Source: Phytoactinopolyspora mesophila (GTDB taxonomy: Bacteria > Actinomycetota > Actinomycetes > Jiangellales > Jiangellaceae). From it: a stretch of 64,000 nt of DNA. The DNA lies in the NCBI RefSeq assembly GCF_010122465.1, contig NZ_WLZY01000002.1, positions 740,371-804,370 on the forward strand, read 5' to 3'. Both the position numbers and the translations under genes were made by a program. Shown piece by piece: positions 1-64,000 of this stretch. The notes below the pieces were generated by a model that was not told the origin of the DNA, did no database searches, and saw only the letters and a list, made by a program, of their open reading frames with translations. Numbering within the stretch: the first letter of the stretch is position 1; each line of letters opens with the position of its first letter.

Positions 1-1246
1 TGAGTCGTGCTTGCGCGCCGACCTGGCGGGCGTATCCGGAGAGGGTCTCGCCCAGGCCGGTTTCGCGGTCCAGATCGCTACGCAGGTCGAAGACCGAATG
101 CCGCAGCTCGGTGACGATCCGGGTCAGCTCCCGCCGCAGGGTGGTGGCCAGAGACGCGGTGTCGGCGCTCGTCGTGCGGGCGAGGAGATCGTCGACGAGA
201 TAGCCCATCGAGGCCAGCTCCTGGGCGATGCCGTCGTGGATCTCCCGGGCGAGGCGTTGCCGCTCCTCACGGGTGGCGAGCTCGCGCACTTCGTCGAAGA
301 GCAGGGCCGTTTCGAGCCGTACCGCGCCCTCGTCGGTCGACCGGGCCAGCTCGGTGAGTTCGTCAGGGGATGCCTGTTCGGGAACATCCGCGACGACGGC
401 GCCGATGGTCCGCGACCCGACCCGGAGCGGGAGGACGACGCGATGCCCGCGCCGGCCGGCCGGCGCCCAGGCAGGCACCTCGTTGGTCCAGGCGTCGAGC
501 ACAACGGGATCGTGTTCGGCTCCCACGAGCCAGCCGTCGTCGTCTCCACGGCGGGCTAGTGGAAACAGGACGCCGCCTTCGCGGCGGACCAGCAGCGCGG
601 CTCTTCGTACGTCCATCCGGGCGGCTACGTTGTCCAAGATCCCCTCGGCAAGTGTCATGGGATCGAGGCCACCGGACAGCCGCCGGGACACTACGCGCAG
701 CTCGGAAAGGAGCCGGTAGGCGGCGGCGTAGCGTTCGCCGTCGGCGACGTGGACGTTCTCCTGGCGCAGTAGCCAGGCGCCGATGGCGCCGGTGACGAAG
801 ACAATCGCCAGCCACGCGGCGAGGCTGCTGGCGGAGCTGAGGTCGAGCAGCGCGTTGCGCGCCAAGATGTCGCCCGCGGCCATCCCGAGTGCGGCGATGA
901 TGGTGGCGAGAATCGCTCCGCCCGCGCCGCCGGTGAGGCCGCCGGCGAACGCCGGCAGCAGAAGGTATGGCAGCGCGAGGTAGGCCTCCGGGAATCCGAG
1001 GCCGATGACGATCGAGGCGAGCGCCATTTCGCCGGCGGCGCGCAGCCGGGACGGCGGCAACGCGCGTTCCGCGATGGCCGCGGCCAACGCTACGAGCGCC
1101 AGGGCACTGAGCCACCACCAGGCTTCGGTCAGGCTGCTGGCCGAGCCTGTCAGGGCAACCACCAGGGCAAGGACACCGGGCCGCGCGACCGCGAGCGCCC
1201 GCCAATGACGCTGTGCCACCGCGGGGTCGGACGTAAGAACGCTCAC
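1..1246 (-). CDS. Sensor histidine kinase, NarL/DesK type (3' end outside window)
   Basis: The frame opens at a GTG at 1246 and runs off the window edge, giving about 415 residues. The first ~150 residues form several hydrophobic segments. A GAF-like input region follows. The HisKA_3 dimerisation box REIHDGIAQELASMGY has the phospho-acceptor His near residue 337. The ATPase domain is beyond the window. The family phosphorylates a LuxR/NarL-type response regulator, which would be expected just downstream, outside the window. A dyad with GATAAG/CTTATC arms sits directly before the start codon. The signal it senses cannot be told from the sequence. Confidence 0.9.
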   Translation of the reverse strand, partial: MSVLTSDPAVAQRHWRALAVARPGVLALVVALTGSASSLTEAWWWLSALALVALAAAIAERALPPSRLRAAGEMALASIVIGLGFPEAYLALPYLLLPAFAGGLTGGAGGAILATIIAALGMAAGDILARNALLDLSSASSLAAWLAIVFVTGAIGAWLLRQENVHVADGERYAAAYRLLSELRVVSRRLSGGLDPMTLAEGILDNVAARMDVRRAALLVRREGGVLFPLARRGDDDGWLVGAEHDPVVLDAWTNEVPAWAPAGRRGHRVVLPLRVGSRTIGAVVADVPEQASPDELTELARSTDEGAVRLETALLFDEVRELATREERQRLAREIHDGIAQELASMGYLVDDLLARTTSADTASLATTLRRELTRIVTELRHSVFDLRSDLDRETGLGETLSGYARQVGAQARL

Positions 1247-1271
1247 AGCGGATAAGTGTGCCTTATCGGCT
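1247..1271. promoter_or_regulatory. Dyad next to the histidine kinase start
   Basis: Arms AGC-G-GATAAG and CTTATC-G-GCT are separated by TGTGC, with one mismatch. The dyad ends at the GTG start of the kinase gene. It is a candidate operator, possibly for the partner response regulator. This is inference from symmetry and position only. Confidence 0.4.
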
Positions 1272-1392
1272 CCGAATGTGGCGTGTTGAGCACGGTCCGG
1301 CCAGATATTGTTGGGCGTCACTAGTTGATACGAGTGGGTCATCCAGATAAGCCCGCGAGGAGGAGCTGCCGGATGGCGCCGGTGAGACGACC

Positions 1393-1845
1393 TTGAGCAC
1401 GGACTCGCGCCGCCCGTCCGTCGACATCATGGACGAGACTTTTGTCGTCGCCGACCGTTCGGCCTTGGCGGCGGTGCTCGCCGACCCCGGCCTGTGGCGA
1501 CGATGGTGGCCGCGGCTGCAGCTCACCGTCGTCGAGGACCGCGGACGGCTTGGCACCCGATGGACGGTGCGGGGCGAACTGGTCGGCACCGCCGAGATCT
1601 GGCTGGAACCTTGGCACGATGGCGTGATCGTCCATTGGTTCTTGCGAGCGGAACCGGCCGCCCCTGACACCGGACTCCGCTGGCGTCGTCCCCCGGATCC
1701 GACAAGGATCCGCGAGCGTTATGTGGCGTCGTTCAAGCGCCACATCCATGCGCTGAAGGATGAGCTGGATGCTGGTCGGATGGCTGGTCACGCCCGTCCC
1801 TCGAAAATGAGCCGCCGGCCGGCGCCGCCGGCGGCCAGTAGGTAA
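1393..1845 (+). CDS. SRPBCC (polyketide cyclase/START-like) family protein
   Basis: A 150-residue protein with the START-like pattern: a Trp-rich early region (LWRRWWPRL), then a strand region GTRWTVRGELVGTAEIWLEP and WHDGVIVHWFL. Such proteins hold a hydrophobic ligand in a helix-grip fold; no substrate can be assigned. The TTG at 1393 is uncertain. A seven-codon ATG mini-ORF at 1373-1396, behind a GAGGAGG box, ends in a TGA that overlaps this TTG, which could couple translation. An in-frame ATG at 1429 is the alternative start. A second SRPBCC gene follows, suggesting a pair. Confidence 0.75.
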   Translation: MSTDSRRPSVDIMDETFVVADRSALAAVLADPGLWRRWWPRLQLTVVEDRGRLGTRWTVRGELVGTAEIWLEPWHDGVIVHWFLRAEPAAPDTGLRWRRPPDPTRIRERYVASFKRHIHALKDELDAGRMAGHARPSKMSRRPAPPAASR

Positions 1846-1888
1846 CCCAGCTAGGCCGTTGCCGGCCAGGCACTCTATGGTTATCCGC

Positions 1889-2335
1889 ATGGCTGCGCAG
1901 ACCACGTCCAGCATCACCGTTGCCGCCCCAGCAGCGGACGTCATGGCGGTCATCGCCGACCTCGAGGCCTACCCGGAATGGACGGCATCGGTACGGCAGG
2001 TTGAAGTGCTGACGGTGTACGACGACGACGGCCGGCCCGGTGAGGCGAAATTCGTGCTCGACGCGGGACCGGTCAAGGACACCTACACGCTGACCTACGA
2101 GTGGGACAACAACCACGAGGTCCGGTGGAGCCTCGTGGAGGGCACGCTGATCAAGCAGCTCGAAGGCTCGTATCGCCTGGTCGAGGGCGACAACGGTACG
2201 GAGGTCACCTACCAGCTCACGGTCGATGTATCCATCCCTCTGCTGGGCATGATGAAGCGCAAGGCGGAGAAGGTCATCATCGATACGGCGTTGAAAGAGT
2301 TGAAGAAGCGCGTGGAGAGCGGGTCTGGGGAGTGA
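1889..2335 (+). CDS. SRPBCC family protein
   Basis: A 148-residue protein beginning MAAQTTSSITVAAPAADVMA, with the typical membrane-lipid-cyclase core (ADLEAYPEWTASV). It resembles the conserved actinobacterial SRPBCC family that includes M. tuberculosis Rv2185c. The ATG at 1889 is chosen because a TATGGT box at 1876-1881 lies 7 nt upstream and there is no Shine-Dalgarno sequence, which fits a leaderless mRNA; the longer TTG form from 1859 would place this box inside the coding sequence. The stop overlaps the next gene's GTG by four bases, so it is probably co-translated with the ROK kinase. The ligand is unknown. Confidence 0.85.
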   Translation: MAAQTTSSITVAAPAADVMAVIADLEAYPEWTASVRQVEVLTVYDDDGRPGEAKFVLDAGPVKDTYTLTYEWDNNHEVRWSLVEGTLIKQLEGSYRLVEGDNGTEVTYQLTVDVSIPLLGMMKRKAEKVIIDTALKELKKRVESGSGE

Positions 2336-3285
2336 GGCAGAGCATTGGCATCGACGTCGGCGGCACCAAGATCGCCGCGGGCGTCGTTGATGAGAAGGGC
2401 GAGATTCTCGCCAGGACACGGCGTGACACCCCGTCGAAGGATTCGCCGGCCATCGTCGAGGCGATCGTGGAGGTCACCCGGGAGCTGGCCGCCGACTTTG
2501 ACGTCGACGTCGTAGGCGTAGGGGCTCCCGGTTTCGTCGACGCCGGGCGGTCCCGGGTCTTCTTCGCTCCCAATCTCGCGTGGCGAGACCTCGAACTACG
2601 TGATCAGGTGGCTACCGCCACCGGAATGCCGGTGGTGGTCGAGAACGACGCCAACGCGGCCGCCTGGGCGGAGTTCCGCTTCGGCGCCGCGGCCGATGTG
2701 AACGACATGGTGCTTCTGACGATCGGCACCGGCGTGGGCGGCGCACTGGTGCTCGGTGGCGAGTTGTACCGGGGTTCACACGGCTTCTCCGGGGAGCTCG
2801 GTCATGTCCGGCTGGTACCGGACGGACAACTGTGTGGCTGTGGCCTGCGTGGCTGTCTAGAGGCCTACGCGAGCGGCACCGCCCTGGTCCGGAACGCGCG
2901 AGCGGCGGCCACCAGCGCCGCGGTGGCGGTGCCGGGCTCGGCCGCCCTGCTTCTGGAGTTGGCCGGAGGTGATCCGGACGCGATCACCGGCCCCATGGTC
3001 ACCGCGGCGGCCAATGAAGGTGACGTGCTGGCGAGGCATCTCATCACTGAGGTCGGCACCTGGCTGGGGGCCGCTATGGGCTCCTTCACCGCTATCTTCG
3101 ATCCCGCCGCGTTTGTCATCGGAGGCGGCGTGGGTGATGCCGGAGACCTCCTGCTGAAGCCGGCCGAGGAAGCGATGCGCCGCAACGTCACCGGTGGTAG
3201 CCAGCTGCCACACGCCACGATCCGGCTGGCGACTCTCGGCAACGACGCCGGAATCGTCGGAGCGGCGGACCTAGGGCGGCTCTGA
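2332..3285 (+). CDS. ROK family sugar kinase (glucokinase-like)
   Basis: A 317-residue ROK protein. The N-terminal phosphate loop is IGIDVGGTKIAAG. The sugar-binding region VVENDANAAAWAEFRFG and the phosphate 2 motif IGTGVGGALVLGG follow. The ROK zinc motif is GHVRLVPDGQLCGCGLRGCLEAYASG, with the CGCGxxGCLE signature. The family phosphorylates glucose or related hexoses with ATP in the cytosol, and glucokinase is the most likely role. The GTG start sits in a GTGA overlap with the preceding SRPBCC stop. The next gene starts 6 nt after the stop, so 1889-4083 looks like one transcript. Confidence 0.92.
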   Translation: MRQSIGIDVGGTKIAAGVVDEKGEILARTRRDTPSKDSPAIVEAIVEVTRELAADFDVDVVGVGAPGFVDAGRSRVFFAPNLAWRDLELRDQVATATGMPVVVENDANAAAWAEFRFGAAADVNDMVLLTIGTGVGGALVLGGELYRGSHGFSGELGHVRLVPDGQLCGCGLRGCLEAYASGTALVRNARAAATSAAVAVPGSAALLLELAGGDPDAITGPMVTAAANEGDVLARHLITEVGTWLGAAMGSFTAIFDPAAFVIGGGVGDAGDLLLKPAEEAMRRNVTGGSQLPHATIRLATLGNDAGIVGAADLGRL

Positions 3286-3291
3286 TACGCC

Positions 3292-4083
3292 ATGTCTGAC
3301 TTCACTGACGGTTCGGCGGTCCGCGTCCGGCTGGTGTCCTACAACGTCCGCGGTCTGCGAGACGATGCCGGCGCCGTGGCGCAGATCCTCCGGGAGCTTG
3401 ACCCCGATGTCGTGTGCCTACAGGAAATGCCCCGATGGCTCGCCTGGCGCGGGCGCTGCGCGGCCCTGGCGCGCCGCGCCCACCTGCTGTACGCCGGTGG
3501 CGGAGGAAACACCGGTGGCACGGGGTTGATGACGGCTGTGCGGGTAGACGTGCACGATCTGCGGGAGCACCGGCTACGGCGCACGCCTGGCCTGCATCGC
3601 CGGGGAACGGTGCTCGCGACGCTCGGAAAGGGCCCGGCCCGATTCGGCGTTGCCTCGGTCCACCTGGGTTTGGATGCTGCCGAACGAGCCCGGCATTTCA
3701 CCGATATCAGTGGTCTGATCAAGCAGATGACTCGTTCGGTCGAAGGTGCAGGGACGCGGGGCGGCGAGCGTTCCGGCCAGGCGGCGTCGCGGGCGGAAGA
3801 CCCGGTCGTGATCATCGCCGGGGACATGAACGAGACGCCGAGCGCGATGACATGGACACGAATCGCTGGGCAATACGTTGACGCGGGCGCCGACGACCCG
3901 ACGCCGACGTTCTCCACAGCTCAGCCACGGCACCGGATCGATGGGGTGTTCACGCGAGGCCCGGTCGAGGTGGCGTCGTACAGCGTGCTGGATTCGCCAC
4001 TGGTGGCCGCCGCCAGCGACCATCGGCCAGTGGTCGCTGATCTGCTGCTGCCGTCGTCCAGTCGCCCCGCGGCGTTCGGGTGA
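3292..4083 (+). CDS. Endonuclease/exonuclease/phosphatase family protein
   Basis: A 263-residue EEP-fold hydrolase. Its motifs are SYNVRG (residues ~15-20), VVCLQE with the metal-binding Glu, GDMNETP, RIDGVF and the terminal SDHRPVVADL with the catalytic Asp-His pair. The fold acts on phosphodiesters (nucleic acid, lipid or sugar phosphates), so the substrate is open. No signal peptide is seen. It is the third gene of the SRPBCC-ROK-EEP run and converges on a minus-strand membrane-protein gene 33 nt away. Confidence 0.88.
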   Translation: MSDFTDGSAVRVRLVSYNVRGLRDDAGAVAQILRELDPDVVCLQEMPRWLAWRGRCAALARRAHLLYAGGGGNTGGTGLMTAVRVDVHDLREHRLRRTPGLHRRGTVLATLGKGPARFGVASVHLGLDAAERARHFTDISGLIKQMTRSVEGAGTRGGERSGQAASRAEDPVVIIAGDMNETPSAMTWTRIAGQYVDAGADDPTPTFSTAQPRHRIDGVFTRGPVEVASYSVLDSPLVAAASDHRPVVADLLLPSSSRPAAFG

Positions 4084-4116
4084 TCGCCGCGGCGCGCTGA
4101 CGACGGCCACGAACTT

Positions 4117-4641
4117 CTAGACGACCGCCCCGTTGTCAGGATCGTGCGGGTTGCGGCCCCGCATCCGACCGATCAAGGTCACGAAACCCGCGACGAATCC
4201 GCCCACCAGAACGAGCATGACCTCGTTTGACGGCGTCCAGTTCAGCACGCTGGAGAGCAGCAGCACGGACGGCGCGCCGGCCATACCGGTCCAAGCCCAT
4301 CGGGTGGCGCGATCTCCGCGAGGAATGGGCGGCGGGTTCGGCGGGACGAAATGGTCGTCTTCGGAGGTGTAGGGCTCCGCCGTTCCGTCGGCCGACGACG
4401 CGGCAACACGACCGCCTTCGGGGGTTTCCTCATGGGGGAGATTCCCGGGGATACGCGGTGTGCGGGCGTAGGGGTCGGGCATCTCGCCGTAGGGATCGTC
4501 CTCATGCTGGTCGGGGAGATCATCCTGTTCGACGTTCTCGGCCGCCGGCCATCGCGTAACGCCGTCGCGGGGCTCGGGGTCGGCATTGAAGGCATCGACC
4601 AGTTCGGCCCACGTCTTTTCGTCGTCGCGTTCGCCGCTCAT
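4117..4641 (-). CDS. Conserved actinobacterial membrane protein, function unknown
   Basis: A 174-residue protein. The first ~115 residues are acidic, Pro-rich and probably disordered (for example EDDPYGEMPDPYARTPRIPG). Two hydrophobic segments follow near the C-terminus (about residues 118-135 and 142-158), then a short basic tail RMRGRNPHDPDNGAVV. This suggests a small membrane-anchored protein with a cytosolic N-terminal tail. No catalytic motif is visible and I do not recognise a function. It lies between the EEP gene and plsC in a neighbourhood that recalls the mycobacterial Rv2182c-Rv2185c region. Confidence 0.75.
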   Translation of the reverse strand: MSGERDDEKTWAELVDAFNADPEPRDGVTRWPAAENVEQDDLPDQHEDDPYGEMPDPYARTPRIPGNLPHEETPEGGRVAASSADGTAEPYTSEDDHFVPPNPPPIPRGDRATRWAWTGMAGAPSVLLLSSVLNWTPSNEVMLVLVGGFVAGFVTLIGRMRGRNPHDPDNGAVV

Positions 4642-5007
4642 CGGTAAGGCGCACCCCCTTCGTCCCGTATAACAGCGAGGCAGCCGTGGAGCTTCCTGCT
4701 TGGGTGTACCGGCTTTGTCTGGGCTCGATCATGGGCCGGCCGCGTAGCCGCACGCATGGCCACTATCGTCCCACGGAACGCGGCCTATGTGCCTACCCGC
4801 ACCGCTGTGTGGGACGCAAACCACACTTCTTTGTACGTGTTGCCGGATCGAAGCTGCGAATGGCCCGCGCGCCGATTTGGCAAGGTTCTCAGCAACGGAC
4901 TCTGACCAGGTGGGTAAGGCAAGTGCAGCCTCGGCCAGGTGAACCGTGACGCGCCCAGGTACGGGTGGCCCGAGCGTACGGGGGCATTCTCGTTGTAGTG
5001 TTCCGAC
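4642..5007. other. Intergenic gap, 366 nt, mostly unassigned
   Basis: This gap separates the divergent genes 4117-4641 and plsC. The last 12 nt hold a TAGTGT box (4996-5001), which probably drives plsC. An 87-codon plus-strand frame at 4686-4949 lacks a recognisable domain and a Shine-Dalgarno sequence and was not called. Nothing else stands out. Confidence 0.5.
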
Positions 5008-5721
5008 GTGCTCTATTGGCTGCTCAAGAAGGTACTGCTGGGTCCTCTTCTGCGTGTCTATTACCGCCCGTGGGCAGAGGGCACCGAGAACGTCCCCACC
5101 GAAGGGCCAGCCATTCTGGCTGGTAATCACCTCACCGTGGTCGATTCGTTCTTCATGCCATTGCTCCTACCTCGTAAGGTGACGTTCTGGGCCAAGAGCG
5201 ACTATTTCACCGAAACGGGTGTGAAGGGCTGGTTCAAGCGCTTCTTCTTCTCGCGCACCGGCAATCTTCCGGTGGATCGCTCCGGTGGACGTGCCAGCGA
5301 GCAAGCCATGCGAAGCGCGCTGAAGGTGCTGGAGGAGGGCGAGCTGCTCGGCCTGTATCCAGAGGGGACACGTTCGCCCGACGGCCGGCTGTACCGGGGC
5401 AAGACCGGAGCGGCCCGCCTGGCGCTGGCAGCGAAGGTCCCGGTGATCCCGGTGGCGATGATCGGCACCGCAGAGATGCAGCCGGCCGGCCAGCTCATCC
5501 CGAAGCGGATGCGTCCAGGGGTACGTTTCGGCAAGCCGCTCGATTTCAGCCGGTACGAAGGGCTCGAGGCCGACCGCTACGTGCTGCGGGCCGTCACGGA
5601 CGAGATCATGTACGCCCTCATGGAGCTGTCCGGCCAGGAGTACGTCGACGCCTACGCCGCGAGTGTGAAGGCGAAGCTGGCCGCCGAACAACGCGACAAG
5701 AAGTCGCCCGGCGACGACTGA
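5008..5721 (+). CDS. 1-acyl-sn-glycerol-3-phosphate acyltransferase family (PlsC)
   Basis: A 237-residue LPLAT-family enzyme. Motif I is NHLTVVDSF (the NHx4D catalytic pair, residues ~40-46). The glycerol-phosphate motif is YPEGTRSPDG and a later VPVIPVAMIG matches motif IV. The family transfers an acyl chain to lysophosphatidate at the membrane. The GTG start is supported by a TAGTGT box 6 nt upstream and by the lack of a ribosome site, so it is probably leaderless. It resembles M. tuberculosis Rv2182c, which also sits near aroG and pknL. A 96-bp palindrome follows the stop. Confidence 0.92.
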   Translation: MLYWLLKKVLLGPLLRVYYRPWAEGTENVPTEGPAILAGNHLTVVDSFFMPLLLPRKVTFWAKSDYFTETGVKGWFKRFFFSRTGNLPVDRSGGRASEQAMRSALKVLEEGELLGLYPEGTRSPDGRLYRGKTGAARLALAAKVPVIPVAMIGTAEMQPAGQLIPKRMRPGVRFGKPLDFSRYEGLEADRYVLRAVTDEIMYALMELSGQEYVDAYAASVKAKLAAEQRDKKSPGDD

Positions 5722-5733
5722 CTGCCCGGCTCC

Positions 5734-5829
5734 GCCTAGATGATCATGTTTGGTGGGTTTTCTCGTGCCTCACCATGACTGCAGGCATGGCGGCGCACGA
5801 GAAAACCCACCAAACATGATCATCTAGGC
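5734..5829. repeat. Palindrome family A, copy 1
   Basis: Two perfect 35-nt arms (5734-5768, 5795-5829) contain the core TGATCATGTTTGGTGGGTTT. The 26-nt loop includes CTGCAGGC. It lies between the convergent genes plsC and the M42 peptidase, where it could end both transcripts. Copy 2 is at 39779-39872 and a lone right arm is at 41502-41528. Confidence 0.95.
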
Positions 5830-5863
5830 AGCGTTCGGGGGGCAGCGGGCGGTGGGTGCCAGG

Positions 5864-7027
5864 TCAGCCGTGCCGGCCCGGCGTGTGCTCGGGCTCTGGC
5901 TCCGCCGGCTGTACGCTGTGGCTGGGGAAGTCTTCGAGCTTCCCGGTCGGTTCCTCGTCCCATTCGCGGAACGTGAGCGGGCTGGACAGGTATACGGTCA
6001 GTAGTTCCGCGATGCGCCGGATCCCGTCGATGTGGGTGCGCTCGTGCCCGTGGCTCGACTCCACGCCGAACCCGATCAGGGCGGTGCGGCATTCCATACC
6101 TGACTCGATCGCGGGAGCGGCGTCAGACCGGTAGTAGCGGTAGACATCACGCCGGTAAGGAAGGTCGTTCTCTTCACACAGCCCGATCAGGTTCCGGGTG
6201 AGGTGGTAGTCGAACGGCCCCGTGGAGTCGAGCATGCCGACGTTGACCGTGTCTTCGCGTGACTCCTGTCCCAGGCTGACGACGGCATTGTCGACCGCGA
6301 CAAGTTCCGCGACGCGGTCGTCCAGCCCGTGGGTGGCGCCCATGCCCACTTCCTCGCCGATCGTCACCAGGAGGTAGGCGGTGACCGGCAACGGGGCACT
6401 GTGCTCCACCAATGCCTTGACGGCGGCCAAACAGGCCGCAACGCCGGCTTTGTCGTCCAGGTGCCGGGACTTGACGAAGCCGTTGGGGGTGATCTGCGGG
6501 GCGGCGTCAAGCGCGACGAAGTCACCGACCTGAATGCCGAGCGCGGCAACGTCCTCACGGCTTTCGACTACCTCGTCGAGCCGGATCTCCACCTGATGCC
6601 ACCCGACGCCCTGGGTGTCGACGTCTTCGCCGAAGTTGTGGCCGCTGGACTTCAGCGGTAGCACCGTGCCGGTATGGAAACGGGTGAGGTCGTCGACGAA
6701 CACCGTGACGTGCGCGCCCTCGGCGAAGCGGGCGCTGTGCGTCCCGATGGGGACGACCTCGAGCCGGCCGTTCTCTTTCAGCCGCTTCACCATGCAGCCG
6801 ATCGTGTCCGCGTGTACGACGATAGCCCGCGTGGTGTCGTCGGTGTCTCCGTTGATCGTGGCCCGCAGCACGCCGCGGCGGGTGACCTGAATCGGTACCC
6901 CCAGGTCAGAGAGACGGTCACCGATGATCTGCATGACGGCGTCGGTTCGGCCGGACGGGCTGGGCGTGCGCAACAGTTCCATGAGGACTTCGCGCAAATA
7001 TTCATCGTCGATCTCGAGGCGGTCCAT
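5864..7027 (-). CDS. M42 family metallopeptidase of the NAGGN osmoprotectant system
   Basis: A 387-residue M42 aminopeptidase-like protein. Metal-site motifs include VVHADTIGCMV, SRHLDDKAGVAACLAAV (the bridging Asp) and TIGEEVGMGATHG (the catalytic Glu pair), and the late ESSHGHERTHIDGI. It matches the M42 subfamily that travels with N-acetylglutaminylglutamine amide genes, here 3.6 kb upstream on the same strand. Its exact role in that pathway is not established; turnover or processing of the dipeptide is a reasonable guess. The ATG at 7027 is chosen because the longer frame runs back into a palindrome. Confidence 0.85.
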   Translation of the reverse strand: MDRLEIDDEYLREVLMELLRTPSPSGRTDAVMQIIGDRLSDLGVPIQVTRRGVLRATINGDTDDTTRAIVVHADTIGCMVKRLKENGRLEVVPIGTHSARFAEGAHVTVFVDDLTRFHTGTVLPLKSSGHNFGEDVDTQGVGWHQVEIRLDEVVESREDVAALGIQVGDFVALDAAPQITPNGFVKSRHLDDKAGVAACLAAVKALVEHSAPLPVTAYLLVTIGEEVGMGATHGLDDRVAELVAVDNAVVSLGQESREDTVNVGMLDSTGPFDYHLTRNLIGLCEENDLPYRRDVYRYYRSDAAPAIESGMECRTALIGFGVESSHGHERTHIDGIRRIAELLTVYLSSPLTFREWDEEPTGKLEDFPSHSVQPAEPEPEHTPGRHG

Positions 7028-7071
7028 GACCCAAGGTTCGCACAGCGCTTTCCCCGGACGACGACCGCCTG

Positions 7072-7132
7072 CCCCGGTGATCATGAACACTAAGTGACGA
7101 ATATGGTCACGTAGTGTTCATGATCACCGGGG
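7072..7132. repeat. Palindrome family B, copy 1
   Basis: The outer 21-nt arms are perfect and contain GGTGATCATGAACACTA; imperfect pairing (GTGAC/GTCAC) continues inward to a short centre. It lies between the M48 gene stop and the M42 gene start, both on the minus strand. Copy 2 is at 47720-47768. Confidence 0.92.
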
Positions 7133-7140
7133 GTTGGTGC

Positions 7141-8661
7141 TTAGGCGGTTGGCTGCGCGTCAGCGGACCTGGCTGGATCCAGCGAGTACTGCGGTGTGTA
7201 GTCGGAACCGATGCCGCTGCGGGTCAGCCAGTCCCGCACAGCGGGCACCTGGGAGGCTGGATCGGCCACGATGGCCGCCGCGAAGTCGTCGAGCTTGAGT
7301 TCCTGCCCATTGAGGTCGAGCAGTCTGGGCTGCGAGGACCACGACAGCGCCCAGTAGGCAGAGCCGTGCTCGATCAATGCTGCCTCCAGCGCCCGGGCAA
7401 TCACGTGGTCCAGCAGCCGAGCGTCGTCCGGCCAGCCTTCGACGTTGACCAGGGCCGCGCGCAGCTCTTCGGACTGGCCGCGCAGCATGGCCTCGAAGGC
7501 GGTGTCGAGATACGGATGCGGTGCGCCGGTCAGACGCTGCCCGAGCAAGGCGAGGTCGGCGGCGGGGTTGCGATTGCTCACCACATACATGCCGCGAGCG
7601 ACGATGTCCTCCCAGGAGGCCGTCGGCATCGCCAGGGCTTCCTCGCTCAGGAACCATTCGGTGGCCTTCTGCGTCGCGCTGCTCGGATCGCGCAGCAGAA
7701 CGATGGCAGGGCGCTCATCCGGCTCGATCTGCCGGTCGGGTTGACGCTCGATGTTGGCCAGTCGATCGGGCAGCGATGGATGGGAGTCATACGGCGAATG
7801 CTCCCGTTCTTCTGAGATCATCGCGGCCATCTCACGCTGCCGCACGGGATCGCTGACCAGAGAGTGGAAGCCGCCGAACATGTCTGCCGGACGGGCGTTC
7901 GCGGGACCGATGAGACGGGCGTAGTTCTCGATGAAGTAGCCCCACGCGGGCGCGAGACCATGAACCTTACGCAGCGCGCTCGATGCCGCGGCGCGGCCCG
8001 CGATGGCCACCGAGTGCTCGTCGGCCTCCAGCTCCTGCCGCCGGGATACCGACTGCGAAACGCGGAAGAAGAACTTGGCGTAACCGACAAATATCTTCCG
8101 GACGAGCGGGTGATTGTCGAGACCCTGGACGGTGGCGACCAGCGATGTGCGGCCCCGGTAGACGGGGGCGCCGAGGCGGGTGTGCGAGCCGCTGTAGTGC
8201 CCGAGCTCATGTCCGAGTATGGAGCGCATCTCATCCACGGTCATGGTGGTCAGCAGGGGCATGCCGATGTACATGCGCCGTCGGGTCGCCTTCAGGCCGA
8301 GGAATTTGGTGTCCTCGCTGACGGCCGCGTTGACGTCGCCGACGATGCGGATCTCATCCGGTGGTGCGGTCTGGACCTGCTCGGCCAGTTGGTCCACCGT
8401 CTGCCACAGCGCCGGCTCGTCGTCGGGGCTGACCGGGATACCGGGAGGTTCGCCCATCTGCTGCCTGGATACGACGACGAGTGCGCGGATCAGCGCGAAA
8501 GCGACCAGAGTGATGGCGATGGCGGCTTGGAGGCCTTGGCCGTCGCCGCGGACGATCAGCGCGACGTCGATGACGACGGCGGCAGCCACCACGAGGCCAA
8601 CGAGTAAGTAGAAACCACCGAGCAGGGCCACCGCGACTAAAGCGCGGAGGGTTGTTCTCAT
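7141..8661 (-). CDS. M48 family membrane metalloprotease (HtpX/Ste24-like)
   Basis: A 506-residue protein. Two hydrophobic segments lie in the first ~65 residues. The zinc motif HELGH is at residues 151-155 and the downstream ligand region RRQELEADEHS is near 207-217. The C-terminal ~170 residues follow a hydrophilic linker and have no domain I recognise, making it longer than a bare M48 protease. The family degrades damaged membrane proteins or processes peptides. The start has a good AAGGAG site 8 nt upstream. It sits between the NAGGN synthetase and the M42 peptidase on the same strand, which may link it to osmotic or envelope stress. Confidence 0.88.
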   Translation of the reverse strand: MRTTLRALVAVALLGGFYLLVGLVVAAAVVIDVALIVRGDGQGLQAAIAITLVAFALIRALVVVSRQQMGEPPGIPVSPDDEPALWQTVDQLAEQVQTAPPDEIRIVGDVNAAVSEDTKFLGLKATRRRMYIGMPLLTTMTVDEMRSILGHELGHYSGSHTRLGAPVYRGRTSLVATVQGLDNHPLVRKIFVGYAKFFFRVSQSVSRRQELEADEHSVAIAGRAAASSALRKVHGLAPAWGYFIENYARLIGPANARPADMFGGFHSLVSDPVRQREMAAMISEEREHSPYDSHPSLPDRLANIERQPDRQIEPDERPAIVLLRDPSSATQKATEWFLSEEALAMPTASWEDIVARGMYVVSNRNPAADLALLGQRLTGAPHPYLDTAFEAMLRGQSEELRAALVNVEGWPDDARLLDHVIARALEAALIEHGSAYWALSWSSQPRLLDLNGQELKLDDFAAAIVADPASQVPAVRDWLTRSGIGSDYTPQYSLDPARSADAQPTA

Positions 8662-8836
8662 AGGTATTAGCTCCTTGGTCAGTCAGAAGGCTGAGGAGTT
8701 TAGCAGCATTTGCTGCACCTGTAGCGAGCGGTCCGGCGGTGGGGCCGACCGCCCGTCGACTTCCGTTGACCGTAGGTGCTCAGCGCGCTGAGCTGTCACG
8801 CCATCCGGCGACGACAGCTGAGGCTGGACGGATCAT

Positions 8837-10621
8837 TCAGGCGGAGTGTCCGGGTGGAGGCGGCGGCTCCCAGGCGCGCGGTGTGGACCGCGCCTCCGGG
8901 AACAGCAGATCCACGAAACGCGCCGCCGTCGGCTGCGGTTCGTGATTGGCGAGTCCTGGGCGTTCGTTGGCCTCGATCAGCACGTAGTCCGGCTCGTCGA
9001 CCGACGGAACGATCATGTCGAGCCCGGTGACCGGGATGTCGATCGCCTTGCTGGCCGCGACGGCCGCATCCGCCAGTTCCGGATGCAATTGCCCCGTGAC
9101 GTCGTGAATGGTGCCGCCCGTGTGCAGGTTCGCCGTACGCCGTACTCGCAGCGATTCCCCGTCGGGCAGGACGTGGTCGAGACTGTATCCGGCCGCCTTG
9201 ACGGTGTTTTCGGTGATGTCGTCGAGAGGAATGGTCGACTCTCCGCCCGTCGCGGCCGCGCGTCGCCGGCTGTGGCGTTCGATCAGCTGGGCAATCGTGA
9301 GCCGGCCATTGCCGATGACGGTGGCCGGACGGCGCACCGCCGCGGCGACGACATTGTGCCCGATGACGACGATGCGCAGATCCTCACCCTCCACGCATTC
9401 CTCCAGGAGGACGTCGGGGCAATAGGTGCGGGCAAGCTCCACCGCTCGACGCAGGGATTCGGTGTCTTCGACACCGACGGTGATGCCACGGCCCTGTTCG
9501 CCCCTGGCGGGTTTCACGACGAGTTCGCCGACCTCGGACAGGAACTCTTCGTCGGCGGGGGAGTGGTCGGCGAGGCGGCCACGCGGAACGCTCAACCCAG
9601 CTCGTTCGAAGATCTTGCGGGTAATACGTTTGTCGTCGCACCGGCTCATCGCGACGGCCGTGGTCAGCTCCGACAGCGACTCGCGAGTCACGATCTTGCG
9701 CCCGCCGTGGATCAGGCGCATCTCGCCCCATTCGGGATCCAGGACCTCGACGATGATGCCACGGCGGCGGGCCTCGTCGGCGATGATCGTGGCGTAGGGG
9801 TTGAGCTCGGCCAGGTCGGCCTCGGGCTCGGGCACGAACAACGGCTCGTTGATGATGTTCTTCCGCTTGACCGCGAAGACCGGCACCCGGCGGAACCCGA
9901 GCTTCTTGTACAGCCGGATGGCCGGATCGTTGTCATGCATCACCGACAGGTCGAGGTGATCGCGTCCGCGCCCGATATACCGCTCGGCCAGAACTCGCAC
10001 CAACGCTTCGCCCACCCCCGGAACCGGCGTCAGGGGGTCCACGGCGAGACACCACAGGCTGGTGCCCTGGTCGGGGTCGTCGAAGGCCAGAACGTGGTCG
10101 ATCCCGGTCACGGTCCCGATGACCGCCCCGGTGTGTTCGTCCTTGGCGACCAGGTAGGTGAATGTGCGGGTGCGTTGGTTGGACCACATCAGGTCCGGGT
10201 CGGCCGGAACCATGTGCCGGGCGGCGTAGATGCGGTTCACCTCTTCGGCGTCACTCGCGTCGCTCATCGTGCTGACGACGACGCCGGGGATCAGTTCCCG
10301 ACGCGGGCGATACCGGTGCAGCTCCAGCCGGTAGGTCATGGACGGGTCGATGAACAGCTCATCAGGGGCACGCGAGACCAGCACGTGTGGATCGGGCACG
10401 TACATGGCAATATCGCGGCGGCCTTCCTCCTCCGCCCGCAGGAGGTTGATCAGTTCGTCGTCGTCGTCGAAGGTCTGCGCGAACAACAGCCGCCCCCAGC
10501 CGCAGTCCATGGCGACATCGCGCCGCATGTCGCGCACCAAGTGCTCGGGCGTCTCCTGCCACGGCCGGCTCCACAGCGGCCGCCGTGGCTCGCTTGTTCC
10601 TCGGCGGCGGGCATCGGTCAC
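8837..10621 (-). CDS. ngg: N-acetylglutaminylglutamine synthetase (GNAT + ATP-grasp fusion)
   Basis: A 594-residue two-domain enzyme. Residues ~95-270 form a GNAT acetyltransferase (AARHMVPADPDLMW, then the late HDNDPAIRLYKKLGFRRVPV). Residues ~300-590 form an ATP-grasp ligase (VVKPARGEQGRGITVG, LLEECVEGEDLRIVVIG, IEANERPGLANHE). This architecture matches the family that acetylates glutamine and joins a second glutamine to give N-acetylglutaminylglutamine. The GTG start at 10621 overlaps the asnO stop as GTGA, so the two are translationally coupled. A long open frame on the opposite strand is only a GC-rich shadow. Confidence 0.9.
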   Translation of the reverse strand: MTDARRRGTSEPRRPLWSRPWQETPEHLVRDMRRDVAMDCGWGRLLFAQTFDDDDELINLLRAEEEGRRDIAMYVPDPHVLVSRAPDELFIDPSMTYRLELHRYRPRRELIPGVVVSTMSDASDAEEVNRIYAARHMVPADPDLMWSNQRTRTFTYLVAKDEHTGAVIGTVTGIDHVLAFDDPDQGTSLWCLAVDPLTPVPGVGEALVRVLAERYIGRGRDHLDLSVMHDNDPAIRLYKKLGFRRVPVFAVKRKNIINEPLFVPEPEADLAELNPYATIIADEARRRGIIVEVLDPEWGEMRLIHGGRKIVTRESLSELTTAVAMSRCDDKRITRKIFERAGLSVPRGRLADHSPADEEFLSEVGELVVKPARGEQGRGITVGVEDTESLRRAVELARTYCPDVLLEECVEGEDLRIVVIGHNVVAAAVRRPATVIGNGRLTIAQLIERHSRRRAAATGGESTIPLDDITENTVKAAGYSLDHVLPDGESLRVRRTANLHTGGTIHDVTGQLHPELADAAVAASKAIDIPVTGLDMIVPSVDEPDYVLIEANERPGLANHEPQPTAARFVDLLFPEARSTPRAWEPPPPPGHSA

Positions 10622-12414
10622 GGCGTGCCTGTCTCGCCGAGGTGGGTCTGGAGCCACATTTCGAGCAGACCGAGCTGCCAGAGCCGGTTTCCGCGCAGCG
10701 GTGTCAGCTCGGCGTTCGGGTCAGCCAACAGCGTGTCCACGTATTGATCGTTGAACAAGCCGCGGTTGCGCGCCGCGGGCGAGTGCAAGGCGTCACGCAC
10801 TCGGTCGAGATAAGCGCCGCGCAGGTACTTGAGCGCCGGCACCGGGAAGTATCCCTTCGGGCGGTCGATGACGTCGTGTGGCAGCACGCGCCGCCCGGCC
10901 TCTTTGAGCACGCCCTTACCTTCCTGGGCGAGCTTGTACTCCGGCGGGCACTGTGCGGCGAGTTCGACCAGCTCGTGGTCGAGGAACGGGACACGCGCTT
11001 CCAGGCCCCACGCCATGGTCATGTTGTCGACACGTTTGACTGGATCGTCGACCAACATGACCTGGGTGTCCAGTCGTAGCGCGGCGTCGACGGCGGTCTC
11101 GGCGCCGGGCCGCTTCATGTGCGCGGTGACGTACTCGAGGCTGACCGGAGAGTCGGTCAGGTGCTCGGGGCGAACGACCTGGCGCATCCCGTCGTGATCG
11201 CGGTCGAAGAACGCCTCGGCGTAGATCTCCACGGCCCTGGAGCGGTCGACGTTGGCCAGCGGCGGGTACCAGTGATAGCCGGCGAACACCTCGTCGGCGC
11301 CCTGACCGGACTGCACCACTTTGACGTGTTTACTGACTTCCTGGCTGAGCAAGAAGAAGGCGACGGCGTCGTGGCTGACCATCGGCTCGCTCATGGCCTG
11401 GATGGCGTCTTCGAGCGCCGGCAGCATGCGCTCTGTGCCGATGCGGATCTGGTGGTGCTCGGTGTCGAAGGTGCGTGCGACGACGTCGGAGTACTTGAAC
11501 TCGTCGCCCTCTTCGCCGCCCACGGCATCGAAGCCGATGCTGAAGGTGTTGAGCCCGGTCTGGCCTTCTTCGGCGAGCAGGCCGACGACGAGGCTCGAGT
11601 CGAGGCCACCGGAGAGCAGCACGCCGACCGGGACGTCGGCGACCAGCCGCCGCCGGACCGCAACTCGTAGCGACTCGAGCACCGCCTCTTCCCAGTCAGT
11701 CTCGCTCCACCCGGACTTCTCCGGGTCGCGGGTGGCGGTCAGGTCCCAGAACAGGCGATCACGGCTGGTGCCGTCCGGCTCGATGATGCGAACCGTGGCC
11801 GGCGGGAGCTTCCGGACCCCGCGCAGGATGGTGTACGGCGCCGGGACGACGGCGTGCCAGGACAGGTAATGGTGCAGCGCTACTGGATCGATACTGGTGT
11901 CGATCCCACCGGAGCGCACCAGCGCCGGGAGGCTGCTGGCGAACCGGATCCGGCTGCTGGTCTCGGAGTAGTACAGCGGCTTGATGCCGAGTCGGTCGCG
12001 CGCGAGGATCAGCCGGCCGGTGTCGCGTTCGTGGATCGCGACGGCGAACATGCCCTTGAAATGGTCGACGAAGTTCTCGCCCCAGCGATGGTAGGCCTTC
12101 GCGATGACCTCGGTGTCCGACGTCGAGAAGAACCGGTATCCGGCCTTGGCCAGGTCCTCACGCAACTCTTTGTAGTTGTAGATACAGCCGTTGAAAGCGA
12201 TGGTGAGGCCGAGTTCGGCATCGACCATGGGTTGGTGACCGTGCGAGGTCAGGTCGATGATGGAGAGCCGTCGGTGACCGAGGGCCAGTGACCCGTGGGC
12301 ATAGGCCCCGTAATCGTCCGGGCCACGCGCCACCATCGCGTCGCACATCTGGGCCACCGCCGCCAGATCAGCGGAGCGGCCGTCGAACGTGTACTCGCCT
12401 GAGAGTCCGCACAT
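10618..12414 (-). CDS. asnO: N-acetylglutaminylglutamine amidotransferase (asparagine-synthase type)
   Basis: A 598-residue class II glutamine amidotransferase. Cys2 in MCGLSGEY is the nucleophile of the glutaminase domain (1 to ~215), with RLSIIDL and NGCIYNYKELR. The synthase domain has the PPi loop VLLSGGLDSSLVVG and VVQSGQGADEVFAGYHWY. Together with the coupled synthetase it would amidate N-acetylglutaminylglutamine to NAGGN, a compatible solute made under osmotic stress. The ATG at 12414 is fixed by the required Cys2. A TAGGGT box lies 8 nt upstream (12423-12428), so the mRNA is probably leaderless. This is the first gene of the osmolyte set. Confidence 0.92.
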   Translation of the reverse strand: MCGLSGEYTFDGRSADLAAVAQMCDAMVARGPDDYGAYAHGSLALGHRRLSIIDLTSHGHQPMVDAELGLTIAFNGCIYNYKELREDLAKAGYRFFSTSDTEVIAKAYHRWGENFVDHFKGMFAVAIHERDTGRLILARDRLGIKPLYYSETSSRIRFASSLPALVRSGGIDTSIDPVALHHYLSWHAVVPAPYTILRGVRKLPPATVRIIEPDGTSRDRLFWDLTATRDPEKSGWSETDWEEAVLESLRVAVRRRLVADVPVGVLLSGGLDSSLVVGLLAEEGQTGLNTFSIGFDAVGGEEGDEFKYSDVVARTFDTEHHQIRIGTERMLPALEDAIQAMSEPMVSHDAVAFFLLSQEVSKHVKVVQSGQGADEVFAGYHWYPPLANVDRSRAVEIYAEAFFDRDHDGMRQVVRPEHLTDSPVSLEYVTAHMKRPGAETAVDAALRLDTQVMLVDDPVKRVDNMTMAWGLEARVPFLDHELVELAAQCPPEYKLAQEGKGVLKEAGRRVLPHDVIDRPKGYFPVPALKYLRGAYLDRVRDALHSPAARNRGLFNDQYVDTLLADPNAELTPLRGNRLWQLGLLEMWLQTHLGETGTP

Positions 12415-12499
12415 GTAATTTGACCCTACACGTCGCCTTCCGGCCGTGACACGTGACCAGGTAACGGCGACGTGTCGAATCGGTGCTCCCTCCGATCCC

Positions 12500-13111
12500 T
12501 CAGCGCCACTTCGCGGGACGGTTGTACGTAGCACCCGGCACGGTGACGACGTCGGGCAGTTGAGCGGCTTTGATACGGCCTGCGCCGATGGTGAACGAGG
12601 CAGGCATAAGTGCGCGCAGATGTGCCGATGTTCGACGAGGTGGGAAAGCGGCCACGGCGAAGAGTTCGGGGTCGATGGACTGAGCCGTTCTGATTGCCGG
12701 AGCGAGATCACTGTCGGCGCTGATGAGTAGCGCGGTGGTCATGGCTTGACGGGCGGCGTCGGCCACGAGCGCGGTAGAGATGTTGACGTCTGTTTCCTTC
12801 TCCTCATAACTGGTCCAACTCATTCTGCACACGCGGCACATCATTTGTTTCCGCTGGTAGCGTCCATAGACAACCTCGAGCGTTGCGGGGTAGCTATTGG
12901 CGAGAGCCTTGATGTATGTGTCTTGGCGGGCCTGGCCATCAGGGTCGTCGAGCACGCTGGCGGTGAAGTACTTCACCGCCACCAAGCGATCGCGCGGCCG
13001 CAGCAGCCGGGCAAGGGCGACAAGATCAAGCCAGAGGTAGCGCCGGCCCCATTTCTCGTGGATGCCGTGGTAGAGGTTGAAACCATCCACGTAGACGATG
13101 AGATCCGACAC
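12500..13111 (-). CDS. NYN domain-containing protein (PIN-like RNase fold)
   Basis: A 203-residue protein opening with IVYVDGFNLYHGI, the first acidic motif of NYN domains. KETDVNISTALVADA and ALLISADSDLAPAI supply the remaining conserved acidic residues. A CRVC pair near residue 93 might help bind a metal. The fold is a metal-dependent ribonuclease and the RNA target is unknown. The GTG start has a strong AGGAGGG site. Codons look less GC-rich than those of the neighbours and it is flanked by an AT-richer gap, so acquisition by transfer is possible. Confidence 0.85.
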   Translation of the reverse strand: MSDLIVYVDGFNLYHGIHEKWGRRYLWLDLVALARLLRPRDRLVAVKYFTASVLDDPDGQARQDTYIKALANSYPATLEVVYGRYQRKQMMCRVCRMSWTSYEEKETDVNISTALVADAARQAMTTALLISADSDLAPAIRTAQSIDPELFAVAAFPPRRTSAHLRALMPASFTIGAGRIKAAQLPDVVTVPGATYNRPAKWR

Positions 13112-13176
13112 TTGCCCTCCTCGATCTTGTGCCGATGATTGTTACACCGAGGACTGACAAGCTTGCATGTATTTGC

Positions 13177-13193
13177 GTCTAGTTGCTCTAGAC
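13177..13193. promoter_or_regulatory. Short perfect dyad GTCTAG-N5-CTAGAC
   Basis: A 6+6 nt inverted repeat with a 5-nt spacer lies in the AT-richer gap upstream of the NYN gene. It could be an operator for the NYN gene or for the short RNA on the other strand. This is inferred from symmetry only. Confidence 0.35.
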
Positions 13194-13237
13194 AGATCCG
13201 GTTGATTGCCTAGTTGACCCAAACTGCCCAACTTGAC

Positions 13238-13266
13238 TTGCTCATTCTGCGGAGGTGCCCTACGCT
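13238..13266 (+). promoter_or_regulatory. Predicted promoter of the short RNA
   Basis: A -35-like TTGCTC (13238-13243) is separated by exactly 17 nt from a -10-like TACGCT (13261-13266). A stronger TTGACT overlaps at 13233-13238 but would give a 22-nt spacer. Transcription would start near 13273. Confidence 0.5.
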
Positions 13267-13272
13267 GGTCGT

Positions 13273-13332
13273 AGACCCCACCACGCTTCAGCGAGCGTGG
13301 CCCGACGGCCCTCTTCGGAGGGCCGTTTTTGT
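13273..13332 (+). ncRNA. Candidate small RNA with two hairpins
   Basis: Between the predicted promoter and a strong intrinsic terminator there are only about 60 nt and no reading frame. The stretch folds into a first hairpin at 13281-13300 (CCACGCT/AGCGTGG) and then the terminator hairpin. No plus-strand gene lies upstream that would need this terminator, because both flanking genes are on the minus strand. That makes an independent short transcript the simplest reading. The function is unknown. The 337-nt gap 13112-13448 holds nothing else except the dyad at 13177. Confidence 0.5.
13305..13332 (+). terminator. Strong intrinsic terminator
   Basis: A perfect 9-bp stem (ACGGCCCTC/GAGGGCCGT) with a TTCG tetraloop is followed by TTTTTGT. 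The U-run is on the plus strand, so it ends a plus-strand transcript. Confidence 0.85.
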
Positions 13333-13448
13333 ATGACAGGGGGCTTGGTGATGCTCGGCGCGATGAACCCGACTGTCGATACCAGAGTGCGCTTGACTCG
13401 GTGGCGGTCCTTGTAGCCGGAGCCACGTGGACCGCCGCCACGAGCTGA

Positions 13449-14315
13449 TCACCAGGTGTAGAACTCGCTGAAGGTCTGGCCGCCGTCGGTGGAAACGACG
13501 ATCGACTGACCCAGCGCCACATACACCTCGCCGTCCGGCGCAACCGTCATCGCCTGCGGACGCTCATCCAGGTCGGCGCCCGCTTCCCAGGTTTCGCCTC
13601 CGTCGGCGCTGCGATGAACCGCCCCGTCCGGCCCTACGCCGACGAGCTGGTCGGGTTGCGGCCAGTCGATGAGCATGATGATGGGCGCGTCGTCGAGGAC
13701 GTCGAACTGGGCGCCGCCGTCGGCGCTGAGCGCGGGCCCGTCCTCGGTGGTGACGATCACCGACTCGGCGTCCTCGGGGCTGATGGCGACGTCGGCCATG
13801 GCGAGTTGACCCAGCCGTTCCCAGTCTTCATGGTCATCACTGCGCATGAGCTCAGCCGTCGCGCTGTCGAATCCGTAGACCACGCCGTGCTTGGCGTCGA
13901 GCGCATGGAAGTCGACCTCACCCATGAGCGATACCTCGTCCCACGTCTGGCCTCCGTCGGTGCTCTCGAGCAGCCCGAGATTGGCCGGCAGATCGGTGCG
14001 GCTGTTCGGATGGCCGCTGGCCAGGAAGCTGTCGGTGTCGACCACGGTGAAACCCATGAAGTCGTGGTCGTCGTCGCTCACCTCTGTGGCTTGGTCCTCG
14101 GCAACGGTGAACAAACCGTAGTGGGTGGCGACGTAGAGGACGTCGTCGGCAACACCGAGCCCGTGGATGTGACCGAAGTCGCTCTCAGCGGCGTCCGCGG
14201 ATTGGCCGGAAGCCGACTCATCATGGTCGTGATCGTCGTCGCCGCCGCAGCCGCCAAGGAGGAGTCCGGCCGCGACAGCGGCGGCCAGGCCCGTCGGACG
14301 GCGTCGCGCGTTCAC
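13449..14315 (-). CDS. BNR-repeat lipoprotein (F510_1955-type)
   Basis: A 288-residue secreted lipoprotein. A signal peptide ends in the lipobox LLLGGC, then comes a His/Asp-rich stretch (GGDDDHDHDESASG) that may bind metal. The rest is built of BNR/sialidase-like blades with Asp-box variants (STDGGQTWDEV, SADGGETWEAG, STDGGQTFSEF), predicting a beta-propeller outside the membrane. No sialidase active site is evident, so a hydrolase role is not supported. The ATG overlaps the DUF305 stop by four bases, so the two are coupled. Confidence 0.8.
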   Translation of the reverse strand: MNARRRPTGLAAAVAAGLLLGGCGGDDDHDHDESASGQSADAAESDFGHIHGLGVADDVLYVATHYGLFTVAEDQATEVSDDDHDFMGFTVVDTDSFLASGHPNSRTDLPANLGLLESTDGGQTWDEVSLMGEVDFHALDAKHGVVYGFDSATAELMRSDDHEDWERLGQLAMADVAISPEDAESVIVTTEDGPALSADGGAQFDVLDDAPIIMLIDWPQPDQLVGVGPDGAVHRSADGGETWEAGADLDERPQAMTVAPDGEVYVALGQSIVVSTDGGQTFSEFYTW

Positions 14316-14944
14316 GATGGGACCTCCTCGAGAAGATCGCGCATCAGGTCGATCTCCTCCCGCTGGACCTCGATGATCTCTGCCGCCAACTCCTCGACCT
14401 CGGCATCGGAACCGTCGGCGAGAACAGTTTCCGACATGCTGATGGCGCCTTCATGATGCTCGATCATCATCGTCAGCCACATCCGGTCGAATTCCGCGCC
14501 GGAGGCGTTCTCGAGCGCTGCCATCTCCTCGTCGCTCATCATGCCCTCCATGCCGGAGGTGTCGCCATGCCCGGCGTGTGGATCGTCTGGGTCCGGGACG
14601 TCCTCACCCCAACTCTCGAGCATCTCCGTCATTTGATCGATCTCCGGCTGCTGAGCTGCCTGAATCTCATCGGCAAGCGTGCGTAGTTCGGGCATGTCGC
14701 TACGTTCCGGAACGAGCTCCGACATGTCGACGGCCTGGACGTGGTGCGGGATCATGCCCTGGGCGAACTCGACGTCGGCCGCGTTGTGTCCTGCCTCTTC
14801 GCCGCTCGTCGCGCTGTCGTTCGCGGTGCCGTCGAGGGCATCGTCGTCATTCCCGCAGGCGGTGAGCCCGACGGCGGCGGTGAAGGCTAGCCCGGCGATG
14901 ACGGACACAGCCTTGGTAGGTGTGCTGAGTTTGTTGTTACGCAT
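14312..14944 (-). CDS. DUF305 lipoprotein
   Basis: A 210-residue lipoprotein starting MRNNKLSTPTKAV, with lipobox VGLTAC and an Asp-rich linker. Two DUF305 signature segments follow, FAQGMIPHHVQAVDMSE and WLTMMIEHHEGAISMSE. The paired MxxHH motifs are typical of this ferritin-like secreted family, often found with copper-handling genes. The ATG at 14944 is preferred over one 57 nt upstream because a GAAGGA site precedes it and the signal peptide starts there. It is followed, with overlap, by the BNR lipoprotein. Confidence 0.88.
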   Translation of the reverse strand: MRNNKLSTPTKAVSVIAGLAFTAAVGLTACGNDDDALDGTANDSATSGEEAGHNAADVEFAQGMIPHHVQAVDMSELVPERSDMPELRTLADEIQAAQQPEIDQMTEMLESWGEDVPDPDDPHAGHGDTSGMEGMMSDEEMAALENASGAEFDRMWLTMMIEHHEGAISMSETVLADGSDAEVEELAAEIIEVQREEIDLMRDLLEEVPS

Positions 14945-15098
14945 TAGATGTCCTTCGATTCTGCTGGTGTTGAGCGGTTGCCTGGCGACGGTCAGACCCA
15001 TGGAAGGCGTGCTCGGCAGCCAACTCAGAGTGGGCGATTGCCGCCGTGCCGCTGGGCACGCCGGTGGTATCGAGCAACAGGGGTCTGAGCGGTGGCCT

Positions 15099-15563
15099 CT
15101 AGGTCCGCATCACGCCGAGCGACAGCAGAAGCGCGAAGCCGTGCGGACGACGAGGCGGCCGCAGCAGTGCGGTGTTCCATCCGGCGCGACGCGTGAACCG
15201 GGATGTTGCCGCCCGAAGCCATGGGTTGGTCAGCAGCCATGTGCCCAGCGCCATGATGATGGCGCTCAGAATGGCGAGGCAGAGATGCAGAAGATGGTCA
15301 TGGTCAGACGAGTGGCCAGCGCTGTTTGACGAGGACGACGCGGCCGTGGTGCCGGTGCTGTGGGCGGCGGGTTCATCGTGTGCAGCGCCGTGCCGGGTCT
15401 CGTCGTGAAGCGAAGGAGCATGCTGACCGACCATTGCCGCGGCGGAGTGCGACGATGGCGCGGGACCGGCGAGCTGGTGCATGGCCACCACGCCCAGTGA
15501 CAGCGCGCCGATCAGCAGCAATAACACTGCATGACGGTGCCTCCGCGGCGGCATTCTCCCCAC
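15099..15563 (-). CDS. DUF6153-like small membrane protein, His-rich
   Basis: A 154-residue protein. A hydrophobic segment (about residues 12-30) is followed by a His/Ser-rich external loop with many single His residues (for example HDETRHGAAHDEPAAH and SDHDHLLHLC). A second hydrophobic segment lies near residues 92-112, and the tail is basic. The layout resembles DUF6153 proteins that occur near DUF305 in actinobacteria, and a metal-related role is inferred from the His content and context. The GTG at 15563 is supported by a TATGCT box 8 nt upstream (15572-15577). Confidence 0.7.
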   Translation of the reverse strand: MGRMPPRRHRHAVLLLLIGALSLGVVAMHQLAGPAPSSHSAAAMVGQHAPSLHDETRHGAAHDEPAAHSTGTTAASSSSNSAGHSSDHDHLLHLCLAILSAIIMALGTWLLTNPWLRAATSRFTRRAGWNTALLRPPRRPHGFALLLSLGVMRT

Positions 15564-15644
15564 GAGATCCGAGCATACCCACGGCCGGCGGCGCCACCCA
15601 CGTCAACACGTTGTCGCGTTACGCCCGGATCGAGACCCTTCCGT

Positions 15645-15705
15645 GTTGATCATGGGCAAGTGCAGGGATCGAGTCGCTGCAAGGGTGTTTTCGCCCATGA
15701 TCAAC
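15645..15705. repeat. Palindrome family C, divergent copy
   Basis: Thirteen-nt arms GTTGATCATGGGC/GCCCATGATCAAC flank a 35-nt loop unlike the loops of the other three copies. The right arm supplies the TGA stop of the minus-strand hydrolase at 15701. Confidence 0.85.
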
Positions 15706-16603
15706 GAGCAGGGTGGCGGAGCGCCGCGACGGCGAGCTTCGCCGCGTGGGCGATCGAGGCGTCGGCGCTGGGCAAAATCAGCCGGCCGCGTGTCGAGAGG
15801 GTGAACACAGCGATCGCATATGCCTCCCCATTGGGATACTCGACGACGCCGCACTCGTGCCGCAGCGCGACGAACGTCCCTGTCTTGCCGGACACGACGA
15901 CGTCGTCGAACGGGAACGCGGCGGCCAGCCGTTGGGTCCAGACCTGCTGAGCCATCACCGAGCGGAGGAAGGCGCACTGTTCGCTCGATGCAGCCCTGTC
16001 TTGCCAGACGGCTTCGAGCAGCTTGGTCATGTCGAGGCACGTTCCTACGTTGTTGGCTGCGCGCCCGGCGTCGAAGGTGCTGAGTTCGGACAGCGTCGCC
16101 GCGTTTTGAACGTGCCGGATGGCTTCGTCGAGCGACGCGCTGCCGAAGTCGTCGACCAGGGACGCATACAGATCACGAGTGCCGCCGACGACGCGGGTCG
16201 CTGTGAGGCCGATGTCCGCGAGCATCGCGCTGATCCGGCTCGCCCCGACGAGGTCGAACAGGGCATCGGCGGCCGCGTTGTCGCTGACGGTCATCATCGA
16301 TCGCACCGCGTCCCGCCAGGACAACGTGACCGGATCGGTCATCGCCGCGATGCCGGTCGACCCCGGAGTGCGTTGCGCCGGATCGAATGTGGTGGTGGCG
16401 AGCGGGTCGATCTCGCCTGCGTCGACCATGCGGGCGAAGGCAACCGCCAACGGCAGTTTGAACACCGAGGCGAGCACCACTTGTTCGTCCGCCTGGAAGC
16501 TGACCTCGCGGCTTCGGTCGTGCAGGTCTGTGGCATGCAGACAACCGAAGACACCGGCGTCTTGGAAGGATCGCTCGATCTTCGCGATGGTGGCCCCGGT
16601 CAT
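15701..16603 (-). CDS. Class A beta-lactamase-like serine hydrolase
   Basis: A 300-residue protein with SVFK (Ser46-Lys49), SDN (107-109) and KTG (240-242), the three motifs of class A penicillin-recognising enzymes. No signal peptide is seen, and I see no clear equivalent of the class A deacylating Glu motif, so true beta-lactamase activity is uncertain. A cytosolic esterase, amidase or peptidase role is equally possible. A LysR gene lies 24 nt upstream on the same strand and probably shares its transcript. The stop codon lies inside a palindrome arm. Confidence 0.82.
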   Translation of the reverse strand: MTGATIAKIERSFQDAGVFGCLHATDLHDRSREVSFQADEQVVLASVFKLPLAVAFARMVDAGEIDPLATTTFDPAQRTPGSTGIAAMTDPVTLSWRDAVRSMMTVSDNAAADALFDLVGASRISAMLADIGLTATRVVGGTRDLYASLVDDFGSASLDEAIRHVQNAATLSELSTFDAGRAANNVGTCLDMTKLLEAVWQDRAASSEQCAFLRSVMAQQVWTQRLAAAFPFDDVVVSGKTGTFVALRHECGVVEYPNGEAYAIAVFTLSTRGRLILPSADASIAHAAKLAVAALRHPAR

Positions 16604-16627
16604 TTTGTCACCCGGCTTCTGGTTGGT

Positions 16628-17587
16628 TCAGGATGGCGTCGACGGCAGTTCGGACACGGCCCGTGGCGGCCGGTCCGCGGAACGCCGGCCGGTGGTGTCA
16701 TCGCCTCGAACTAGTGTGTGGACGATCGCCGTGGGCAGCTGAGCGATCGGCGGGCGGAGCGCTCCCCGCCAGGCCAGTCGGAGGAGCAGGCTCAGCGGTT
16801 GATCCTGGATCGGTACAACGACGCTGCCGTCGCTGGCGACCTCGCCCGGGCTGTCGGTCGTGAAGCTGACGCACCTGCCGGAGGCGACCAAACCACGGAT
16901 GACGCGGTCGTCGGAAACCTCGTGCAAGGTCTCAGGTAGGAAGCCGTGTCGCTCACAGGTGCTTATGAGGTCGTCATGTGCGGCCGGAGTCTGATCGCGG
17001 GGTGGCAGTGCGAGAGCGTGACCGGCGAGTTCTCCCAATCTGACGCGTCCGGCCCGAGCGGCCGGGTGTTCGGCAGGCAGTAGACAGTTCAACGTGACGT
17101 TCACCTGCGGGCCCAGAGTGAGGCCGCGTACGGCGGCCGGCTCGCGGAGCACTCCGACATCGGCGCGTGCATGGAAAAGGTCGTGGATCTGATCGGGTGT
17201 CGCTTGCTCGCTGATGTCGACATCGGCCTCCGGTGCGCTCCGGCGGCAGGCGGCAAAGAGTGCGGCATAGTGGCCCGAGCCCAGGCCAGGTGACACGCGC
17301 ACGGAGATCCGCGGCTTCGCCGGCTCTTCCTGGCGGCGTGCGAGCAACCGGAGCTGTTCGACCTCGTCCAGCACCCGGTGTGCCGCCGGCAGTAGGGCAT
17401 TCCCGGCCTCGGTCAGCGTGACCCCCTGGCTGCCTCGGTCGCACAGGCGTACCCCGAGTTCCGTTTCGAGACGTTTGAGCCCCTGTGACAAGGGTGGCTG
17501 GCGGATCCCCAGCCGTTGCGCGGCCTGCCCGAAATGCCGCTCATGGGCGATGGCGGTGAAGTACTCCAGATGCCGGACCAAGTCCAT
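16628..17587 (-). CDS. LysR family transcriptional regulator
   Basis: A 319-residue regulator. The winged HTH is at residues 1-60 (LEYFTAIAHERHFGQAAQRLGIRQPPLSQ), followed by a LysR substrate-binding domain (ADVGVLREPAAVRGL, LPAEHPAARAGRVRLGELAG) with a charged tail. The ATG at 17587 starts the HTH; the open frame extends far upstream without homology. A TATCGT box lies 8 nt before the ATG (17596-17601), which fits a leaderless promoter. It probably controls its own transcript including the downstream serine hydrolase. The inducer is unknown. Confidence 0.9.
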   Translation of the reverse strand: MDLVRHLEYFTAIAHERHFGQAAQRLGIRQPPLSQGLKRLETELGVRLCDRGSQGVTLTEAGNALLPAAHRVLDEVEQLRLLARRQEEPAKPRISVRVSPGLGSGHYAALFAACRRSAPEADVDISEQATPDQIHDLFHARADVGVLREPAAVRGLTLGPQVNVTLNCLLPAEHPAARAGRVRLGELAGHALALPPRDQTPAAHDDLISTCERHGFLPETLHEVSDDRVIRGLVASGRCVSFTTDSPGEVASDGSVVVPIQDQPLSLLLRLAWRGALRPPIAQLPTAIVHTLVRGDDTTGRRSADRPPRAVSELPSTPS

Positions 17588-17674
17588 GAAGAGGAACGAT
17601 ATTCGAAATCGATGGGAAGGAGGGTGATATCCATATTGGACCCGAGGCGTCGTCGCGTGTTTGGGTCGTGAATC

Positions 17675-18526
17675 GTGAGGCGCACATGGGGGTTGTGGGG
17701 CACGGCGGTGCTCGGTGTGGCGACTGCCGTCACGTTGATCGTCGCGCACGTCATGAGTGAACGAGCCTCGGTCGAAGGACTCGAAACATGGGGCGATATT
17801 GCCTTCCTCGACGACTACGCCGAGAACCTGGGCATCGTGATGGGAAGGGCGCGAGGACACAGCAGCGACCCCGAGGCGTTCGCACGGAGAGTCGATGGCC
17901 CAGGGCCGGATGTCGAGATTCTGAAGCTGTCCGGGGCGACGCACGAAGGCGGGGCCGAGATCGTCCTGCGGCTGCGCAGACATCGGCCCGAGCGCCAGGG
18001 CTGGAGCTGGATGCCGCCGGGCAACGCGGACACCTACGAGATCAGTGCTTGCTATCGGTGGGTGTTCGGCGCACCTGACGGTCGCGAGGGTCCGGAACGG
18101 CTCAGGAAGTGCCCGGACAATCCGGTGATCCACCTCGGCCCTCCTCCCGTGGTCCCCGCGATCCCGGGTGGTTTCCCCGATCGGCTGGAAGCCGATCTGA
18201 GGTTGCTGAACGCTGCTGACAGGGAGTCCGAGTCTGCGGTTGCGCGCACGGTACGGTCGACCTACGGCGAGGCAGCCGATGCTGCCCTCGACGTGCCGGG
18301 GACGCACCCTGACGAGATATTGAACAGCAATGATGTTCTAGCAGGAGATGACTGGTTAGTGACCGTGGACAATGCGATCGGAATAGCAATAGGCCAGGAC
18401 AGGGAGTGCGTGCTTGGCCGAGTCACCGCACATGAGGTGAGGGTGTGGCATCCGCCGCGCATCGCCCTCGAGCGCGGTGAGATCGGCTGCTCGGCGAGCT
18501 GGGCAGCGCGGGGCGGTGAGCTATGA
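17675..18526 (+). CDS. Membrane-anchored extracytoplasmic protein, unknown
   Basis: A 283-residue protein. One N-terminal hydrophobic segment (RRTWGLWGTAVLGVATAVTL) acts as an anchor or signal, and the rest appears soluble with several Cys (SACYRW, RLRKCPDN, DRECVLG, IGCSAS). No known domain is recognised. Its stop overlaps the start of the PBP lipoprotein by four bases (ATGA), so the two are co-translated and probably work together at the cell wall. The start is a GTG; an upstream ribosome site is not obvious. Confidence 0.75.
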   Translation: MRRTWGLWGTAVLGVATAVTLIVAHVMSERASVEGLETWGDIAFLDDYAENLGIVMGRARGHSSDPEAFARRVDGPGPDVEILKLSGATHEGGAEIVLRLRRHRPERQGWSWMPPGNADTYEISACYRWVFGAPDGREGPERLRKCPDNPVIHLGPPPVVPAIPGGFPDRLEADLRLLNAADRESESAVARTVRSTYGEAADAALDVPGTHPDEILNSNDVLAGDDWLVTVDNAIGIAIGQDRECVLGRVTAHEVRVWHPPRIALERGEIGCSASWAARGGEL

Positions 18527-20598
18527 GCGTCCCAACACACCTCGGAACCCGCCGGATGCGGGGCATGGCCATCGCGGGTATCGCCTCGACGGCGCTCATT
18601 CTGTCGTCGTGCAGCGGCGACCCGCCCGACCCGGACCCGGCGGCCGAAGCAGTGGCCGAAGCGCTCGTCTCGGGAGAGTTCGGGGGCGTCGCATTGGCGG
18701 GTGCAGCTGCCAGTGACGTCGAGGCCGAGTTCGAAGAGATCGTCGAAGGCATGGGCGGGCTGACCAGGTCGGTCGACGTCCGGGCCATCGTGGCCGATGA
18801 GGAGCTCGAGGACGCGTGGGCCGTCACGTATGACGTCTCATGGAATCTGAGTGGTGACACCAACGGGACAGGCGGGGAAGCGAACGGCGACGACGCACCC
18901 CCGGACGACGAGCCGGACGACGCGGATGAGACGGACGACGCATCGGAAGAAGACGGGGAAGACGACCCCGGCGAAGATGACAGCGAGGCGAGTGCGTCCG
19001 TCGAGTGGTCTTACTCCACCACGGCGCGGCTGATCCTCGACGACGAGGGCGAGGATGAGCAATGGCGCACGGAGTGGGCGCCGTCGCTACTGCACCCCGA
19101 CCTGGAGTCCGGTGACCGGCTCCGGCTGCGCCGCCAATCCGCCGAACGGGCCGAGATCTTTGGCGCGGGCGGGTCGGTCCTGGTGACTGACCGTGATGTG
19201 TTCCGCATCGGCATCGACAAGACCAAGTTCGACGACGGCACCAGTGAAGGCGACATGGTTGCTGCCGCGGAAGCGCTGGCCGACGTCGTCGGCGTTGATC
19301 CCGAGGGCCTTGGGGAGCGCGTCCGGGCGACGGGTGACCAAGCCTTCGTCGATGCCGTGACCCTGCGGCAGACCGATGTGGGCTCGATACTCAACGACAT
19401 CGAAGACATCGACGGCGCCGTGGCATTACCGGACACCATGCAGCTCGCGCCGACTCGCGAATTCGCGCGGCCGATTCTGGGCACGGTCGGCGACGCGACA
19501 GCGGAGATCGTCGAGGAATCCGAAGGACGTATTCAAGCTGGCGACCTGGTAGGCACGTCCGGTCTGCAGCGTCAGTACGACGAACGGCTAAGGGGCACAC
19601 CGGGGCTTCAGATACAGATCGTGCCGAGCGACGGCGACCCGTCGACCGTTCACGAGAACGAGCCCGAAGCGGGAGAGGACCTGGTCACCACCCTCAGCAT
19701 CGACTTGCAGATGTATGCCGAAGATGTGCTGTCCGACGTGGGGCCGCCGAGCGCGATCGTCGCCGTCCAGCCGTCGACGGGTCATGTCTTGGCTGCGGCC
19801 AGTGGGCCCGGCAGCGAGGGCTACTCCACTGCCACGCTGGGACAGTACGCTCCTGGCTCGACCTTCAAAGTCGCCACGGCGCTGGCGTTGCTCCGCGCCG
19901 GGCTGACACCGGACAGTTCGGTCGAGTGCCCGGACACCATCAACATCGACGGCCGCGAGTTCGGCAACTACAGCGCCTACCCGGAGAGTGCCCTTGGCGA
20001 GATCACCCTCCGCACGGCGCTGGCTGAATCGTGCAACACCGCCTTCATCGGTCTGAACGGCGAAGTGCCGCAGAGCGCGCTCGCTGAGGCGGCCAATTCG
20101 CTGGGGCTTGGGCTGGGCAACGAGAACGAGCTGGGCTACTCGGCCTTTCTCGGATCCGCGCCAGACGAGGCCGACGGCACCGCGCATGCCGCTTCGATGA
20201 TCGGTCAGGGCGAGCTGCTGGCTTCACCGCTGGCGATGGCGACCGTCGCGGCGTCGATCTCCGCCGGAGAGACGGTGGCGCCACGCCTCGTCGAGGGGGC
20301 CGGCGAGACGGACCCCGAACCGTCTGTTCCGTTTGATGACGACGAGGCGGAGCAACTGCGCGACATGATGTACGCGGCGGTGGACAGCGGGAGCGCGACT
20401 TTCTTGCAGAGTGTCCCCGGTGAGCGAGTGGGGGCCAAGACCGGCACGGCTGAGTACGGCACGGACAGTCCGCCGCGCACTCATGCCTGGATGATCGCTA
20501 TTCAGGGTGACTTCGCCGTCGCCGTGTTCGTCGAGGACGGTGACTCCGGGTCGCAGACGGCTGGTCCGTTGCTCGAAGAGTTCCTCAGCGGGATCTGA
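18523..20598 (+). CDS. Penicillin-binding lipoprotein (MecA-N type transpeptidase)
   Basis: A 691-residue class B PBP. A lipoprotein signal ends at Cys30 (LILSSC). An NTF2-like MecA_N domain is interrupted by a very acidic linker (about residues 118-156, mostly Asp/Glu). A dimerisation region follows, and then the transpeptidase with STFK (446-449), SCN (503-505) and KTGT (639-642). The enzyme would cross-link peptidoglycan outside the membrane. Similar lipid-anchored PBPs occur across actinobacteria (for example M. tuberculosis Rv2864c). It is translationally coupled to the unknown protein upstream. A long palindrome follows its stop. Confidence 0.92.
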   Translation: MSVPTHLGTRRMRGMAIAGIASTALILSSCSGDPPDPDPAAEAVAEALVSGEFGGVALAGAAASDVEAEFEEIVEGMGGLTRSVDVRAIVADEELEDAWAVTYDVSWNLSGDTNGTGGEANGDDAPPDDEPDDADETDDASEEDGEDDPGEDDSEASASVEWSYSTTARLILDDEGEDEQWRTEWAPSLLHPDLESGDRLRLRRQSAERAEIFGAGGSVLVTDRDVFRIGIDKTKFDDGTSEGDMVAAAEALADVVGVDPEGLGERVRATGDQAFVDAVTLRQTDVGSILNDIEDIDGAVALPDTMQLAPTREFARPILGTVGDATAEIVEESEGRIQAGDLVGTSGLQRQYDERLRGTPGLQIQIVPSDGDPSTVHENEPEAGEDLVTTLSIDLQMYAEDVLSDVGPPSAIVAVQPSTGHVLAAASGPGSEGYSTATLGQYAPGSTFKVATALALLRAGLTPDSSVECPDTINIDGREFGNYSAYPESALGEITLRTALAESCNTAFIGLNGEVPQSALAEAANSLGLGLGNENELGYSAFLGSAPDEADGTAHAASMIGQGELLASPLAMATVAASISAGETVAPRLVEGAGETDPEPSVPFDDDEAEQLRDMMYAAVDSGSATFLQSVPGERVGAKTGTAEYGTDSPPRTHAWMIAIQGDFAVAVFVEDGDSGSQTAGPLLEEFLSGI

Positions 20599-20601
20599 GT
20601 T

Positions 20602-20677
20602 GCCGACTTCGATACCGCCAGGTGGAGTTTGCGGCCGGAAACCGGCCCGGAACCCCTCTGGCGGTATCGAAGTCGGC
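20602..20677. repeat. Single-copy palindrome F
   Basis: Perfect 20-nt arms (GCCGACTTCGATACCGCCAG and its complement) enclose a smaller GGCCGG/CCGGCC hairpin. It lies between the convergent PBP and phosphofructokinase genes, a site suited to a bidirectional terminator. No second copy is seen in the window. Confidence 0.9.
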
Positions 20678-20688
20678 TCGAAATTCGG

Positions 20689-21903
20689 CTAGCTGACGGG
20701 CTGGTTGATCGCGCTCAGCAAGTCGGCGAACCACGGGGTGGCGGGGTCGAACGCCTTGCCGCCCTTGACTCGCTCGAACTCGATGGCGCGCAGCCGTCCA
20801 CCGTGCTCTTCGTCGTGCCCGATCAGGCCGCCTTCGCGGCGTAGCGCACACTCGACCGCATAATCGGTGCAGCTCTTGATCAGCCGAAGGTCGTCGGCGT
20901 TGGCCGCGGCGGACCGGCTGTAGTATCCGCTCTTCTCCACGCGGACCTTCTCCGCGCCGAGCCGCGCGGCGAATTGCTTGGCGAACCACTCACCCGGATT
21001 GACTTTGTCCAGCTTGACGTGGCCGAACGGGTCGCGGGGGACTTCCTGCCCGGATGCCTCCAGCTCGGCGACGATCTCCTCGACCCCGGCGCCCTCGGAC
21101 AAGAAGATGGTGGCGCAGCCGATCTCGTCCATGATGGCGCGCAGCCGGCCGGCCTCGGCATCGATGTCGAGCTCGAGTTCCGGCACGTAGACGGCGTGCA
21201 CATCCCAGCGTCGCGGATCGACACCGATCTCCGGCGCCCATTCCTGAGTAGCCAGCCAGGACCGGTAGGCGCGTGCGGTGGCAGCGGTGAGCCAGCCGCA
21301 GTGGCGGCCCATGACCTCGTGGATCACCAGGTGGCGCGGATTGGATGTGTTCTCGGTGACGACGTTCTGTGCGTACCGTGCGCCTTGCTCGGCCGCGGTC
21401 CATGCCCCGAGGCTCTGGCGCACGGGGATGATGTCGTTGTCGACGGTCTTCGGCAGGCCGACGACGGTCAGCTGGTACTCATGACGAGCGAGGAACGCCG
21501 CGAGGTCGGCGGCAGTGGTGTTGGTGTCGTCGCCGCCGATGGTGTGCAGGACGTCGACGCCGTCGCGCTCCAGTTGCTCCGCGGCGACCTGCAACGGGTC
21601 CTGACCCTCGGCCACTAGACCGCGCTTGACCGCATCTTCGACGTTGGTGAGTTTGACGCGGCTGTTGCCGATCGGGCTTCCGCCGAATCGGTGCAGCCGG
21701 TGGGCAGTGGCACGGATCTCGGGCGTGATCGTGACCGAGCGGCCGGTAAGAAGCCCTGCGTAGCCATCGAGGTAGCCGATGATCTCGACGTCCGGCGCGA
21801 TCTCGGTGTAGCGCTCGATGAGGCCGCCCACAGCAGACGAGAGACAGGGTGCCAAGCCCCCTGCGGTCAGCATCGCGACTTTACGAATCGGCTGTTCAGG
21901 CAT
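20689..21903 (-). CDS. Phosphofructokinase, PPi-dependent type
   Basis: A 404-residue group II-like PFK. The Gly-rich start AMLTAGGLAPCLSSAVGG is followed by GGDD (residues 123-126), the catalytic PKTVDND (151-157) and VIHEVMGRHCGWL. The Asp in GGDD and the Lys in PKT are the residue pair associated with pyrophosphate-dependent rather than ATP-dependent enzymes, so fructose 6-phosphate is probably phosphorylated reversibly with PPi. The ATG at 21903 has a GGAAAGG site. The gene diverges from class II DAHP synthase across a family D repeat. Confidence 0.88.
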   Translation of the reverse strand: MPEQPIRKVAMLTAGGLAPCLSSAVGGLIERYTEIAPDVEIIGYLDGYAGLLTGRSVTITPEIRATAHRLHRFGGSPIGNSRVKLTNVEDAVKRGLVAEGQDPLQVAAEQLERDGVDVLHTIGGDDTNTTAADLAAFLARHEYQLTVVGLPKTVDNDIIPVRQSLGAWTAAEQGARYAQNVVTENTSNPRHLVIHEVMGRHCGWLTAATARAYRSWLATQEWAPEIGVDPRRWDVHAVYVPELELDIDAEAGRLRAIMDEIGCATIFLSEGAGVEEIVAELEASGQEVPRDPFGHVKLDKVNPGEWFAKQFAARLGAEKVRVEKSGYYSRSAAANADDLRLIKSCTDYAVECALRREGGLIGHDEEHGGRLRAIEFERVKGGKAFDPATPWFADLLSAINQPVS

Positions 21904-22007
21904 GGTTTTGACCTTTCCGCACACACTTCCCGCGCATTCAAGATGTTGGCGACGCATCACGCCGTCGTGCTGCGGTCCCATGCAACCCTATCTAAGGTGC
22001 CGATTCG

Positions 22008-22091
22008 CCGGACACTGCGTTGCGTCCTGCAGAGTGTGGCTCCCGGCGCACGCCGTGCAGGACGCAGCGCAACGTCCTGCGAACAGTCCGG
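22008..22091. repeat. Family D repeat, copy 1 (with outer arms)
   Basis: The 44-bp core 22022-22065 begins GCGTCCTGC and ends GCAGGACGC. An extra half-site AACGTCCTGC follows at 22071-22080, and CCGGAC/GTCCGG form an outer pair. It lies in the divergent gap between phosphofructokinase and DAHP synthase. Other copies are at 46847, 49136, 49192 and 62078. Confidence 0.9.
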
Positions 22092-22141
22092 AACGTGGGA
22101 TGTTTCGGCCAAATGACGGAAGACCCCTTACTCTTGGCCGG

Positions 22142-23503
22142 GTGACGTCGCATGCCGATCCCGACCTGTTCGCTGAGCTGACCGCTGAACTGAGTGGCTT
22201 CCCTGCCGCACAGCAGCCGGACTGGCCGGATCGTGGCGCGGTCGATCAGGCGGTATCTGAGCTTCGGGCCATGCCTCCTCTGGTGTTCGCCGGTGAATGC
22301 GACCTGCTCCGCGAGCGGTTGGCCGCGGTCTCGCGCGGCGAGGCATTCTTGCTGCAAGGCGGCGACTGCGCCGAGACCTTCGACGGGGTCACCGCGGACA
22401 ACGTTCGCAACAAACTCAAGACGCTCCTGCAGATGGCTGTCGTGCTGACATATGCCGCCAGCATGCCGGTGGTGAAGGTCGGGCGGCTGGCCGGCCAGTT
22501 CGCCAAGCCGCGTTCCAAGCCGACTGAGATCCGCGACGGCGTCACGCTGCCGGCCTTCCGCGGCGATATCGTCAACGGTTTCGAGTTCTCTGAGAGCAGC
22601 CGCACCCCGGATCCAGCACGGATGGTGCGCGCCTACCACGCTTCGGCAGCGACACTGAACCTGACCCGCGCGTTCGTCGGAGGTGGCTTCGCCGACCTTC
22701 ACCAGGTACACGCGTGGAACACCGACTTCGTCCGCTCGTCACCAGCCGGTCAGCGCTACGAGCGGTTGGCTGGCCGCATCGACCAGGCGTTGCGCTTCAT
22801 GCGCGCCATCGAGGTCGAGTCGGAGAACGTCCACAAGGTCGAGCTCTACTCCAGTCACGAAGCGCTGCTGCTTGACTACGAGACCGCGCTGACCAGGGTT
22901 GATTCACGTACCGGTCAGCCGTACGACGTCTCCGGCCACTTCGTCTGGGTGGGAGAGCGCACCAGGCAGCTCGACGGCGCCCACCTGGAATTCGCGTCCC
23001 GGATCCGCAACCCGATCGGGGTGAAGGTCGGGCCCACAACGTCGCCCGACGACCTGATGGCCCTCGCGGAGAAGCTGGATCCGGACCGTGAGCCTGGTCG
23101 GCTGACCTTCGTCTCCCGGATGGGCGCCAAGGCGATACGCGACGGTCTGCCGCCATTGATCGAGAAGGCGATTGCCAGCGGTCTCGTGGCGTCGTGGATA
23201 TGTGACCCGATGCACGGCAACACCTACGAGGCTCCGAGCGGGCACAAAACCCGGCGTTTCGACGACGTGATGGACGAGGTGCGTGGCTTCTTCGAGGTTC
23301 ATCGCACTTTGGGCACTCACCCGGGCGGGCTGCACGTCGAGCTCACCGGCGACGACGTCACCGAGTGTGTCGGCGGCGGGGATCCCATTGCCGAGGACGG
23401 CTTGCACAGCCGCTACGAGACGGTGTGCGATCCACGGCTGAACCGCACCCAGTCTCTGGAACTTGCCTTCCTCGTCGCCGAACTGCTCGACACCGCGCGC
23501 TGA
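22142..23503 (+). CDS. aroG: Class II 3-deoxy-7-phosphoheptulonate synthase
   Basis: A 453-residue class II DAHP synthase, first step of the shikimate pathway (phosphoenolpyruvate plus erythrose 4-phosphate). Recognisable segments are FLLQGGDCAETFDG, KVGRLAGQFAKPRS, FVWVGERTRQLDGAH, KVGPTTSPDDL and the metal-binding DPMHGNTYEA. The length and motifs match M. tuberculosis AroG. The GTG at 22142 is chosen because a TACTCT box (22129-22134) lies 7 nt upstream and the longer frame crosses a repeat. A separate class I enzyme is encoded at 31454-32512. It converges on trpS. Confidence 0.93.
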   Translation: MTSHADPDLFAELTAELSGFPAAQQPDWPDRGAVDQAVSELRAMPPLVFAGECDLLRERLAAVSRGEAFLLQGGDCAETFDGVTADNVRNKLKTLLQMAVVLTYAASMPVVKVGRLAGQFAKPRSKPTEIRDGVTLPAFRGDIVNGFEFSESSRTPDPARMVRAYHASAATLNLTRAFVGGGFADLHQVHAWNTDFVRSSPAGQRYERLAGRIDQALRFMRAIEVESENVHKVELYSSHEALLLDYETALTRVDSRTGQPYDVSGHFVWVGERTRQLDGAHLEFASRIRNPIGVKVGPTTSPDDLMALAEKLDPDREPGRLTFVSRMGAKAIRDGLPPLIEKAIASGLVASWICDPMHGNTYEAPSGHKTRRFDDVMDEVRGFFEVHRTLGTHPGGLHVELTGDDVTECVGGGDPIAEDGLHSRYETVCDPRLNRTQSLELAFLVAELLDTAR

Positions 23504-23559
23504 AGCCTGCCCGCCGACGCGTGCGGCAAGCTGGTCCCAGTGCTTCTCGCCGAGCCTCG

Positions 23560-24621
23560 TCAGTAGCGCATGCCCATCGCGTCCTGAACGTCAGCGAGTG
23601 TCCGGTTGGCGACGTCGTTGGCGCGCTCGCTCCCGGCGCGCAACACGTCGCGGACGAGTTCCGGATGGGCGGCGAGCTCAGCGCGTCGTGCCCGGAGTGG
23701 TCGCAGGTGTTCGTTGACGGCTTCGGTGACCACGCGTTTGAGGCCGCTGGCGCCGCTGTCGCCGACCTCCATGGCCAGCTCGGCCGGGTCCGAACCACCG
23801 CACAACGCCCCCATGAGCAGCAGACTGGCGACCTCGGGCCGCCGCTCGGGCTCGAAGGTGATCAGCCGTTCGCTGTCAGTGACTGCGCGCCGGATGAGGT
23901 CCGCGGTCTCGTCCTCGCCGGCGCTGAGGGCGATGCCGTTGCGGCGGCTCTTGCTCATCTTCCGGCCGTCGACGCCGAGCAGCGTCGGCGCCGGCGACAG
24001 TAGCCCTTGTGGTTCGGCGAACAGCGAACGCCCGGCGGAGAAGCGCTCGTTGAACCGGCGGGCCAGTAGCCGTGCCTGTTCGATGTGCGGCAATTGGTCC
24101 GCGCCGACGGGCACCAGGTTGCCATGACAGAACAGGATGTCGGCGGCTTGGTGCACCGGATAGGTCAGGAGTAGGCCGCTGATGGAGCGGATGCCGGCTG
24201 CCTCGGCCTCATCCTTGACCGTTGGATTCCGCTGCATCTCGGCGACGCTGGTGAGCGCCAGGAACGGCAGTAGCAGCTGGTTGAGGGCCGGCACCGAGCT
24301 GTGGGTGAAGATGGTGGTTCGCTGGGGATTCAGACCGGCAGCGAGGTAGTCGAGGACGACCTCGTGCACGGTGGTCGCGATGCTGGCTGGAAGGTGGCGG
24401 TCGGTGATGACCTGATAATCCGCGATCACCACGTAGGTCTCCACGCCGAGTGCCTGTAGCTCGACCCGATTGCGTAGTGTCCCCAGGTAGTGCCCAATGT
24501 GCAGCGGGCCCGTGGGGCGATCGCCGGTCAGCACGCGGTAGCGTTCCGGAAATGTCTGGACGTCGCCGGGATCAGCCAGCAGGGTCTCACGGATGATCGC
24601 CGGGTTCACGGTGTTCGTCAT
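23560..24621 (-). CDS. trpS: Tryptophanyl-tRNA synthetase, attenuator-controlled
   Basis: A 353-residue class Ic synthetase with HIGH at residues 41-44 and KMSKS at 221-225; it charges tRNA-Trp. An AAGGAG site precedes the ATG. The mRNA leader (24622-24781) encodes a peptide with three consecutive Trp codons and two mutually exclusive hairpins, a classic ribosome-mediated attenuator. In Streptomyces coelicolor the auxiliary, indolmycin-resistant TrpRS gene is known to be controlled this way, so this copy may likewise be an auxiliary enzyme. Whether a second trpS exists elsewhere cannot be seen here. Confidence 0.93.
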   Translation of the reverse strand: MTNTVNPAIIRETLLADPGDVQTFPERYRVLTGDRPTGPLHIGHYLGTLRNRVELQALGVETYVVIADYQVITDRHLPASIATTVHEVVLDYLAAGLNPQRTTIFTHSSVPALNQLLLPFLALTSVAEMQRNPTVKDEAEAAGIRSISGLLLTYPVHQAADILFCHGNLVPVGADQLPHIEQARLLARRFNERFSAGRSLFAEPQGLLSPAPTLLGVDGRKMSKSRRNGIALSAGEDETADLIRRAVTDSERLITFEPERRPEVASLLLMGALCGGSDPAELAMEVGDSGASGLKRVVTEAVNEHLRPLRARRAELAAHPELVRDVLRAGSERANDVANRTLADVQDAMGMRY

Positions 24622-24690
24622 GGTTCTGCTCCTTGGATGAGGAGCCGCCGACGACGGGCCAGCCGATGAGGTCGTGACGATGAAATTTCT

Positions 24691-24738
24691 CGGCCGCCTG
24701 CGACGGCGGCCGATGGGTGTGCTCGGGTCGGGCCGCCG
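24691..24738 (-). promoter_or_regulatory. Trp attenuator: terminator and antiterminator hairpins
   Basis: On the minus strand, CGGCCGCC (24712-24705) pairs with GGCGGCCG (24698-24691) across a 6-nt loop, giving an 8-bp GC stem followed by AGAAATTT. Upstream, CGGCGGCC (24738-24731), just past the leader-peptide stop codon, is perfectly complementary to GGCCGCCG (24711-24704), which overlaps the terminator's 5' arm. Stalling at the Trp codons would free the upstream arm and block the terminator; finishing translation would cover it. Confidence 0.82.
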
Positions 24739-24739
24739 G

Positions 24740-24781
24740 TTAGGGCAGCCACCACCAAGAGGCGAGCACAGTAAACGTCAC
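24740..24781 (-). CDS. trpS leader peptide (V/M-TFTVLASWWWLP)
   Basis: A 13-codon frame starts at GTG 24781 and ends TGG TGG TGG CTG CCC TAA. Three adjacent Trp codons sit five codons before the stop, placing a stalled ribosome just upstream of the antiterminator arm. No ribosome site is visible. A CATACT box (24794-24789) lies 7 nt before the GTG, so the leader may be translated from a leaderless transcript that begins at the start codon. Confidence 0.8.
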   Translation of the reverse strand: MTFTVLASWWWLP

Positions 24782-24811
24782 GTCCAGCAGTATGTCATGC
24801 CACCACCCTTC

Positions 24812-24904
24812 TCGGTGATCGTCAGTGCGTTGTGGCTGCTGACCGCAGTGCAAATTGGGGCAAAATGCGCCGCGCGACGACCACAACGCACTGACGATCA
24901 CCGA
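24812..24904. repeat. Palindrome family E, copy 1
   Basis: Arms of about 24 nt contain CGGTGATCGTCAGTGCGTTG; the loop has TTGGGGCAAAATGCG. It lies between the start region of trpS and the stop of the FAD oxidase gene, both on the minus strand. With the attenuator it fills the 306-nt gap 24622-24927. Copies 2 and 3 are at 29032 and 30288. Confidence 0.92.
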
Positions 24905-24927
24905 AAGGGGCGCGAACTGGCTGACGA

Positions 24928-26289
24928 TCAGCGACGGCTGAAGAGACCGGTCGGATCATGCTGCTTTCGCAGCGCGATGAGCCGCTCGAAATTCGCCCCT
25001 AACGACGCGCGCAGCACTTGTTCTCCCTCCTCGTAGAAGCCGGGGAAGTTCAGGTACTCCGCGCCCGTGGAGTACGCGCTCATCGCCTGGTGCGCGTTCC
25101 TCGCCCACTGGATGTTCGCGTTGTCGTCGTCGGGACTCTCCCAGTTGGCCTCGATCCCGAGCAGGAACGGCGCGGAACGATCCCCGAATGCGGTCTCCTC
25201 GGCGCCCACCCGGCTGAACGCGCCGCCGAGCTGCCAGATATCGAGGGTCGAATGTGGCGACGGGCTTGCCTCATTGATCTTGGTCAGCAAGCCGAGGGCG
25301 TCGTCGTCAAGCCCGGTGAGGTACAGCGACTTCCAGTAGTAACGCAGCTCGTGTGCTGGGTAGTCGTCGTCGAAGGCTCGCTGAGCGTCGAGGTACGGGA
25401 TGACGTCGCTGAGATCGGCGATCGGATTGCCGAAGTCGCGCAACGGCGCGAGGTCGTGACGTGCCTCAGCGGAGTCGCCCAGATGCATCGCGGCAAACGT
25501 GACCACGGGCGTGTGATGGTACTCGGCCGGGATCTCGTCGAGCGCGGGCGCGTGCCACAGGATCGCGAACGAGCTGACCTCGTCCGGTGCTGTGCTGGCC
25601 CACTCACGGTAGTTTCGCAGCGCGCTCTGGGCGTCCTGCCAAGTGTGGAAGACGAGGGCGAACGATACGTCTGGCCCGACGGGATAGGCGTGATATTCGA
25701 ACGACGTCACGGCGCCGAGGCCGCCTCCGCCTCCACGCAAGCCCCAGAGCAGTTCTGGGTTCTCGGTTTCACTGACGTGCAACCGCTCGCCGGCTGCCGT
25801 GATGACGTCCGCGGCGGCCAGATTGTCCGAACTGGTTCCGTAGGCGCGGCGCAGCCACCCGATTCCACCGGCCAGCGTCAGCCCGGCAATACCCGTCTGG
25901 CTGACCAGGCCCAACGGAACGGCCAGGCCGGCAGCTTGAGAAGCGCGGTCCACGTCGCCGATCGTCGCGCCGCCCTGCGCCCGGACTCGGCGGCGAGCAG
26001 CGTCGACCTGCACTTCCCTCATCCGGGACAGATCGACGACGATCCCGTCGTCAGGTACCGCGGTGCCCGCCACGTTGTGGCCGCCACCGCGCACGGACAG
26101 CGGCATAGCGTGCTGGCGTGCGTAGGCGATCGCGGTCGCGACGTCGTGGGCGTTGGCACAGCAGATGATGAGCGCCGGACGACGGTCGATCATGCCGTTC
26201 CAGACGGCTCGCGCGTCGTCGTACGCGGCATCACCGGGGCGGATCAGCGTGCCATGAAGTCGAGCTTCGAGATCCTGGGTTGGGGTCAC
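24928..26289 (-). CDS. FAD-binding oxidoreductase (berberine-bridge/PCMH family)
   Basis: A 453-residue flavoprotein. The FAD_binding_4 domain carries LSVRGGGHNVAG, whose His is the usual covalent flavin attachment site, and GLTLAGGIGWLRRAYG, where bicovalent members have a Cys that is absent here. The C-terminal BBE segment ends EYLNFPGFYEEGEQVLRASLG and RLIALRKQHDPTGLF. Such enzymes oxidise alcohols, sugars or secondary metabolites using O2; the substrate is open. The GTG start has a weak AGG site. A LuxR/TPR regulator lies upstream on the same strand and may control it. Confidence 0.9.
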   Translation of the reverse strand: MTPTQDLEARLHGTLIRPGDAAYDDARAVWNGMIDRRPALIICCANAHDVATAIAYARQHAMPLSVRGGGHNVAGTAVPDDGIVVDLSRMREVQVDAARRRVRAQGGATIGDVDRASQAAGLAVPLGLVSQTGIAGLTLAGGIGWLRRAYGTSSDNLAAADVITAAGERLHVSETENPELLWGLRGGGGGLGAVTSFEYHAYPVGPDVSFALVFHTWQDAQSALRNYREWASTAPDEVSSFAILWHAPALDEIPAEYHHTPVVTFAAMHLGDSAEARHDLAPLRDFGNPIADLSDVIPYLDAQRAFDDDYPAHELRYYWKSLYLTGLDDDALGLLTKINEASPSPHSTLDIWQLGGAFSRVGAEETAFGDRSAPFLLGIEANWESPDDDNANIQWARNAHQAMSAYSTGAEYLNFPGFYEEGEQVLRASLGANFERLIALRKQHDPTGLFSRR

Positions 26290-26565
26290 GTCAAACCTGC
26301 CTTCTGCCGACCCCAGCGGTCACTGACAGCCGTGGCGCAGCTCCGTCGTGATCGGGGTGTCGTAGTGAGCACCGCTGGTCGGTGCGGACGCTGTGGACGC
26401 TACGCAGTTCCGCGGCGGCCGCTCATCGAGAGGATCATGTAACTGCCAGCTTGGGTGCATGGTCAGAATTCACCATGCGCGCGCCCGTCGAGAGCTTGTC
26501 GCCCCTGTTGAAGTAGGTGTTCAGCTGGACGATGGAGGAAACCAGGCGCGCTGCGTGGCGGAGTG

Positions 26566-28215
26566 TTAGGCGAGGTGGTGTTCGTATGCGAACGACGCCG
26601 CAGCGGACCGGGACGTGACATCCAGCTTGCGGAAGATGTTGCTGACGTGCCGGGCGACGGTATGTTCGCTGATGACAAGCTCTGTGGAGATCTCCCGGTT
26701 GGACTTGCCATGGGCCACGAGCTGGAGCACTTCGACCTCCCTGGACGTCAGCCCATGCGGCTTGCCGGAACCGTGACCGAGTAGTGAAACGGCCCGCGCG
26801 ACACCGGGCGCCGCGCCCAGCCGCTCGAAGGTGGCCTTGGCCGTTTCGAACTCCAGTCGCGCGGTCTCGTCGTCGGCGGACTCGCGTGCAGCCACGCCGA
26901 GCATCAGGCGAACTTCGGCGGTCTCGTATGGGCAGGAGAGCTCCCGGAACCGGTCGCACGCACCGCGCAGAACAGGCAGCGCGTTGGCAATGTCGTGCTT
27001 GGAAAGAAAGACGGCGCCTTGTGCCATCTCGGCAAGCGCCCGGAGGTATGGAGCGCGGTTCGCGGTTGCGAGCTCCTGGAGTTCGTCCGCGGAGCCGGTC
27101 GCGGCGTCATGATTGCCTAGTGCCAGTTCGGCGTCAACGCGTGCCGAGAGCACACGAGCCCGGCGTACCGGCGTGAGCGAGCCGCTCGCGAGAGCCAGCC
27201 GGAGTGCGGCCGCGGCGTCTCGTGCCTCGCCCTTGGCCAGTCGTAGTAATGCCAGGCCCGGCTGCGGAGCACGTCCGAGTTCGTGGGCGCGCCGGAACGC
27301 GTCTTCGGCACTGGCATAGTCGCCCCTGCGGCGGCGGATCTCACCAGCGAGGTATTGCCCTTCGGCGACCAGATAGTCACCGAAGGGCGCGAGTTCTTCG
27401 GCAGCCCGGAGCACTTCCTGCTCGGCGGCCGACCATTCGCCGTGCAGTGATTGGACCTCACTTCGATGTAGCCGGCACAGGCCCGGATACCAGCTGTCCT
27501 GGCCTTTCGCCTCACACCATCGCACCGCCAGATCGGTCCATTCCGACGCCCGGCGCAGCTCTCCGAGTTCTTGACACGTGTAGAGCAGCAGGCAGCAGAT
27601 CCAGCCCATCGCGAAAGGCGTGAGCTCGTTCCCGAGGGTGACAGCCATAGCTTCGTCGAGGCACGCCAGCCCTGCGGCGACATCGCCGCGGACGGTGAGT
27701 ATGCGCCCTTGAGTAGCCAGGCCCAGGGCTTCGAGATCACCCTCGTTGAACTGACGGCCAGCGTCGCCGGCCCGACGGGCACTGGTCAGGGCGTCGTCCA
27801 AGTTGCCGTTGTAAAGCGCCCAGTCCGCGTCGGCGAGTGCCACATAGCGGCCCTCGATGAGGTCTGGAACCTCGAGCGCGTGCCGGTGGGCGCGCTGGAG
27901 CCAGCCGCTGGCTGCCGAGGTTTCGTCGAGATCGAAGTAGCTGTAGAACAGTCTCCACGCGGTGATGGTCGCGCGCCTGGAATCGTGCGCCTCTCGGTGC
28001 TTGCGGTAGCCGACCTGTCGTGCGGCGATCGACTCGCGTGGGCGGCCGAGCCAGAAGGCCGCGTCGGAGAGCGCCTCGAGATCGTCGGCCCCGAGTATCT
28101 CGGGATCGATGCCGCCGAGGCGATCGTAGATCTCGGTCCAGAAGGCGTGTTTCGCCGGCGTCGATGACCGCCCCGACCCGGTGACCTGGCTCACAATCGC
28201 CCCCAGCCCCTGCAC
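26566..28215 (-). CDS. LuxR-type transcriptional regulator with TPR-like repeats
   Basis: A 549-residue regulator. Residues ~30-470 are helical repeats of TPR/MalT kind (for example ADADWALYNGNLDDALTSAR, RRRRGDYASAEDAFRRAHEL). The last ~65 residues are a LuxR HTH (LTSREVEVLQLVAHGKSNREIS, ISEHTVARHVSNIFRKL). There is no N-terminal ATPase as in full LAL regulators, so it is a shortened form. The start is taken as the GTG at 28215; an in-frame GTG eight codons later is possible. The downstream FAD oxidase, 276 nt away, is the likeliest neighbour target. Confidence 0.85.
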   Translation of the reverse strand: MQGLGAIVSQVTGSGRSSTPAKHAFWTEIYDRLGGIDPEILGADDLEALSDAAFWLGRPRESIAARQVGYRKHREAHDSRRATITAWRLFYSYFDLDETSAASGWLQRAHRHALEVPDLIEGRYVALADADWALYNGNLDDALTSARRAGDAGRQFNEGDLEALGLATQGRILTVRGDVAAGLACLDEAMAVTLGNELTPFAMGWICCLLLYTCQELGELRRASEWTDLAVRWCEAKGQDSWYPGLCRLHRSEVQSLHGEWSAAEQEVLRAAEELAPFGDYLVAEGQYLAGEIRRRRGDYASAEDAFRRAHELGRAPQPGLALLRLAKGEARDAAAALRLALASGSLTPVRRARVLSARVDAELALGNHDAATGSADELQELATANRAPYLRALAEMAQGAVFLSKHDIANALPVLRGACDRFRELSCPYETAEVRLMLGVAARESADDETARLEFETAKATFERLGAAPGVARAVSLLGHGSGKPHGLTSREVEVLQLVAHGKSNREISTELVISEHTVARHVSNIFRKLDVTSRSAAASFAYEHHLA

Positions 28216-28273
28216 ATCAGCTCATCCGGCGCGGCGGTCCGTGCGCACGCCGTGGCCAAGATGCGCTACCGAA

Positions 28274-28921
28274 TCATACTGCACCACCAGGTTTGACTAC
28301 GTGATCTTCGAGCCAGGTGTTCAGCGGCTGCGCCGTGCGCAAGAACTGGACGACACGCTTCTTCGCCGAGGCAGTGCCCAGCCACGCCGCAACCGGCCAC
28401 TGTTTCCACGCCACCAAACCTTTGTGACGCAGCAGATCAACCCGTGGATGGTCGCGCGGGTAGCCGCGAGGCGCGGTCTTCAGCCGCCCGTGGCCGGTGA
28501 TCTCGATGCCGTGTCCGGTGAGGTCGGCGACGACGCTGGCCAGTTCCGCACCACGGCGGTCGTCGTCGACGGCATGTCGGTAGCGGGCAAGTTGCTCGGC
28601 ATCCATCACATACATTCCGCTACCGGCAGCGAGCCCGTCGGCCGACAGCTGGACGTAGCCCCCGCGCTCGAGCGTAGCGCCGATGGCGGTCTTGTACGGG
28701 GACTTGTCGGCGCTGAACCGGACGTCGCGATGGGGACGGAAGATCTTGCCGGTGCCGAATTCGGCTTCGAGCTCGGCCAGGAGCTGCACCATGGGCTCGC
28801 GCACGTCACGGTCGAAGACCGCTTTGTTGGCCGTCCAGTATGCGCGCGAGTTGTCCGCCTCGAGGCCCTCGTAGAATTCCAGCGCCTCGGCGGGCCAGCC
28901 ATTGAATGCCACGGTCACCAT
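28274..28921 (-). CDS. DUF2461 family protein (TIGR02453-like)
   Basis: A 215-residue protein with the family's conserved pattern: FYEGLEADNSRAYWTANK near the start, IFRPHRDVRFSADKSPYKT, GGYVQLSADGLAAGSGMY, and the late WKQWPVAAWLGT. No biochemical function is established for the family. It is probably cytosolic and single-domain at the usual length. It diverges from the threonine aldolase gene, with short direct repeats directly upstream of its start. Confidence 0.88.
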   Translation of the reverse strand: MVTVAFNGWPAEALEFYEGLEADNSRAYWTANKAVFDRDVREPMVQLLAELEAEFGTGKIFRPHRDVRFSADKSPYKTAIGATLERGGYVQLSADGLAAGSGMYVMDAEQLARYRHAVDDDRRGAELASVVADLTGHGIEITGHGRLKTAPRGYPRDHPRVDLLRHKGLVAWKQWPVAAWLGTASAKKRVVQFLRTAQPLNTWLEDHVVKPGGAV

Positions 28922-28930
28922 CCCCGGAAG

Positions 28931-28984
28931 GCACTTTTCGTGCCGTATGACGCCCTGATCTGTCGAACTGCACTTTACGTGCCG
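28931..28984. repeat. Short repeats GCACTTTTCGTGCCG / GCACTTTACGTGCCG
   Basis: Two near-identical 15-nt units (28931-28945 and 28970-28984) and a weaker third (GGCGCTTTAGGTG at 28989) precede the DUF2461 start. Each unit is itself a small inverted repeat (GGCAC/GTGCC). They could be operator sites for that gene. Confidence 0.6.
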
Positions 28985-29031
28985 GCCGGCGCTTTAGGTG
29001 AACTGGCTCTGCCTGAGAGCTGGCCCTACAA

Positions 29032-29130
29032 CCTCCGGTGATCGTGAGTGGATTGTGGCTGTTCAACCTAGGTGCAAAGGGGGCGAATCGGACTGATTTA
29101 CAGCCACAATCCACTCACGATCACCGGAGG
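29032..29130. repeat. Palindrome family E, copy 2
   Basis: Perfect 31-nt arms contain CCGGTGATCGTGAGTGG. The loop has GGGGGCGAATCGGAC, shared with copy 3 in the opposite orientation. It lies in the divergent DUF2461/threonine aldolase gap. With the short repeats on either side it fills the 316-nt gap 28922-29237. Confidence 0.95.
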
Positions 29131-29166
29131 GGGAGCGTGGCGAGCCGGCCGGCGAGTGGGGCCAGG

Positions 29167-29229
29167 TGCCTATTGCCGGGAGCCAGGCGCCTATTGCCGG
29201 GACCCAGGCACCCATGGCCGGGACTAAAG
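29167..29229 (+). repeat. Tandem repeat, three 21-nt units
   Basis: Three imperfect 21-nt units, each with a core like CCTATTGCCGGGA, run into the -10 region of the threonine aldolase gene. The unit length would keep a reading frame (repeating P-I-A-G-S/T-Q-A), but they lie upstream of the chosen start. Confidence 0.75.
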
Positions 29230-29237
29230 TGGCGACT

Positions 29238-30275
<1,038 letters not shown>

Positions 30276-30287
30276 TTCCACACGCCG

Positions 30288-30386
30288 CTCCCGGTGATCG
30301 TCAGTGCGTTGTGGTTGCTATGCGGTCCGATTCGCCCCGGTTTAGCGCCACCGTGACGACCACAGCGCACTGACGATCACCGGGAG
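30288..30386. repeat. Palindrome family E, copy 3
   Basis: Arms of about 28 nt (CTCCCGGTGATCGTCAGTGC and onward) carry one mismatch. The loop holds GTCCGATTCGCCCC, the reverse complement of the copy 2 loop motif. It follows the threonine aldolase stop. Confidence 0.93.
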
Positions 30387-30501
30387 TGGGTGCGGGGAAG
30401 TCCGTTATTTGAGATGTCCTGTATCAGCTATTGACCCCCCAAGGGGGACTCGCGCAAAGTAATACCCACTGAGTCTGTAGGAATAGTGGGAAGAGGTCGA
30501 C

Positions 30502-31398
30502 TTGCAGATCCTCGTCATGCTGGGCCTGGTGGGCTTCGGCGCCCAGATGGTCGACGGAAGCCTCGGGATGGGATTCGGCGCAACCTCGACGACACTATTG
30601 CTGGCCATGGGCACATCCCCGGCGTTGGCATCGGCCACGGTGCACCTGACCCAAATCGGCACGACGCTGGCCTCTGGGCTTTCGCACTGGCGATTCGGCA
30701 ATCTTGACTGGCGGGTGGTGCGCCGGATCGGTATACCCGGTGGGATCGGCGCGTTTGTCGGCGCCACGTTCCTATCCAGCCTGTCGACCGCCGCCGCCAC
30801 CCCGTTGATGGCCGGTGTGCTGTTCGTTCTCGGTCTCTACATCCTGATCCGTTTCACCGCGGCCGGCGTCCCGGTGGCCAACCTCGGCAAGCCGCTCAGG
30901 AACAGATTCCTGGCTCCGCTGGGCCTTGTGGCGGGTTTCGTCAACGCGACCGCAGGCGGAGGATGGGGCCCGATCAGCACGTCGACGTTGCTCGCCAGCG
31001 GCCGGATCGAGCCTCGCAAGGTGGTCGGCTCGGTGGGTACCAGCGAGTTCATGGTGGCCACGAGCGCCAGTGCCGGCTTCCTTCTTGGCCTCGGGTTTTC
31101 TGGCGTCGAGTTCAGCTGGGTCGCCTTGATGCTGGTTGGCGGAGTGACCGCGGCGCCCATCGCGGCGTGGCTGGTCCGCCACATCCCGCCGCGGATCCTG
31201 GGCTCGGCTGTGGGTGGGCTCATTGTCCTGCTGAACTCGCGCACGCTCTTGTCCGAGCATGCGTTCGACGCCTCGAGCGACGTCCGCAGCTCGGTGTACG
31301 TAGTGGTGATGGTCGTGTGGGCAGCCGCTGTGGTTCATGTAGTCCGGGTGCATCGCCGGCAACTCGGGCAAGAGTTGGTGGGTACGGGGTCCCGCTGA
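30502..31398 (+). CDS. TSUP family sulfite/organosulfur exporter (TauE/SafE)
   Basis: A 298-residue membrane protein with about eight hydrophobic segments in two similar halves. Each half carries the family pattern: GAQMVDGSLGMGFGATSTT near the start and AGFVNATAGGGWGPISTSTLL in the middle. The family moves sulfite, sulfonates or similar anions across the membrane. The TTG start has a GAAGAGG site 5 nt upstream. A small CCCCC-AA-GGGGG hairpin lies near 30436. No sulfur-metabolism gene is adjacent. Confidence 0.9.
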   Translation: MQILVMLGLVGFGAQMVDGSLGMGFGATSTTLLLAMGTSPALASATVHLTQIGTTLASGLSHWRFGNLDWRVVRRIGIPGGIGAFVGATFLSSLSTAAATPLMAGVLFVLGLYILIRFTAAGVPVANLGKPLRNRFLAPLGLVAGFVNATAGGGWGPISTSTLLASGRIEPRKVVGSVGTSEFMVATSASAGFLLGLGFSGVEFSWVALMLVGGVTAAPIAAWLVRHIPPRILGSAVGGLIVLLNSRTLLSEHAFDASSDVRSSVYVVVMVVWAAAVVHVVRVHRRQLGQELVGTGSR

Positions 31399-31453
31399 GG
31401 CGGCGCCGTTTCGGTTCCGTCCAGCCTCTCGAGTCCTATCGGACGACGAGTGC

Positions 31454-32512
31454 TCAGAACGGGGCTGGGGTCGCCACTTCGGCGTTGCGTCGGTCCATGA
31501 CCGGCGCGAGCCTTCGGATTGCCGAGGCCAGTTCGCGGATGTCCGCGCCACCGAGCGCCTGCGGGCCGTCGCACAGCGCCGATTCGGGGTCGGGGTGAAC
31601 ATCGATGAGGATGCCATCGGCGCCCGCTGCCAGCGCCGCGCGTGACAACGGAAGCACTAGATCACGACGGCCGCTGGCATGCGCGGGGTCGACGATGATC
31701 GGCAGGTGCGACAGGCTTTGCACCATCGGGACAGCCGAGATGTCCAGGGTGGCCGGTGTTGCGGGCTCGAACGTGCGGATGCCGCGCTCACACAGGACGA
31801 TGTCGAGGTTGCCGCGCTGTGCGATGTACTCGGCGGCCATCAGCCATTCTTCGATAGTTGCCTGTATGCCGCGTTTGAGCAGCACGGGCTTCGGGAGCCG
31901 GCCGACGGCGTCCAGGAGAGCATAGTTCTGCATGTTGCGGGCCCCGACCTGGAGCATGTCGGCATAACCGGCAACCAGTTCGACGTCGCCGACCTCGGTG
32001 ACCTCGGTGACAACAGGCAGGCCGGTGGCGTGGCCGGCCTCTGCCAGGATCTGCAATCCGGCTTCGCCCAGACCTTCGAACGCCAGCGTAGAGGAGTGGC
32101 GCCGGAACGCACCGCCACGTAACAGTGTGGCACCGGCGGCCCGAGCCATCTCGGCGGCCTCGAACGTCTGCTCGAGCGATTCCACCGCGCATGGACCCGC
32201 TAGCAGCGTGAAGACACCAGGGCCGATCGGCACCCCGGGCCGGGTGTCGGTTCGGCCGACGAACACGGTGCTGCGCCCAGGAGGTCGGGCCAGCCCGACC
32301 AGCTTGTACGGCGTCGAGACCCGGATCACGTCGGCCACCCCTGCCATTCGGCGCAGATTGAGAGCGCGGAATCGGTCGACGTCGCCGACGAGGCCGATGA
32401 TGGTGCGATGCACGCCGCGGCTGACGAAGGCTTCCCCGCCCGTCTGGCGTACTCGCGAGATGACCGCTTCGATGTGCGCATCGGTTGCATCGGGTGTCAT
32501 CACGACAACCAT
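31454..32512 (-). CDS. aroF: Class I DAHP synthase (type I-beta, with N-terminal regulatory domain)
   Basis: A 352-residue enzyme. The first ~75 residues form a ferredoxin-like regulatory domain (MVVVMTPDATDAHIEAVISR). The barrel domain has LLAGPCAVES, LRGGAFRRHSSTLAFEGLG, LQVGARNMQNYALLD, VLLKRGIQATIEEW and IVDPAHASGRRDLVLPL. It catalyses the same reaction as the class II enzyme at 22142. One substitution-like feature is FRRHSS where many relatives have FKPRTS. The ATG at 32512 has an AAGGAG site 8 nt upstream. The regulatory domain suggests feedback control by an aromatic product. Confidence 0.9.
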   Translation of the reverse strand: MVVVMTPDATDAHIEAVISRVRQTGGEAFVSRGVHRTIIGLVGDVDRFRALNLRRMAGVADVIRVSTPYKLVGLARPPGRSTVFVGRTDTRPGVPIGPGVFTLLAGPCAVESLEQTFEAAEMARAAGATLLRGGAFRRHSSTLAFEGLGEAGLQILAEAGHATGLPVVTEVTEVGDVELVAGYADMLQVGARNMQNYALLDAVGRLPKPVLLKRGIQATIEEWLMAAEYIAQRGNLDIVLCERGIRTFEPATPATLDISAVPMVQSLSHLPIIVDPAHASGRRDLVLPLSRAALAAGADGILIDVHPDPESALCDGPQALGGADIRELASAIRRLAPVMDRRNAEVATPAPF

Positions 32513-32783
32513 CTCCGGGACTCCTTCCGCCGACAACGACGGTAAAGCAGGTGATCCGTAAACCAGACCTCAAGTCCGGCCAGTAAGACGATTGGTCACA
32601 GCTCGGTCACTATTGGTGTCAAGGGGGTGGAATGGGGTTCGGCTAGTGCGAGACACGGGCCGCTGACGTCGGTCGATCGGGTGTTCGTGAATTCTTCGTA
32701 GGTAACCGGCGCATTGATACCGCCATGTGACCGAAAACCAGGATCTGTGGCGGTGGTGGTGCCGAAATGGCAAGCTGGGCGTC

Positions 32784-33842
32784 ATGAAGGTCGCCTCGAT
32801 GACGACGCTCGTCGCGGTGGTGGGCGCCATGGCCATGGCCGCGTGCAGCTCGCCTGACGACACCGGGCCGGAGCCTGACAGCGCAACCATCGAGCCGGGG
32901 CCTCCCGTCGACACCGAGCCGGCCGAGGATCCGGAGGCGCCTTGGGTTCGGCTCGACGCCGCGCCGTCCAGCCGAACGGAGGTTGCGGCAGCGACCCTGG
33001 GAACCCAGATCTACGTCGTCGGGGGGTTCGGCCCGGACGGTTCCACGGTGTCCACCGTGGAGATCCTCGACACTGAAACCGGTGAGTGGTCCGAAGGCCC
33101 GGAGTTGCCGGTCGGGCTCAACCACGCCATGGCGGTGTCAGCCGCCGGCACTATTTTCGTCATCGGAGGATACGGCGGGTTTGTGACCGACATCAGCATG
33201 GAGGTATACCGGCTTGAGGACGACACGTGGCAGGCGATGGCCCCGATGCCGGAAGGTCGCGCGGCAGCCGCGGTCGCCGCGGTAGACGACACCGTCTATG
33301 TCGCAGGCGGGATGGGGGCCGATGAAGGACACAGCCACTCTCTCGTCGAAGACGACATGCTGGTGTACGACGCCGCGGCAGACACCTGGTCGACCACCAC
33401 CGGCCTGCCGACGCCGCGTGAGCATGTGGCCGGCGCGGCGGTCGACGGGCTCGTCTACGTGATGGGCGGGCGAGAGGGCGCGGAGAACCTCGACACCGCG
33501 GAGGTGTACGACCCCGCGGCGGACACGTGGTCTTCGTTGGCTGCGATGCCCACCGCCCGTTCCGGCCTGGGCGTGGCCGCAGCCTGTGAACAGCACGTCA
33601 TCGTCGTGGGTGGAGAGAGAATCATCGAGGGCGAGGCCGGCGTCTACGACGAAGTAGAAGCGTACGACGTCGAATCAGGCACCTGGCAAACGTTGCCGCC
33701 GTTGCCGACGGCCCGCCACGGACTCGGCGTGGAGGCGGTGGGCGCCGGGTTGTACGTGTTGTCCGGAGGACCGAGTCCGGGCATTGTGGTCAGTGCCGCC
33801 GCGGAGGTGCTTGACCTCTCTGATCTGGACGGTTGTTCCTGA
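32784..33842 (+). CDS. Kelch-repeat lipoprotein
   Basis: A 352-residue exported lipoprotein. The signal MKVASMTTLVAVVGAMAMAAC ends at the lipobox Cys. A Pro/Glu-rich linker follows, then five to six Kelch blades with GG doublets (YVVGGFG, FVIGGYGG, YVAGGMG, YVMGGREG, IVVGGERI, YVLSGGPS) and Trp-ending strands (ETGEWSEGPELP, AADTWSSLAAMP). It predicts a beta-propeller on the outer face of the membrane, probably a binding protein. The ATG at 32784 starts the signal peptide; a longer GTG form from 32727 lacks one. It diverges from the class I DAHP synthase gene. Confidence 0.85.
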   Translation: MKVASMTTLVAVVGAMAMAACSSPDDTGPEPDSATIEPGPPVDTEPAEDPEAPWVRLDAAPSSRTEVAAATLGTQIYVVGGFGPDGSTVSTVEILDTETGEWSEGPELPVGLNHAMAVSAAGTIFVIGGYGGFVTDISMEVYRLEDDTWQAMAPMPEGRAAAAVAAVDDTVYVAGGMGADEGHSHSLVEDDMLVYDAAADTWSTTTGLPTPREHVAGAAVDGLVYVMGGREGAENLDTAEVYDPAADTWSSLAAMPTARSGLGVAAACEQHVIVVGGERIIEGEAGVYDEVEAYDVESGTWQTLPPLPTARHGLGVEAVGAGLYVLSGGPSPGIVVSAAAEVLDLSDLDGCS

Positions 33843-33868
33843 CGCTTGCACGGAACGCCCCGGGAGCC

Positions 33869-34738
33869 TCACGGCGACGATCGCCGGAGGCTGCGCAGCA
33901 AAGCCATGTCCTCGCGGTAGGCCTCTGGACCGTCGGGGGTCTCCAGGACGACGGGAAGGCCCGCGACCGCGGGATGCCTGAGCAGTTCCCGGAAGGCCTC
34001 GGCACCGATGTGGCCGGCCCCGATGCGTTCGTGCCGGTCGCGGAACGCTCCACAGACGTCCTTCGAATCGTTCGCGTGCACAGCAGCGAGCCGGCCTGGG
34101 CCGGCCACTTCCACGAGTGCGTCGAGGGTAGCCGTCATCCCGCCCGGAGTGGCCAGATCATGCCCGGCGGCGAAGAAATGACAGGTGTCGAAGCAGATCT
34201 TCGCCCGGGGATGATAATCGAGCACGTCGAGGTACCGGCCTAGATCGTCGACGGTGGCGCACAACGACCGGCCCTGACCGGCAGTCGGCTCCAGCATCAG
34301 TGCGGGCGCGTCGTCATCCAGGGCATCGAGTACCGGAAGCAAGGCATCACGAACCTGTTTCATCGCGACGTCGTCACTGCCCTCGGCCACACACGAGCCG
34401 GTGTGGACGACGACACCGGTCGCGCCGATCTCGTTCCCCCGCAGCAGCGCATGCTCGACGCTCACGCGCGAGCGCTCGTACGTTTCGGGCGTAGGGCTGC
34501 CCAGATTGATCAGGTACGGCGCGTGCACCAGCACCGGCATCGAAAGCTGGGCGGCGGCCTCGCGGAACGCGGCGTCGGTTTCGGGCACACCAGGTGTCCT
34601 GGCCCATCCTCGCGGATTCCCCAGGAAGACTTGAACGCTCTCCGCGCCCAGCTCGTGGGCCCGTATGGGCACGGTGGCGAGCTTTCCCGCGGCGGGGAGG
34701 TGGGTACCGACGAGAGGCGGGCTTGCGTTGGGCGGCAT
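33869..34738 (-). CDS. nfo: Deoxyribonuclease IV (AP endonuclease family 2)
   Basis: A 289-residue TIM-barrel endonuclease IV. Zinc-ligand motifs are VVHTGSC, LMLEPTAGQG, ICFDTCHFFAAGHD, AVHANDSKDVCGAFRDRHERIGAGHIG and VLETP. It cuts DNA at abasic sites in base-excision repair. The ATG lies 1 nt after the stop of the PASTA kinase, so the two are probably on one transcript. The frame extends into the kinase gene but homology starts at MPPNASPPLVGTHLP. It converges on the Kelch lipoprotein with a 26-nt gap. Confidence 0.92.
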   Translation of the reverse strand: MPPNASPPLVGTHLPAAGKLATVPIRAHELGAESVQVFLGNPRGWARTPGVPETDAAFREAAAQLSMPVLVHAPYLINLGSPTPETYERSRVSVEHALLRGNEIGATGVVVHTGSCVAEGSDDVAMKQVRDALLPVLDALDDDAPALMLEPTAGQGRSLCATVDDLGRYLDVLDYHPRAKICFDTCHFFAAGHDLATPGGMTATLDALVEVAGPGRLAAVHANDSKDVCGAFRDRHERIGAGHIGAEAFRELLRHPAVAGLPVVLETPDGPEAYREDMALLRSLRRSSP

Positions 34739-34739
34739 G

Positions 34740-36941
34740 TCAGAACTGGATGATGTAGAGCGTGACGGTGGACCCCTCGGGAACCCTGGACCCGGGCTCA
34801 GGGCTCTGCGACAGGACGCGCTGGCGCCGTAGGCGCCCGCCGTCTCCGAAGTCTGGCTCCACCTGGTACTCGAAACCGGCGTCCTCAAGGATCTTCGCCG
34901 CCTCGCGCACCCGTTCGCCGACGACGCTCGGCACCTCGACTTCGACTACTTCCGGGCCCTTGGAGACCACAAGCGAGATCGTGTCGTTCTCGAAACCGGT
35001 GCCGCTGGGCGGGTCCTGGGAAATCACCACGCCCGGCGCGACGCTCTCGGAGTGCTCTTCGTCCACGTCCACGTTGAACCCGGCATCCGCGAGCGCCTCG
35101 CGCGCATCTTCAGCCGGCTGGCCGGTGAAATCGGTGATGTCGATCGGTTCCGGGCCGAGGCTGATGGCGACGCTGACCTCGGTTTCCGGCCGGACCTCGT
35201 CGCCGGCATCGATGTCCTGCGAGATCACCCGGCCTTCCTCGACCTCGCCGTGGTGGCGCTCGGTGAAGTCCGGGATGAGGTTGCGGTCGGTCAGCGCCGT
35301 TTCCGCCTGCTCCCTGGTCATGCCCTGCACGTCCGGCACCTCGTAGCGTTCCGGCCCTTGCGAGATAATCAACCTGATCGTGCCACCGCGGAGAATCTGC
35401 TCGCCCGGGCCCGGCTCGGTCTGCAGCACGAGTCCGGCCTCAACGCGCTCGGAGAACCCTTCGCCGTCGGCCGTGGCACTCAGACCGGCTTCTTCGGCAA
35501 CCGTCATGGCCGCATCCGGCTCGAGGTTGAGCAGGGATGGCGTCGACGTCCAGCGGCCGGCGCCGAACCACCACGCACCGACCGTCACGGCCGCGGCGAG
35601 GACGAGTACGAGGATGAACATGACCGGCCCGCGCCAGCGACGGCGCTGCTGAGCCTGGGTGCGCCGGCCGGCTCTTCCAGCGCCCGCGTGTCCGGTCGAC
35701 ACGTCCGTGCCGGAGTTCTCGGCCGACTGGCCCGCATGGCTCGTGTCCGGCTGGGTGCTGATGACCCTGGTCCGATTCGGATTGGGGGGCGGCGGAGGGG
35801 GTGGCAGGGCCGGGGCCTCGTGGTAGAAGGCTGTCGCGACGTCTAGGGGGTTGCTGGCGTTTGTCTCGTCGCCGGCGGCAGCCGGTTCCGCCGCGCCAGG
35901 TGCCGCTGCGTCGTACCCGTGGTAGAACGAGTCGGCGAGTTCGATGGCGCCGGCCGCGGGGTCGTCGTCGGCCGTATCGCCCGCAGCGTGGCCCGCGGCC
36001 GGAGGTGGTGGCGGGACCTGGACGCCCTGCGGATCCGACATCAACGCCGGCGGTGTCTGCGACGCATGACGCGCACCCGGGGCCTCACCACTGGCGATGG
36101 CGGCCCGGGCCAGGCGCACCGCGGCGAGGAAACTGCCCGCGTCGGCGTAGCGAAGCTCTGGCCGTCGCGCCGTGGCCGTCCGGACGAGATCGTCGACAGC
36201 TGGCGGAACGTCGCTGACCACCTCCGACGGCGGCGGCACGTCCTCGTCGATGTGTGCGCGAACGATCACGAAGTCGGTCGGGCCCGAGTGCGGGGGCCGG
36301 CCGGTCAGCAGCTCGAAAAGCATGACGCCGGCCGCGTACACGTCGGAGCGCGGGGTGGCCCGTTCTCCGAGGGCTTGCTCAGGCGAGATGTAGTTCACGG
36401 TGCCGAGCAGCAGGCCGCGGGCCGTCGTGTTGCCCTGGCTGCGGGTGGCCCGGGCCAAGCCGAAGTCGGTGACCTTCACCCGGCCGTCATCGCTGATGAG
36501 CACGTTCTCCGGCTTGACGTCGCGGTGGACGATGTCGGCGTCATGAGCAGCGCGAAGCGCGGAAAGCACGGCTTCGTAGATCTCCAGGCAGAGATCGGCA
36601 TCGAGCCGGCGATACTCGCGCAGGACGTCCCGGAGCGTGCGGCCCTTGACGAACTCCATCGCCAGGAAGACGGCGCCCTCGTCCTCGCCCTGATCGAACA
36701 CACTGACGATGTGCGGGTCGGATAATCGGGCGACCGACCTGGCCTCGCTGATGAACCGGCTGACGAACTCGTCGTCGGCGGCCAGCTCCGCGTGCATGAC
36801 CTTCAGCGCCACTACACGGTCCAGCCGGGTGTCCGTGCCGCGATATACCGTCGCCATTCCGCCGCGGGCAAGCAACGACTCGACGCGGTAGCGTCGGTCG
36901 AGAAGACGCCCTACGGGTGCGTCGGAGACTGAGAGGTCCAC
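34740..36941 (-). CDS. Serine/threonine protein kinase with four PASTA domains
   Basis: A 733-residue receptor kinase. The cytosolic kinase has LLARGGMATVYRG (~24-34), HRDVKPENV (139-147) and DFG (159-161). A Pro-rich linker follows, then one membrane span near residues 440-460 and four extracellular PASTA repeats, each ending in a pattern like VSQDPPSG...VSKGPE. PASTA domains bind muropeptides and link growth to cell-wall state. The neighbourhood with aroG and the acyltransferase suggests orthology to PknL. The GTG start has a TACACT box 8 nt upstream (36955-36950). nfo follows after 1 nt. Confidence 0.93.
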   Translation of the reverse strand: MDLSVSDAPVGRLLDRRYRVESLLARGGMATVYRGTDTRLDRVVALKVMHAELAADDEFVSRFISEARSVARLSDPHIVSVFDQGEDEGAVFLAMEFVKGRTLRDVLREYRRLDADLCLEIYEAVLSALRAAHDADIVHRDVKPENVLISDDGRVKVTDFGLARATRSQGNTTARGLLLGTVNYISPEQALGERATPRSDVYAAGVMLFELLTGRPPHSGPTDFVIVRAHIDEDVPPPSEVVSDVPPAVDDLVRTATARRPELRYADAGSFLAAVRLARAAIASGEAPGARHASQTPPALMSDPQGVQVPPPPPAAGHAAGDTADDDPAAGAIELADSFYHGYDAAAPGAAEPAAAGDETNASNPLDVATAFYHEAPALPPPPPPPNPNRTRVISTQPDTSHAGQSAENSGTDVSTGHAGAGRAGRRTQAQQRRRWRGPVMFILVLVLAAAVTVGAWWFGAGRWTSTPSLLNLEPDAAMTVAEEAGLSATADGEGFSERVEAGLVLQTEPGPGEQILRGGTIRLIISQGPERYEVPDVQGMTREQAETALTDRNLIPDFTERHHGEVEEGRVISQDIDAGDEVRPETEVSVAISLGPEPIDITDFTGQPAEDAREALADAGFNVDVDEEHSESVAPGVVISQDPPSGTGFENDTISLVVSKGPEVVEVEVPSVVGERVREAAKILEDAGFEYQVEPDFGDGGRLRRQRVLSQSPEPGSRVPEGSTVTLYIIQF

Positions 36942-37105
36942 GACAAGGGAGTGTACGTACGTTGGCCGGCTGGTGGGTTGCCGACACCATGTCTGGCCGA
37001 CAGTTCGGGAGGTTCGGTGCTTAAGGGACGATCATCTTGGCGCCGGGGGCGGGTTTCACCACCGGTTCTGGCATCTGAGCCGCAACCAGGCTATGGTCGC
37101 GGCCC

Positions 37106-37606
37106 GTGATTTCGGAAACCGGCAAGACAGTGCCGCCCTCGTCGTTCCCCGGCGACGACGGCTCGGCTGACCCGAGCCTGGCCGCGGCATTATCGGCATA
37201 TGAAAGCGGAGAAGGCGGACCAGCCGACGTGCTGGCCGCCCTGGCAGGTGGGCGTGTGCTGGTTCCGGTGGTGGCTTCGGCCGACGAGATGGGCGACGAC
37301 GTCGCCGTCCCCACCGGTGCGGTGCGCGGTGAGAAGTCATCCAGCATGGCAACGGTCAGCATGATCGGCCGCGACGGCCGGCGCGGTTTGCTGGTCTTCA
37401 CGTCGCTGGAGAGTCTGCACCGGTGGAATCCAGACGCGCGTCCGGTGCCGGTACCTACCCGGGCGGCGGCTGAGGCGGCGCTGGCAGACGGCGCCGACGC
37501 GCTCGTCATCGACGTGGCCGGGCCCGTCCTGTTCTCGGTGGACGCGACCGGCTTGCGGGCGCTGGCTTCGGGCTGGCGCTCCGTCGCAGCATGGGGCGGT
37601 GATTGA
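37106..37606 (+). CDS. SseB family protein
   Basis: A 166-residue protein with an SseB N-terminal domain: ADVLAALAGGRVLVPVVAS near residues 40-60 and RGLLVFTSLESLHRWNPDARPV. The family role is unclear; in actinobacteria the gene often precedes DUF1844 and infC, as here. The GTG at 37106 has a TATGGT box 8 nt upstream (37092-37097), a leaderless arrangement. It converges on DUF1844 with a 34-nt gap and diverges from the PASTA kinase. Confidence 0.88.
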   Translation: MISETGKTVPPSSFPGDDGSADPSLAAALSAYESGEGGPADVLAALAGGRVLVPVVASADEMGDDVAVPTGAVRGEKSSSMATVSMIGRDGRRGLLVFTSLESLHRWNPDARPVPVPTRAAAEAALADGADALVIDVAGPVLFSVDATGLRALASGWRSVAAWGGD

Positions 37607-37640
37607 CGCCGGCCGCGCCCGGTGGACAAAGGTGCCGACG

Positions 37641-38033
37641 TCAGCCGTAGACAGGTCCGGTGAACTTCTCGCCGGGGCCTTCGCCGGCGGCGTCCGGGAT
37701 CAGCGACGCCTCGCGGAAGGCGAGCTGCAGACTCTTGAGGCCGTCTCGCAACGGCGCGGCATGGTGATGTCCCAGGTGCGGGGCGGCAGCGGTGAGCAGG
37801 CCGGCGAGCGCATCGATCAGCGTGCGCGCCTCGTCCAGATCGCGGTGTTCGGGCAGGTCATCGGCGAGGCCGAGGTGAACGGCCGAAGCGCTCAGCAAGT
37901 GCACCGCGGCGGTCGAAACGACCTCGACGGCCGGAACCTCGGCGATGTCACGGCCGGCCTCGTCGGCGAGCTGCTCTTGGGTCCTGGGGGACTCGTCGGG
38001 TGGTCCGGAGCCGGAATGGGATCTGGTCGTCAC
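37641..38033 (-). CDS. DUF1844 domain-containing protein
   Basis: A 130-residue small protein. The DUF1844 core VVSTAAVHLLSASAVHLGLAD is followed by DLDEARTLIDALAGLLTAAAPHLG and a C-terminal helix LRDGLKSLQLAFREAS. The function is unknown. It is a conserved neighbour of infC in actinobacteria and diverges from it here. The GTG start lacks a clear ribosome site; a CAGAGT box lies 7 nt upstream, so it may be leaderless. Confidence 0.85.
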   Translation of the reverse strand: MTTRSHSGSGPPDESPRTQEQLADEAGRDIAEVPAVEVVSTAAVHLLSASAVHLGLADDLPEHRDLDEARTLIDALAGLLTAAAPHLGHHHAAPLRDGLKSLQLAFREASLIPDAAGEGPGEKFTGPVYG

Positions 38034-38220
38034 TCGTGCTACTCTGTCACACTGACCGGTTCACCCGAACGAGGCCTTCATCGCGAGTCCTCGGCAAGGT
38101 GGAACGCAAGCGGAGAACCTCCCACCCGCCATGGCCGTCCAGGCCATCGGGTTTCAGGTCTGGGCATTCAAGTAGTGCCCATAGTGGCGCCCGACGTGAC
38201 TGCGTCGTCGTCATGCCGGA

Positions 38221-38252
38221 GGCCTCCGCTGTGCGCAGTGGGGGCCATTTTT
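38221..38252 (+). terminator. Attenuator-like hairpin in the infC leader
   Basis: An 11-bp stem (GGCCTCCGCTG/CAGTGGGGGCC, two G-T pairs) with a TGCG loop is followed by ATTTTTC. It ends 58 nt before the infC start and has no upstream plus-strand gene, so it probably terminates part of the infC transcripts. ATGGCC at 38131-38136 could pair with GGCCAT at its 3' side and act as an antiterminator. The regulator is unknown. Confidence 0.65.
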
Positions 38253-38310
38253 CTTGGTCGTCGCCGCGCTACGTCAACCCAGTGGAACTCAGGCACCTCA
38301 GGAGGACGGC

Positions 38311-38991
38311 ATCAGCGTCGAGCCCCGTATCAATGACCGGATCCGGGTACCGGAAGTCCGGCTCGTCGGCCCCAATGGAGAGCAGGTCGGCATCGTACGT
38401 ATCGAAGACGCTTTGCGTCTCGCTGCGGAGGCTGAACTCGACCTGGTTGAGGTCGCGCCGAGCGCCCGGCCGCCAGTGGCCAAGCTCATGGACTACGGCA
38501 AGTACAAGTACGAGTCCGCGATGAAAGCGCGCGAGGCTCGTAGAAACCAGTCGCATGTCCTGATCAAGGAGCAGAAGCTCCGGCCGAAGATCGACACACA
38601 TGACTACGAGACCAAGAAGCGCAACGTCGAGCGCTTTCTTGCCGAAGGCGACAAGGTCAAGGTCACGATCATGTTCCGTGGCCGGGAGCAGTCCCGTCCT
38701 GAGCTCGGCTTCCGGTTGCTGCAGCGGCTGGCATCCGACGTCGAGGAGCTCGGCTTCGTCGAGTCTTCGCCGAAGCAAGACGGCCGGAACATGGTGATGG
38801 TCCTGGGGCCGCACAAGAAGAAGGCGGACGCCAAAGCCGAACGCGAAGCGGTCAAGGCTGAGCGGCAGGCCCAGCGCCAGGCCGACGAAGAGGCTGAGAG
38901 AGCTGAACGTGCCGCGGGCCGGGCAGCGGCGGAGAAAGAACGTTCCGACCGACCGGCTCGTGAACAGCCCACCGCCGAGAACGAAGAGTAG
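38311..38991 (+). CDS. infC: Translation initiation factor IF-3
   Basis: A 226-residue IF-3. The N-terminal domain is [26 protein letters not shown] and the C-terminal domain [13 protein letters not shown] and [12 protein letters not shown] Lys/Ala/Glu-rich tail of about 50 residues is extra. The start is an ATC at 38311, 5 nt after a perfect AGGAGG, with no ATG or GTG at the conserved N-terminus. Rare start codons in infC are known from E. coli (AUU), where IF-3 represses its own translation by rejecting them. It leads the infC-rpmI-rplT operon, behind an attenuator-like hairpin. Confidence 0.93.
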
Positions 38992-39005
38992 AGGAGCACG
39001 GCACC

Positions 39006-39200
39006 ATGCCGAAGAACAAGACACACAGCGGTGCGCGCAAGCGGTTCCGTGTCACTGGCACCGGGAAGATCCGGCGTCAGCGCGCCAACCGGCGGCACTA
39101 CCTCGAGCACAAGAGCACCTCCCTTACTCGTCGGCTCGACGGCACCACCGAGGTCGCCAAGGCCGACGAGAAGCGGGTCAAGAAGCTGCTCGGTAAGTGA
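39006..39200 (+). CDS. rpmI: 50S ribosomal protein L35
   Basis: A 64-residue basic protein matching bL35: [20 protein letters not shown], then [18 protein letters not shown]. It binds 23S rRNA in the large subunit. It starts 14 nt after the infC stop with a GAGGAG site, so it is co-transcribed, and is followed by rplT after 74 nt. This is the usual bacterial order infC-rpmI-rplT. Confidence 0.96.
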
Positions 39201-39274
39201 ATCTCGTCAGCCAGGAATGTCGATGACCGTCCCGGTCTCGCGTAGGTAGAGGCCGGGCCAAGCAAGGAGAATCA

Positions 39275-39655
39275 GTGGCACGCGTGAAGCGGGCGGTCAA
39301 CGCCCACAAGAAACGCCGGGAGACCCTCGAGAAGGCCAGCGGTTACCGGGGGCAGCGCTCTCGTATGTACCGCAAGGCCAAGGAGCAGGTCACCCACTCC
39401 CTGGTGTACGCCTACCGGGACCGCAAGCAGCGCAAGGGCGACTTCCGGCAGCTGTGGATCACCAGGATCAATGCCGCCGCCCGCGCGGAAGGCTTGACCT
39501 ACAACCGTTTCATCCAGGGGCTGCGCCTGGCCGAGGTCGACGTCGATCGTAAGATCCTCGCGGATCTCGCGGTGAACGACCCCGCGGCCTTCAAGGCTCT
39601 GGTCGAGACCGCCCGGGCCGCTCTTCCGGCGGACCGGAACGCTCCCGCCGCCTGA
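39275..39655 (+). CDS. rplT: 50S ribosomal protein L20
   Basis: A 126-residue bL20: [39 protein letters not shown] and [20 protein letters not shown]. It is an early assembly protein of the large subunit. The start is GTG with an AAGGAG site 7 nt upstream. It closes the infC operon and an intrinsic terminator follows at 39721. Confidence 0.96.
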
Positions 39656-39720
39656 ACGCGCAGTATCGATCCGCTGCGTCCGACGGCGCGATGCCGCTGA
39701 TGGTCGGATTTGTGGTGCGA

Positions 39721-39754
39721 GGGGCCTGCTGGAAGACCGGCAGGCCCTCTTTCA
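39721..39754 (+). terminator. Intrinsic terminator of the infC-rpmI-rplT operon
   Basis: GGGCCTGC pairs with GCAGGCCC around a 10-nt loop, followed by TCTTTC. It lies 65 nt after the rplT stop. A family A palindrome comes 25 nt later. Confidence 0.75.
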
Positions 39755-39778
39755 TGCCGCCACCGCAAGCCGCTCCTC

Positions 39779-39872
39779 GCTAAATGATCATGTTTGGTGG
39801 GTTTACCCGTGCTCTACCATGCCTGCAGGCCTGTTGATCCACGGGTAAACCCACCAAACATGATCATTTAGC
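39779..39872. repeat. Palindrome family A, copy 2
   Basis: Perfect 32-nt arms contain ATGATCATGTTTGGTGGGTT. The 30-nt loop shares CTNACCATGNCTGCAGGC with copy 1. It separates rplT from the RNA methyltransferase, both on the plus strand. Confidence 0.95.
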
Positions 39873-39897
39873 TAGAGCCGGAGAGAAGGGGCGAGCG

Positions 39898-40731
39898 GTG
39901 CTCACACAGCGCTCCGAGCGGGTACGGCAGGCACGTAAGCTCACTCGCCGGGCAGGCCGGGAGAAGACCGGACAGTTTCTCGCCGAAGGAGCGCAAGCGG
40001 TTCGTGAGGCGGTGCGAGCCGGCTCCGACCGCGTCATCGAGGTCTTCGTCACGCCGGCTGCGAAGGCACGTCACGCCGACATCGTCGATACAGCCGAGAG
40101 TGCTGGCGTCGGCGTTCATCTGGCCGACGACGACGCCCTGGCCGGCCTCTCCGAGACAGTCACGCCGCAGGGAATCGTGGCCGTGTGCCGTTCGCTTGCC
40201 GCCTCCGTCGATGATGTGCCGTGGCTTGGACCGCCCGGCGCGCCAGGGGGGCGGCCGTCGTCGCCAGGATTGCTGGTCGCCGTGCTGGTCGAGGCGCAGG
40301 ATCCGGGCAACGCAGGTACGGTGATCCGTTGCGCGGACGCGGCCGGAGCCGCGGCAGTGGTACTGACCTCCGGCTCGGTCGATCCGCAGTCGGGCAAGGC
40401 AGTGCGCGCCTCGGCCGGCAGTTTGTTCCATCTGCCCGTCGTGACCGGGGCGACCGCCGCGGTGGTCATTGACCGGCTGCGAGATGGCGGGTACACGGTG
40501 CTGGCCGCCGACGGCACAGGCGTTCAGGACCTCGATGACGCCGAAGCCGCCGGTCTCCTCTCGCGACCGACGGCATGGCTCTTCGGCAACGAGGCGCGCG
40601 GGCTGTCCGACGATGTCCTCGAACTGGCCGACCACGTGGTTCGCGTGCCGATCTATGGCCAGGCCGAGAGCCTCAACCTGGCGACGGCCGCTGCCGTCTG
40701 CCTTTATGCGTCCGCCCGCGCCCAACGCTAG
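39898..40731 (+). CDS. TrmH/SpoU family RNA 2'-O-methyltransferase
   Basis: A 277-residue SPOUT enzyme. An N-terminal SpoU-substrate-binding domain (VRQARKLTRRAGREKTGQFL) precedes the knotted catalytic domain: LVEAQDPGNAGTVIRCADAAG, WLFGNEARGLSDDV and VRVPIYGQAESLNLATAAAV. It methylates a ribose in rRNA or tRNA using S-adenosylmethionine; the site is not predictable. The GTG start has an AAGGGG site. In actinobacteria this gene commonly lies between rplT and pheS, as here. Confidence 0.92.
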   Translation: MLTQRSERVRQARKLTRRAGREKTGQFLAEGAQAVREAVRAGSDRVIEVFVTPAAKARHADIVDTAESAGVGVHLADDDALAGLSETVTPQGIVAVCRSLAASVDDVPWLGPPGAPGGRPSSPGLLVAVLVEAQDPGNAGTVIRCADAAGAAAVVLTSGSVDPQSGKAVRASAGSLFHLPVVTGATAAVVIDRLRDGGYTVLAADGTGVQDLDDAEAAGLLSRPTAWLFGNEARGLSDDVLELADHVVRVPIYGQAESLNLATAAAVCLYASARAQR

Positions 40732-40751
40732 GCGATTCGCCCCGCCAAGTT

Positions 40752-40874
40752 CGGGGCTCCGGCAGATGGAGTCTCTCCTCGCCCAGCAGACTCGGTCGGA
40801 GAGGGGCTTCGCCCATCGGCCTCCCTCGCTGATGCCCACCACGCCATGGAGAGACTCCATCTGCCGGAACCCCT
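40752..40874. repeat. Single-copy long palindrome G
   Basis: Arms of about 26 nt (core CCGGCAGATGGAGTCTCTCC) with one mismatch flank a loop of about 70 nt. It fills the gap between the methyltransferase stop and the PPOX promoter. No second copy is seen in the window. Confidence 0.85.
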
Positions 40875-40897
40875 AGTGCAACCCCTAGGCTGGCCGG

Positions 40898-41359
40898 ATG
40901 CCGAACATTGCCACGAACACAACGGTTGATCTCGACGGCTTGCTGGACTTCATCAGGCCTCGTCACCATGCGATCCTGCTCACCGTCCGGGCCGACGGCA
41001 CGCCGCAGGCCTCGCCGGTGACGTGCGGCGTGGACGACGCCGGCCGGATCGTCGTCTCGACGTATCCGGACCGGGCCAAGGCGGTGAACGCCCGGCGCAC
41101 ACCGCGGGCGAGCGTCGTCGTTCTGTCCGATGACTTCGGTGGCGCGTGGGTACAGATCGATGGAGCCGCCGAGGTGCTCGACATGCCCGACGCTCTGGAG
41201 CCGCTGGTCGAGTACTTCCGCAACATCTCCGGCGAGCATCCGGACTGGGACGAGTACCGCGAGGCCATGCGGCGACAGGACAAGTCGTTGATCAGAGTCA
41301 TTCCGAAGCGTTGGGGCCCGATCGCTACGGGAGGTTTCCCCGCTCACCTCGCGGGTTGA
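40898..41359 (+). CDS. PPOX-class, probably F420-dependent, oxidoreductase
   Basis: A 153-residue split-barrel flavin/deazaflavin protein. HHAILLTVRADGTPQASPVTCGVD and TYPDRAKAVNARRTPRASV are typical of the pyridoxine-oxidase-like F420 family in actinobacteria. SLIRVIPKRWGPIA near the end fits the family. The physiological substrate is unknown. The ATG has a TAGGCT box 6 nt upstream (40886-40891) and no ribosome site, so it is probably leaderless. Confidence 0.87.
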   Translation: MPNIATNTTVDLDGLLDFIRPRHHAILLTVRADGTPQASPVTCGVDDAGRIVVSTYPDRAKAVNARRTPRASVVVLSDDFGGAWVQIDGAAEVLDMPDALEPLVEYFRNISGEHPDWDEYREAMRRQDKSLIRVIPKRWGPIATGGFPAHLAG

Positions 41360-41501
41360 TCCGCCGCAGGCCGGAAGTGTGGGGTGGGTGACTGGGCGGT
41401 TGGCTGGCGGACGAGTCCCTGTACGCGGGATCTGCGCCGTCGAGCCGGAGCGTTACCACGGCTTCTCCAGGGTCGAAGGGTCCGCAGCCATGGTGACGCA
41501 T

Positions 41502-41528
41502 GAGGAAACCCACCAAACATGATCATTT
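41502..41528 (+). repeat. Lone right arm of palindrome family A
   Basis: GAGGAAACCCACCAAACATG and the following GATCATTT match the right arm of copies 1 and 2, but no left arm lies within 100 nt. It looks like a decayed or broken copy. Confidence 0.85.
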
Positions 41529-41705
41529 GGGGGTTGTTGCGACACGCGTGGGTAGAAGTCGAGGGAGATCGCTGTGGGCGGTTTTCGGAGCTGTTGGGGT
41601 GAGCGACCCCGGGCCGCTTCATGAGTGGAGGGCCGCCAAGTTATGGAAGGCCGGCGTGGTCCTGGACTGGACTGGTGCTCCGATCACGTGGGTGGCTGTT
41701 TCTGG

Positions 41706-42015
41706 CACGACGATCTTCACGACCATCGCGCCAGGGGCTGGCGCCGGGCGTTGTACCCACGACGATCTTCACGACCACCCCGCCACGGCTGGCTGCGCGG
41801 CTGTGGGGTCGGTGTCACCGATTGTGAAGATTGCCGTGTGACGCAGGGCCGGTGTATCTCCGTTGGCGGGGTGGTCGTGAAGATCGTCGTGTGAGCATGG
41901 GCCGCTCGTCGGGGCGTATTCGTGGTCGCGGAGATTGTCGTGCCAGAGAATGCCGCTGTGGGCCGTTGGGAGTCACACGACTGTGTGCACACCTGCCGTG
42001 AAGATCGTCGTGGGG
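41706..42015. repeat. Cluster of six ~20-nt repeats in both orientations (family H)
   Basis: The unit is close to GTGGTCGTGAAGATCGTCGTG. Two copies read in the complement orientation (41706-41725, 41758-41778). Four read forward (41821-41838 degenerate, 41871-41891, 41921-41942, 41997-42015). Spacing between neighbouring starts is about 50-76 nt. The facing orientations allow large stem-loops. Spacers differ and no cas gene is near. Confidence 0.8.
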
Positions 42016-42243
42016 ATCACGACGGTCGCGGGCGGGCGGAGTGGCTCTGGCAGGCACAGCGGGCACTGACGCCCTAACCGCAGGGACAAGCTCGGGGCGC
42101 CTTCAGCCGTCACGCTTCCCCGGGGACGCACAAGGCGCGACGCCACCCATAGGCACGGCGGAAGCGCCTCATTTAGGGGACGGGTGGCGGAACTGGGCTG
42201 GAAGCGACGAGCCGACGGGCGGCGTACCCCTACGAAGTCGTAG

Positions 42244-43400
<1,157 letters not shown>

Positions 43401-43401
<1 letters not shown>

Positions 43402-45941
43402 TGCGCGTCCCCCTGTCCTGGCTGCGCGAGTACGTGGACCTGCCGGCGGACGTGTCCGGCCGCGACGTCGCGGATCGTCTCATCCGGGCCGGTCTCGAAG
43501 TCGAGACGGTCGAGGAGGCCGGTGCCGACGTCACCGGCCCCCTGGTGCTGGGTCGGGTGCTCGAATTCAGCGAAGAGACGCACAAGAACGGCAAGACCAT
43601 CCGCTGGTGCGCCGTGGACGTCGGGCCGGAGCACAACGCCGACCGGAGCGGCGAGGGCGCGGCGTCGCCGTCTCGCGGCATTGTGTGCGGTGCGCGTAAC
43701 TTCGAGGCCGGCGACCTCGTGGTGGTCTGCTTGCCCGGAGCGGTGCTGCCGGGCGGGTTCGCCATCACCGCGCGCAAAACCTACGGCCACGTCTCCGACG
43801 GCATGATCTGCTCGGAGCGCGAGCTCGGTCTCGGTGACGATCACGCCGGCATCATGGTGCTCGATCCCGACGCCGGGAGTCCGGGCGACGACGCCGGGCC
43901 CATCCTGTACCTGCGCGACGACGTTCTGGACATCGCCGTGACCCCGGACCGCGGATACTGCCTGTCCGTGCGCGGCGTCGCCCGGGAGGCTGCGACCGCC
44001 TACGGCGTGGAGTTCCGCGACCCGGGCGAGCTGTCCAACATTGCCGGGACCATGGACACCAGCGGGCTGGCCGATGGTCCCGGCGACTACCCCGTGCGCG
44101 TTGAGGATCCTGAGCGCTGCCCGGTGTTCGTCACCCGCACCGTCACCGGTTTTGACCCCACAGCCCCGAGTCCGCGTTGGCTCCGCCGGCGTGTACAGCT
44201 CGCGGGCATGCGGCCCATCTCGCTGGCGGTCGACATCACCAACTACGTCATGCTCGAACTCGGCCAGCCGATCCACGGATACGACCGCGACCAGCTCGCC
44301 GGGACCATCGTGGTGCGGCGGGCCGACGATGGCGAGAAACTCACCACCCTCGACGGTGTGGTTCGCACGCTCGACGAAGATGACCTGCTCATCACCGACG
44401 ACTCCGGGCCGATCGGCCTGGCCGGCGTCATGGGTGGAGGCACCACCGAACTCGGTGCGAACACCAGCTCCGTGGTCATCGAGGCCGCAAATTTCGAGCC
44501 CACCGGTGTTGCCCGCACGGCCCGCCGGCACAAGCTACCCAGTGAGGCGTCGCGTCGCTTCGAGCGCGGCGTCGACCCGCAGCTGCCGGTGGTCGCGGCC
44601 ACCCGGGTGGCACAGCTGCTCGTCGAGCTGGGGGGTGCGACGGTTGAGCCAGGCGTAACGCTGGTGGGCAGCGCTCCGGCGCCGGCACCGGTCGACATTG
44701 CCGCTGATCTGCCGGCCCGCGTCGTCGGCGTGGAGTATGCGCCGGGCGAGGTCAACCGGCTGCTGACGGCCGTCGGCGCGGACGTGGTCGCCGCCGGCTC
44801 CGATCGGCTCCGGGTGACACCGCCGTCCTGGCGGCCCGATCTCACCGACCCGTTCGACCTCGTGGAGGAGGTCGCCCGGTTGCACGGGTACGACGCGGTC
44901 CCGTCGGTGTTGCCCGTCGCCCCGCCCGGGCGGGGCATCACCTTCCGGCAGCGGCTGCACCGGCGGATCGAGCGGGCGGTGGCGTCGGCCGGTTTTGTCG
45001 AGGCGCCGTCGTACCCGTTCGTAGGCGAGGCGGAGTTCGACGCACTCGGATTCCCCGCCGATGACGCCCGCAGGCGGGCCACGCGCCTGGCCAATCGGAT
45101 CTCCGATGAGCAGCCGCTGCTGCGGACCACGTTGCTGCCCGGTTTGCTGGCCAGCCTGCGCCGCAACGTCGGGCGCGGCGCCGTCGACGTCGCGATCTAC
45201 GAGGCCGGCCTGGTGTTTCTGCCCAAGCCGGGGGAGGCTGAGCCGCCACCGAGGCTGCCGGTGGAGCGCCGGCCCAGCGAGGACGAATTGGCGGCGCTCG
45301 AGGCCGCGTTGCCGGATCAGCCGCGGCGACTCGCGGTAGCCCTGTGCGGTGATCGTGAGCGGGCCGGTTGGTGGGGTCCGGGCCGGTCGTCTTCGTGGGC
45401 CGATGCGATCGAGGCGGCGCGCGTCGTCGCTGGCGCCGCCGGCGTGACGCTGCGCGTCGAACAGGCCGAAGCCGCGCCGTGGCACCCGGGCCGGTGCGCG
45501 GCGTTGTACGACGGAACGACGCTCGTCGGGCACGCCGGTGAGCTGCACCCTCGTGTCGTGCAAGCGCTGGGTTTGCCGGCGCGGACGTCGGCGATGGAAA
45601 TCGAACTCGACGGCTTGAGCGCTACGGACGATCCCGTCCCGGCGCCGGCGGTGTCGACGTTCCCGGTCGCCACCCAGGACGTGGCGCTTGTGGTCGACGT
45701 GGCGGTGCCCGCAGCGGACGTCGAGTCGGCACTGCGCGAAGGCGCCGGCGAGCTGCTCGAATCGGTCCGGCAGTTCGACGTCTACAGCGGCGCCCAAGTG
45801 GGGGAGGGGCGTAAGTCGCTGGCCTACGCACTGCGGTTCCGGGCACCGGATCGCACCCTCACGGTTGAGGAGACGACGGCGGCGCGAGACGCGGCCGTCG
45901 CCGTGGCGGCCGAACGCACCGGTGCGACGCTGCGCGGCTGA
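43401..45941 (+). CDS. pheT: Phenylalanyl-tRNA synthetase beta subunit
   Basis: An 846-residue protein with the expected domain order: an OB-fold tRNA-binding domain (~40-165, [20 protein letters not shown]), B3/B4 editing domain (~220-400), B5 (~410-480), a catalytic-like core ([19 protein letters not shown]) and a C-terminal anticodon-binding FDX-ACB domain ([20 protein letters not shown]). The length is normal for bacteria. The start overlaps the pheS stop by 1 nt. A deacetylase gene begins 4 nt after its stop and may be read through from this operon. Confidence 0.96.
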
Positions 45942-45944
45942 GCC

Positions 45945-46826
45945 TTGCGACGCCGGGAGTTCCTAATCGGTAGTGCGGCGCTGGCCGTGTTGCCGGCGTG
46001 CGGCGCGGACAGCGCTGGCCGTGGCCCAACCGCCGGTGCGCGCGAGACGATGCGCCCGTCGCAACCGCCCAGCACAGGGGGTGCAGCGAGCCCGGCCGAG
46101 GCGACGACGCCGCCCACCGCGACCGCCCATGACATCGACCCGGCGGACTATCCGTCGTCCGCGGCCGAGTGGGGTGAACACGTCGCGGGCGTGCGCACCA
46201 GGCTCGACACCGACGACACCGTCGTCGCCCTGACCTTCGACGCATGCGGCGGCGATTCCGGCAGCGGGTATGACGCCGACCTGATCGACTTCTTGCTGAC
46301 CGAGGAGATCCCGGCCACGCTGTTTTTCAATCTGCGCTGGATCGAGGCGAACGAGCGGGCCTTCACCCGCCTCGCTGCCGAGCCGCTGTTCGAGATCGCC
46401 AATCACGGCACCGAGCACCGGCCGCTGTCAGTGACCGGGCAGAGCGCCTACGGCGTGACGGGTACAGCCGGGCCGGCCGACGTCGTGGACGAGATCATGG
46501 TCAACCAGGAGGCGATTCATCAGCTGAGCGGGCACTGGCCGGCGTGGTTGCGCTCTGGCACGGCCTACTACGACGAGGTCGCCGTGCGGATCGCGCAAGA
46601 TCTCGGCTTCGAGGTGGTCAACTACGACGTGCTCGGCGATGCCGGCGCGACCTTCAGCGCAGAGCAGGTCAGCGCGGCGCTGACCGCAGCGCAGCCCGGA
46701 TCGGTGGCCTTGCTGCACATGAACCATCCAGGGAGCGGCACGGCCGAAGGGGTTGCGAGGGCCGTCCCGGAGCTGCGTGCACGCGGGTTCGAATTCGCCC
46801 GTCTCGGTGATCATGGAGTAGCGTGA
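45945..46826 (+). CDS. Polysaccharide deacetylase-family lipoprotein
   Basis: A 293-residue exported protein. The signal MRRREFLIGSAALAVLPAC carries both a twin-arginine-like RRREFL and a lipobox, so it is probably a Tat-exported lipoprotein. The NodB-like barrel has ALTFDACGG (motif 1; the usual second Asp of TFDD is replaced, giving Asp-Ala-Cys), EIANHGTEHRP (motif 2, metal-binding His pair) and LLHMNHPGS near the end. It would remove acetyl groups from a wall or extracellular glycan. The TTG start is fixed by the signal peptide and lies 4 nt after pheT. Confidence 0.85.
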   Translation: MRRREFLIGSAALAVLPACGADSAGRGPTAGARETMRPSQPPSTGGAASPAEATTPPTATAHDIDPADYPSSAAEWGEHVAGVRTRLDTDDTVVALTFDACGGDSGSGYDADLIDFLLTEEIPATLFFNLRWIEANERAFTRLAAEPLFEIANHGTEHRPLSVTGQSAYGVTGTAGPADVVDEIMVNQEAIHQLSGHWPAWLRSGTAYYDEVAVRIAQDLGFEVVNYDVLGDAGATFSAEQVSAALTAAQPGSVALLHMNHPGSGTAEGVARAVPELRARGFEFARLGDHGVA

Positions 46827-46846
46827 GCGCGCCACACTAGTAGGTT

Positions 46847-46890
46847 GCGTCCTGCGGAGTGACGCCTCCGACGCTCGGTGTGCAGGACGC
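46847..46890. repeat. Family D repeat, copy 2
   Basis: A 44-bp unit with 9-nt ends GCGTCCTGC/GCAGGACGC. It lies between the deacetylase stop and the SDR gene. Confidence 0.92.
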
Positions 46891-46912
46891 TAGGTGAGGA
46901 AGGACCACGGCG

Positions 46913-47722
46913 ATGACAGCACCATGTGAGAGGGCGCTGATCACCGGCGCCAGCCGGGGGATCGGTCGGGAGCTGGCCGTGGGATTGGCCGAGCGTGGCC
47001 TGGCGGTGGGTCTGCTCGCCCGCGACCCCGGCGCCTTGGACCAGGTCGCCGGCGAGTGCCGTGCACACGGAGTGCCCGTGGCGGTGGCGGCCGCTGACGT
47101 CGTCGACCGCGATGCCGTCGGCACAGCTGTCCGTGCGGTGAATGACGCGCTGGGAGGCATCGACCTGCTGATCAACAACGCCGGCGTGATCGAGCGCACG
47201 GATCAGGACTTCCTCCAGACCAGCATCGACGAGACCTGGCGGGTCGTCGAGGTCAACGTCTTGGGGCCGATGCTCGTGACACACACCGTGTTGCCGCTGA
47301 TGCTCCGGGCGGACGGCGGACGCGTCGTGAACCTCAACAGTGGCGCCGGGTACAAGGCGATGGCGTCGTACACGGGTTATGCGGTGAGCAAGGGCGCACT
47401 GGCCCGGCTCACCACGCAGCTGGACGCGCAGTTCCGGGACCAGGGCGTCTACGCTTTCGACGTCGCACCTGGTCATGTCAAGACCGAGATGACTACCCCC
47501 ATGCCCATGCACGCCGGGCGCACCGACTGGACGCCGCCGGAGGTGGTCGTCGAACTGGTCGCGGGGATCGGGGAGGGCCGGCTCGACGAACTTGCCGGAC
47601 GGTACTTCCGGGCCGGGGCCGACACCGTCGAGTCGCTGACGGCGCGGCGTGGGGAGATCATCGAGCAGCACGCCCGCGTGCTCGACCTCGCACTCATCAA
47701 CACCAACGACCCCCTCCGCTGA
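46913..47722 (+). CDS. Short-chain dehydrogenase/reductase
   Basis: A 269-residue classical SDR. The cofactor motif is ALITGASRGIGREL, then LLINNAGVIE, VVNLNSGAGYKAMASYTGYAVSKGAL (catalytic Ser...YxxxK) and VAPGHVKTEM. It reduces or oxidises a carbonyl/hydroxyl using NAD(P)H; the substrate is unknown. The ATG has an AGGAAGGA site. Its TGA stop is part of the left arm of a family B palindrome that it shares with the convergent MFS gene. Confidence 0.9.
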   Translation: MTAPCERALITGASRGIGRELAVGLAERGLAVGLLARDPGALDQVAGECRAHGVPVAVAAADVVDRDAVGTAVRAVNDALGGIDLLINNAGVIERTDQDFLQTSIDETWRVVEVNVLGPMLVTHTVLPLMLRADGGRVVNLNSGAGYKAMASYTGYAVSKGALARLTTQLDAQFRDQGVYAFDVAPGHVKTEMTTPMPMHAGRTDWTPPEVVVELVAGIGEGRLDELAGRYFRAGADTVESLTARRGEIIEQHARVLDLALINTNDPLR

Positions 47723-47768
47723 TCATGAACACTAGGTGACCATATTGGTTACTAGGTGTTCATGATCA
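47720..47768. repeat. Palindrome family B, copy 2
   Basis: Arms TGATCATGAACACTAGGT and ACTAGGTGTTCATGATCA pair imperfectly around a short centre. Each outer TGATCA supplies the TGA stop codon of one convergent gene (SDR on plus, MFS on minus). Confidence 0.9.
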
Positions 47769-49088
47769 TGGGGTGGGGGTGTGGTCCTCGAGCATCCTGG
47801 GTCGCGCGGCGTGCAGCCCCGCCACCACCATGACGACGACGGACGCCATCATGGTCAGGATCGAGACAGTCCATCCTCCGGTGAGGTCGTGCAGGAAGCC
47901 GAAGACGAACGGCCCGATCATCGCCATGGTGTACCCGGTGCACTGGGCGAAGGCCGACAACGCGGTGAGTCCGGCCAAGGTGCGGGCACGCAGGGTGATC
48001 ATCATGAGCATGAGCGGGAACATCCCGGCGCCCATGCCGATCAGGACGGCCCACGCCCATGCCCCCTGTGCTGGCCAGAGGATCAGGCCGGTGTATCCGA
48101 CGAGGTAGCTGGCGCCCAGCCCGACGATCAATGGTGGGATCCGCCGTTGCCGGCGGGCCAGCGGTGGCATGACGGCGGCCAGAGGTAGTCCGGCGGCGAC
48201 GAATACGGCGACGGCGCTGCCGGCTATCGCCAGGTCCAGGCCGGCGTCCACCAGGATCTGGGACAACCAGCCGGTCACGACGTAGGCCTGCATCGATTGC
48301 ATGGCGAACAGCACTGCCATGGACCAGGCAACCGGATTGCGGATCAGCGTGCGCAACTGGATGGTGCCGGGCCGCTTGGAGCGGCTGTCGTTGCGGTTGC
48401 TGACGAGCAGCGCGATCCAAGGAATCAATGCCAGCGCGGCGAGCAACGCCCAGCTACCCATTCCGGCGCGCCAGTCACCATCGACTGAGCGCGCGATCGG
48501 CACGGTCAGCCCGGACGCGGCCGCCGCACCGCCGAGCATGCAGAACGTGTACATGGCGGTGATGGTCGGCACATGACGCGGGAAGAGCGTGCGAACCAGT
48601 CCGGGCAGTAGCACGTTGCCCATCGCCATCCCGGCAAGTGCCAGGATCGACCCGGCGAAAACGAATCCGACGGCAGGCACGGCGACCCGGAGCAGCTGGC
48701 CCGCCACCATAGCGACCAATGAGATCACGATCGTGCGTTGGACGCCGATGCGAGCTCCGACCGCAGGCGCGGCCAGCCCGAACACGACGAAGCAGAACCC
48801 CGGCGTGGCGTTCAGCAGCCCGGCGACCGTCGCCGTGAGGCCGAGGTCGTCACGAATCGCCGGGATGACGGCGTCCAGCGCATTTGCCGCGGGCCGCAGG
48901 TTGAGACTCATCAGCGCGATCGCTGCGGCCGCGAGAAGCATGGCGCGCCGGTTCCGAGGTCGGGAATCGGCCTGCCCGGACGATTCAGGCGCCGACGCTC
49001 TGTAGGGTGACGCTCCCTGGGGCGAGGCTCCGTGGCCCGACGATGCCGGATCGGCGGGGTCGCGGCTGCTGCCGGCTGACGACATCAC
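47766..49088 (-). CDS. MFS transporter, CynX/NimT type
   Basis: A 440-residue permease with about twelve membrane segments after a ~45-residue Ser/Pro-rich cytosolic tail. The segment ALMSLNLRPAANALDAVIPAI and GLLNATPGFCFVVFGLAAPA are typical of the CynX/NimT (cyanate/2-nitroimidazole) subfamily. Substrates in this group are varied and not predictable. The start is GTG 49088 or the adjacent ATG 49085. Two family D repeats lie upstream. Confidence 0.9.
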   Translation of the reverse strand: MMSSAGSSRDPADPASSGHGASPQGASPYRASAPESSGQADSRPRNRRAMLLAAAAIALMSLNLRPAANALDAVIPAIRDDLGLTATVAGLLNATPGFCFVVFGLAAPAVGARIGVQRTIVISLVAMVAGQLLRVAVPAVGFVFAGSILALAGMAMGNVLLPGLVRTLFPRHVPTITAMYTFCMLGGAAAASGLTVPIARSVDGDWRAGMGSWALLAALALIPWIALLVSNRNDSRSKRPGTIQLRTLIRNPVAWSMAVLFAMQSMQAYVVTGWLSQILVDAGLDLAIAGSAVAVFVAAGLPLAAVMPPLARRQRRIPPLIVGLGASYLVGYTGLILWPAQGAWAWAVLIGMGAGMFPLMLMMITLRARTLAGLTALSAFAQCTGYTMAMIGPFVFGFLHDLTGGWTVSILTMMASVVVMVVAGLHAARPRMLEDHTPTP

Positions 49089-49135
49089 CCATCGATTGTC
49101 CCCGGTGCCGACCCGGGGCGGGCGGCGGGAGCGTG

Positions 49136-49179
49136 ACGTCCTGCGGTGTGAGCGTTGGGGGCCACGGTTGGCAGGACGC
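49136..49179. repeat. Family D repeat, copy 3
   Basis: A 44-bp unit with ends ACGTCCTGC/GCAGGACGC. It shares the inner GGTGTGAGCGTTGGGG with copy 4, 12 nt away in the same orientation. Confidence 0.9.
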
Positions 49180-49191
49180 AGCGGGGGCGCA

Positions 49192-49235
49192 GCGTCCTGC
49201 GGTGTGAGCGTTGGGGACCACGATCCGCAGGACGC
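49192..49235. repeat. Family D repeat, copy 4
   Basis: A 44-bp unit with perfect 9-nt ends. It is followed, as in copy 1, by an extra half-site (AACGTCCT at 49241). Copies 3 and 4 form a direct tandem in the divergent gap before the permease gene. Confidence 0.92.
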
Positions 49236-49381
49236 AATGCAACGTCCTCTTGCGTGTGGTCTAGACCTTTGGCGAATTTGTTTGTACGGTGAGCCGGTTC
49301 ACGTGTTGTTCAGGCACCCGCCGGCAGTCGTCAGCGCAGCCGTCCCGGCCGGGGCGCTGTGCTGATGCCAATGGAGTGTCG

Positions 49382-50791
49382 ATGACACAGCTGTCCGTCA
49401 TGGACCGGGACAGGCTGTCCCGAAAACAGACCCTAGCCTTGGGCCTTATCGTCGCCGCGCTGGTCACGGCGCTGGTCGTCAATTTCGCCGCCGATGAGCT
49501 CCGGTGGTGGGGGCTGCTGCCAATCGTCGTGTACGTGGTGCTCGTCGTGCTCGAGCTCAACGTGGTGCTGGCCACCGGCGCCGCCGTCGTCGTCGGAATC
49601 GTCCTCGCTGGAACCGCGCCGCTCGACGTGGCGACCATGATGTCGGAGTCGCTGGGCTCTTTCATCGCCGTCATCGGCTTGATCATCATGCTCGGCGGCG
49701 GGCTCGGCCGGATCGCCTCGGACACCGGCGCCGCACACACCTTGGTGCGGGAGTTGCTCCGCCGGGTCGGCGTCGACAGTCCGTTGCGGATCCAGATCGG
49801 GATCATGCTCGCATCGACCGTCCTGGTCGGCGCGCTGGGCACACTAGCGGGCGCGAATGCCATCCTGGCGCCCATCGTCATCCCGGTGGCCGCCGCCGTC
49901 GCACGTAGCCGCCCGTCGGTGGCGGCGATGCTGCACGCGGGAGGCGCGGCCGGTCTGATCATCGGCCCGTTCACGCCTCCGGTGGTGACCATCACCGGTG
50001 CGGCGGGCATCAGTTATCTCGAGTATCTGCTCGCCGCCGGGTTGCCGATGGCGGTGGTCACGTGGACCACCGGGTTCTTCATGGCGCGCTTCATCCAGCG
50101 GCGTACCGAGGAGACCGAGCAGTACTCGGAGCTCGACCTGTCCGGCCTGGACAGCGGCCCTGCCGAGTCCACCGGGCGGGAGAAGCGGGCGGCCGTCGCC
50201 TTCATCGGCACCATCGTGGCGATGGCAGTGCTGGGTGTCATCCTCGAGGCCGGATTCGCTTTCGCGATCATCGTCATGATCGTCACCGCGATCGTGACGG
50301 CCCTCGCCGGCGGCATGCGGCCCACCGAGGCGCTGGACTCGTTCTACAGCGGAGCCGCCCAGCTGCTCTGGCTGTTCTTCCTCTTCTGGCTGTTCAACCC
50401 GTTACTGGTGATGCTGGAGGAATCCGGCGCCTACGCCGCGATGCTCGAGACATTCCAGCCCACGCTCGAATCGGTCGGTGTATGGCCGTTCTTGATGCTG
50501 GCGCTGGTGATCGGCTGGATCGGGGTCGCCGGTGCGGCCGTCGCCCAGGTGGTGCTGATCGACGAACTGCTGTGGCCGCTGGCCGCCGGGCTCGGCGTCG
50601 CCCCGGTGGCGTGGTCGGCAGCGTTGCTGGGCGGCAGCCAGATCGACTGGTTCGGCCCGTTCCCCAACGCGGACATGATCGGGCAGATGGGGCTGGCTCG
50701 CTCGTCGAATCTACGCATGATGTTGTTCAACGGATGGGCCATCATGGGCGCGAACCTCGTGCTCTTCGCCTTCTTGTTCGCGATTCTGTGA
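49382..50791 (+). CDS. Ion-transporter-superfamily permease (NhaC/DcuC-like)
   Basis: A 469-residue membrane protein with about twelve hydrophobic segments in two halves. Re-entrant-type stretches such as GALGTLAGANAILAPIVIPV and IGPFTPPVVTITGAAG are typical of the ion transporter superfamily. The assignment to NhaC or dicarboxylate/gluconate subfamilies is not certain. The ATG at 49382 has a GGAG site. The next gene starts 11 nt after its stop. Context with a serine hydrolase and an N-acyl-D-amino-acid deacylase suggests uptake of an acylated amino acid or peptide. Confidence 0.7.
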   Translation: MTQLSVMDRDRLSRKQTLALGLIVAALVTALVVNFAADELRWWGLLPIVVYVVLVVLELNVVLATGAAVVVGIVLAGTAPLDVATMMSESLGSFIAVIGLIIMLGGGLGRIASDTGAAHTLVRELLRRVGVDSPLRIQIGIMLASTVLVGALGTLAGANAILAPIVIPVAAAVARSRPSVAAMLHAGGAAGLIIGPFTPPVVTITGAAGISYLEYLLAAGLPMAVVTWTTGFFMARFIQRRTEETEQYSELDLSGLDSGPAESTGREKRAAVAFIGTIVAMAVLGVILEAGFAFAIIVMIVTAIVTALAGGMRPTEALDSFYSGAAQLLWLFFLFWLFNPLLVMLEESGAYAAMLETFQPTLESVGVWPFLMLALVIGWIGVAGAAVAQVVLIDELLWPLAAGLGVAPVAWSAALLGGSQIDWFGPFPNADMIGQMGLARSSNLRMMLFNGWAIMGANLVLFAFLFAIL

Positions 50792-50802
50792 GGGAGGAGC
50801 CG

Positions 50803-51645
50803 ATGACGACGACGTGGCCGGCTGAACACGCGACCAAGCTGCGGAGCGAGCTGAACTCGATAGCCGCCGCGCAGCATGGGCGGTGGGCGTTTGCCGTGCG
50901 TGAAGGCGGCGGGCTTGTGGCCTCGGTCAACGGCGACGAGGTGATGCGCGCCGCCAGCACCATCAAGGTGGCGCTGCTCATCCTGGCCCTGCAGGATGTC
51001 GAAGCCGGGCAATGCCGCCTCGACAGCGAGCTCGATGTTCCCGAGGAGCGAGCCGGCGGAAGCGGTGTGCTGAAACTGATGCGCTCGGTGCGGACACTGC
51101 CGCTGAGGGAGGTGCTGGAGCTCATGATCGGCGTGAGCGACAACTGCGCCACCAACATCGTGGTCGATCTGCTGGGGCTTGACCACATTTCGGCCCGTAT
51201 CAACGCCCTGGGGGCCCGTAGTACCAGGCTGGAGCGCCGCCTGATGGACCTCGAAGCGGCCCGCTCCGGCCGTGACAACGTCACCACGGCCGACGACCAA
51301 GCGCTCCTGCTCGACCTGCTGACCGGAACTCAGCTGCTCAGCGAGGACGCGCGGCGGCTCGCGCTGGACATCCTCGGCCGCCAGCAATTCAACGACCGCA
51401 TGCCGGCCCGGCTCGGTCCGGACATCGTCTGCCGGCACAAGACCGGCGAGCTGTCCGGTGTGCGCCACGACGTCGGCATCTTGGAGTTCGACGGCCGGCA
51501 GGTGGTGCTGGCGGCGCTCAGCTCGGAGCTGGCGGATCCGGCGACGCACTCCGTCGGCACCGGCGTGGCCGCCGACGTCATCGGGGCAGCGGCGCAGGCA
51601 GTCGTCGAGAACGCCCGAACCCTGCCATCCGGTGCGGGACAGTAG
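50803..51645 (+). CDS. Class A serine hydrolase
   Basis: A 280-residue enzyme with STIK (Ser52-Lys55), SDN (112-114) and KTG (213-215), the class A penicillin-recognising pattern. It has no signal peptide, so it is probably cytosolic and not a resistance beta-lactamase. The ATG has an AGGGAGGAG site. It sits between the permease and the D-aminoacylase, which suggests a peptidase or amidase acting on imported D-amino-acid compounds. It is distinct from the similar enzyme at 15701. Confidence 0.85.
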   Translation: MTTTWPAEHATKLRSELNSIAAAQHGRWAFAVREGGGLVASVNGDEVMRAASTIKVALLILALQDVEAGQCRLDSELDVPEERAGGSGVLKLMRSVRTLPLREVLELMIGVSDNCATNIVVDLLGLDHISARINALGARSTRLERRLMDLEAARSGRDNVTTADDQALLLDLLTGTQLLSEDARRLALDILGRQQFNDRMPARLGPDIVCRHKTGELSGVRHDVGILEFDGRQVVLAALSSELADPATHSVGTGVAADVIGAAAQAVVENARTLPSGAGQ

Positions 51646-51654
51646 GCTCGGCAG

Positions 51655-51903
51655 ATGGCACCACGGCTGGAACTCGTCGCTCAGGACAACGTCCGTGCGG
51701 CATGTGCGCTGCAGTTGGAGGACGGTCAGGATCGATTCGTCGCGTCGGTGGCGCACTCGCTCGCCGAAACATGCGGCCAGTCGCGGATCACGGTGCTGTG
51801 GGTCGAGCACCCGGAAGGGCCGGAGCAGTTCTACTTGCGGTCGGGGTTCATCCCGACCGGTCAGAAGTTTCATGGCCAGATTGTGGGAGAGCGGTTCGTA
51901 TGA
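51655..51903 (+). pseudogene. GNAT acetyltransferase remnant with internal deletion
   Basis: An intact 82-codon frame whose first ~38 residues resemble the start of small GNAT enzymes (VRAACALQLEDGQDRFVASV, then AHSLAE). The last ~35 resemble their C-terminus (TVLWVEHPEGPEQFYLRSGF, then IPTG). The acetyl-CoA-binding middle, roughly 60-70 residues, is missing and the two ends are joined in frame. A TAGGCT box (51643-51648) lies 6 nt before the ATG and the TGA overlaps the deacylase ATG. It may survive as a translated leader for the next gene. Confidence 0.65.
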
Positions 51904-53477
51904 GCGAGTTCGATGTCGTTATCCGGGGCGGCGAGGTCCTGGACGGAACCGGAGCGGACCCCGTGCGGGCCGACGTCGGGATCTCCGGCGGCACCGTCCA
52001 GCAGGTGTCGGATAGCCGGCTGCGCGGACGCACCGAGGTGGATGCCGCCGGACAGGTGGTGGCGCCCGGGTTCATCGATCTGCACTCACATGCCGACTTC
52101 AGCGTCCAGGGCTGGCCCGCGGCGCATTCTCAGCTGCATCAAGGCGTCACCACCCTGCTGACGGGGAACTGCGGGTTTTCTCCGTTCCCGGTAGGCGACC
52201 TGGATGAGATGAAGGCGGCCACGGCGTTCTTCGAGCCTGAGCTGACGTGGGAGTGGTTCGACCACGATGCCTTCGCCAAGGCCGTCGATGCCGCCCGTCC
52301 CGCGATCAACATAGCGATGCAAACCGGGCATCACGCATTGCGGATGGCCGTCATGGGTGGCGCGGAGCGGATCGCCTCCGACGACGACCTCCACCGCATG
52401 GCCGAGCTGTTGGCGGCGTCCGCGAGGTCCGGGGCGCAAGGATTCTCCACCGGGCTCATCTACGCCCCGGGCACGTACTCCGACGAGCGCGAAGTGCGGC
52501 ACCTGGTTGGTGCAGCCGCACGCGCCGGCGTGTTGTACTCCACCCACATCCGCAACGAGTCCGAGCGGCTGCACGAGGCGATCAGCGAGGCGATTTCTGC
52601 CGCCGAAGCTGGGGGAGCCCGGCTGCAGATCTCCCATCTGAAGGCGGCCGGACCGGCCTACCACGGCACCGTCGTCGGCGCCCTAGAGCTCATCGACGCC
52701 GCGGCCGGGCGCGGGGTGGACGTCGCCGCGGATGTCTACCCCTATGCCGCGTCCAGCACGACGCTGACCACGCGGCTGCCGACATGGTCGATGGACGGCG
52801 GCCCCACCGCTTTGCTGTCTCGGCTGGCCGATCCGGTGGTACGGTCGCGGATCGCCGACGAGTTGCGGGCACAGAGTGGCAAGAGTCTTGACCCGTCCAA
52901 AGTGGTCCTGGCCGACTTGGGAGCGGGACGTTTCGCTGACGCGGTCGGCTCCAGCCTGGCCGACGTCGCCCGCCGCGAGGGTGTTGATCCAGCTGAGGCC
53001 ACACTGCTGATCCTCGAGGAGCACGCTGCGGCCGTCGCCGTCGTGATGCACGGCATGAGCGAAGCCGACGTCGAAACCGTGTTGCGCCATCCCCGGGTGG
53101 CGGTGGCCAGCGATGGCTGGGTGCTGCGCCCGGAGGGGACAGGCAAGCCGCATCCGCGCAGCTTCGGCACCTTTCCCAGGGTACTGGCGCGATACGTGCG
53201 TGAGCGGGCGGTGCTGACATTGCCGGAGGCTGTGCGGAAGATGACGTCTCTGCCGGCGTCCCGTCTCGGATGGTCCGACCGTGGCGTGCTGCGCCCGGGT
53301 GCTGTCGCCGACGTCGTCATATTCGACGCCGACACCGTAGCTGACCACTCCACTTTCGCCGAGCCGTGGCAGCTGGCCACCGGCGTCGACACCGTGCTGG
53401 TGGCCGGCGAGTTCGCCGGTCGTGGCGGCGAGCCCACCGGCACCCGTGCCGGCCGCGTGCTGGGCCGTGTCGGCTGA
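51900..53477 (+). CDS. N-acyl-D-amino-acid deacylase
   Basis: A 525-residue amidohydrolase. The metal motif PGFIDLHSHADF is followed by LLTGNCGFSPFP (the Cys that ligates metal in D-aminoacylases), STHIRNES, LQISHLKAAG and VASDGWVLRPEG. It removes the acyl group from N-acyl-D-amino acids to give free D-amino acids. The ATG at 51900 overlaps the stop of the GNAT remnant (ATGA), so the two are coupled. It ends the permease-hydrolase-GNAT-deacylase run and is followed by a pyrimidine-rich tract and a palindrome. Confidence 0.92.
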   Translation: MSEFDVVIRGGEVLDGTGADPVRADVGISGGTVQQVSDSRLRGRTEVDAAGQVVAPGFIDLHSHADFSVQGWPAAHSQLHQGVTTLLTGNCGFSPFPVGDLDEMKAATAFFEPELTWEWFDHDAFAKAVDAARPAINIAMQTGHHALRMAVMGGAERIASDDDLHRMAELLAASARSGAQGFSTGLIYAPGTYSDEREVRHLVGAAARAGVLYSTHIRNESERLHEAISEAISAAEAGGARLQISHLKAAGPAYHGTVVGALELIDAAAGRGVDVAADVYPYAASSTTLTTRLPTWSMDGGPTALLSRLADPVVRSRIADELRAQSGKSLDPSKVVLADLGAGRFADAVGSSLADVARREGVDPAEATLLILEEHAAAVAVVMHGMSEADVETVLRHPRVAVASDGWVLRPEGTGKPHPRSFGTFPRVLARYVRERAVLTLPEAVRKMTSLPASRLGWSDRGVLRPGAVADVVIFDADTVADHSTFAEPWQLATGVDTVLVAGEFAGRGGEPTGTRAGRVLGRVG

Positions 53478-53617
53478 CCCCTCTGACCCCTCTGCCGCCG
53501 CCCGGCCCTCCGCCACCCCCTCTCCCCGCCTCCCCGCTCCGCCTGTTCCCCTGCCCGCTCCGCCTGTTCCCCTGCCCGCTCCGCCTGCCCGCTCCGCCAC
53601 TCTGCGCCTTCCCTCCT
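53478..53617 (+). repeat. Pyrimidine-rich tract with 21-nt tandem units
   Basis: About 140 nt contain almost no purines except scattered G. At 53533-53598 a 21-nt unit (core CCCGCTCCGCCTGTTCC) occurs twice exactly, followed by two partial copies. It lies just after the deacylase stop and before a family C palindrome. Confidence 0.85.
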
Positions 53618-53685
53618 CCCGTTGATCATGGGCACCTGGCGCCTTCTCGACGCCGAATAGGCGTCAGGTGCCCATGATCAACGGG
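53618..53685. repeat. Palindrome family C, copy 2
   Basis: A 68-bp element. Arms begin CCCGTTGATCATGGGCACCT and pair with one mismatch. It lies between the convergent deacylase and solute-binding-protein genes. It is nearly identical to the copies at 58340 and 59971. Confidence 0.95.
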
Positions 53686-53729
53686 GATGGGGCCCGCGGG
53701 CGCGGGCACCACTGGCGGCTACCGGGGTA

Positions 53730-55079
53730 CTAGGACCCGATGGCGATGGATGCCTCGTCGATGAACTGCTGGGCAGCTTCTTCCGGGGTGAGCCGGTCAA
53801 AGAGTGCTTCTTCCCAGAGCCGGGTGTTGATCTCCGGGATCTCGCCTGCACCGTGCGGCGGCGGTGGCGGTGGGTCGGCCAGATCCGGCGTGATCTCGGT
53901 CATGAAGTCGCTGACCTGTTCCTCGGTATCTGGCAGTAGAGGCAGGATCTCGTCGCGGACCCGGAGGTTGGCGGGGAGCCCGCGATCGGTGAGCATGATC
54001 TCCGCGGCGCGGACGTCGTTGAGCAGAAAGTCGACGAACAGCGCGGCTTCCTCGGGATGGTCGGTATGTGCTGAGATCGAATAGAACATCGCCGGTTTGA
54101 GGTACATACCCGGCTGTTGGTTCTCGAACTCTCCGGGCATACGGAGCAGTTCGAGTTCGCCCTCGGCGACGCCGTCCAGCGCGCCGAGCTGGTTGGTCCA
54201 CCAGAACCCCATCGCCCCTTGGTCGGTTGCTACCAGCGACATGTCCGGTCCAGCCAGCTCGAGCAGCTCCGTCTGCGACGGTGTGCTGCCTTCTTCCATC
54301 AAGTCGAGCTGCAGCTGCCAGAAGTCGGCCAGCGTCTGGGCGGAAATGCCAAGGGTGCCGTCGGCGTTGTAGAGGGCCTCACCACGCTGACGGGCGTACA
54401 CGTTGAGACCCGCCTCGTTCTGCTCCGGCTGGAAGCCATGCAGGTCGCCGCTGGCGCCGATCTCGTTCACGATGTCGGAGAAGTCTTGCCATGTCCAGGC
54501 GGTGTCGTCCGGTAGGTCGACGCCGGCCTCGTCGAAGACCTGCCGGTTGGCGACCACGGTGAAGGCGTTGACACCCGTGGGCACCGCATACTGCGCGCCG
54601 TCGATCTGCCCGCCGCCCAGGGCGAGTTCCTCGATCTCGGACAGGTCGAGTGTGCCGGCGACCTCGCCGAGGTCGAGCAACTGGCCACGCAGCGCGTAGT
54701 CAGTCATGTAGCGCTCCTCCTGGGTCATGATGTCCGGCGAGTCGCCGCCCGCGGTGGAGGTAGCGAGCCGGTCCCAGTACGAGTCCCAATCGGTGAAGTC
54801 CGGCACGATCGAGATGTGCGGGTGCTCGTCCTCGAACAGGTCGATGATTTCCTGGGTCTGCTCGTGGCGGGAGTCAGATCCCCACCAGGAGAATCGCAGT
54901 TGGACGTCGTCGGGAACCGCATCGCCGTCGCCGTCCGCTTGTTGCGCGGCATCGCCGTCGTTGTTGCTGTCCGTGTCGCCGTCGTCGCCGCCGCACGCGC
55001 TGAGTACGAGGGCGACAGCGAACACGGGGGCGGCCAGGCGTGCCGGTGGGATGCGCCGGGTACCGTGGAGTCGCATCAT
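53730..55079 (-). CDS. ABC sugar transporter solute-binding lipoprotein
   Basis: A ~449-residue family 1 binding protein. The signal LAAPVFAVALVLSAC ends at the lipobox Cys. An Asp/Asn-rich linker follows, then the mature fold: LRFSWWGSDSRHEQTQEIID and PDIMTQEERYMTDYALRGQL. A PPPPPP run near residue 410 is unusual. The protein would capture an oligosaccharide outside the membrane for the two permeases. The start is ATG 55079 or 55076, with an AAGGAG site fitting either. It is the last gene of the LacI-permease-permease-SBP set. No ATPase gene is present, so a shared MsiK-type ATPase is likely. Confidence 0.9.
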   Translation of the reverse strand: MMRLHGTRRIPPARLAAPVFAVALVLSACGGDDGDTDSNNDGDAAQQADGDGDAVPDDVQLRFSWWGSDSRHEQTQEIIDLFEDEHPHISIVPDFTDWDSYWDRLATSTAGGDSPDIMTQEERYMTDYALRGQLLDLGEVAGTLDLSEIEELALGGGQIDGAQYAVPTGVNAFTVVANRQVFDEAGVDLPDDTAWTWQDFSDIVNEIGASGDLHGFQPEQNEAGLNVYARQRGEALYNADGTLGISAQTLADFWQLQLDLMEEGSTPSQTELLELAGPDMSLVATDQGAMGFWWTNQLGALDGVAEGELELLRMPGEFENQQPGMYLKPAMFYSISAHTDHPEEAALFVDFLLNDVRAAEIMLTDRGLPANLRVRDEILPLLPDTEEQVSDFMTEITPDLADPPPPPPHGAGEIPEINTRLWEEALFDRLTPEEAAQQFIDEASIAIGS

Positions 55080-55096
55080 TGAGCTCCTTTCCTTCT

Positions 55097-55981
55097 TTAC
55101 TTGATTCCGGTGGTGGCAATTCCCCGGACCAGATACCGCTGGCCGGCGAGGAAGAATCCGAAGACGGGGCCGATCGCGATAACGGACATCGCGAACAACG
55201 GACCCCACGAGGTCTGGCCTTGAGAGTCGACGAACTGGCGCAGCGCCAGAGGCACGGTGGCCATGTCGGGATCGGTGAGGAAGACCAGCTGGCTGAAGAA
55301 GTCGTTCCAGGTCCAGATGAAGGTGAAGATCGCCGTCGTGGCGAGGGCAGGCGTGCACAGCGGCATGATGATCTTCCAGTAGATCCGGAAGTGCCCGCAC
55401 CCGTCGATCCGGGCCGAGTCGTCCAGCTCTCGCGGCAGGGCTCGGATGAACTGCACCATCAAGAAGATGAAGAATGCGTCCACGGCGAGGAACTTCGGCA
55501 CGATCAAGGGATAGAACGTGTTGATCCAGTCGAGGTTGGAGAACAGGATGTACTGCGGCACGATCACGACGTGGATCGGCAGCATGATCGAACCGAGCAT
55601 GACGGCGAAGAAGGTCCTCTTCCCGAAGAACTTCAGCCGGGCGAACGCGTAGGCCGCGAGCGAGCAGGCGAGCAGGTTCCCGACGACGGAGCCTGCCACC
55701 ACGATGGTCGAGTTGATGATGTAGTGGTGGAACGGATTACGCAGAGCGTTCCAGCCTTCGACGTAGTTGCCGGGGGCGAGCTTGCTGATCCACAGTCCGG
55801 GCTCGCGGAAGATCAGCTCGGTGGGTTTGAACGAGCTGGCGAGCATCCACAACAGCGGATACAGCATCACCAGCCCGAAGGTGATCAGGCCGAGGTGGAT
55901 GAGAAGCCGCTTGGGCCGGCCGCGCCGCTTGCGTTCCTTGCGGCGGGCGGCAACCTGAGCCGCGAGATCAGTCGTCGCCAT
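55097..55981 (-). CDS. Carbohydrate ABC transporter permease (MalG type)
   Basis: A 294-residue inner-membrane protein with six hydrophobic segments. The ATPase-contacting EAA loop reads ELDDSARIDGCGHFRIYWKI. RKERKRRGRPKR forms a basic N-terminus. It pairs with the permease encoded just upstream, overlapping it by 14 nt. It ends 17 nt before the binding-protein gene starts. Confidence 0.92.
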   Translation of the reverse strand: MATTDLAAQVAARRKERKRRGRPKRLLIHLGLITFGLVMLYPLLWMLASSFKPTELIFREPGLWISKLAPGNYVEGWNALRNPFHHYIINSTIVVAGSVVGNLLACSLAAYAFARLKFFGKRTFFAVMLGSIMLPIHVVIVPQYILFSNLDWINTFYPLIVPKFLAVDAFFIFLMVQFIRALPRELDDSARIDGCGHFRIYWKIIMPLCTPALATTAIFTFIWTWNDFFSQLVFLTDPDMATVPLALRQFVDSQGQTSWGPLFAMSVIAIGPVFGFFLAGQRYLVRGIATTGIK

Positions 55982-56939
55982 AGTGCACCCAAAATCTCGA
56001 AGCGATGAAGTTGACGGCCGTCAAACCGGCGATGATCAGCAACAAGAACCAGGCCAGCGCTGAGGCGTAACCCATGTCGAACGCGGAGAAGCCGCGCAGG
56101 TAGAGGTAGAGCGTGTAGAACATCGTGGAGTCAGCCGGGCCGCCGGTGCCACCCGAGACGATGAACGCCTGGCTGAACGTCTGGAAGGCGTTGATCAGTT
56201 GCAGGATGAGGTTGAAGAAGATGATCGGCGTGAGCAGCGGAATGGTGATGGAGAAGAACCGTTTCACCGGCCCCGCGCCGTCCACCGCCGCTGCCTCGTA
56301 GTACATCGTCGGGATCTGTCTCAGGCCGGCGAGGAAGATCACCATCGGCGAACCGAAGGTCCACACGTTCAACATGATCAGCGTGCCGAGTGCATAGTCC
56401 GGATGCCCGACCCACCCGGGGAGGTCTTCGAAACCAACCAGCCCGAGCACCTGGTTGACGAGGCCGTTAGAGCCGAAGACCAGTCTCCAAAGGATCGCGA
56501 TCGCGACGCTGCCGCCCAGGAGCGACGGCAGGTAGTAGATCGAACGGTAGAACGCCAGTCCGCGGACGCCTCGGTCGAGGATGAGCGCCAGGCCGAGCGC
56601 TAGCGCGAGCTGGAGCGGCACCGATACGAACACGTAGACGAACGTGACGATCAGCGAGTTGTGCAGTCGCGGGTCATTGAGCATGCGCTCGTAGTTCTCG
56701 GTACCGACCCAGTTGGGGGCTTCCAACATGCTGTAGTCGGTGAACGAGAGCACCAGCGACGCCATGATCGGCCCGATGGTGATCAGAGCCAGGCCGATGA
56801 ACCAGGGCGCGAGGAAGAGGTAGGCCGCGCGGTTCTCGCGTCGCTGCATTGTGCTCAACCTGCGCGATGGCCGACTCGTCGGGACCTTCCGCTGGGCGTT
56901 CTTCTCGGCAGTTGCGGCAGTGGCGTCGGTGCTTGTCAC
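55968..56939 (-). CDS. Carbohydrate ABC transporter permease (MalF type)
   Basis: A 323-residue permease with about six membrane segments after a ~35-residue cytosolic tail. The EAA loop is MYYEAAAVDGAGPVKRFFSI. The GTG start has a very strong AAAGGAGG site that lies inside the end of the LacI gene, with only a 4-nt gap between the genes. It forms the channel with the MalG-type partner. Confidence 0.92.
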   Translation of the reverse strand: MTSTDATAATAEKNAQRKVPTSRPSRRLSTMQRRENRAAYLFLAPWFIGLALITIGPIMASLVLSFTDYSMLEAPNWVGTENYERMLNDPRLHNSLIVTFVYVFVSVPLQLALALGLALILDRGVRGLAFYRSIYYLPSLLGGSVAIAILWRLVFGSNGLVNQVLGLVGFEDLPGWVGHPDYALGTLIMLNVWTFGSPMVIFLAGLRQIPTMYYEAAAVDGAGPVKRFFSITIPLLTPIIFFNLILQLINAFQTFSQAFIVSGGTGGPADSTMFYTLYLYLRGFSAFDMGYASALAWFLLLIIAGLTAVNFIASRFWVHYGDD

Positions 56940-56943
56940 GGCG

Positions 56944-57951
56944 TCACCTCCTTTCCGTGGATGTGTCGGATGAGCTGCCGGCCGGACCGGTTGATCCGCG
57001 CACCACCAGCTCGGTCTGGAGCATGACCTGGCCTGCGGCCCGGCGGTCGTCGCTGAGCTGCAGAAGCATGTCGACGGCCATGCGGCCGGCCGCGGGAGTG
57101 GGATTGGATACCGTGGTCAGCCGCGGACGGCTGATCCGCGCCAGAGCGCTGTCGTCGAACCCGACGACGCTGACGTCTTCAGGGACACGAATGCCCAGCG
57201 AGTTCAGGCCTTCGATGACGCCGATGGCCATCAGGTCGTTGTAGGCAATCACAGAGCAAGCGCTTTCCCGCGCTACGTGCTCGGCCACCGCCATGCCGCC
57301 GTCCACCGTGGGCTGGTTGGGGCCGATAACGATGGGGTCGAGGTCGGCAGCGCGGCACGCCACGACAGCCGCCTTTCGGATCTCGCGGCTCGTCCAGGAG
57401 CCACGTGGACCTCCGAGGATCGCGATCCGGGTATGCCCGAGTCCGATCAGGTGGTTCACGGCCTGCCTCGCCCCTTGACCGACGTCCATCAGGACGCAAG
57501 GCAGGCTGGGCACCGAGCGGTTGATCAAGACCAGCGGGACTTCTTTGGAGAGCTTCTCGATGAGGTCGTTGCTCATACGCGGGCTGCAAAGGAGCACTCC
57601 GTCTACCTGCTTGGCCAGGGCATGAACCAAGTCTTCCTCGGCCATCGGGTCTTCGTCGGTCTCGGCGACGAAGATGTTGTAGTCCCGTCCACGAGCCTGG
57701 CTTTGCGCAGCCTTGATCAGCGGCGGGAAGAACGGGTTGGCGATGTCGGCCACGATCAGCCCGACATTGCCGGTCTGCCCGGTGATGAGTGCCCTGGCGG
57801 CCCGGTTCGGGCGGTAGCCGAGGCTCTCGGCCGTGGCGAGCACACGACTCCGAGTCTCGGAATTGACCATGTGGGGTGCCGAGAACGTCCGGGAGACGGT
57901 GGAGATGTGCACCCCAGACGCCCTGGCGACATCGCGGATGGTGGATGGCAC
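56944..57951 (-). CDS. LacI family transcriptional regulator
   Basis: A 335-residue repressor. The HTH is STIRDVARASGVHISTVSRTFS, with the hinge helix after ESLGYRPNRAARAL. A sugar-binding domain follows (GLIVADIANPFFPPLIKAAQ, SVVGFDDSALARISRPRLTT). The GTG at 57951 starts the HTH and has a GAGAGG site. It heads the ABC operon, so it probably represses its own transcript until the sugar binds. A TGCA-rich dyad lies between its -35 and -10 regions and similar dyads lie before the pectate lyase gene. Confidence 0.92.
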   Translation of the reverse strand: MPSTIRDVARASGVHISTVSRTFSAPHMVNSETRSRVLATAESLGYRPNRAARALITGQTGNVGLIVADIANPFFPPLIKAAQSQARGRDYNIFVAETDEDPMAEEDLVHALAKQVDGVLLCSPRMSNDLIEKLSKEVPLVLINRSVPSLPCVLMDVGQGARQAVNHLIGLGHTRIAILGGPRGSWTSREIRKAAVVACRAADLDPIVIGPNQPTVDGGMAVAEHVARESACSVIAYNDLMAIGVIEGLNSLGIRVPEDVSVVGFDDSALARISRPRLTTVSNPTPAAGRMAVDMLLQLSDDRRAAGQVMLQTELVVRGSTGPAGSSSDTSTERR

Positions 57952-58009
57952 GTCGTGGCCTCTCTGTGGATGGAGCGACGCTGTGCTTTGGATCACAACG
58001 TTGGCGCCT

Positions 58010-58039
58010 AGTTATGCAAGGCTTTGTAGGAGTTGTCAA
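58010..58039 (-). promoter_or_regulatory. Promoter of the LacI-ABC operon with embedded operator
   Basis: On the minus strand a consensus TTGACA (58039-58034) precedes the imperfect dyad TACAAAGCCTTGCA (58028-58015), which fills the spacer. A weak -10 such as CATAAC follows. A repressor bound there would block RNA polymerase. It is part of the 622-nt gap 57952-58573. Confidence 0.6.
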
Positions 58040-58181
58040 TCCATAAGAACGATTCAAGACTCCAACCGTTGTCGGAACGTTATGCGGCGAAGTCGCTGAT
58101 GAAAGCGATTTCTCAGCGTCGGCCGCGGATCACCCGGCGGTGGCATCCGGCGGATGGGGCACCACCATCGCGGCACGGAGG

Positions 58182-58197
58182 CTGCAATCCTTTGCAG
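58182..58197. promoter_or_regulatory. Dyad CTGCAA-TCCT-TTGCAG
   Basis: A perfect 6+6 inverted repeat lies midway in the divergent gap between the LacI and pectate lyase genes. Its TGCAA half-sites resemble those of the sites at 58015 and 58491. It is a candidate LacI-family operator. Confidence 0.5.
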
Positions 58198-58339
58198 TCT
58201 CGCGACCGAGGTCCAAGCCGAACACGTAGCGATGGCACCGGACCTATTCCGCGGCGCGTCGTCCAGGCCTCCGTGGTTCCCGCGGCCTGTGTGGGCCCGC
58301 TTGGCCTCCGGCCCCTCCCGTGTGGCCGCCTCCGTATCA

Positions 58340-58407
58340 CCCGTTGATCATGGGCGGATGGCGCCTTCTCGACGCCGGATGGGCGTCAGGTGCCCATGAT
58401 CAACGGG
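58340..58407. repeat. Palindrome family C, copy 3
   Basis: A 68-bp element whose arms begin CCCGTTGATCATGGGC. The left arm has GGATGG where copies 2 and 4 have CACCTG. It lies between divergent promoters, so it cannot be a 3'-end terminator for either flanking gene. Confidence 0.95.
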
Positions 58408-58490
58408 GAAAGGCTTCCCCAGGGTGGTGCGACTTCCGATCGACTATTCATCGAGAAATTGGCTTGGGCTTTGCTATGCCGCGGAAAGTC

Positions 58491-58505
58491 TGCAAATTTT
58501 CTGCA
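58491..58505. promoter_or_regulatory. Operator candidate TGCAAATTTTCTGCA
   Basis: An imperfect dyad (outer TGCA arms perfect) sits just upstream of the pectate lyase -35 box. It shares TGCAA half-sites with the two dyads near the LacI gene. Confidence 0.5.
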
Positions 58506-58516
58506 AATCGGATCTA

Positions 58517-58546
58517 TTGACGCCAAATTGACGCCCTAACTAATCT
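58517..58546 (+). promoter_or_regulatory. Promoter of the pectate lyase gene
   Basis: A -35 TTGACG (58517-58522) is followed by an 18-nt spacer and a -10 TAATCT (58541-58546). A second TTGACG (58529-58534) lies inside the spacer as a direct repeat. Transcription would start near 58553, about 40 nt before the start codon. Confidence 0.65.
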
Positions 58547-58594
58547 TCGGTCCCCATAGATTCCGGGAAATGAATGAGGGACGGAGTTGAGATC

Positions 58595-59959
58595 ATGCGA
58601 AGATCCAGATCTGGGGGAGTGGCGCTGGCTGCGGGCGTCGTGCTCGTTGCGTCAGCGGCTGTCGCCTATGGCGGCGACGGCTCGGGCGGAGTCTCCAACC
58701 TGGCCATGAGGCACGCCCGTGAGGCGCTGCCGGAGGGTGACGGGTGGGGATCCGCCGGCGCGGGCACTACCGGCGGCTCCAATGCCTCCGAGGGCGACGT
58801 TCATGTGGTGTCGAGCCGGGCTGAGCTCATCGACGCGCTCGGCGGAGACAACGACAGCAATCAGGACAACGCCACTCCGAAGATCGTGTTTGTCGACGGT
58901 GTGATCGACGGCTTCGAGAGTCCTGACGGCGGGTTGCTGACCTGCGCGGATTTCGCGGACCCCGATTATGACTTCGACGAGTACCTGGCGACCTATGCCC
59001 CAGATGTCTGGGGCTGGGACACCGATCCACAAGGCCCGCTCGAGGACGCGCGAGAGCGGTCTATGCGTAACCAGGAGGCGCACACCCAGATCAACGTTGG
59101 CTCGAACACCACTCTCATCGGCTTGCCTGGCGCTACACTGCGGCACCTGACGTTGATGTTCAATCGAGCCGACAATGTCATCATCCGCAACATCACCTTC
59201 GACGAGGCGTTCGACTGCCAGCCGCGCTGGCGGCCCACGGACGGCGCGGAAGGCAACTGGAATTCGCATTTCGACCACGTATCGGTACGTCGCGGATCGA
59301 ATTTCTGGATCGACAACAACACGTTCCTGACATCACCCGAGAAGCTGCCGGAGTACTTCGGCCGGAAATATGAGATATACGACGGCCAGCTCGACATCAC
59401 TCATACGGCGGACCTCGTCACCGTTTCCAACAACATTTTCAAGGATCACGACAAACTGATGTTGATCGGGTCGACGAACAATCCGGGTGGCGGCGACCCC
59501 GGGCGCCTGAACGTCACGCTGCGGCACAATGTCTTCGACGGTATCGGCCAGCGTGCCCCGCGGGTGCGGTTCGGTCAGGTGGATATCTACAACAATTACT
59601 ACAAGCTGGCCGTCGCAGCGCAGTCGCACGACTTCGACTACGCGTGGGGTGCTGGCGTCGAGTCTCAGATCTACGCGGAGAGCAACTACTTCACTTTCGA
59701 AGGCGCCGATGCCGACGCCTCGGAGGTCATCTACGACTGGGGTGGCACGGCCATCACTGAGAAGGGCACCTGGGCGGATCTTGGCCGGGGCAAAGCTCGT
59801 CCGGTGAGCCTGCTGGACGAGTTCAACGCCATTAATACCCCAGGGCTCGGCGACGACGCCGGATGGACGCCGGTGTTGCGCAGAGGGCCGGTGCTGCCTG
59901 CTATCGCGGTGCCCGCCGTCGTGAGCAAATCGGCCGGTGCGGGCGGGTTCCCGCTGTAG
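58595..59959 (+). CDS. Secreted pectate lyase-like protein (polysaccharide lyase family 1)
   Basis: A 454-residue exported enzyme. After a basic start (MRRSRSGG) and a hydrophobic signal, the mature protein has the parallel beta-helix pattern of family 1 lyases: NVGSNTTLIGLPGATL, WNSHFDHVSVRRGSNFWIDN, TVSNNIFKDHDKLMLIGST and QRAPRVRFGQVDIYNNYY (with a conserved Arg). The family cleaves polygalacturonate by beta-elimination with Ca2+. The ATG at 58595 has a GGAG site 8 nt upstream and is preferred over an ATG 21 nt earlier. The divergent LacI-ABC operon may import its products. Confidence 0.88.
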   Translation: MRRSRSGGVALAAGVVLVASAAVAYGGDGSGGVSNLAMRHAREALPEGDGWGSAGAGTTGGSNASEGDVHVVSSRAELIDALGGDNDSNQDNATPKIVFVDGVIDGFESPDGGLLTCADFADPDYDFDEYLATYAPDVWGWDTDPQGPLEDARERSMRNQEAHTQINVGSNTTLIGLPGATLRHLTLMFNRADNVIIRNITFDEAFDCQPRWRPTDGAEGNWNSHFDHVSVRRGSNFWIDNNTFLTSPEKLPEYFGRKYEIYDGQLDITHTADLVTVSNNIFKDHDKLMLIGSTNNPGGGDPGRLNVTLRHNVFDGIGQRAPRVRFGQVDIYNNYYKLAVAAQSHDFDYAWGAGVESQIYAESNYFTFEGADADASEVIYDWGGTAITEKGTWADLGRGKARPVSLLDEFNAINTPGLGDDAGWTPVLRRGPVLPAIAVPAVVSKSAGAGGFPL

Positions 59960-59970
59960 ATCCGGCCACC

Positions 59971-60036
59971 TTCCGTTGATCATGGGCACCTGGCGCCTTC
60001 TCGGCGCGGAATAGGCGTCAGGTGCCCATGATCAAC
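59971..60036. repeat. Palindrome family C, copy 4
   Basis: A 66-bp element whose arms begin CCGTTGATCATGGGCACCTG. It is almost identical to copy 2. It lies 12 nt after the pectate lyase stop, ahead of nagZ on the same strand. Confidence 0.95.
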
Positions 60037-60214
60037 GGGGAGGAGGGGTGGGTGTTCCCCGTGCGATCCGCTATTGACCAGCCCGCGGCCGTGTAGGTAA
60101 ATTTCCAGAATCCGCTAGCAAAGGTAGTCCGTTTACAAGGCCCCCAAGCCGCTCGCTTCACTCCCGGTCCAACGCTCGTTGTCCAAGGGCATCTCAGACC
60201 CCCGGAGGCAGCGC

Positions 60215-62056
60215 ATGTCCCATCGTCCCTGCCAGCGCTCATCCACCAGCAAAGGCCGTTTTCGCCTGCTAGCCATGGCGTCGGTCCTCAGCCTGCTCGG
60301 TACGCTCACCGTCGTTCCCGGGACACTCGCCGCAAACGCCGACGAGCGGCCGGGGAAGCCGTCAGTGCACGATGATCGCGTCCCACGTGGCTGGATCATC
60401 AATCAGATCCGGCGGATGACCTTGGAAGAGAAGGTCGGCCAGCTATTCGTCACCTACGCCTACGGTGAAACCGTCGACACTGTCGACCCTCGCAACCAGG
60501 CAGCACACGGCGTCGACACCGCCCGCGAGCTGATCGACACCTACAAGCTCGGTGGGATGATCTATTTTGCCTGGTCTGACAACGTCAGCAATCCGGCCCA
60601 GATCGCCAACCTGTCCAACGGCATTCAGAACGCGGCCCTGAGCCAGCGTATGCGCATCCCCATGCTGATCTCCACCGACCAGGAGCAGGGCCTCGTCACC
60701 CGGGTCGGCCCACCGGCCACCCAGTTCCCCGGCAACATGGCGCTCGGTGCCGGCCGCAGTACTGACGACGCTCGCACAGCTGCCCGGATCACCGGTGCGG
60801 AGCTTCGTGCGCTCGGTATCAACCAGAACTACGCACCCGTCGCCGACGTGAACATCAATCCGCTCAACCCAGTCATCGCCGTACGTTCGTTCGCCGAGAA
60901 CCCACAACTGGTCGCGGAGATGACGGTGGCGCAGGCCGCTGGGTACCGGCAGGAGAACGTCGCCGCCACCGCCAAGCACTTCCCGGGCCACGGAAACACC
61001 GACACCGACAGTCACATCGGGGTACCCATCATCCACCACAGTGTGCAGGAGTGGTGGGAGATCGACGCGCCGCCATTCGAGGCCGCTGTCGAGGCTGGCA
61101 TCGACGCGATCATGACCGCGCACATCATCGTTCCCGCGCTTGATCCGGCGGAGGACCCGGCGACGTTGTCGGAGCCGATCCTCACCGGCTTCCTGCGTGA
61201 GGAACTGGGGTACGACGGCGTCGTCGTCACCGACGCGCTCGACATGGCTGGCGTGCGGGAGCACTACGGCGACGAGCGGGTCCCGGTGCTGGCGCTCAAA
61301 GCGGGCGTGGACATGCTGCTCATGCCGCCGGACATCGACCTCGCCTATAACGCGGTGCTCGATGCCGTGCGCGACGGCGAGATCACCGAGCGGCGGATCG
61401 ACGAGTCGCTCTATAGGATCCTCCGGCTGAAGTACCAGCGCGGTCTGTACAAGGACCCGTTCGTGAAGATCGACGCGATCGACGACGTGGTCGGCATCCC
61501 CGAGCACTATGCGGAGGCGCAGCGGGTGAGCGACGCGACCACCACGCTTGTCGCCAACGATGCGGGTGTGCTGCCGTGGAATCCGGGCGACGACGACGTG
61601 CTGGTCACCGGCTGGGGCGTCACCACTACCCAGAACTTCGCGAACGTGATCGGCGAGCGGGGGCCGTCCACCGACGTCTTCCAGACCGGAGCGAATCCGG
61701 GTCAAGCTGCCATCGACGAGGTGGTGGCACGGGCGGCCGACAGCGACCTGGTGGTGGTGACCACGATGAATGCCTGGAGACCGGGCAACAGCGGCCAACG
61801 GGACCTGGTCGAGGCGCTGGTCGCCACCGGGACGCCGGTAGCCGTCGTCGCTGTGCGTGACGCCTATGACATCGCTTACATGCCCGGGGTCGAGACCTAT
61901 CTGGCGACGTACTCCTACGGGATCGAAGCTCTGGAAGCCGCGACGAGAGTCTTGTTCGGCGAGAACTCTCCGCAGGGCACGCTCCCCGTCACGATCCCGA
62001 CCGCGGAGGAGTCGGATGTGCCCCTGTACCCCTACGGACACGGTCTGAGCTACTGA
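60215..62056 (+). CDS. nagZ: Secreted beta-N-acetylhexosaminidase, GH3 (NagZ-like)
   Basis: A 613-residue GH3 enzyme. A signal peptide covers about the first 40 residues. The GH3 barrel has KHFPGHG (254-260) followed by NTDTDSH, the Asp-His pair that NagZ enzymes use as acid/base, and the nucleophile Asp340 in VVTDALDM. A C-terminal GH3_C domain follows, as in the two-domain B. subtilis NagZ. It would release terminal GlcNAc from cell-wall fragments outside the cell. The ATG at 60215 has a GGAGG site. namZ and an AmiE-like gene follow on the same strand. Confidence 0.9.
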   Translation: MSHRPCQRSSTSKGRFRLLAMASVLSLLGTLTVVPGTLAANADERPGKPSVHDDRVPRGWIINQIRRMTLEEKVGQLFVTYAYGETVDTVDPRNQAAHGVDTARELIDTYKLGGMIYFAWSDNVSNPAQIANLSNGIQNAALSQRMRIPMLISTDQEQGLVTRVGPPATQFPGNMALGAGRSTDDARTAARITGAELRALGINQNYAPVADVNINPLNPVIAVRSFAENPQLVAEMTVAQAAGYRQENVAATAKHFPGHGNTDTDSHIGVPIIHHSVQEWWEIDAPPFEAAVEAGIDAIMTAHIIVPALDPAEDPATLSEPILTGFLREELGYDGVVVTDALDMAGVREHYGDERVPVLALKAGVDMLLMPPDIDLAYNAVLDAVRDGEITERRIDESLYRILRLKYQRGLYKDPFVKIDAIDDVVGIPEHYAEAQRVSDATTTLVANDAGVLPWNPGDDDVLVTGWGVTTTQNFANVIGERGPSTDVFQTGANPGQAAIDEVVARAADSDLVVVTTMNAWRPGNSGQRDLVEALVATGTPVAVVAVRDAYDIAYMPGVETYLATYSYGIEALEAATRVLFGENSPQGTLPVTIPTAEESDVPLYPYGHGLSY

Positions 62057-62077
62057 ATCCGCGATATCTGGTACGTA

Positions 62078-62121
62078 GCGTCCTGCAGGGTGAGGCCCCT
62101 GGCGCTCGGTCTGCAGGACGC
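62078..62121. repeat. Family D repeat, copy 5
   Basis: A 44-bp unit with perfect 9-nt ends GCGTCCTGC/GCAGGACGC. It fills most of the gap between nagZ and namZ. Confidence 0.93.
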
Positions 62122-62145
62122 AAGGCGCGAGTGGAGGAGACAGTG

Positions 62146-63492
62146 ATGCGACGCAGACGATTCCTGGCCGGGTTCGGAGGACTCGCCGGCGTGCCGTTCA
62201 TCGGCGGCGCCAGCGCCGCCGGCGGACCTGCAGCCGGCGGACCGGCAGGCGGAGGGCAGCGGCCGCGCAAAGTACGCAGCGGGATCGAGGAGCTGGCCCG
62301 GCAGGACTACAAGCTCCTCGACGGCCAGCGGGTGGGGATCATCTCCAATCCGACCGGGGTGCTGCCGGACCTGACCCACGAAGTCGACGACATGGTGTTA
62401 CGTGGAGGCGTTGACGTCGTGGCTGCCTTCGGTCCGGAACACGGCTTCCGTGGCAGCTCTCAGGCCGGCGAAGGAGAGGACTCGTTCGTCGACGAGAAGA
62501 CCGGCGTCACGGTGTACGACGCCTACGCCAGCCTGCCGCCGAGTCAGATCGTCGACCTGTTCAGCGAGGTCAAGGACGACGTCGGCCTCGACACGATTGT
62601 GTTCGACATCCAGGACGTCGGCGCCCGCTTCTACACCTACATCTGGACCATGTACTGGTCCATGGTGGCGGCCGCCCAGCTGGATCTGCGTTTCGTCGTG
62701 CTCGACCGGCCCAACCCGATCACCGGCCGGCAGGCGATGGGTCCGGTGCTGAACTATCCCGACCAATCTTCGTTTGTGGGCCAGCGGGAGATCAGCCAGC
62801 AGCACGGGATGACTGTGGGCGAGCTGGCCCAGCTGTTCAACGCTGAATTCTTGCCAGGTGAGGCGGGCAGCGGGGTCGACCTCGAGGTGGTGCCCATGCG
62901 CGGCTGGTTCCGCGACATGTGGTTCGAGGAGACCGGCCTGCCCTGGGTGATGCCGTCGCCGAACATGCCGACGGTGGACACCGCGGTCGTGTATCCCGGC
63001 ACCTGCCTGTTCGAGGCCGGCCACAGCACGCAAGGTGTGGCCGAGGGTCGTGGCACCACCCGGCCGTTCGAGCTGATCGGTGCCCCCCATGTCAACCACG
63101 AGTGGGAGGAAGCACTCAACGCCCTCGACCTGCCGGGCGTGCGGTTCCGCGAGAACTACTTCAACCCGACTTTCGCCAAATACGCCGGCCAGGTGTGCGG
63201 CGGCGTACAGGTCTACGTCACCGACCGCGATGCCTTCGACCCGATCCACACCGCGATCGCGATGCTCATCGAGGCACGCAAGCTGCAGCCGGACGACATG
63301 GAGTTCTGGCGGCCGGGCACGGCAGGGCGCCGGTGGATCGACTTACTCACCGGAACCACCTGGGTGTATACCGCGATCGAGGACGGACTCAGCGCCGACG
63401 AGGTGGTCGCGGGCTGGCAGGACGACCTCGCCGGCTTCCGCACCATCAGGGAGGAGCACCTCATCTACCACCGGCAGCGCGGCAAGCGTTAG
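62146..63492 (+). CDS. namZ: Exo-beta-N-acetylmuramidase NamZ-like (DUF1343)
   Basis: A 448-residue protein. The N-terminus MRRRRFLAGFGGLAG is a twin-arginine signal. The DUF1343 fold has VGIISNPTGVLPD, AFGPEHGFRGSSQAGE, FDIQDVGARFYTYIWTM and VLDRPNPITG. In B. subtilis this family (NamZ/YbbC) removes terminal MurNAc from peptidoglycan chains and acts with NagZ. The ATG at 62146 has a GGAGGAGA site. It lies between nagZ and an AmiE-like serine hydrolase, as in known muropeptide-salvage loci. Confidence 0.92.
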   Translation: MRRRRFLAGFGGLAGVPFIGGASAAGGPAAGGPAGGGQRPRKVRSGIEELARQDYKLLDGQRVGIISNPTGVLPDLTHEVDDMVLRGGVDVVAAFGPEHGFRGSSQAGEGEDSFVDEKTGVTVYDAYASLPPSQIVDLFSEVKDDVGLDTIVFDIQDVGARFYTYIWTMYWSMVAAAQLDLRFVVLDRPNPITGRQAMGPVLNYPDQSSFVGQREISQQHGMTVGELAQLFNAEFLPGEAGSGVDLEVVPMRGWFRDMWFEETGLPWVMPSPNMPTVDTAVVYPGTCLFEAGHSTQGVAEGRGTTRPFELIGAPHVNHEWEEALNALDLPGVRFRENYFNPTFAKYAGQVCGGVQVYVTDRDAFDPIHTAIAMLIEARKLQPDDMEFWRPGTAGRRWIDLLTGTTWVYTAIEDGLSADEVVAGWQDDLAGFRTIREEHLIYHRQRGKR

Positions 63493-63527
63493 CAGCCCGT
63501 GCTGGCGTCGTTGCCGAGAGGAGACAG

Positions 63528-64000
63528 ATGAGCACATCGAGACGAGACTTCCTACGGACCATCGGGGCAGGATTGGCAGCCACCGTGAGTGTGCCGGCGA
63601 CGGCGGGAGCGGCGTCGGCCGCCATCAGACCGGTTCTGGCCGCCGGCTCGGGAGGGCAGCTGACCGGGCCGCCCACCGTGACTGGCGACGACGTCCGCTT
63701 CACGCCGGATCGGACGCTGAGTTCTGGCTCGCCCGGCGACGTCGGGCTGCTCGCCGAGCATGTGGGCCGGATCGTGCCGAGCCTGACCGCATATCTGGAC
63801 ACCACGCCGGAGAACCCGGACCGGCCGATGTACGCCGGGGCCGTAGTGCTGGCCGCCAAGGACGGGGTGGTCGTCGAGCACTCCGCGATGGGTCACGCGC
63901 TGCGCTATGCCGACATCGACGGCACCGAACTGCCGCATGACCAGTGGGTCGCCGCGGAAACGGACACGATCTTCGACCTGGCTTCGGTGACGAAGCTCTT
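63528..64000 (+). CDS. Beta-lactamase-fold serine hydrolase, AmiE-like (cut by window end)
   Basis: The first 157 residues of a longer protein. The start MSTSRRDFLRTIGAGLAATV is a twin-arginine signal. The visible part ends just after the catalytic SVTK (Ser153-Lys156) in FDLASVTKL, typical of class C/AmpC-like hydrolases. In B. subtilis a relative (AmiE/YbbE) encoded next to nagZ and namZ splits MurNAc from its peptide. The ATG has a GAGAGGAG site 36 nt after the namZ stop. The role is inferred from position; the rest lies outside the window. Confidence 0.85.
   Translation, partial: MSTSRRDFLRTIGAGLAATVSVPATAGAASAAIRPVLAAGSGGQLTGPPTVTGDDVRFTPDRTLSSGSPGDVGLLAEHVGRIVPSLTAYLDTTPENPDRPMYAGAVVLAAKDGVVVEHSAMGHALRYADIDGTELPHDQWVAAETDTIFDLASVTKL

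Follow-up and report, generated by a model that had tools for sequence, protein, structure and literature searches.

The DNA analyzed here is a stretch of 64,000 nucleotides of Phytoactinopolyspora mesophila (contig NZ_WLZY01000002.1, positions 740,371 to 804,370), hereafter the window. The intergenic space 13112-13448 is bounded by two minus-strand genes, one coding for an NYN-domain protein (12500-13111) and the other for a BNR-repeat protein (13449-14315). Between them, a small RNA element is located on the plus strand (13268-13336). It contains an unpaired, conserved ACCCC motif at the 5' end of the RNA (13275-13279; alignments A2 and A3), hairpin 1 (13281-13300; CCACGCUU-CAGC-GAGCGUGG) and hairpin 2 (13304-13327), which has 10 bp and a UUCG loop and is followed by UUUUU. 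Hairpin 2 and the U-tract form an intrinsic terminator (13304-13332, plus strand), as indicated by a terminator scan and by pairing in the alignment. The 68-nt fold had an energy of -32.5 kcal/mol, compared with -20.0 +/- 2.8 kcal/mol for shuffled sequences (z -4.45), and none of 200 shuffles equaled it. The transcript would extend from about 13273 to 13332, or about 60 nt. These results agree with the initial annotation, which had described about 60 nt folding into two plus-strand hairpins, a TTCG-loop terminator, and the absence of any upstream plus-strand gene needing that terminator; the neighbors on both sides are indeed encoded on the minus strand. The element is present in a single copy in its own genome, so it is not a repeat element, and no tRNA or tRNA-like remnant was found. 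Elsewhere in the window, 15701-16603 codes for a class A beta-lactamase-family protein (Beta-lactamase2).

The element belongs to a widespread and apparently undescribed family of structured RNAs, as judged from comparison of related loci. In alignment A3, a clean subset of 30 sequences with a stated structure, 95.8% of the cells were paired and 12 of 15 pairs had changed on both sides, with a covariation score of 0.527; shuffled alignments scored 0.177 and slid ones 0.123 or less. Double-sided changes were observed in all seven pairs of the hairpin 1 helix among these 30 relatives, and 99.2% of the alignment cells of hairpin 2 were paired. RNAalifold returned no structure for the mixed alignment because the loop-length classes were out of register. 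Covariance model R2, built from 21 sequences with the genus of the window excluded, gave the window element a score of 46.4 bits (E 4.3e-12) and recovered other held-out copies as well; model R1 gave 59.2 bits for the window element, which was part of its training set. The search of related genomes proposed in the initial annotation thus recovered the hairpins, and the conservation beyond this strain on which that proposal depended was found, with covariation. Weak model matches of about 15-36 bits (e.g., L224, L227, and L286) resemble ordinary terminators and were left out of the counts.

Hairpin 2, the U-tract, a C-rich linker, and the unpaired ACCCC immediately 5' of hairpin 1 are shared across the family. 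Two classes can be distinguished, class A with the linker CCGACG and class B with the linker YGC and a UGC tail before the U-tract. The copies of the same genus, in Phytoactinopolyspora halotolerans and P. alkaliphila, are 87% and 86% identical to that of the window, and each adjoins an NYN homolog. No Rfam match attained the gathering score, whether in the window or for the RNA of 18 other loci, and a relaxed search gave only sub-threshold matches to isrB, adapt33_3, and asX2.

The initial annotation had mentioned in passing that the neighboring gene codes for an NYN-domain protein of a family of likely ribonucleases. This assignment was confirmed, and the remark turned out to be central, since the NYN gene has the RNA as its conserved partner. 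The protein (203 aa; minus strand) matched Pfam NYN (PF01936, 31.7 bits), the sole Pfam family given, and the PADLOC profile HEC-09 (PDLC04163) over residues 2-203 of 203 with an E value of 1.3e-67. The same profile was matched by all 11 aligned homologs and by all 8 further homologs. The AlphaFold model (pLDDT 94) was closest to 2qip (Z 18.0) and to the NYN domain of MARF1 (Z 16.0; rmsd 2.6 over 147 residues), and a search of PDB sequences with the NYN profile gave no match. N12, D108, D133, and D135 are invariant in 122 homologs, and D9 is conserved in 121. The protein therefore has both the fold and the conserved acidic metal-binding residues of an NYN domain, and is a predicted Mn/Mg-dependent ribonuclease. 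Since the nuclease residues are invariant, the family is expected to be active as a nuclease. HEC-09 is listed in PADLOC as a candidate defense family by genomic context only, and no anti-phage activity of HEC-09 was reported in the literature found. Contrary to a defense role, the presence of HEC-09 in one survey of Pseudomonas syringae was correlated with phage susceptibility, not resistance (PMC12447246).

The pairing of the RNA with the NYN gene is well supported by comparison of loci. A two-hairpin, terminator-ended element was observed in the flanks of nearly all of 11 NYN homologs, even at 32-56% NYN identity. The locus sample comprised 80 bacterial and 42 viral NYN loci, and in a neutral scan covering 118 NYN genes the element was found beside NYN at 107 of 118 loci. 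The corresponding counts were 11 of 327 for control places at these loci and 2 of 118 for shuffled flanks. The difference from the control places corresponds to a Fisher p of about 4e-76, for loci that are not fully independent. Inspection by eye or the covariance model revealed the RNA at most of the loci where the scan had found none. Among 100 genomes from the related family to which genome G037 belongs, a strong RNA match was present in 12 of 25 genomes with NYN vs. 1 of 75 without it (p 6e-8). The named hosts belong to Actinomycetota, Chloroflexota, Latescibacterota, Armatimonadota, Planctomycetota, Acidobacteriota, Bacteroidota, Pseudomonadota, Atribacteria, Deinococcota, and Leptospira. 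L071:4652-5034 has four tandem RNA copies with a spacing of about 105 nt; every copy matches the full model and ends in a terminator of its own. Two tandem copies are present in each of L072, L075, and L110.

The sequence TTGCTC-17 nt-TACGCT (13238-13266, plus strand) had been proposed as a promoter with 17-nt spacing. Its -10 box was upheld by position, while its sequence is a poor consensus match and a sigma-70 consensus scan of the window copy found no promoter. The window box (TAnnnT) lies 8 nt upstream of the ACCC motif, and the copy of a related species has TATAGT at this place. A TAnnnT box was found 6-10 nt before the motif in 36 of 42 divergent and convergent copies, compared with 4.3 expected from shuffles. 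The same test was not significant for loci with the RNA in the NYN leader, many of which are from Bacteroidota. Bacteroidota promoters differ. Because the window box is weak and the consensus scan gave no match, the promoter call depends on position more than on sequence. Across the 118 loci, the RNA was divergent from NYN in 55, in the NYN leader in 44, and convergent in 8, and this variety of placement indicates that it is an independent gene rather than a cis-attenuator. The claim of a free-standing small RNA is therefore supported by the held-out model match, the covarying hairpins, the conserved -10 position, and an orientation independent of NYN.

The NYN-RNA pair appears to move as a unit. 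In a genome of the same genus (G003), asnB and the BNR gene are adjacent and both NYN and the RNA are absent, whereas in the window the pair lies between these genes. In two other species the pair likewise adjoins asnB, and the RNA can be to either side of NYN. Within the genus, the region upstream of asnB (window 12430-13448) is variable: three species have NYN and the RNA there, one has the BNR gene directly, and another has an apparent transporter gene. NYN homologs were also found on 3.5-kb Escherichia coli plasmids, on plasmids of Klebsiella, Leptospira, Thermus, and Pseudomonas, and in a Mycobacterium prophage close to the integrase and repressor. In several enterobacterial plasmids the leader terminator is visible, with hairpins more diverged than those of the modeled families. 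The RNA family, its layout for independent transcription, its co-mobility with NYN, and the intact nuclease residues are, like the pairing, well supported at the level of sequence comparison.

Several further observations concern these loci. Three NYN loci (L048, L083, and L090) apparently adjoin tRNA-like sequence, as integrative elements do, and in Mycolicibacter arupensis (L058:4736-5124) the pair adjoins the RNase P RNA gene. HEC-09-type NYN genes on Klebsiella plasmids (e.g., OW849454.1:37887-38555) are annotated as '6-hydroxy-3-succinoylpyridine 3-monooxygenase HspA', which is probably a transferred misannotation.

Type III toxin-antitoxin systems (ToxIN, CptIN, TenpIN) consist of an endoribonuclease and an RNA partner in the order promoter, RNA, terminator, nuclease, with tandem RNA copies, in a plasmid or phage setting. 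At the locus described here a structured RNA gene likewise adjoins a predicted endoribonuclease gene; the leader-type HEC-09 loci have the same order, some have tandem RNA copies, and plasmids and phages are shared settings. The nuclease, however, appears to have an NYN rather than a ToxN fold; ToxN is not in the list of best structural matches (2qip, MARF1 NYN), an absence that is no proof against a ToxN fold. The RNA also differs in having two hairpins and its own terminator, in being mostly single-copy and in often lying on the opposite strand, and its inhibition of the nuclease is putative. A tandem-repeat antitoxin processed by the toxin was not found, as the window has a single copy and only some loci have two to four, with their own terminators.

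The nearest experimentally supported analog of the NYN-RNA pair is AbiF-RCd22, in which the ncRNA neutralizes the toxin through direct binding (PMC12373285). AbiF (Abi_2) and the abiF motif RNA (RF03085/RCd22) of Clostridioides difficile resemble it in combining one toxic nuclease-like gene (putatively toxic in the case of NYN) with a small terminator-ended structured RNA, in the leader layout, and in the prophage and mobile-element setting. They differ in that the HEC-09 protein has the NYN fold and not Abi_2, no Rfam family including RF03085 reaches threshold at the HEC-09-linked RNA, and the RNA at HEC-09 loci is often divergent or convergent. The single-gene PADLOC entry HEC-09 (Hma-embedded candidate) matches the NYN protein over its full length, but it is a protein profile only and does not include the RNA partner. 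The type III CRISPR NYN ribonuclease of Bacteroides fragilis also acts on RNA in an immune setting (PMC11346440), whereas the HEC-09-linked RNA is no crRNA, and no cas genes were seen next to the annotated HEC-09 loci examined.

We propose, with a confidence slightly better than even, that the RNA holds the HEC-09 ribonuclease inactive and that its release leads to addiction and/or abortive infection. In the P. mesophila strain, an RNA of about 60 nt, comprising the 5' ACCCC, hairpin 1, the short C-rich linker, the terminator hairpin, and the U-tract, would be transcribed from its own promoter. It would bind the NYN ribonuclease encoded beside it and would inhibit rather than activate this putative toxin. 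If the RNA were lost, or disturbed by a phage event, the nuclease would be free to cleave RNA of the cell or of the phage, and the outcome would be plasmid or prophage addiction and/or abortive infection, the latter a possible defense role.

An alternative that is possible but clearly less probable is that NYN needs the RNA as a cofactor, guide, or sensor and works only as a ribonucleoprotein containing it, e.g., to recognize phage RNA; NYN itself may trim the RNA. The near-universal pairing is consistent with this, as an essential cofactor or guide would likewise always accompany NYN, and so is the conservation of the unpaired ACCCC and the C-rich linker. A CRISPR-associated NYN ribonuclease cleaves ssRNA in a Mn-dependent manner and has been proposed as a crRNA trimmer (PMC11346440). 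However, a guide would be expected to contain a variable guide-like stretch, which is absent here: the loops are short, the terminator ends the transcript, and the stems change by compensation, not like spacers. The RNA is also retained beside broken NYN genes and in places without NYN, a pattern less expected of a cofactor. It was found without a nearby NYN at L193:1501-1569 and L278:1501-1567, and probably at L223 (around 1501-1570); the L278 copy has a TATAGT box, and no NYN is detectable in its genome (G537). Such copies may be anti-addiction copies or remnants. The NYN gene is broken by an in-frame stop in G241 and by a frameshift in G490, and in both the adjacent RNA is intact. Intact NYN genes lacking the RNA were hardly ever encountered, with a few loci ambiguous (L253, L248). 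This lopsided pattern, together with the invariant nuclease residues, fits a toxin and its antitoxin better than a cofactor, and so favors the inhibitor role, although the asymmetry is based on about five cases and some of the broken NYN genes are possibly assembly errors.

It is unlikely that the element acts only on NYN expression, whether by attenuation in the leader or as an antisense RNA. The position in the NYN leader with a terminator ahead of the gene, in 44 of 118 loci, as in Bacteroidales, is in line with such control. In most loci, the window included, the RNA is divergent or convergent downstream and does not overlap NYN, so that attenuation of NYN is impossible there; orphan RNA copies also exist. 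A riboswitch or attenuator was therefore ruled out as the general role. We regard as a shade more doubtful the view that NYN processes or degrades the RNA as a maturation enzyme and that the RNA is a trans-acting regulator with targets elsewhere. The NYN fold and invariant nuclease residues are compatible with processing, but the RNA has no conserved single-stranded seed apart from ACCCC and the linker, and the hairpins are wholly different between lineages and still adjoin NYN. That a terminator and a hairpin meet by chance in an RNA with no function is scarcely credible: the window copy has no sigma-70 consensus promoter, but the covariation, the held-out model match, the positional conservation of the -10 box, and the NYN association all argue against chance.

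Beyond the mechanism of inhibition and release, we consider it probable that HEC-09 is a widespread two-part RNA-nuclease module, distributed across many bacterial phyla, plasmids, and phages, and that it represents a new class of NYN toxin or immune effector under RNA control. The open-access literature searched, which excluded preprints and most subscription papers, contained no description of an NYN-RNA pair or of an NYN type III toxin-antitoxin system. The RNA partner would have escaped notice because it has no match in Rfam and the defense-finder model does not include it. The RNA model allows immediate detection of the partner in genomes, and the tiny E. coli plasmids bearing a homolog (such as WP_074581898) would facilitate tests in laboratory strains. 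If the proposal is correct, a common protein-only candidate ('NYN domain-containing protein') would become a testable RNA-protein system, and the NYN domain would be another unrelated nuclease fold under the control of a small RNA, after ToxN and AbiF.

Follow-up and report, generated by a model that had tools for sequence, protein, structure and literature searches.

On the minus strand of the window, by which we mean the whole 64-kb stretch of Phytoactinopolyspora mesophila DNA that was analysed, lies a tryptophanyl-tRNA synthetase gene (trpS) that is preceded by a short open reading frame and a series of complementary arms (Table 1). The product of trpS matched TIGR00233 with 231.7 bits (cut-off 176.75), and its best PDB match was the TrpRS II of Deinococcus (1yi8). 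Tail to tail with trpS lies a gene for class II DAHP synthase, the first enzyme of the aromatic pathway (21818-23503, plus strand; TIGR01358, 715 bits), ahead of which no Trp leader was seen. An inverted repeat (GCGTTGCGTCCTGCA ... TGCAGGACGCAGCGCAACG) is located within the 5′ end of the DAHP synthase ORF as listed, upstream of its conserved domain.

A palindromic repeat of 91 bp was also encountered, with copies at 24813-24903, 29036-29126 and 30292-30382, one of them separating the promoter of trpS from the FAD oxidase gene upstream. Two arms of 23 nt, near-perfect in their match (CGGTGATCGTCAGTGCGTTGTGG and its complement), flank a variable loop of 45 nt. The repeat occurs at several dozen places in the genome (97 match rows on the two strands together), and changes in the arms are often compensated (GCGTT/AACGC, GGGTT/AACCC, ACGTT/AACGT). 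Compound copies (L141, L146, L149, L153, L154) have a third arm inside, resembling a nested second, shorter palindrome. Four further genomes from the genus gave no match to this repeat.

Table 1. Features of the trpS locus, in window coordinates
Feature	Position	Strand	Basis or remark
-10-like hexamer CATACT, 7 nt before the leader GTG	24789-24794	minus	sequence and comparison
Leader ORF VTFTVLASWWWLP, GTG to TAA, 13 codons	24740-24781	minus	sequence; conserved in 18/18 Jiangellaceae with this trpS
Arm 1, outer half, UGUGCUCG, within the leader ORF	24763-24770	minus	pairs with 24725-24718; covaries across lineages
Three adjacent Trp codons TGGTGGTGG (putative sensor)	24749-24757	minus	sequence; 2-3 adjacent UGG in 18/18
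Arm 1, inner half, GGCUGCC (final bases of the third Trp codon, then CUG CC)	24744-24750	minus	helix with GGCGGCC of arm 2
Arm 2, inner part, CGGCGGCC (8-nt arm of the original prediction)	24731-24738	minus	one base past the stop codon
Arm 2, outer part, CGAGCACA, pairing with the outer half of arm 1	24718-24725	minus	sequence, folding
Arm 3, CGGCCGCCG, partner of arm 2 (predicted antiterminator) or arm 4 (predicted terminator)	24704-24712	minus	sequence, folding
Arm 4, GGCGGCCG, 3′ half of the predicted terminator hairpin, no U-tract after it	24691-24698	minus	sequence, folding
Hairpin GCUCCU-CAUCCA-AGGAGC, including the trpS Shine-Dalgarno sequence (24634-24629)	24628-24645	minus	possible sequestor
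trpS, auxiliary tryptophanyl-tRNA synthetase, TrpRS II type	23560-24621	minus	TIGR00233; PDB match 1yi8

The leader peptide and the spacing of its putative promoter

Read from 24794 to 24740 on the minus strand, CATACT is followed by GCTGGAC and then by the codons GTG ACG TTT ACT GTG CTC GCC TCT TGG TGG TGG CTG CCC TAA. The 13-residue leader with three adjacent Trp codons, as originally predicted, is thus present, and the CATACT box (at exactly 7 nt from the leader start), the arm and the hairpin predicted along with it were likewise found in place. It is the sole short ORF in the window in which WWW is followed by a stop codon, and no such ORF arose in 100 simulated windows. A second leader candidate, VSLPWWLP (1176-1150, minus strand), lies inside a long coding ORF and was discarded. 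Searching Rfam at gathering score, covering the trp leader and other families, yielded zero matches in the window.

We examined 22 Jiangellaceae genomes, including this one. A TrpRS of this type, together with a distant second TrpRS, was encoded in 18 of them, while three carried the distant TrpRS only and one incomplete genome had neither; the enzymes from the other Jiangellaceae were 66-77% identical to that of the window. All 18 genomes that hold this trpS have a leader with two or three adjacent Trp codons ahead of it, and the paired arms are conserved alongside, which answers in the affirmative the question of conservation that the original prediction had raised. It is this conservation that points to translation of the leader peptide.

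A NANNNT hexamer ends 6-7 nt ahead of the leader's start codon in 18/18 Jiangellaceae, the bases in between being variable, and TANNNT is found at 6-7 nt in 28/28 additional leaders, all but a few of which come from other actinobacterial families. Among all ATG and GTG triplets of the loci, the background for such a spacing was 0.7%. The hexamer spacing is far from chance; because the scan was free to choose among starts and spacings, and because its rows are related, an exact probability is not given. Since the -10-like hexamer sits 6-7 nt before the leader start throughout, the leader peptide is probably translated from the first base of its transcript, the GTG being the predicted +1. Both trpL1 and trpL2 of S. 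lividans are already known from RNA-seq to be leaderless (PMC8079986), so that a leaderless start at this locus would be an extension and would introduce no new principle.

Alternative pairings in the trpS leader

An 8-nt arm next to the leader stop codon had been predicted to pair perfectly with the 5′ half of a GC-rich hairpin, thereby giving two exclusive structures. Indeed, CGGCGGCC (24738-24731) and GGCCGCCG (24711-24704, the 5′ half of the hairpin) are perfectly complementary over 8 nt, and both the 2:3 and the 3:4 pairing were recovered. To these arms 2, 3 and 4 we add an arm 1 located in the leader codons, which makes the four-arm attenuator complete. Specifically, UGUGCUCG and GGCUGCC form a 1:2 helix with GGCGGCC and CGAGCACA (arm 2 lying within 24738-24718), and the 1:2, 2:3 and 3:4 pairings are mutually exclusive. 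When each was folded separately, the 1:2 pairing reached -30.8 kcal/mol and the 2:3 pairing -15.7 kcal/mol; the 3:4 hairpin, with its 9-bp stem, reached -21.1 kcal/mol. Energies alone do not favour 2:3 over 3:4, and because 2:3 cannot win on free energy the order of synthesis must decide between them.

The 173-nt leader as a whole folded at -81.5 kcal/mol, as compared to -63.6 +/- 4.1 kcal/mol for shuffled sequences (4.4 sd better, with 0/200 shuffles as good), and triplets of 7-mer arms with mutual complementarity and the correct order appeared in 21 of 20000 simulated leaders. The window's lowest-energy fold further contained a pairing of CGUGACG (24782-24776) with CGUCACG (24679-24673), which we treated as incidental because neither stretch is kept in the alignment of relatives.

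Within the Jiangellaceae, the GGCGGCC of arm 2 and that of arm 4 are invariant in the 18 sequences, arm 3 is one base off in one of them, and the inner half of arm 1 reads GGCUGCC or GGCCGCC in all 18 leaders. This near-invariance of arms 2, 3 and 4 leaves little covariation inside the family. Aligning orthologous leaders across lineages, as had been proposed with the original prediction, revealed covariation in the 1:2 helix, the outer part of which carries compensated changes (GUGCUCG/CGAGCAC, GUGCGCUC/GAGCGCAC, GUGUUCGC/GCGAACAC); by summed duplex energy, the natural arm 1/arm 2 partners of seven lineages were matched by just 5 of 5040 pairings. Four of the 18 leaders are read through arm 2 and stop just past it (e.g. 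CAGGCGGCCTGA). The stop codon always closely flanks GGCGGCC, on its 5′ or its 3′ side, such that a terminating ribosome would always be positioned over arm 2.

Because complements of 7-8 nt are frequent at high GC, such arms might in principle reflect base composition only, and the WWW peptide might have arisen by chance. However, the simulations of both ORF and arms, the z-score of the fold, the covariation and the recurrence of the same layout across many families all speak against such an origin, which the conservation already contradicts and to which we attach a negligible probability.

It is highly probable, instead, that a ribosome-mediated Trp attenuator controls the auxiliary TrpRS gene, and the leader, the exclusive arms and their family-wide conservation support the original prediction in this respect. 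The model is built on sequence and comparison, namely the leader, the arms, their conservation, the 1:2 covariation, the second trpS and the residue changes described below, and from these we infer the transcription start, the stalling, the termination, the inducer and the drug tolerance. Judging from the -10 spacing, transcription would start at the leader GTG, and a 70S ribosome would translate from the first base. With Trp-tRNA charged, the ribosome would reach the stop codon and sit over arm 2 or, alternatively, release and let arm 1 pair with arm 2; with arm 2 thus occupied, 3:4 would form and transcription would end ahead of trpS. Charged Trp-tRNA may run short because Trp is lacking or because indolmycin or another TrpRS inhibitor hits the housekeeping enzyme; the ribosome would then stall on the UGG run and cover arm 1, upon which 2:3 would form, arm 4 would stay single and trpS would be transcribed. 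What is then made would be an enzyme of the TrpRS II type, for which a lower indolmycin sensitivity is expected.

The presumed block on trpS expression and its known counterparts

While the locus had been predicted to be a textbook attenuator, this description holds for the leader and the exclusive arms but not for the terminator hairpin, since all 18 Jiangellaceae leaders lack a U-tract after arm 4. Intrinsic termination at 3:4 is therefore no more than presumed, with Rho or a U-independent stop as alternatives. It is thus conceivable, though on balance doubtful, that the leader peptide controls trpS via Rho-dependent termination or via sequestration of the Shine-Dalgarno (SD) sequence, and not via an intrinsic terminator. 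Besides the missing U-tract, which is shared by the trpL2 hairpin of S. lividans (PMC8079986), such control is favoured by a stable predicted hairpin that holds the SD in most relatives and is built from differing sequences (GCUCCU/AGGAGC, GGUCUGC/GCAGACC, CCUCCG/CGGAGG, GCUCUC/GAGAGC). In seven lineages, two of which share sequence, the natural partners of this SD hairpin were equalled by just 3 of 5040 pairings. However, the SD helix of the window itself was equalled by 324 of 1000 shuffles, and the related leaders of Promicromonospora, Kitasatospora and Corynebacterium do carry U-rich tails, other families being without them.

Moreover, the SD was equally hidden in nearly all lineages whether 2:3 or 3:4 was forced, and no antisequestor was visible. 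An antisequestor joining arm 4 to the SD hairpin was considered and rejected, as SD accessibility did not change between the forced folds; a simple translational switch is for that reason unsupported. Sequestration of the trpS SD may nevertheless contribute, and we retain it as a lead. A more elaborate and rather unlikely variant would be a two-step switch in Jiangellaceae, in which a U-less or Rho-assisted stop and a gate formed by a conserved SD hairpin act in series behind a first-base 70S start, so that across the actinobacteria a drug-tolerant TrpRS would stay off for as long as the housekeeping enzyme works.

The proposed attenuator shares the 1:2, 2:3 and 3:4 logic, and the ribosome stall at Trp codons, with that of the E. 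coli trp operon, although the latter has a Shine-Dalgarno site of its own for the leader and a U-run terminator, neither of which is seen here. Vecchione and Sello reportedly described an attenuated trpS1 in S. coelicolor in 2010. Further precedents for an attenuated auxiliary trpS are trpS2 of S. avermitilis (PMC1262725) and trpL2-trpS of S. lividans, which is leaderless by RNA-seq and without U-tract (PMC8079986). These Streptomyces genes belong to a different family of organisms from the window's host, and resemble the present locus in having a Trp leader peptide and alternative hairpins ahead of a second synthetase gene. The S. lividans trpL2 leader shares both the leaderless start (predicted here) and the absent U-tract, but its peptide (MMTRTCTQLWRAA) contains one Trp, as opposed to three adjacent ones in the 13-residue leader of the window.

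The trp operon attenuators of Streptomyces and Corynebacterium likewise feature a WWW leader (MFAHSTRNWWWTAHPAAH in the case of S. lividans trpL1) and a triple of complementary arms of the gGCC-rGCy-GGCC type (PMC1262725), and the S. lividans trp operon leader is also leaderless (PMC8079986). However, trpE is the controlled gene there, whereas here it is trpS, and without a U-tract. In this genome, no WW leader was found ahead of trpE, and none of the related chorismate-enzyme genes had a convincing Trp leader.

The auxiliary synthetase and its distribution

A second trpS, for which a search of the whole genome had been proposed, was found on contig C5 and encodes the housekeeping TrpRS, which is 35% identical to the attenuated enzyme. 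In B. stearothermophilus numbering, residues 9 and 43 are Arg and Gln in the TrpRS II-type enzymes, against Gln and His in those housekeeping copies that could be aligned correctly (row L104, read in an incorrect frame or strand, was left out). His43 matters for indolmycin sensitivity. Because an enzyme with Asn in place of His43 was resistant to indolmycin (PMC4899734), and because His43 is Gln here, it is plausible that the attenuated TrpRS is an antibiotic-tolerant spare.

The genome also encodes a bacterial NO synthase (PF02898, 466 bits) outside the window, at 127825-128865 of contig C7. Deinococcus TrpRS II, the nearest solved structure to the present enzyme, pairs with NO synthase in tryptophan nitration. 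The attenuated TrpRS might similarly serve chiefly as a partner of NO synthase, with the attenuator just matching its supply to the Trp level, and NO synthase was indeed found in 18 of the 22 Jiangellaceae genomes searched, including 17 of the 18 that have this TrpRS. However, one relative has NO synthase without this TrpRS and another this TrpRS without NO synthase, the NO synthase gene is on a different contig from trpS, and of 46 TrpRS II genomes from outside the family only 5 carry NO synthase, so an obligate partnership is not general. Since NO synthase is this rare beyond the family, it cannot explain the attenuated gene in general, and we consider such a role improbable as the chief one.

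Similar leaders, with other arm sequences, were found in many further actinobacterial families, where the hairpin finder misses arm 2 in some rows and arm lengths are rough. Among 48 sampled TrpRS II genes, an attenuator preceded 22 of the 25 from genomes with two TrpRS versus 4 of the 23 from genomes with one (Fisher p ~1e-6). The attenuator label clusters on the tree (6 changes versus 16.6 in shuffles), which holds five independent contrasts for attenuator versus second TrpRS, none of them opposed. With five such contrasts only, the association between attenuator and second TrpRS is no more than suggestive. As a separate observation, Sanguibacter and Austwickia-type genomes (L040, L052, L070, L075) have a Trp attenuator and, apparently, TrpRS II as their sole kind of TrpRS.

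Attenuated trpS genes and leaderless Trp leaders were known in Streptomyces; what this locus usefully adds is the breadth across actinobacteria, the leaderless spacing and the missing U-tract. The comparative evidence suggests that leaderless leader peptides and an attenuated spare TrpRS are common to many actinobacterial families and no peculiarity of Streptomyces. Lacking a U-tract, this leader offers a compact system in which to ask how high-GC actinobacteria stop transcription, and the attenuated TrpRS II genes stand out as genes that probably confer inducible tolerance of TrpRS inhibitors.
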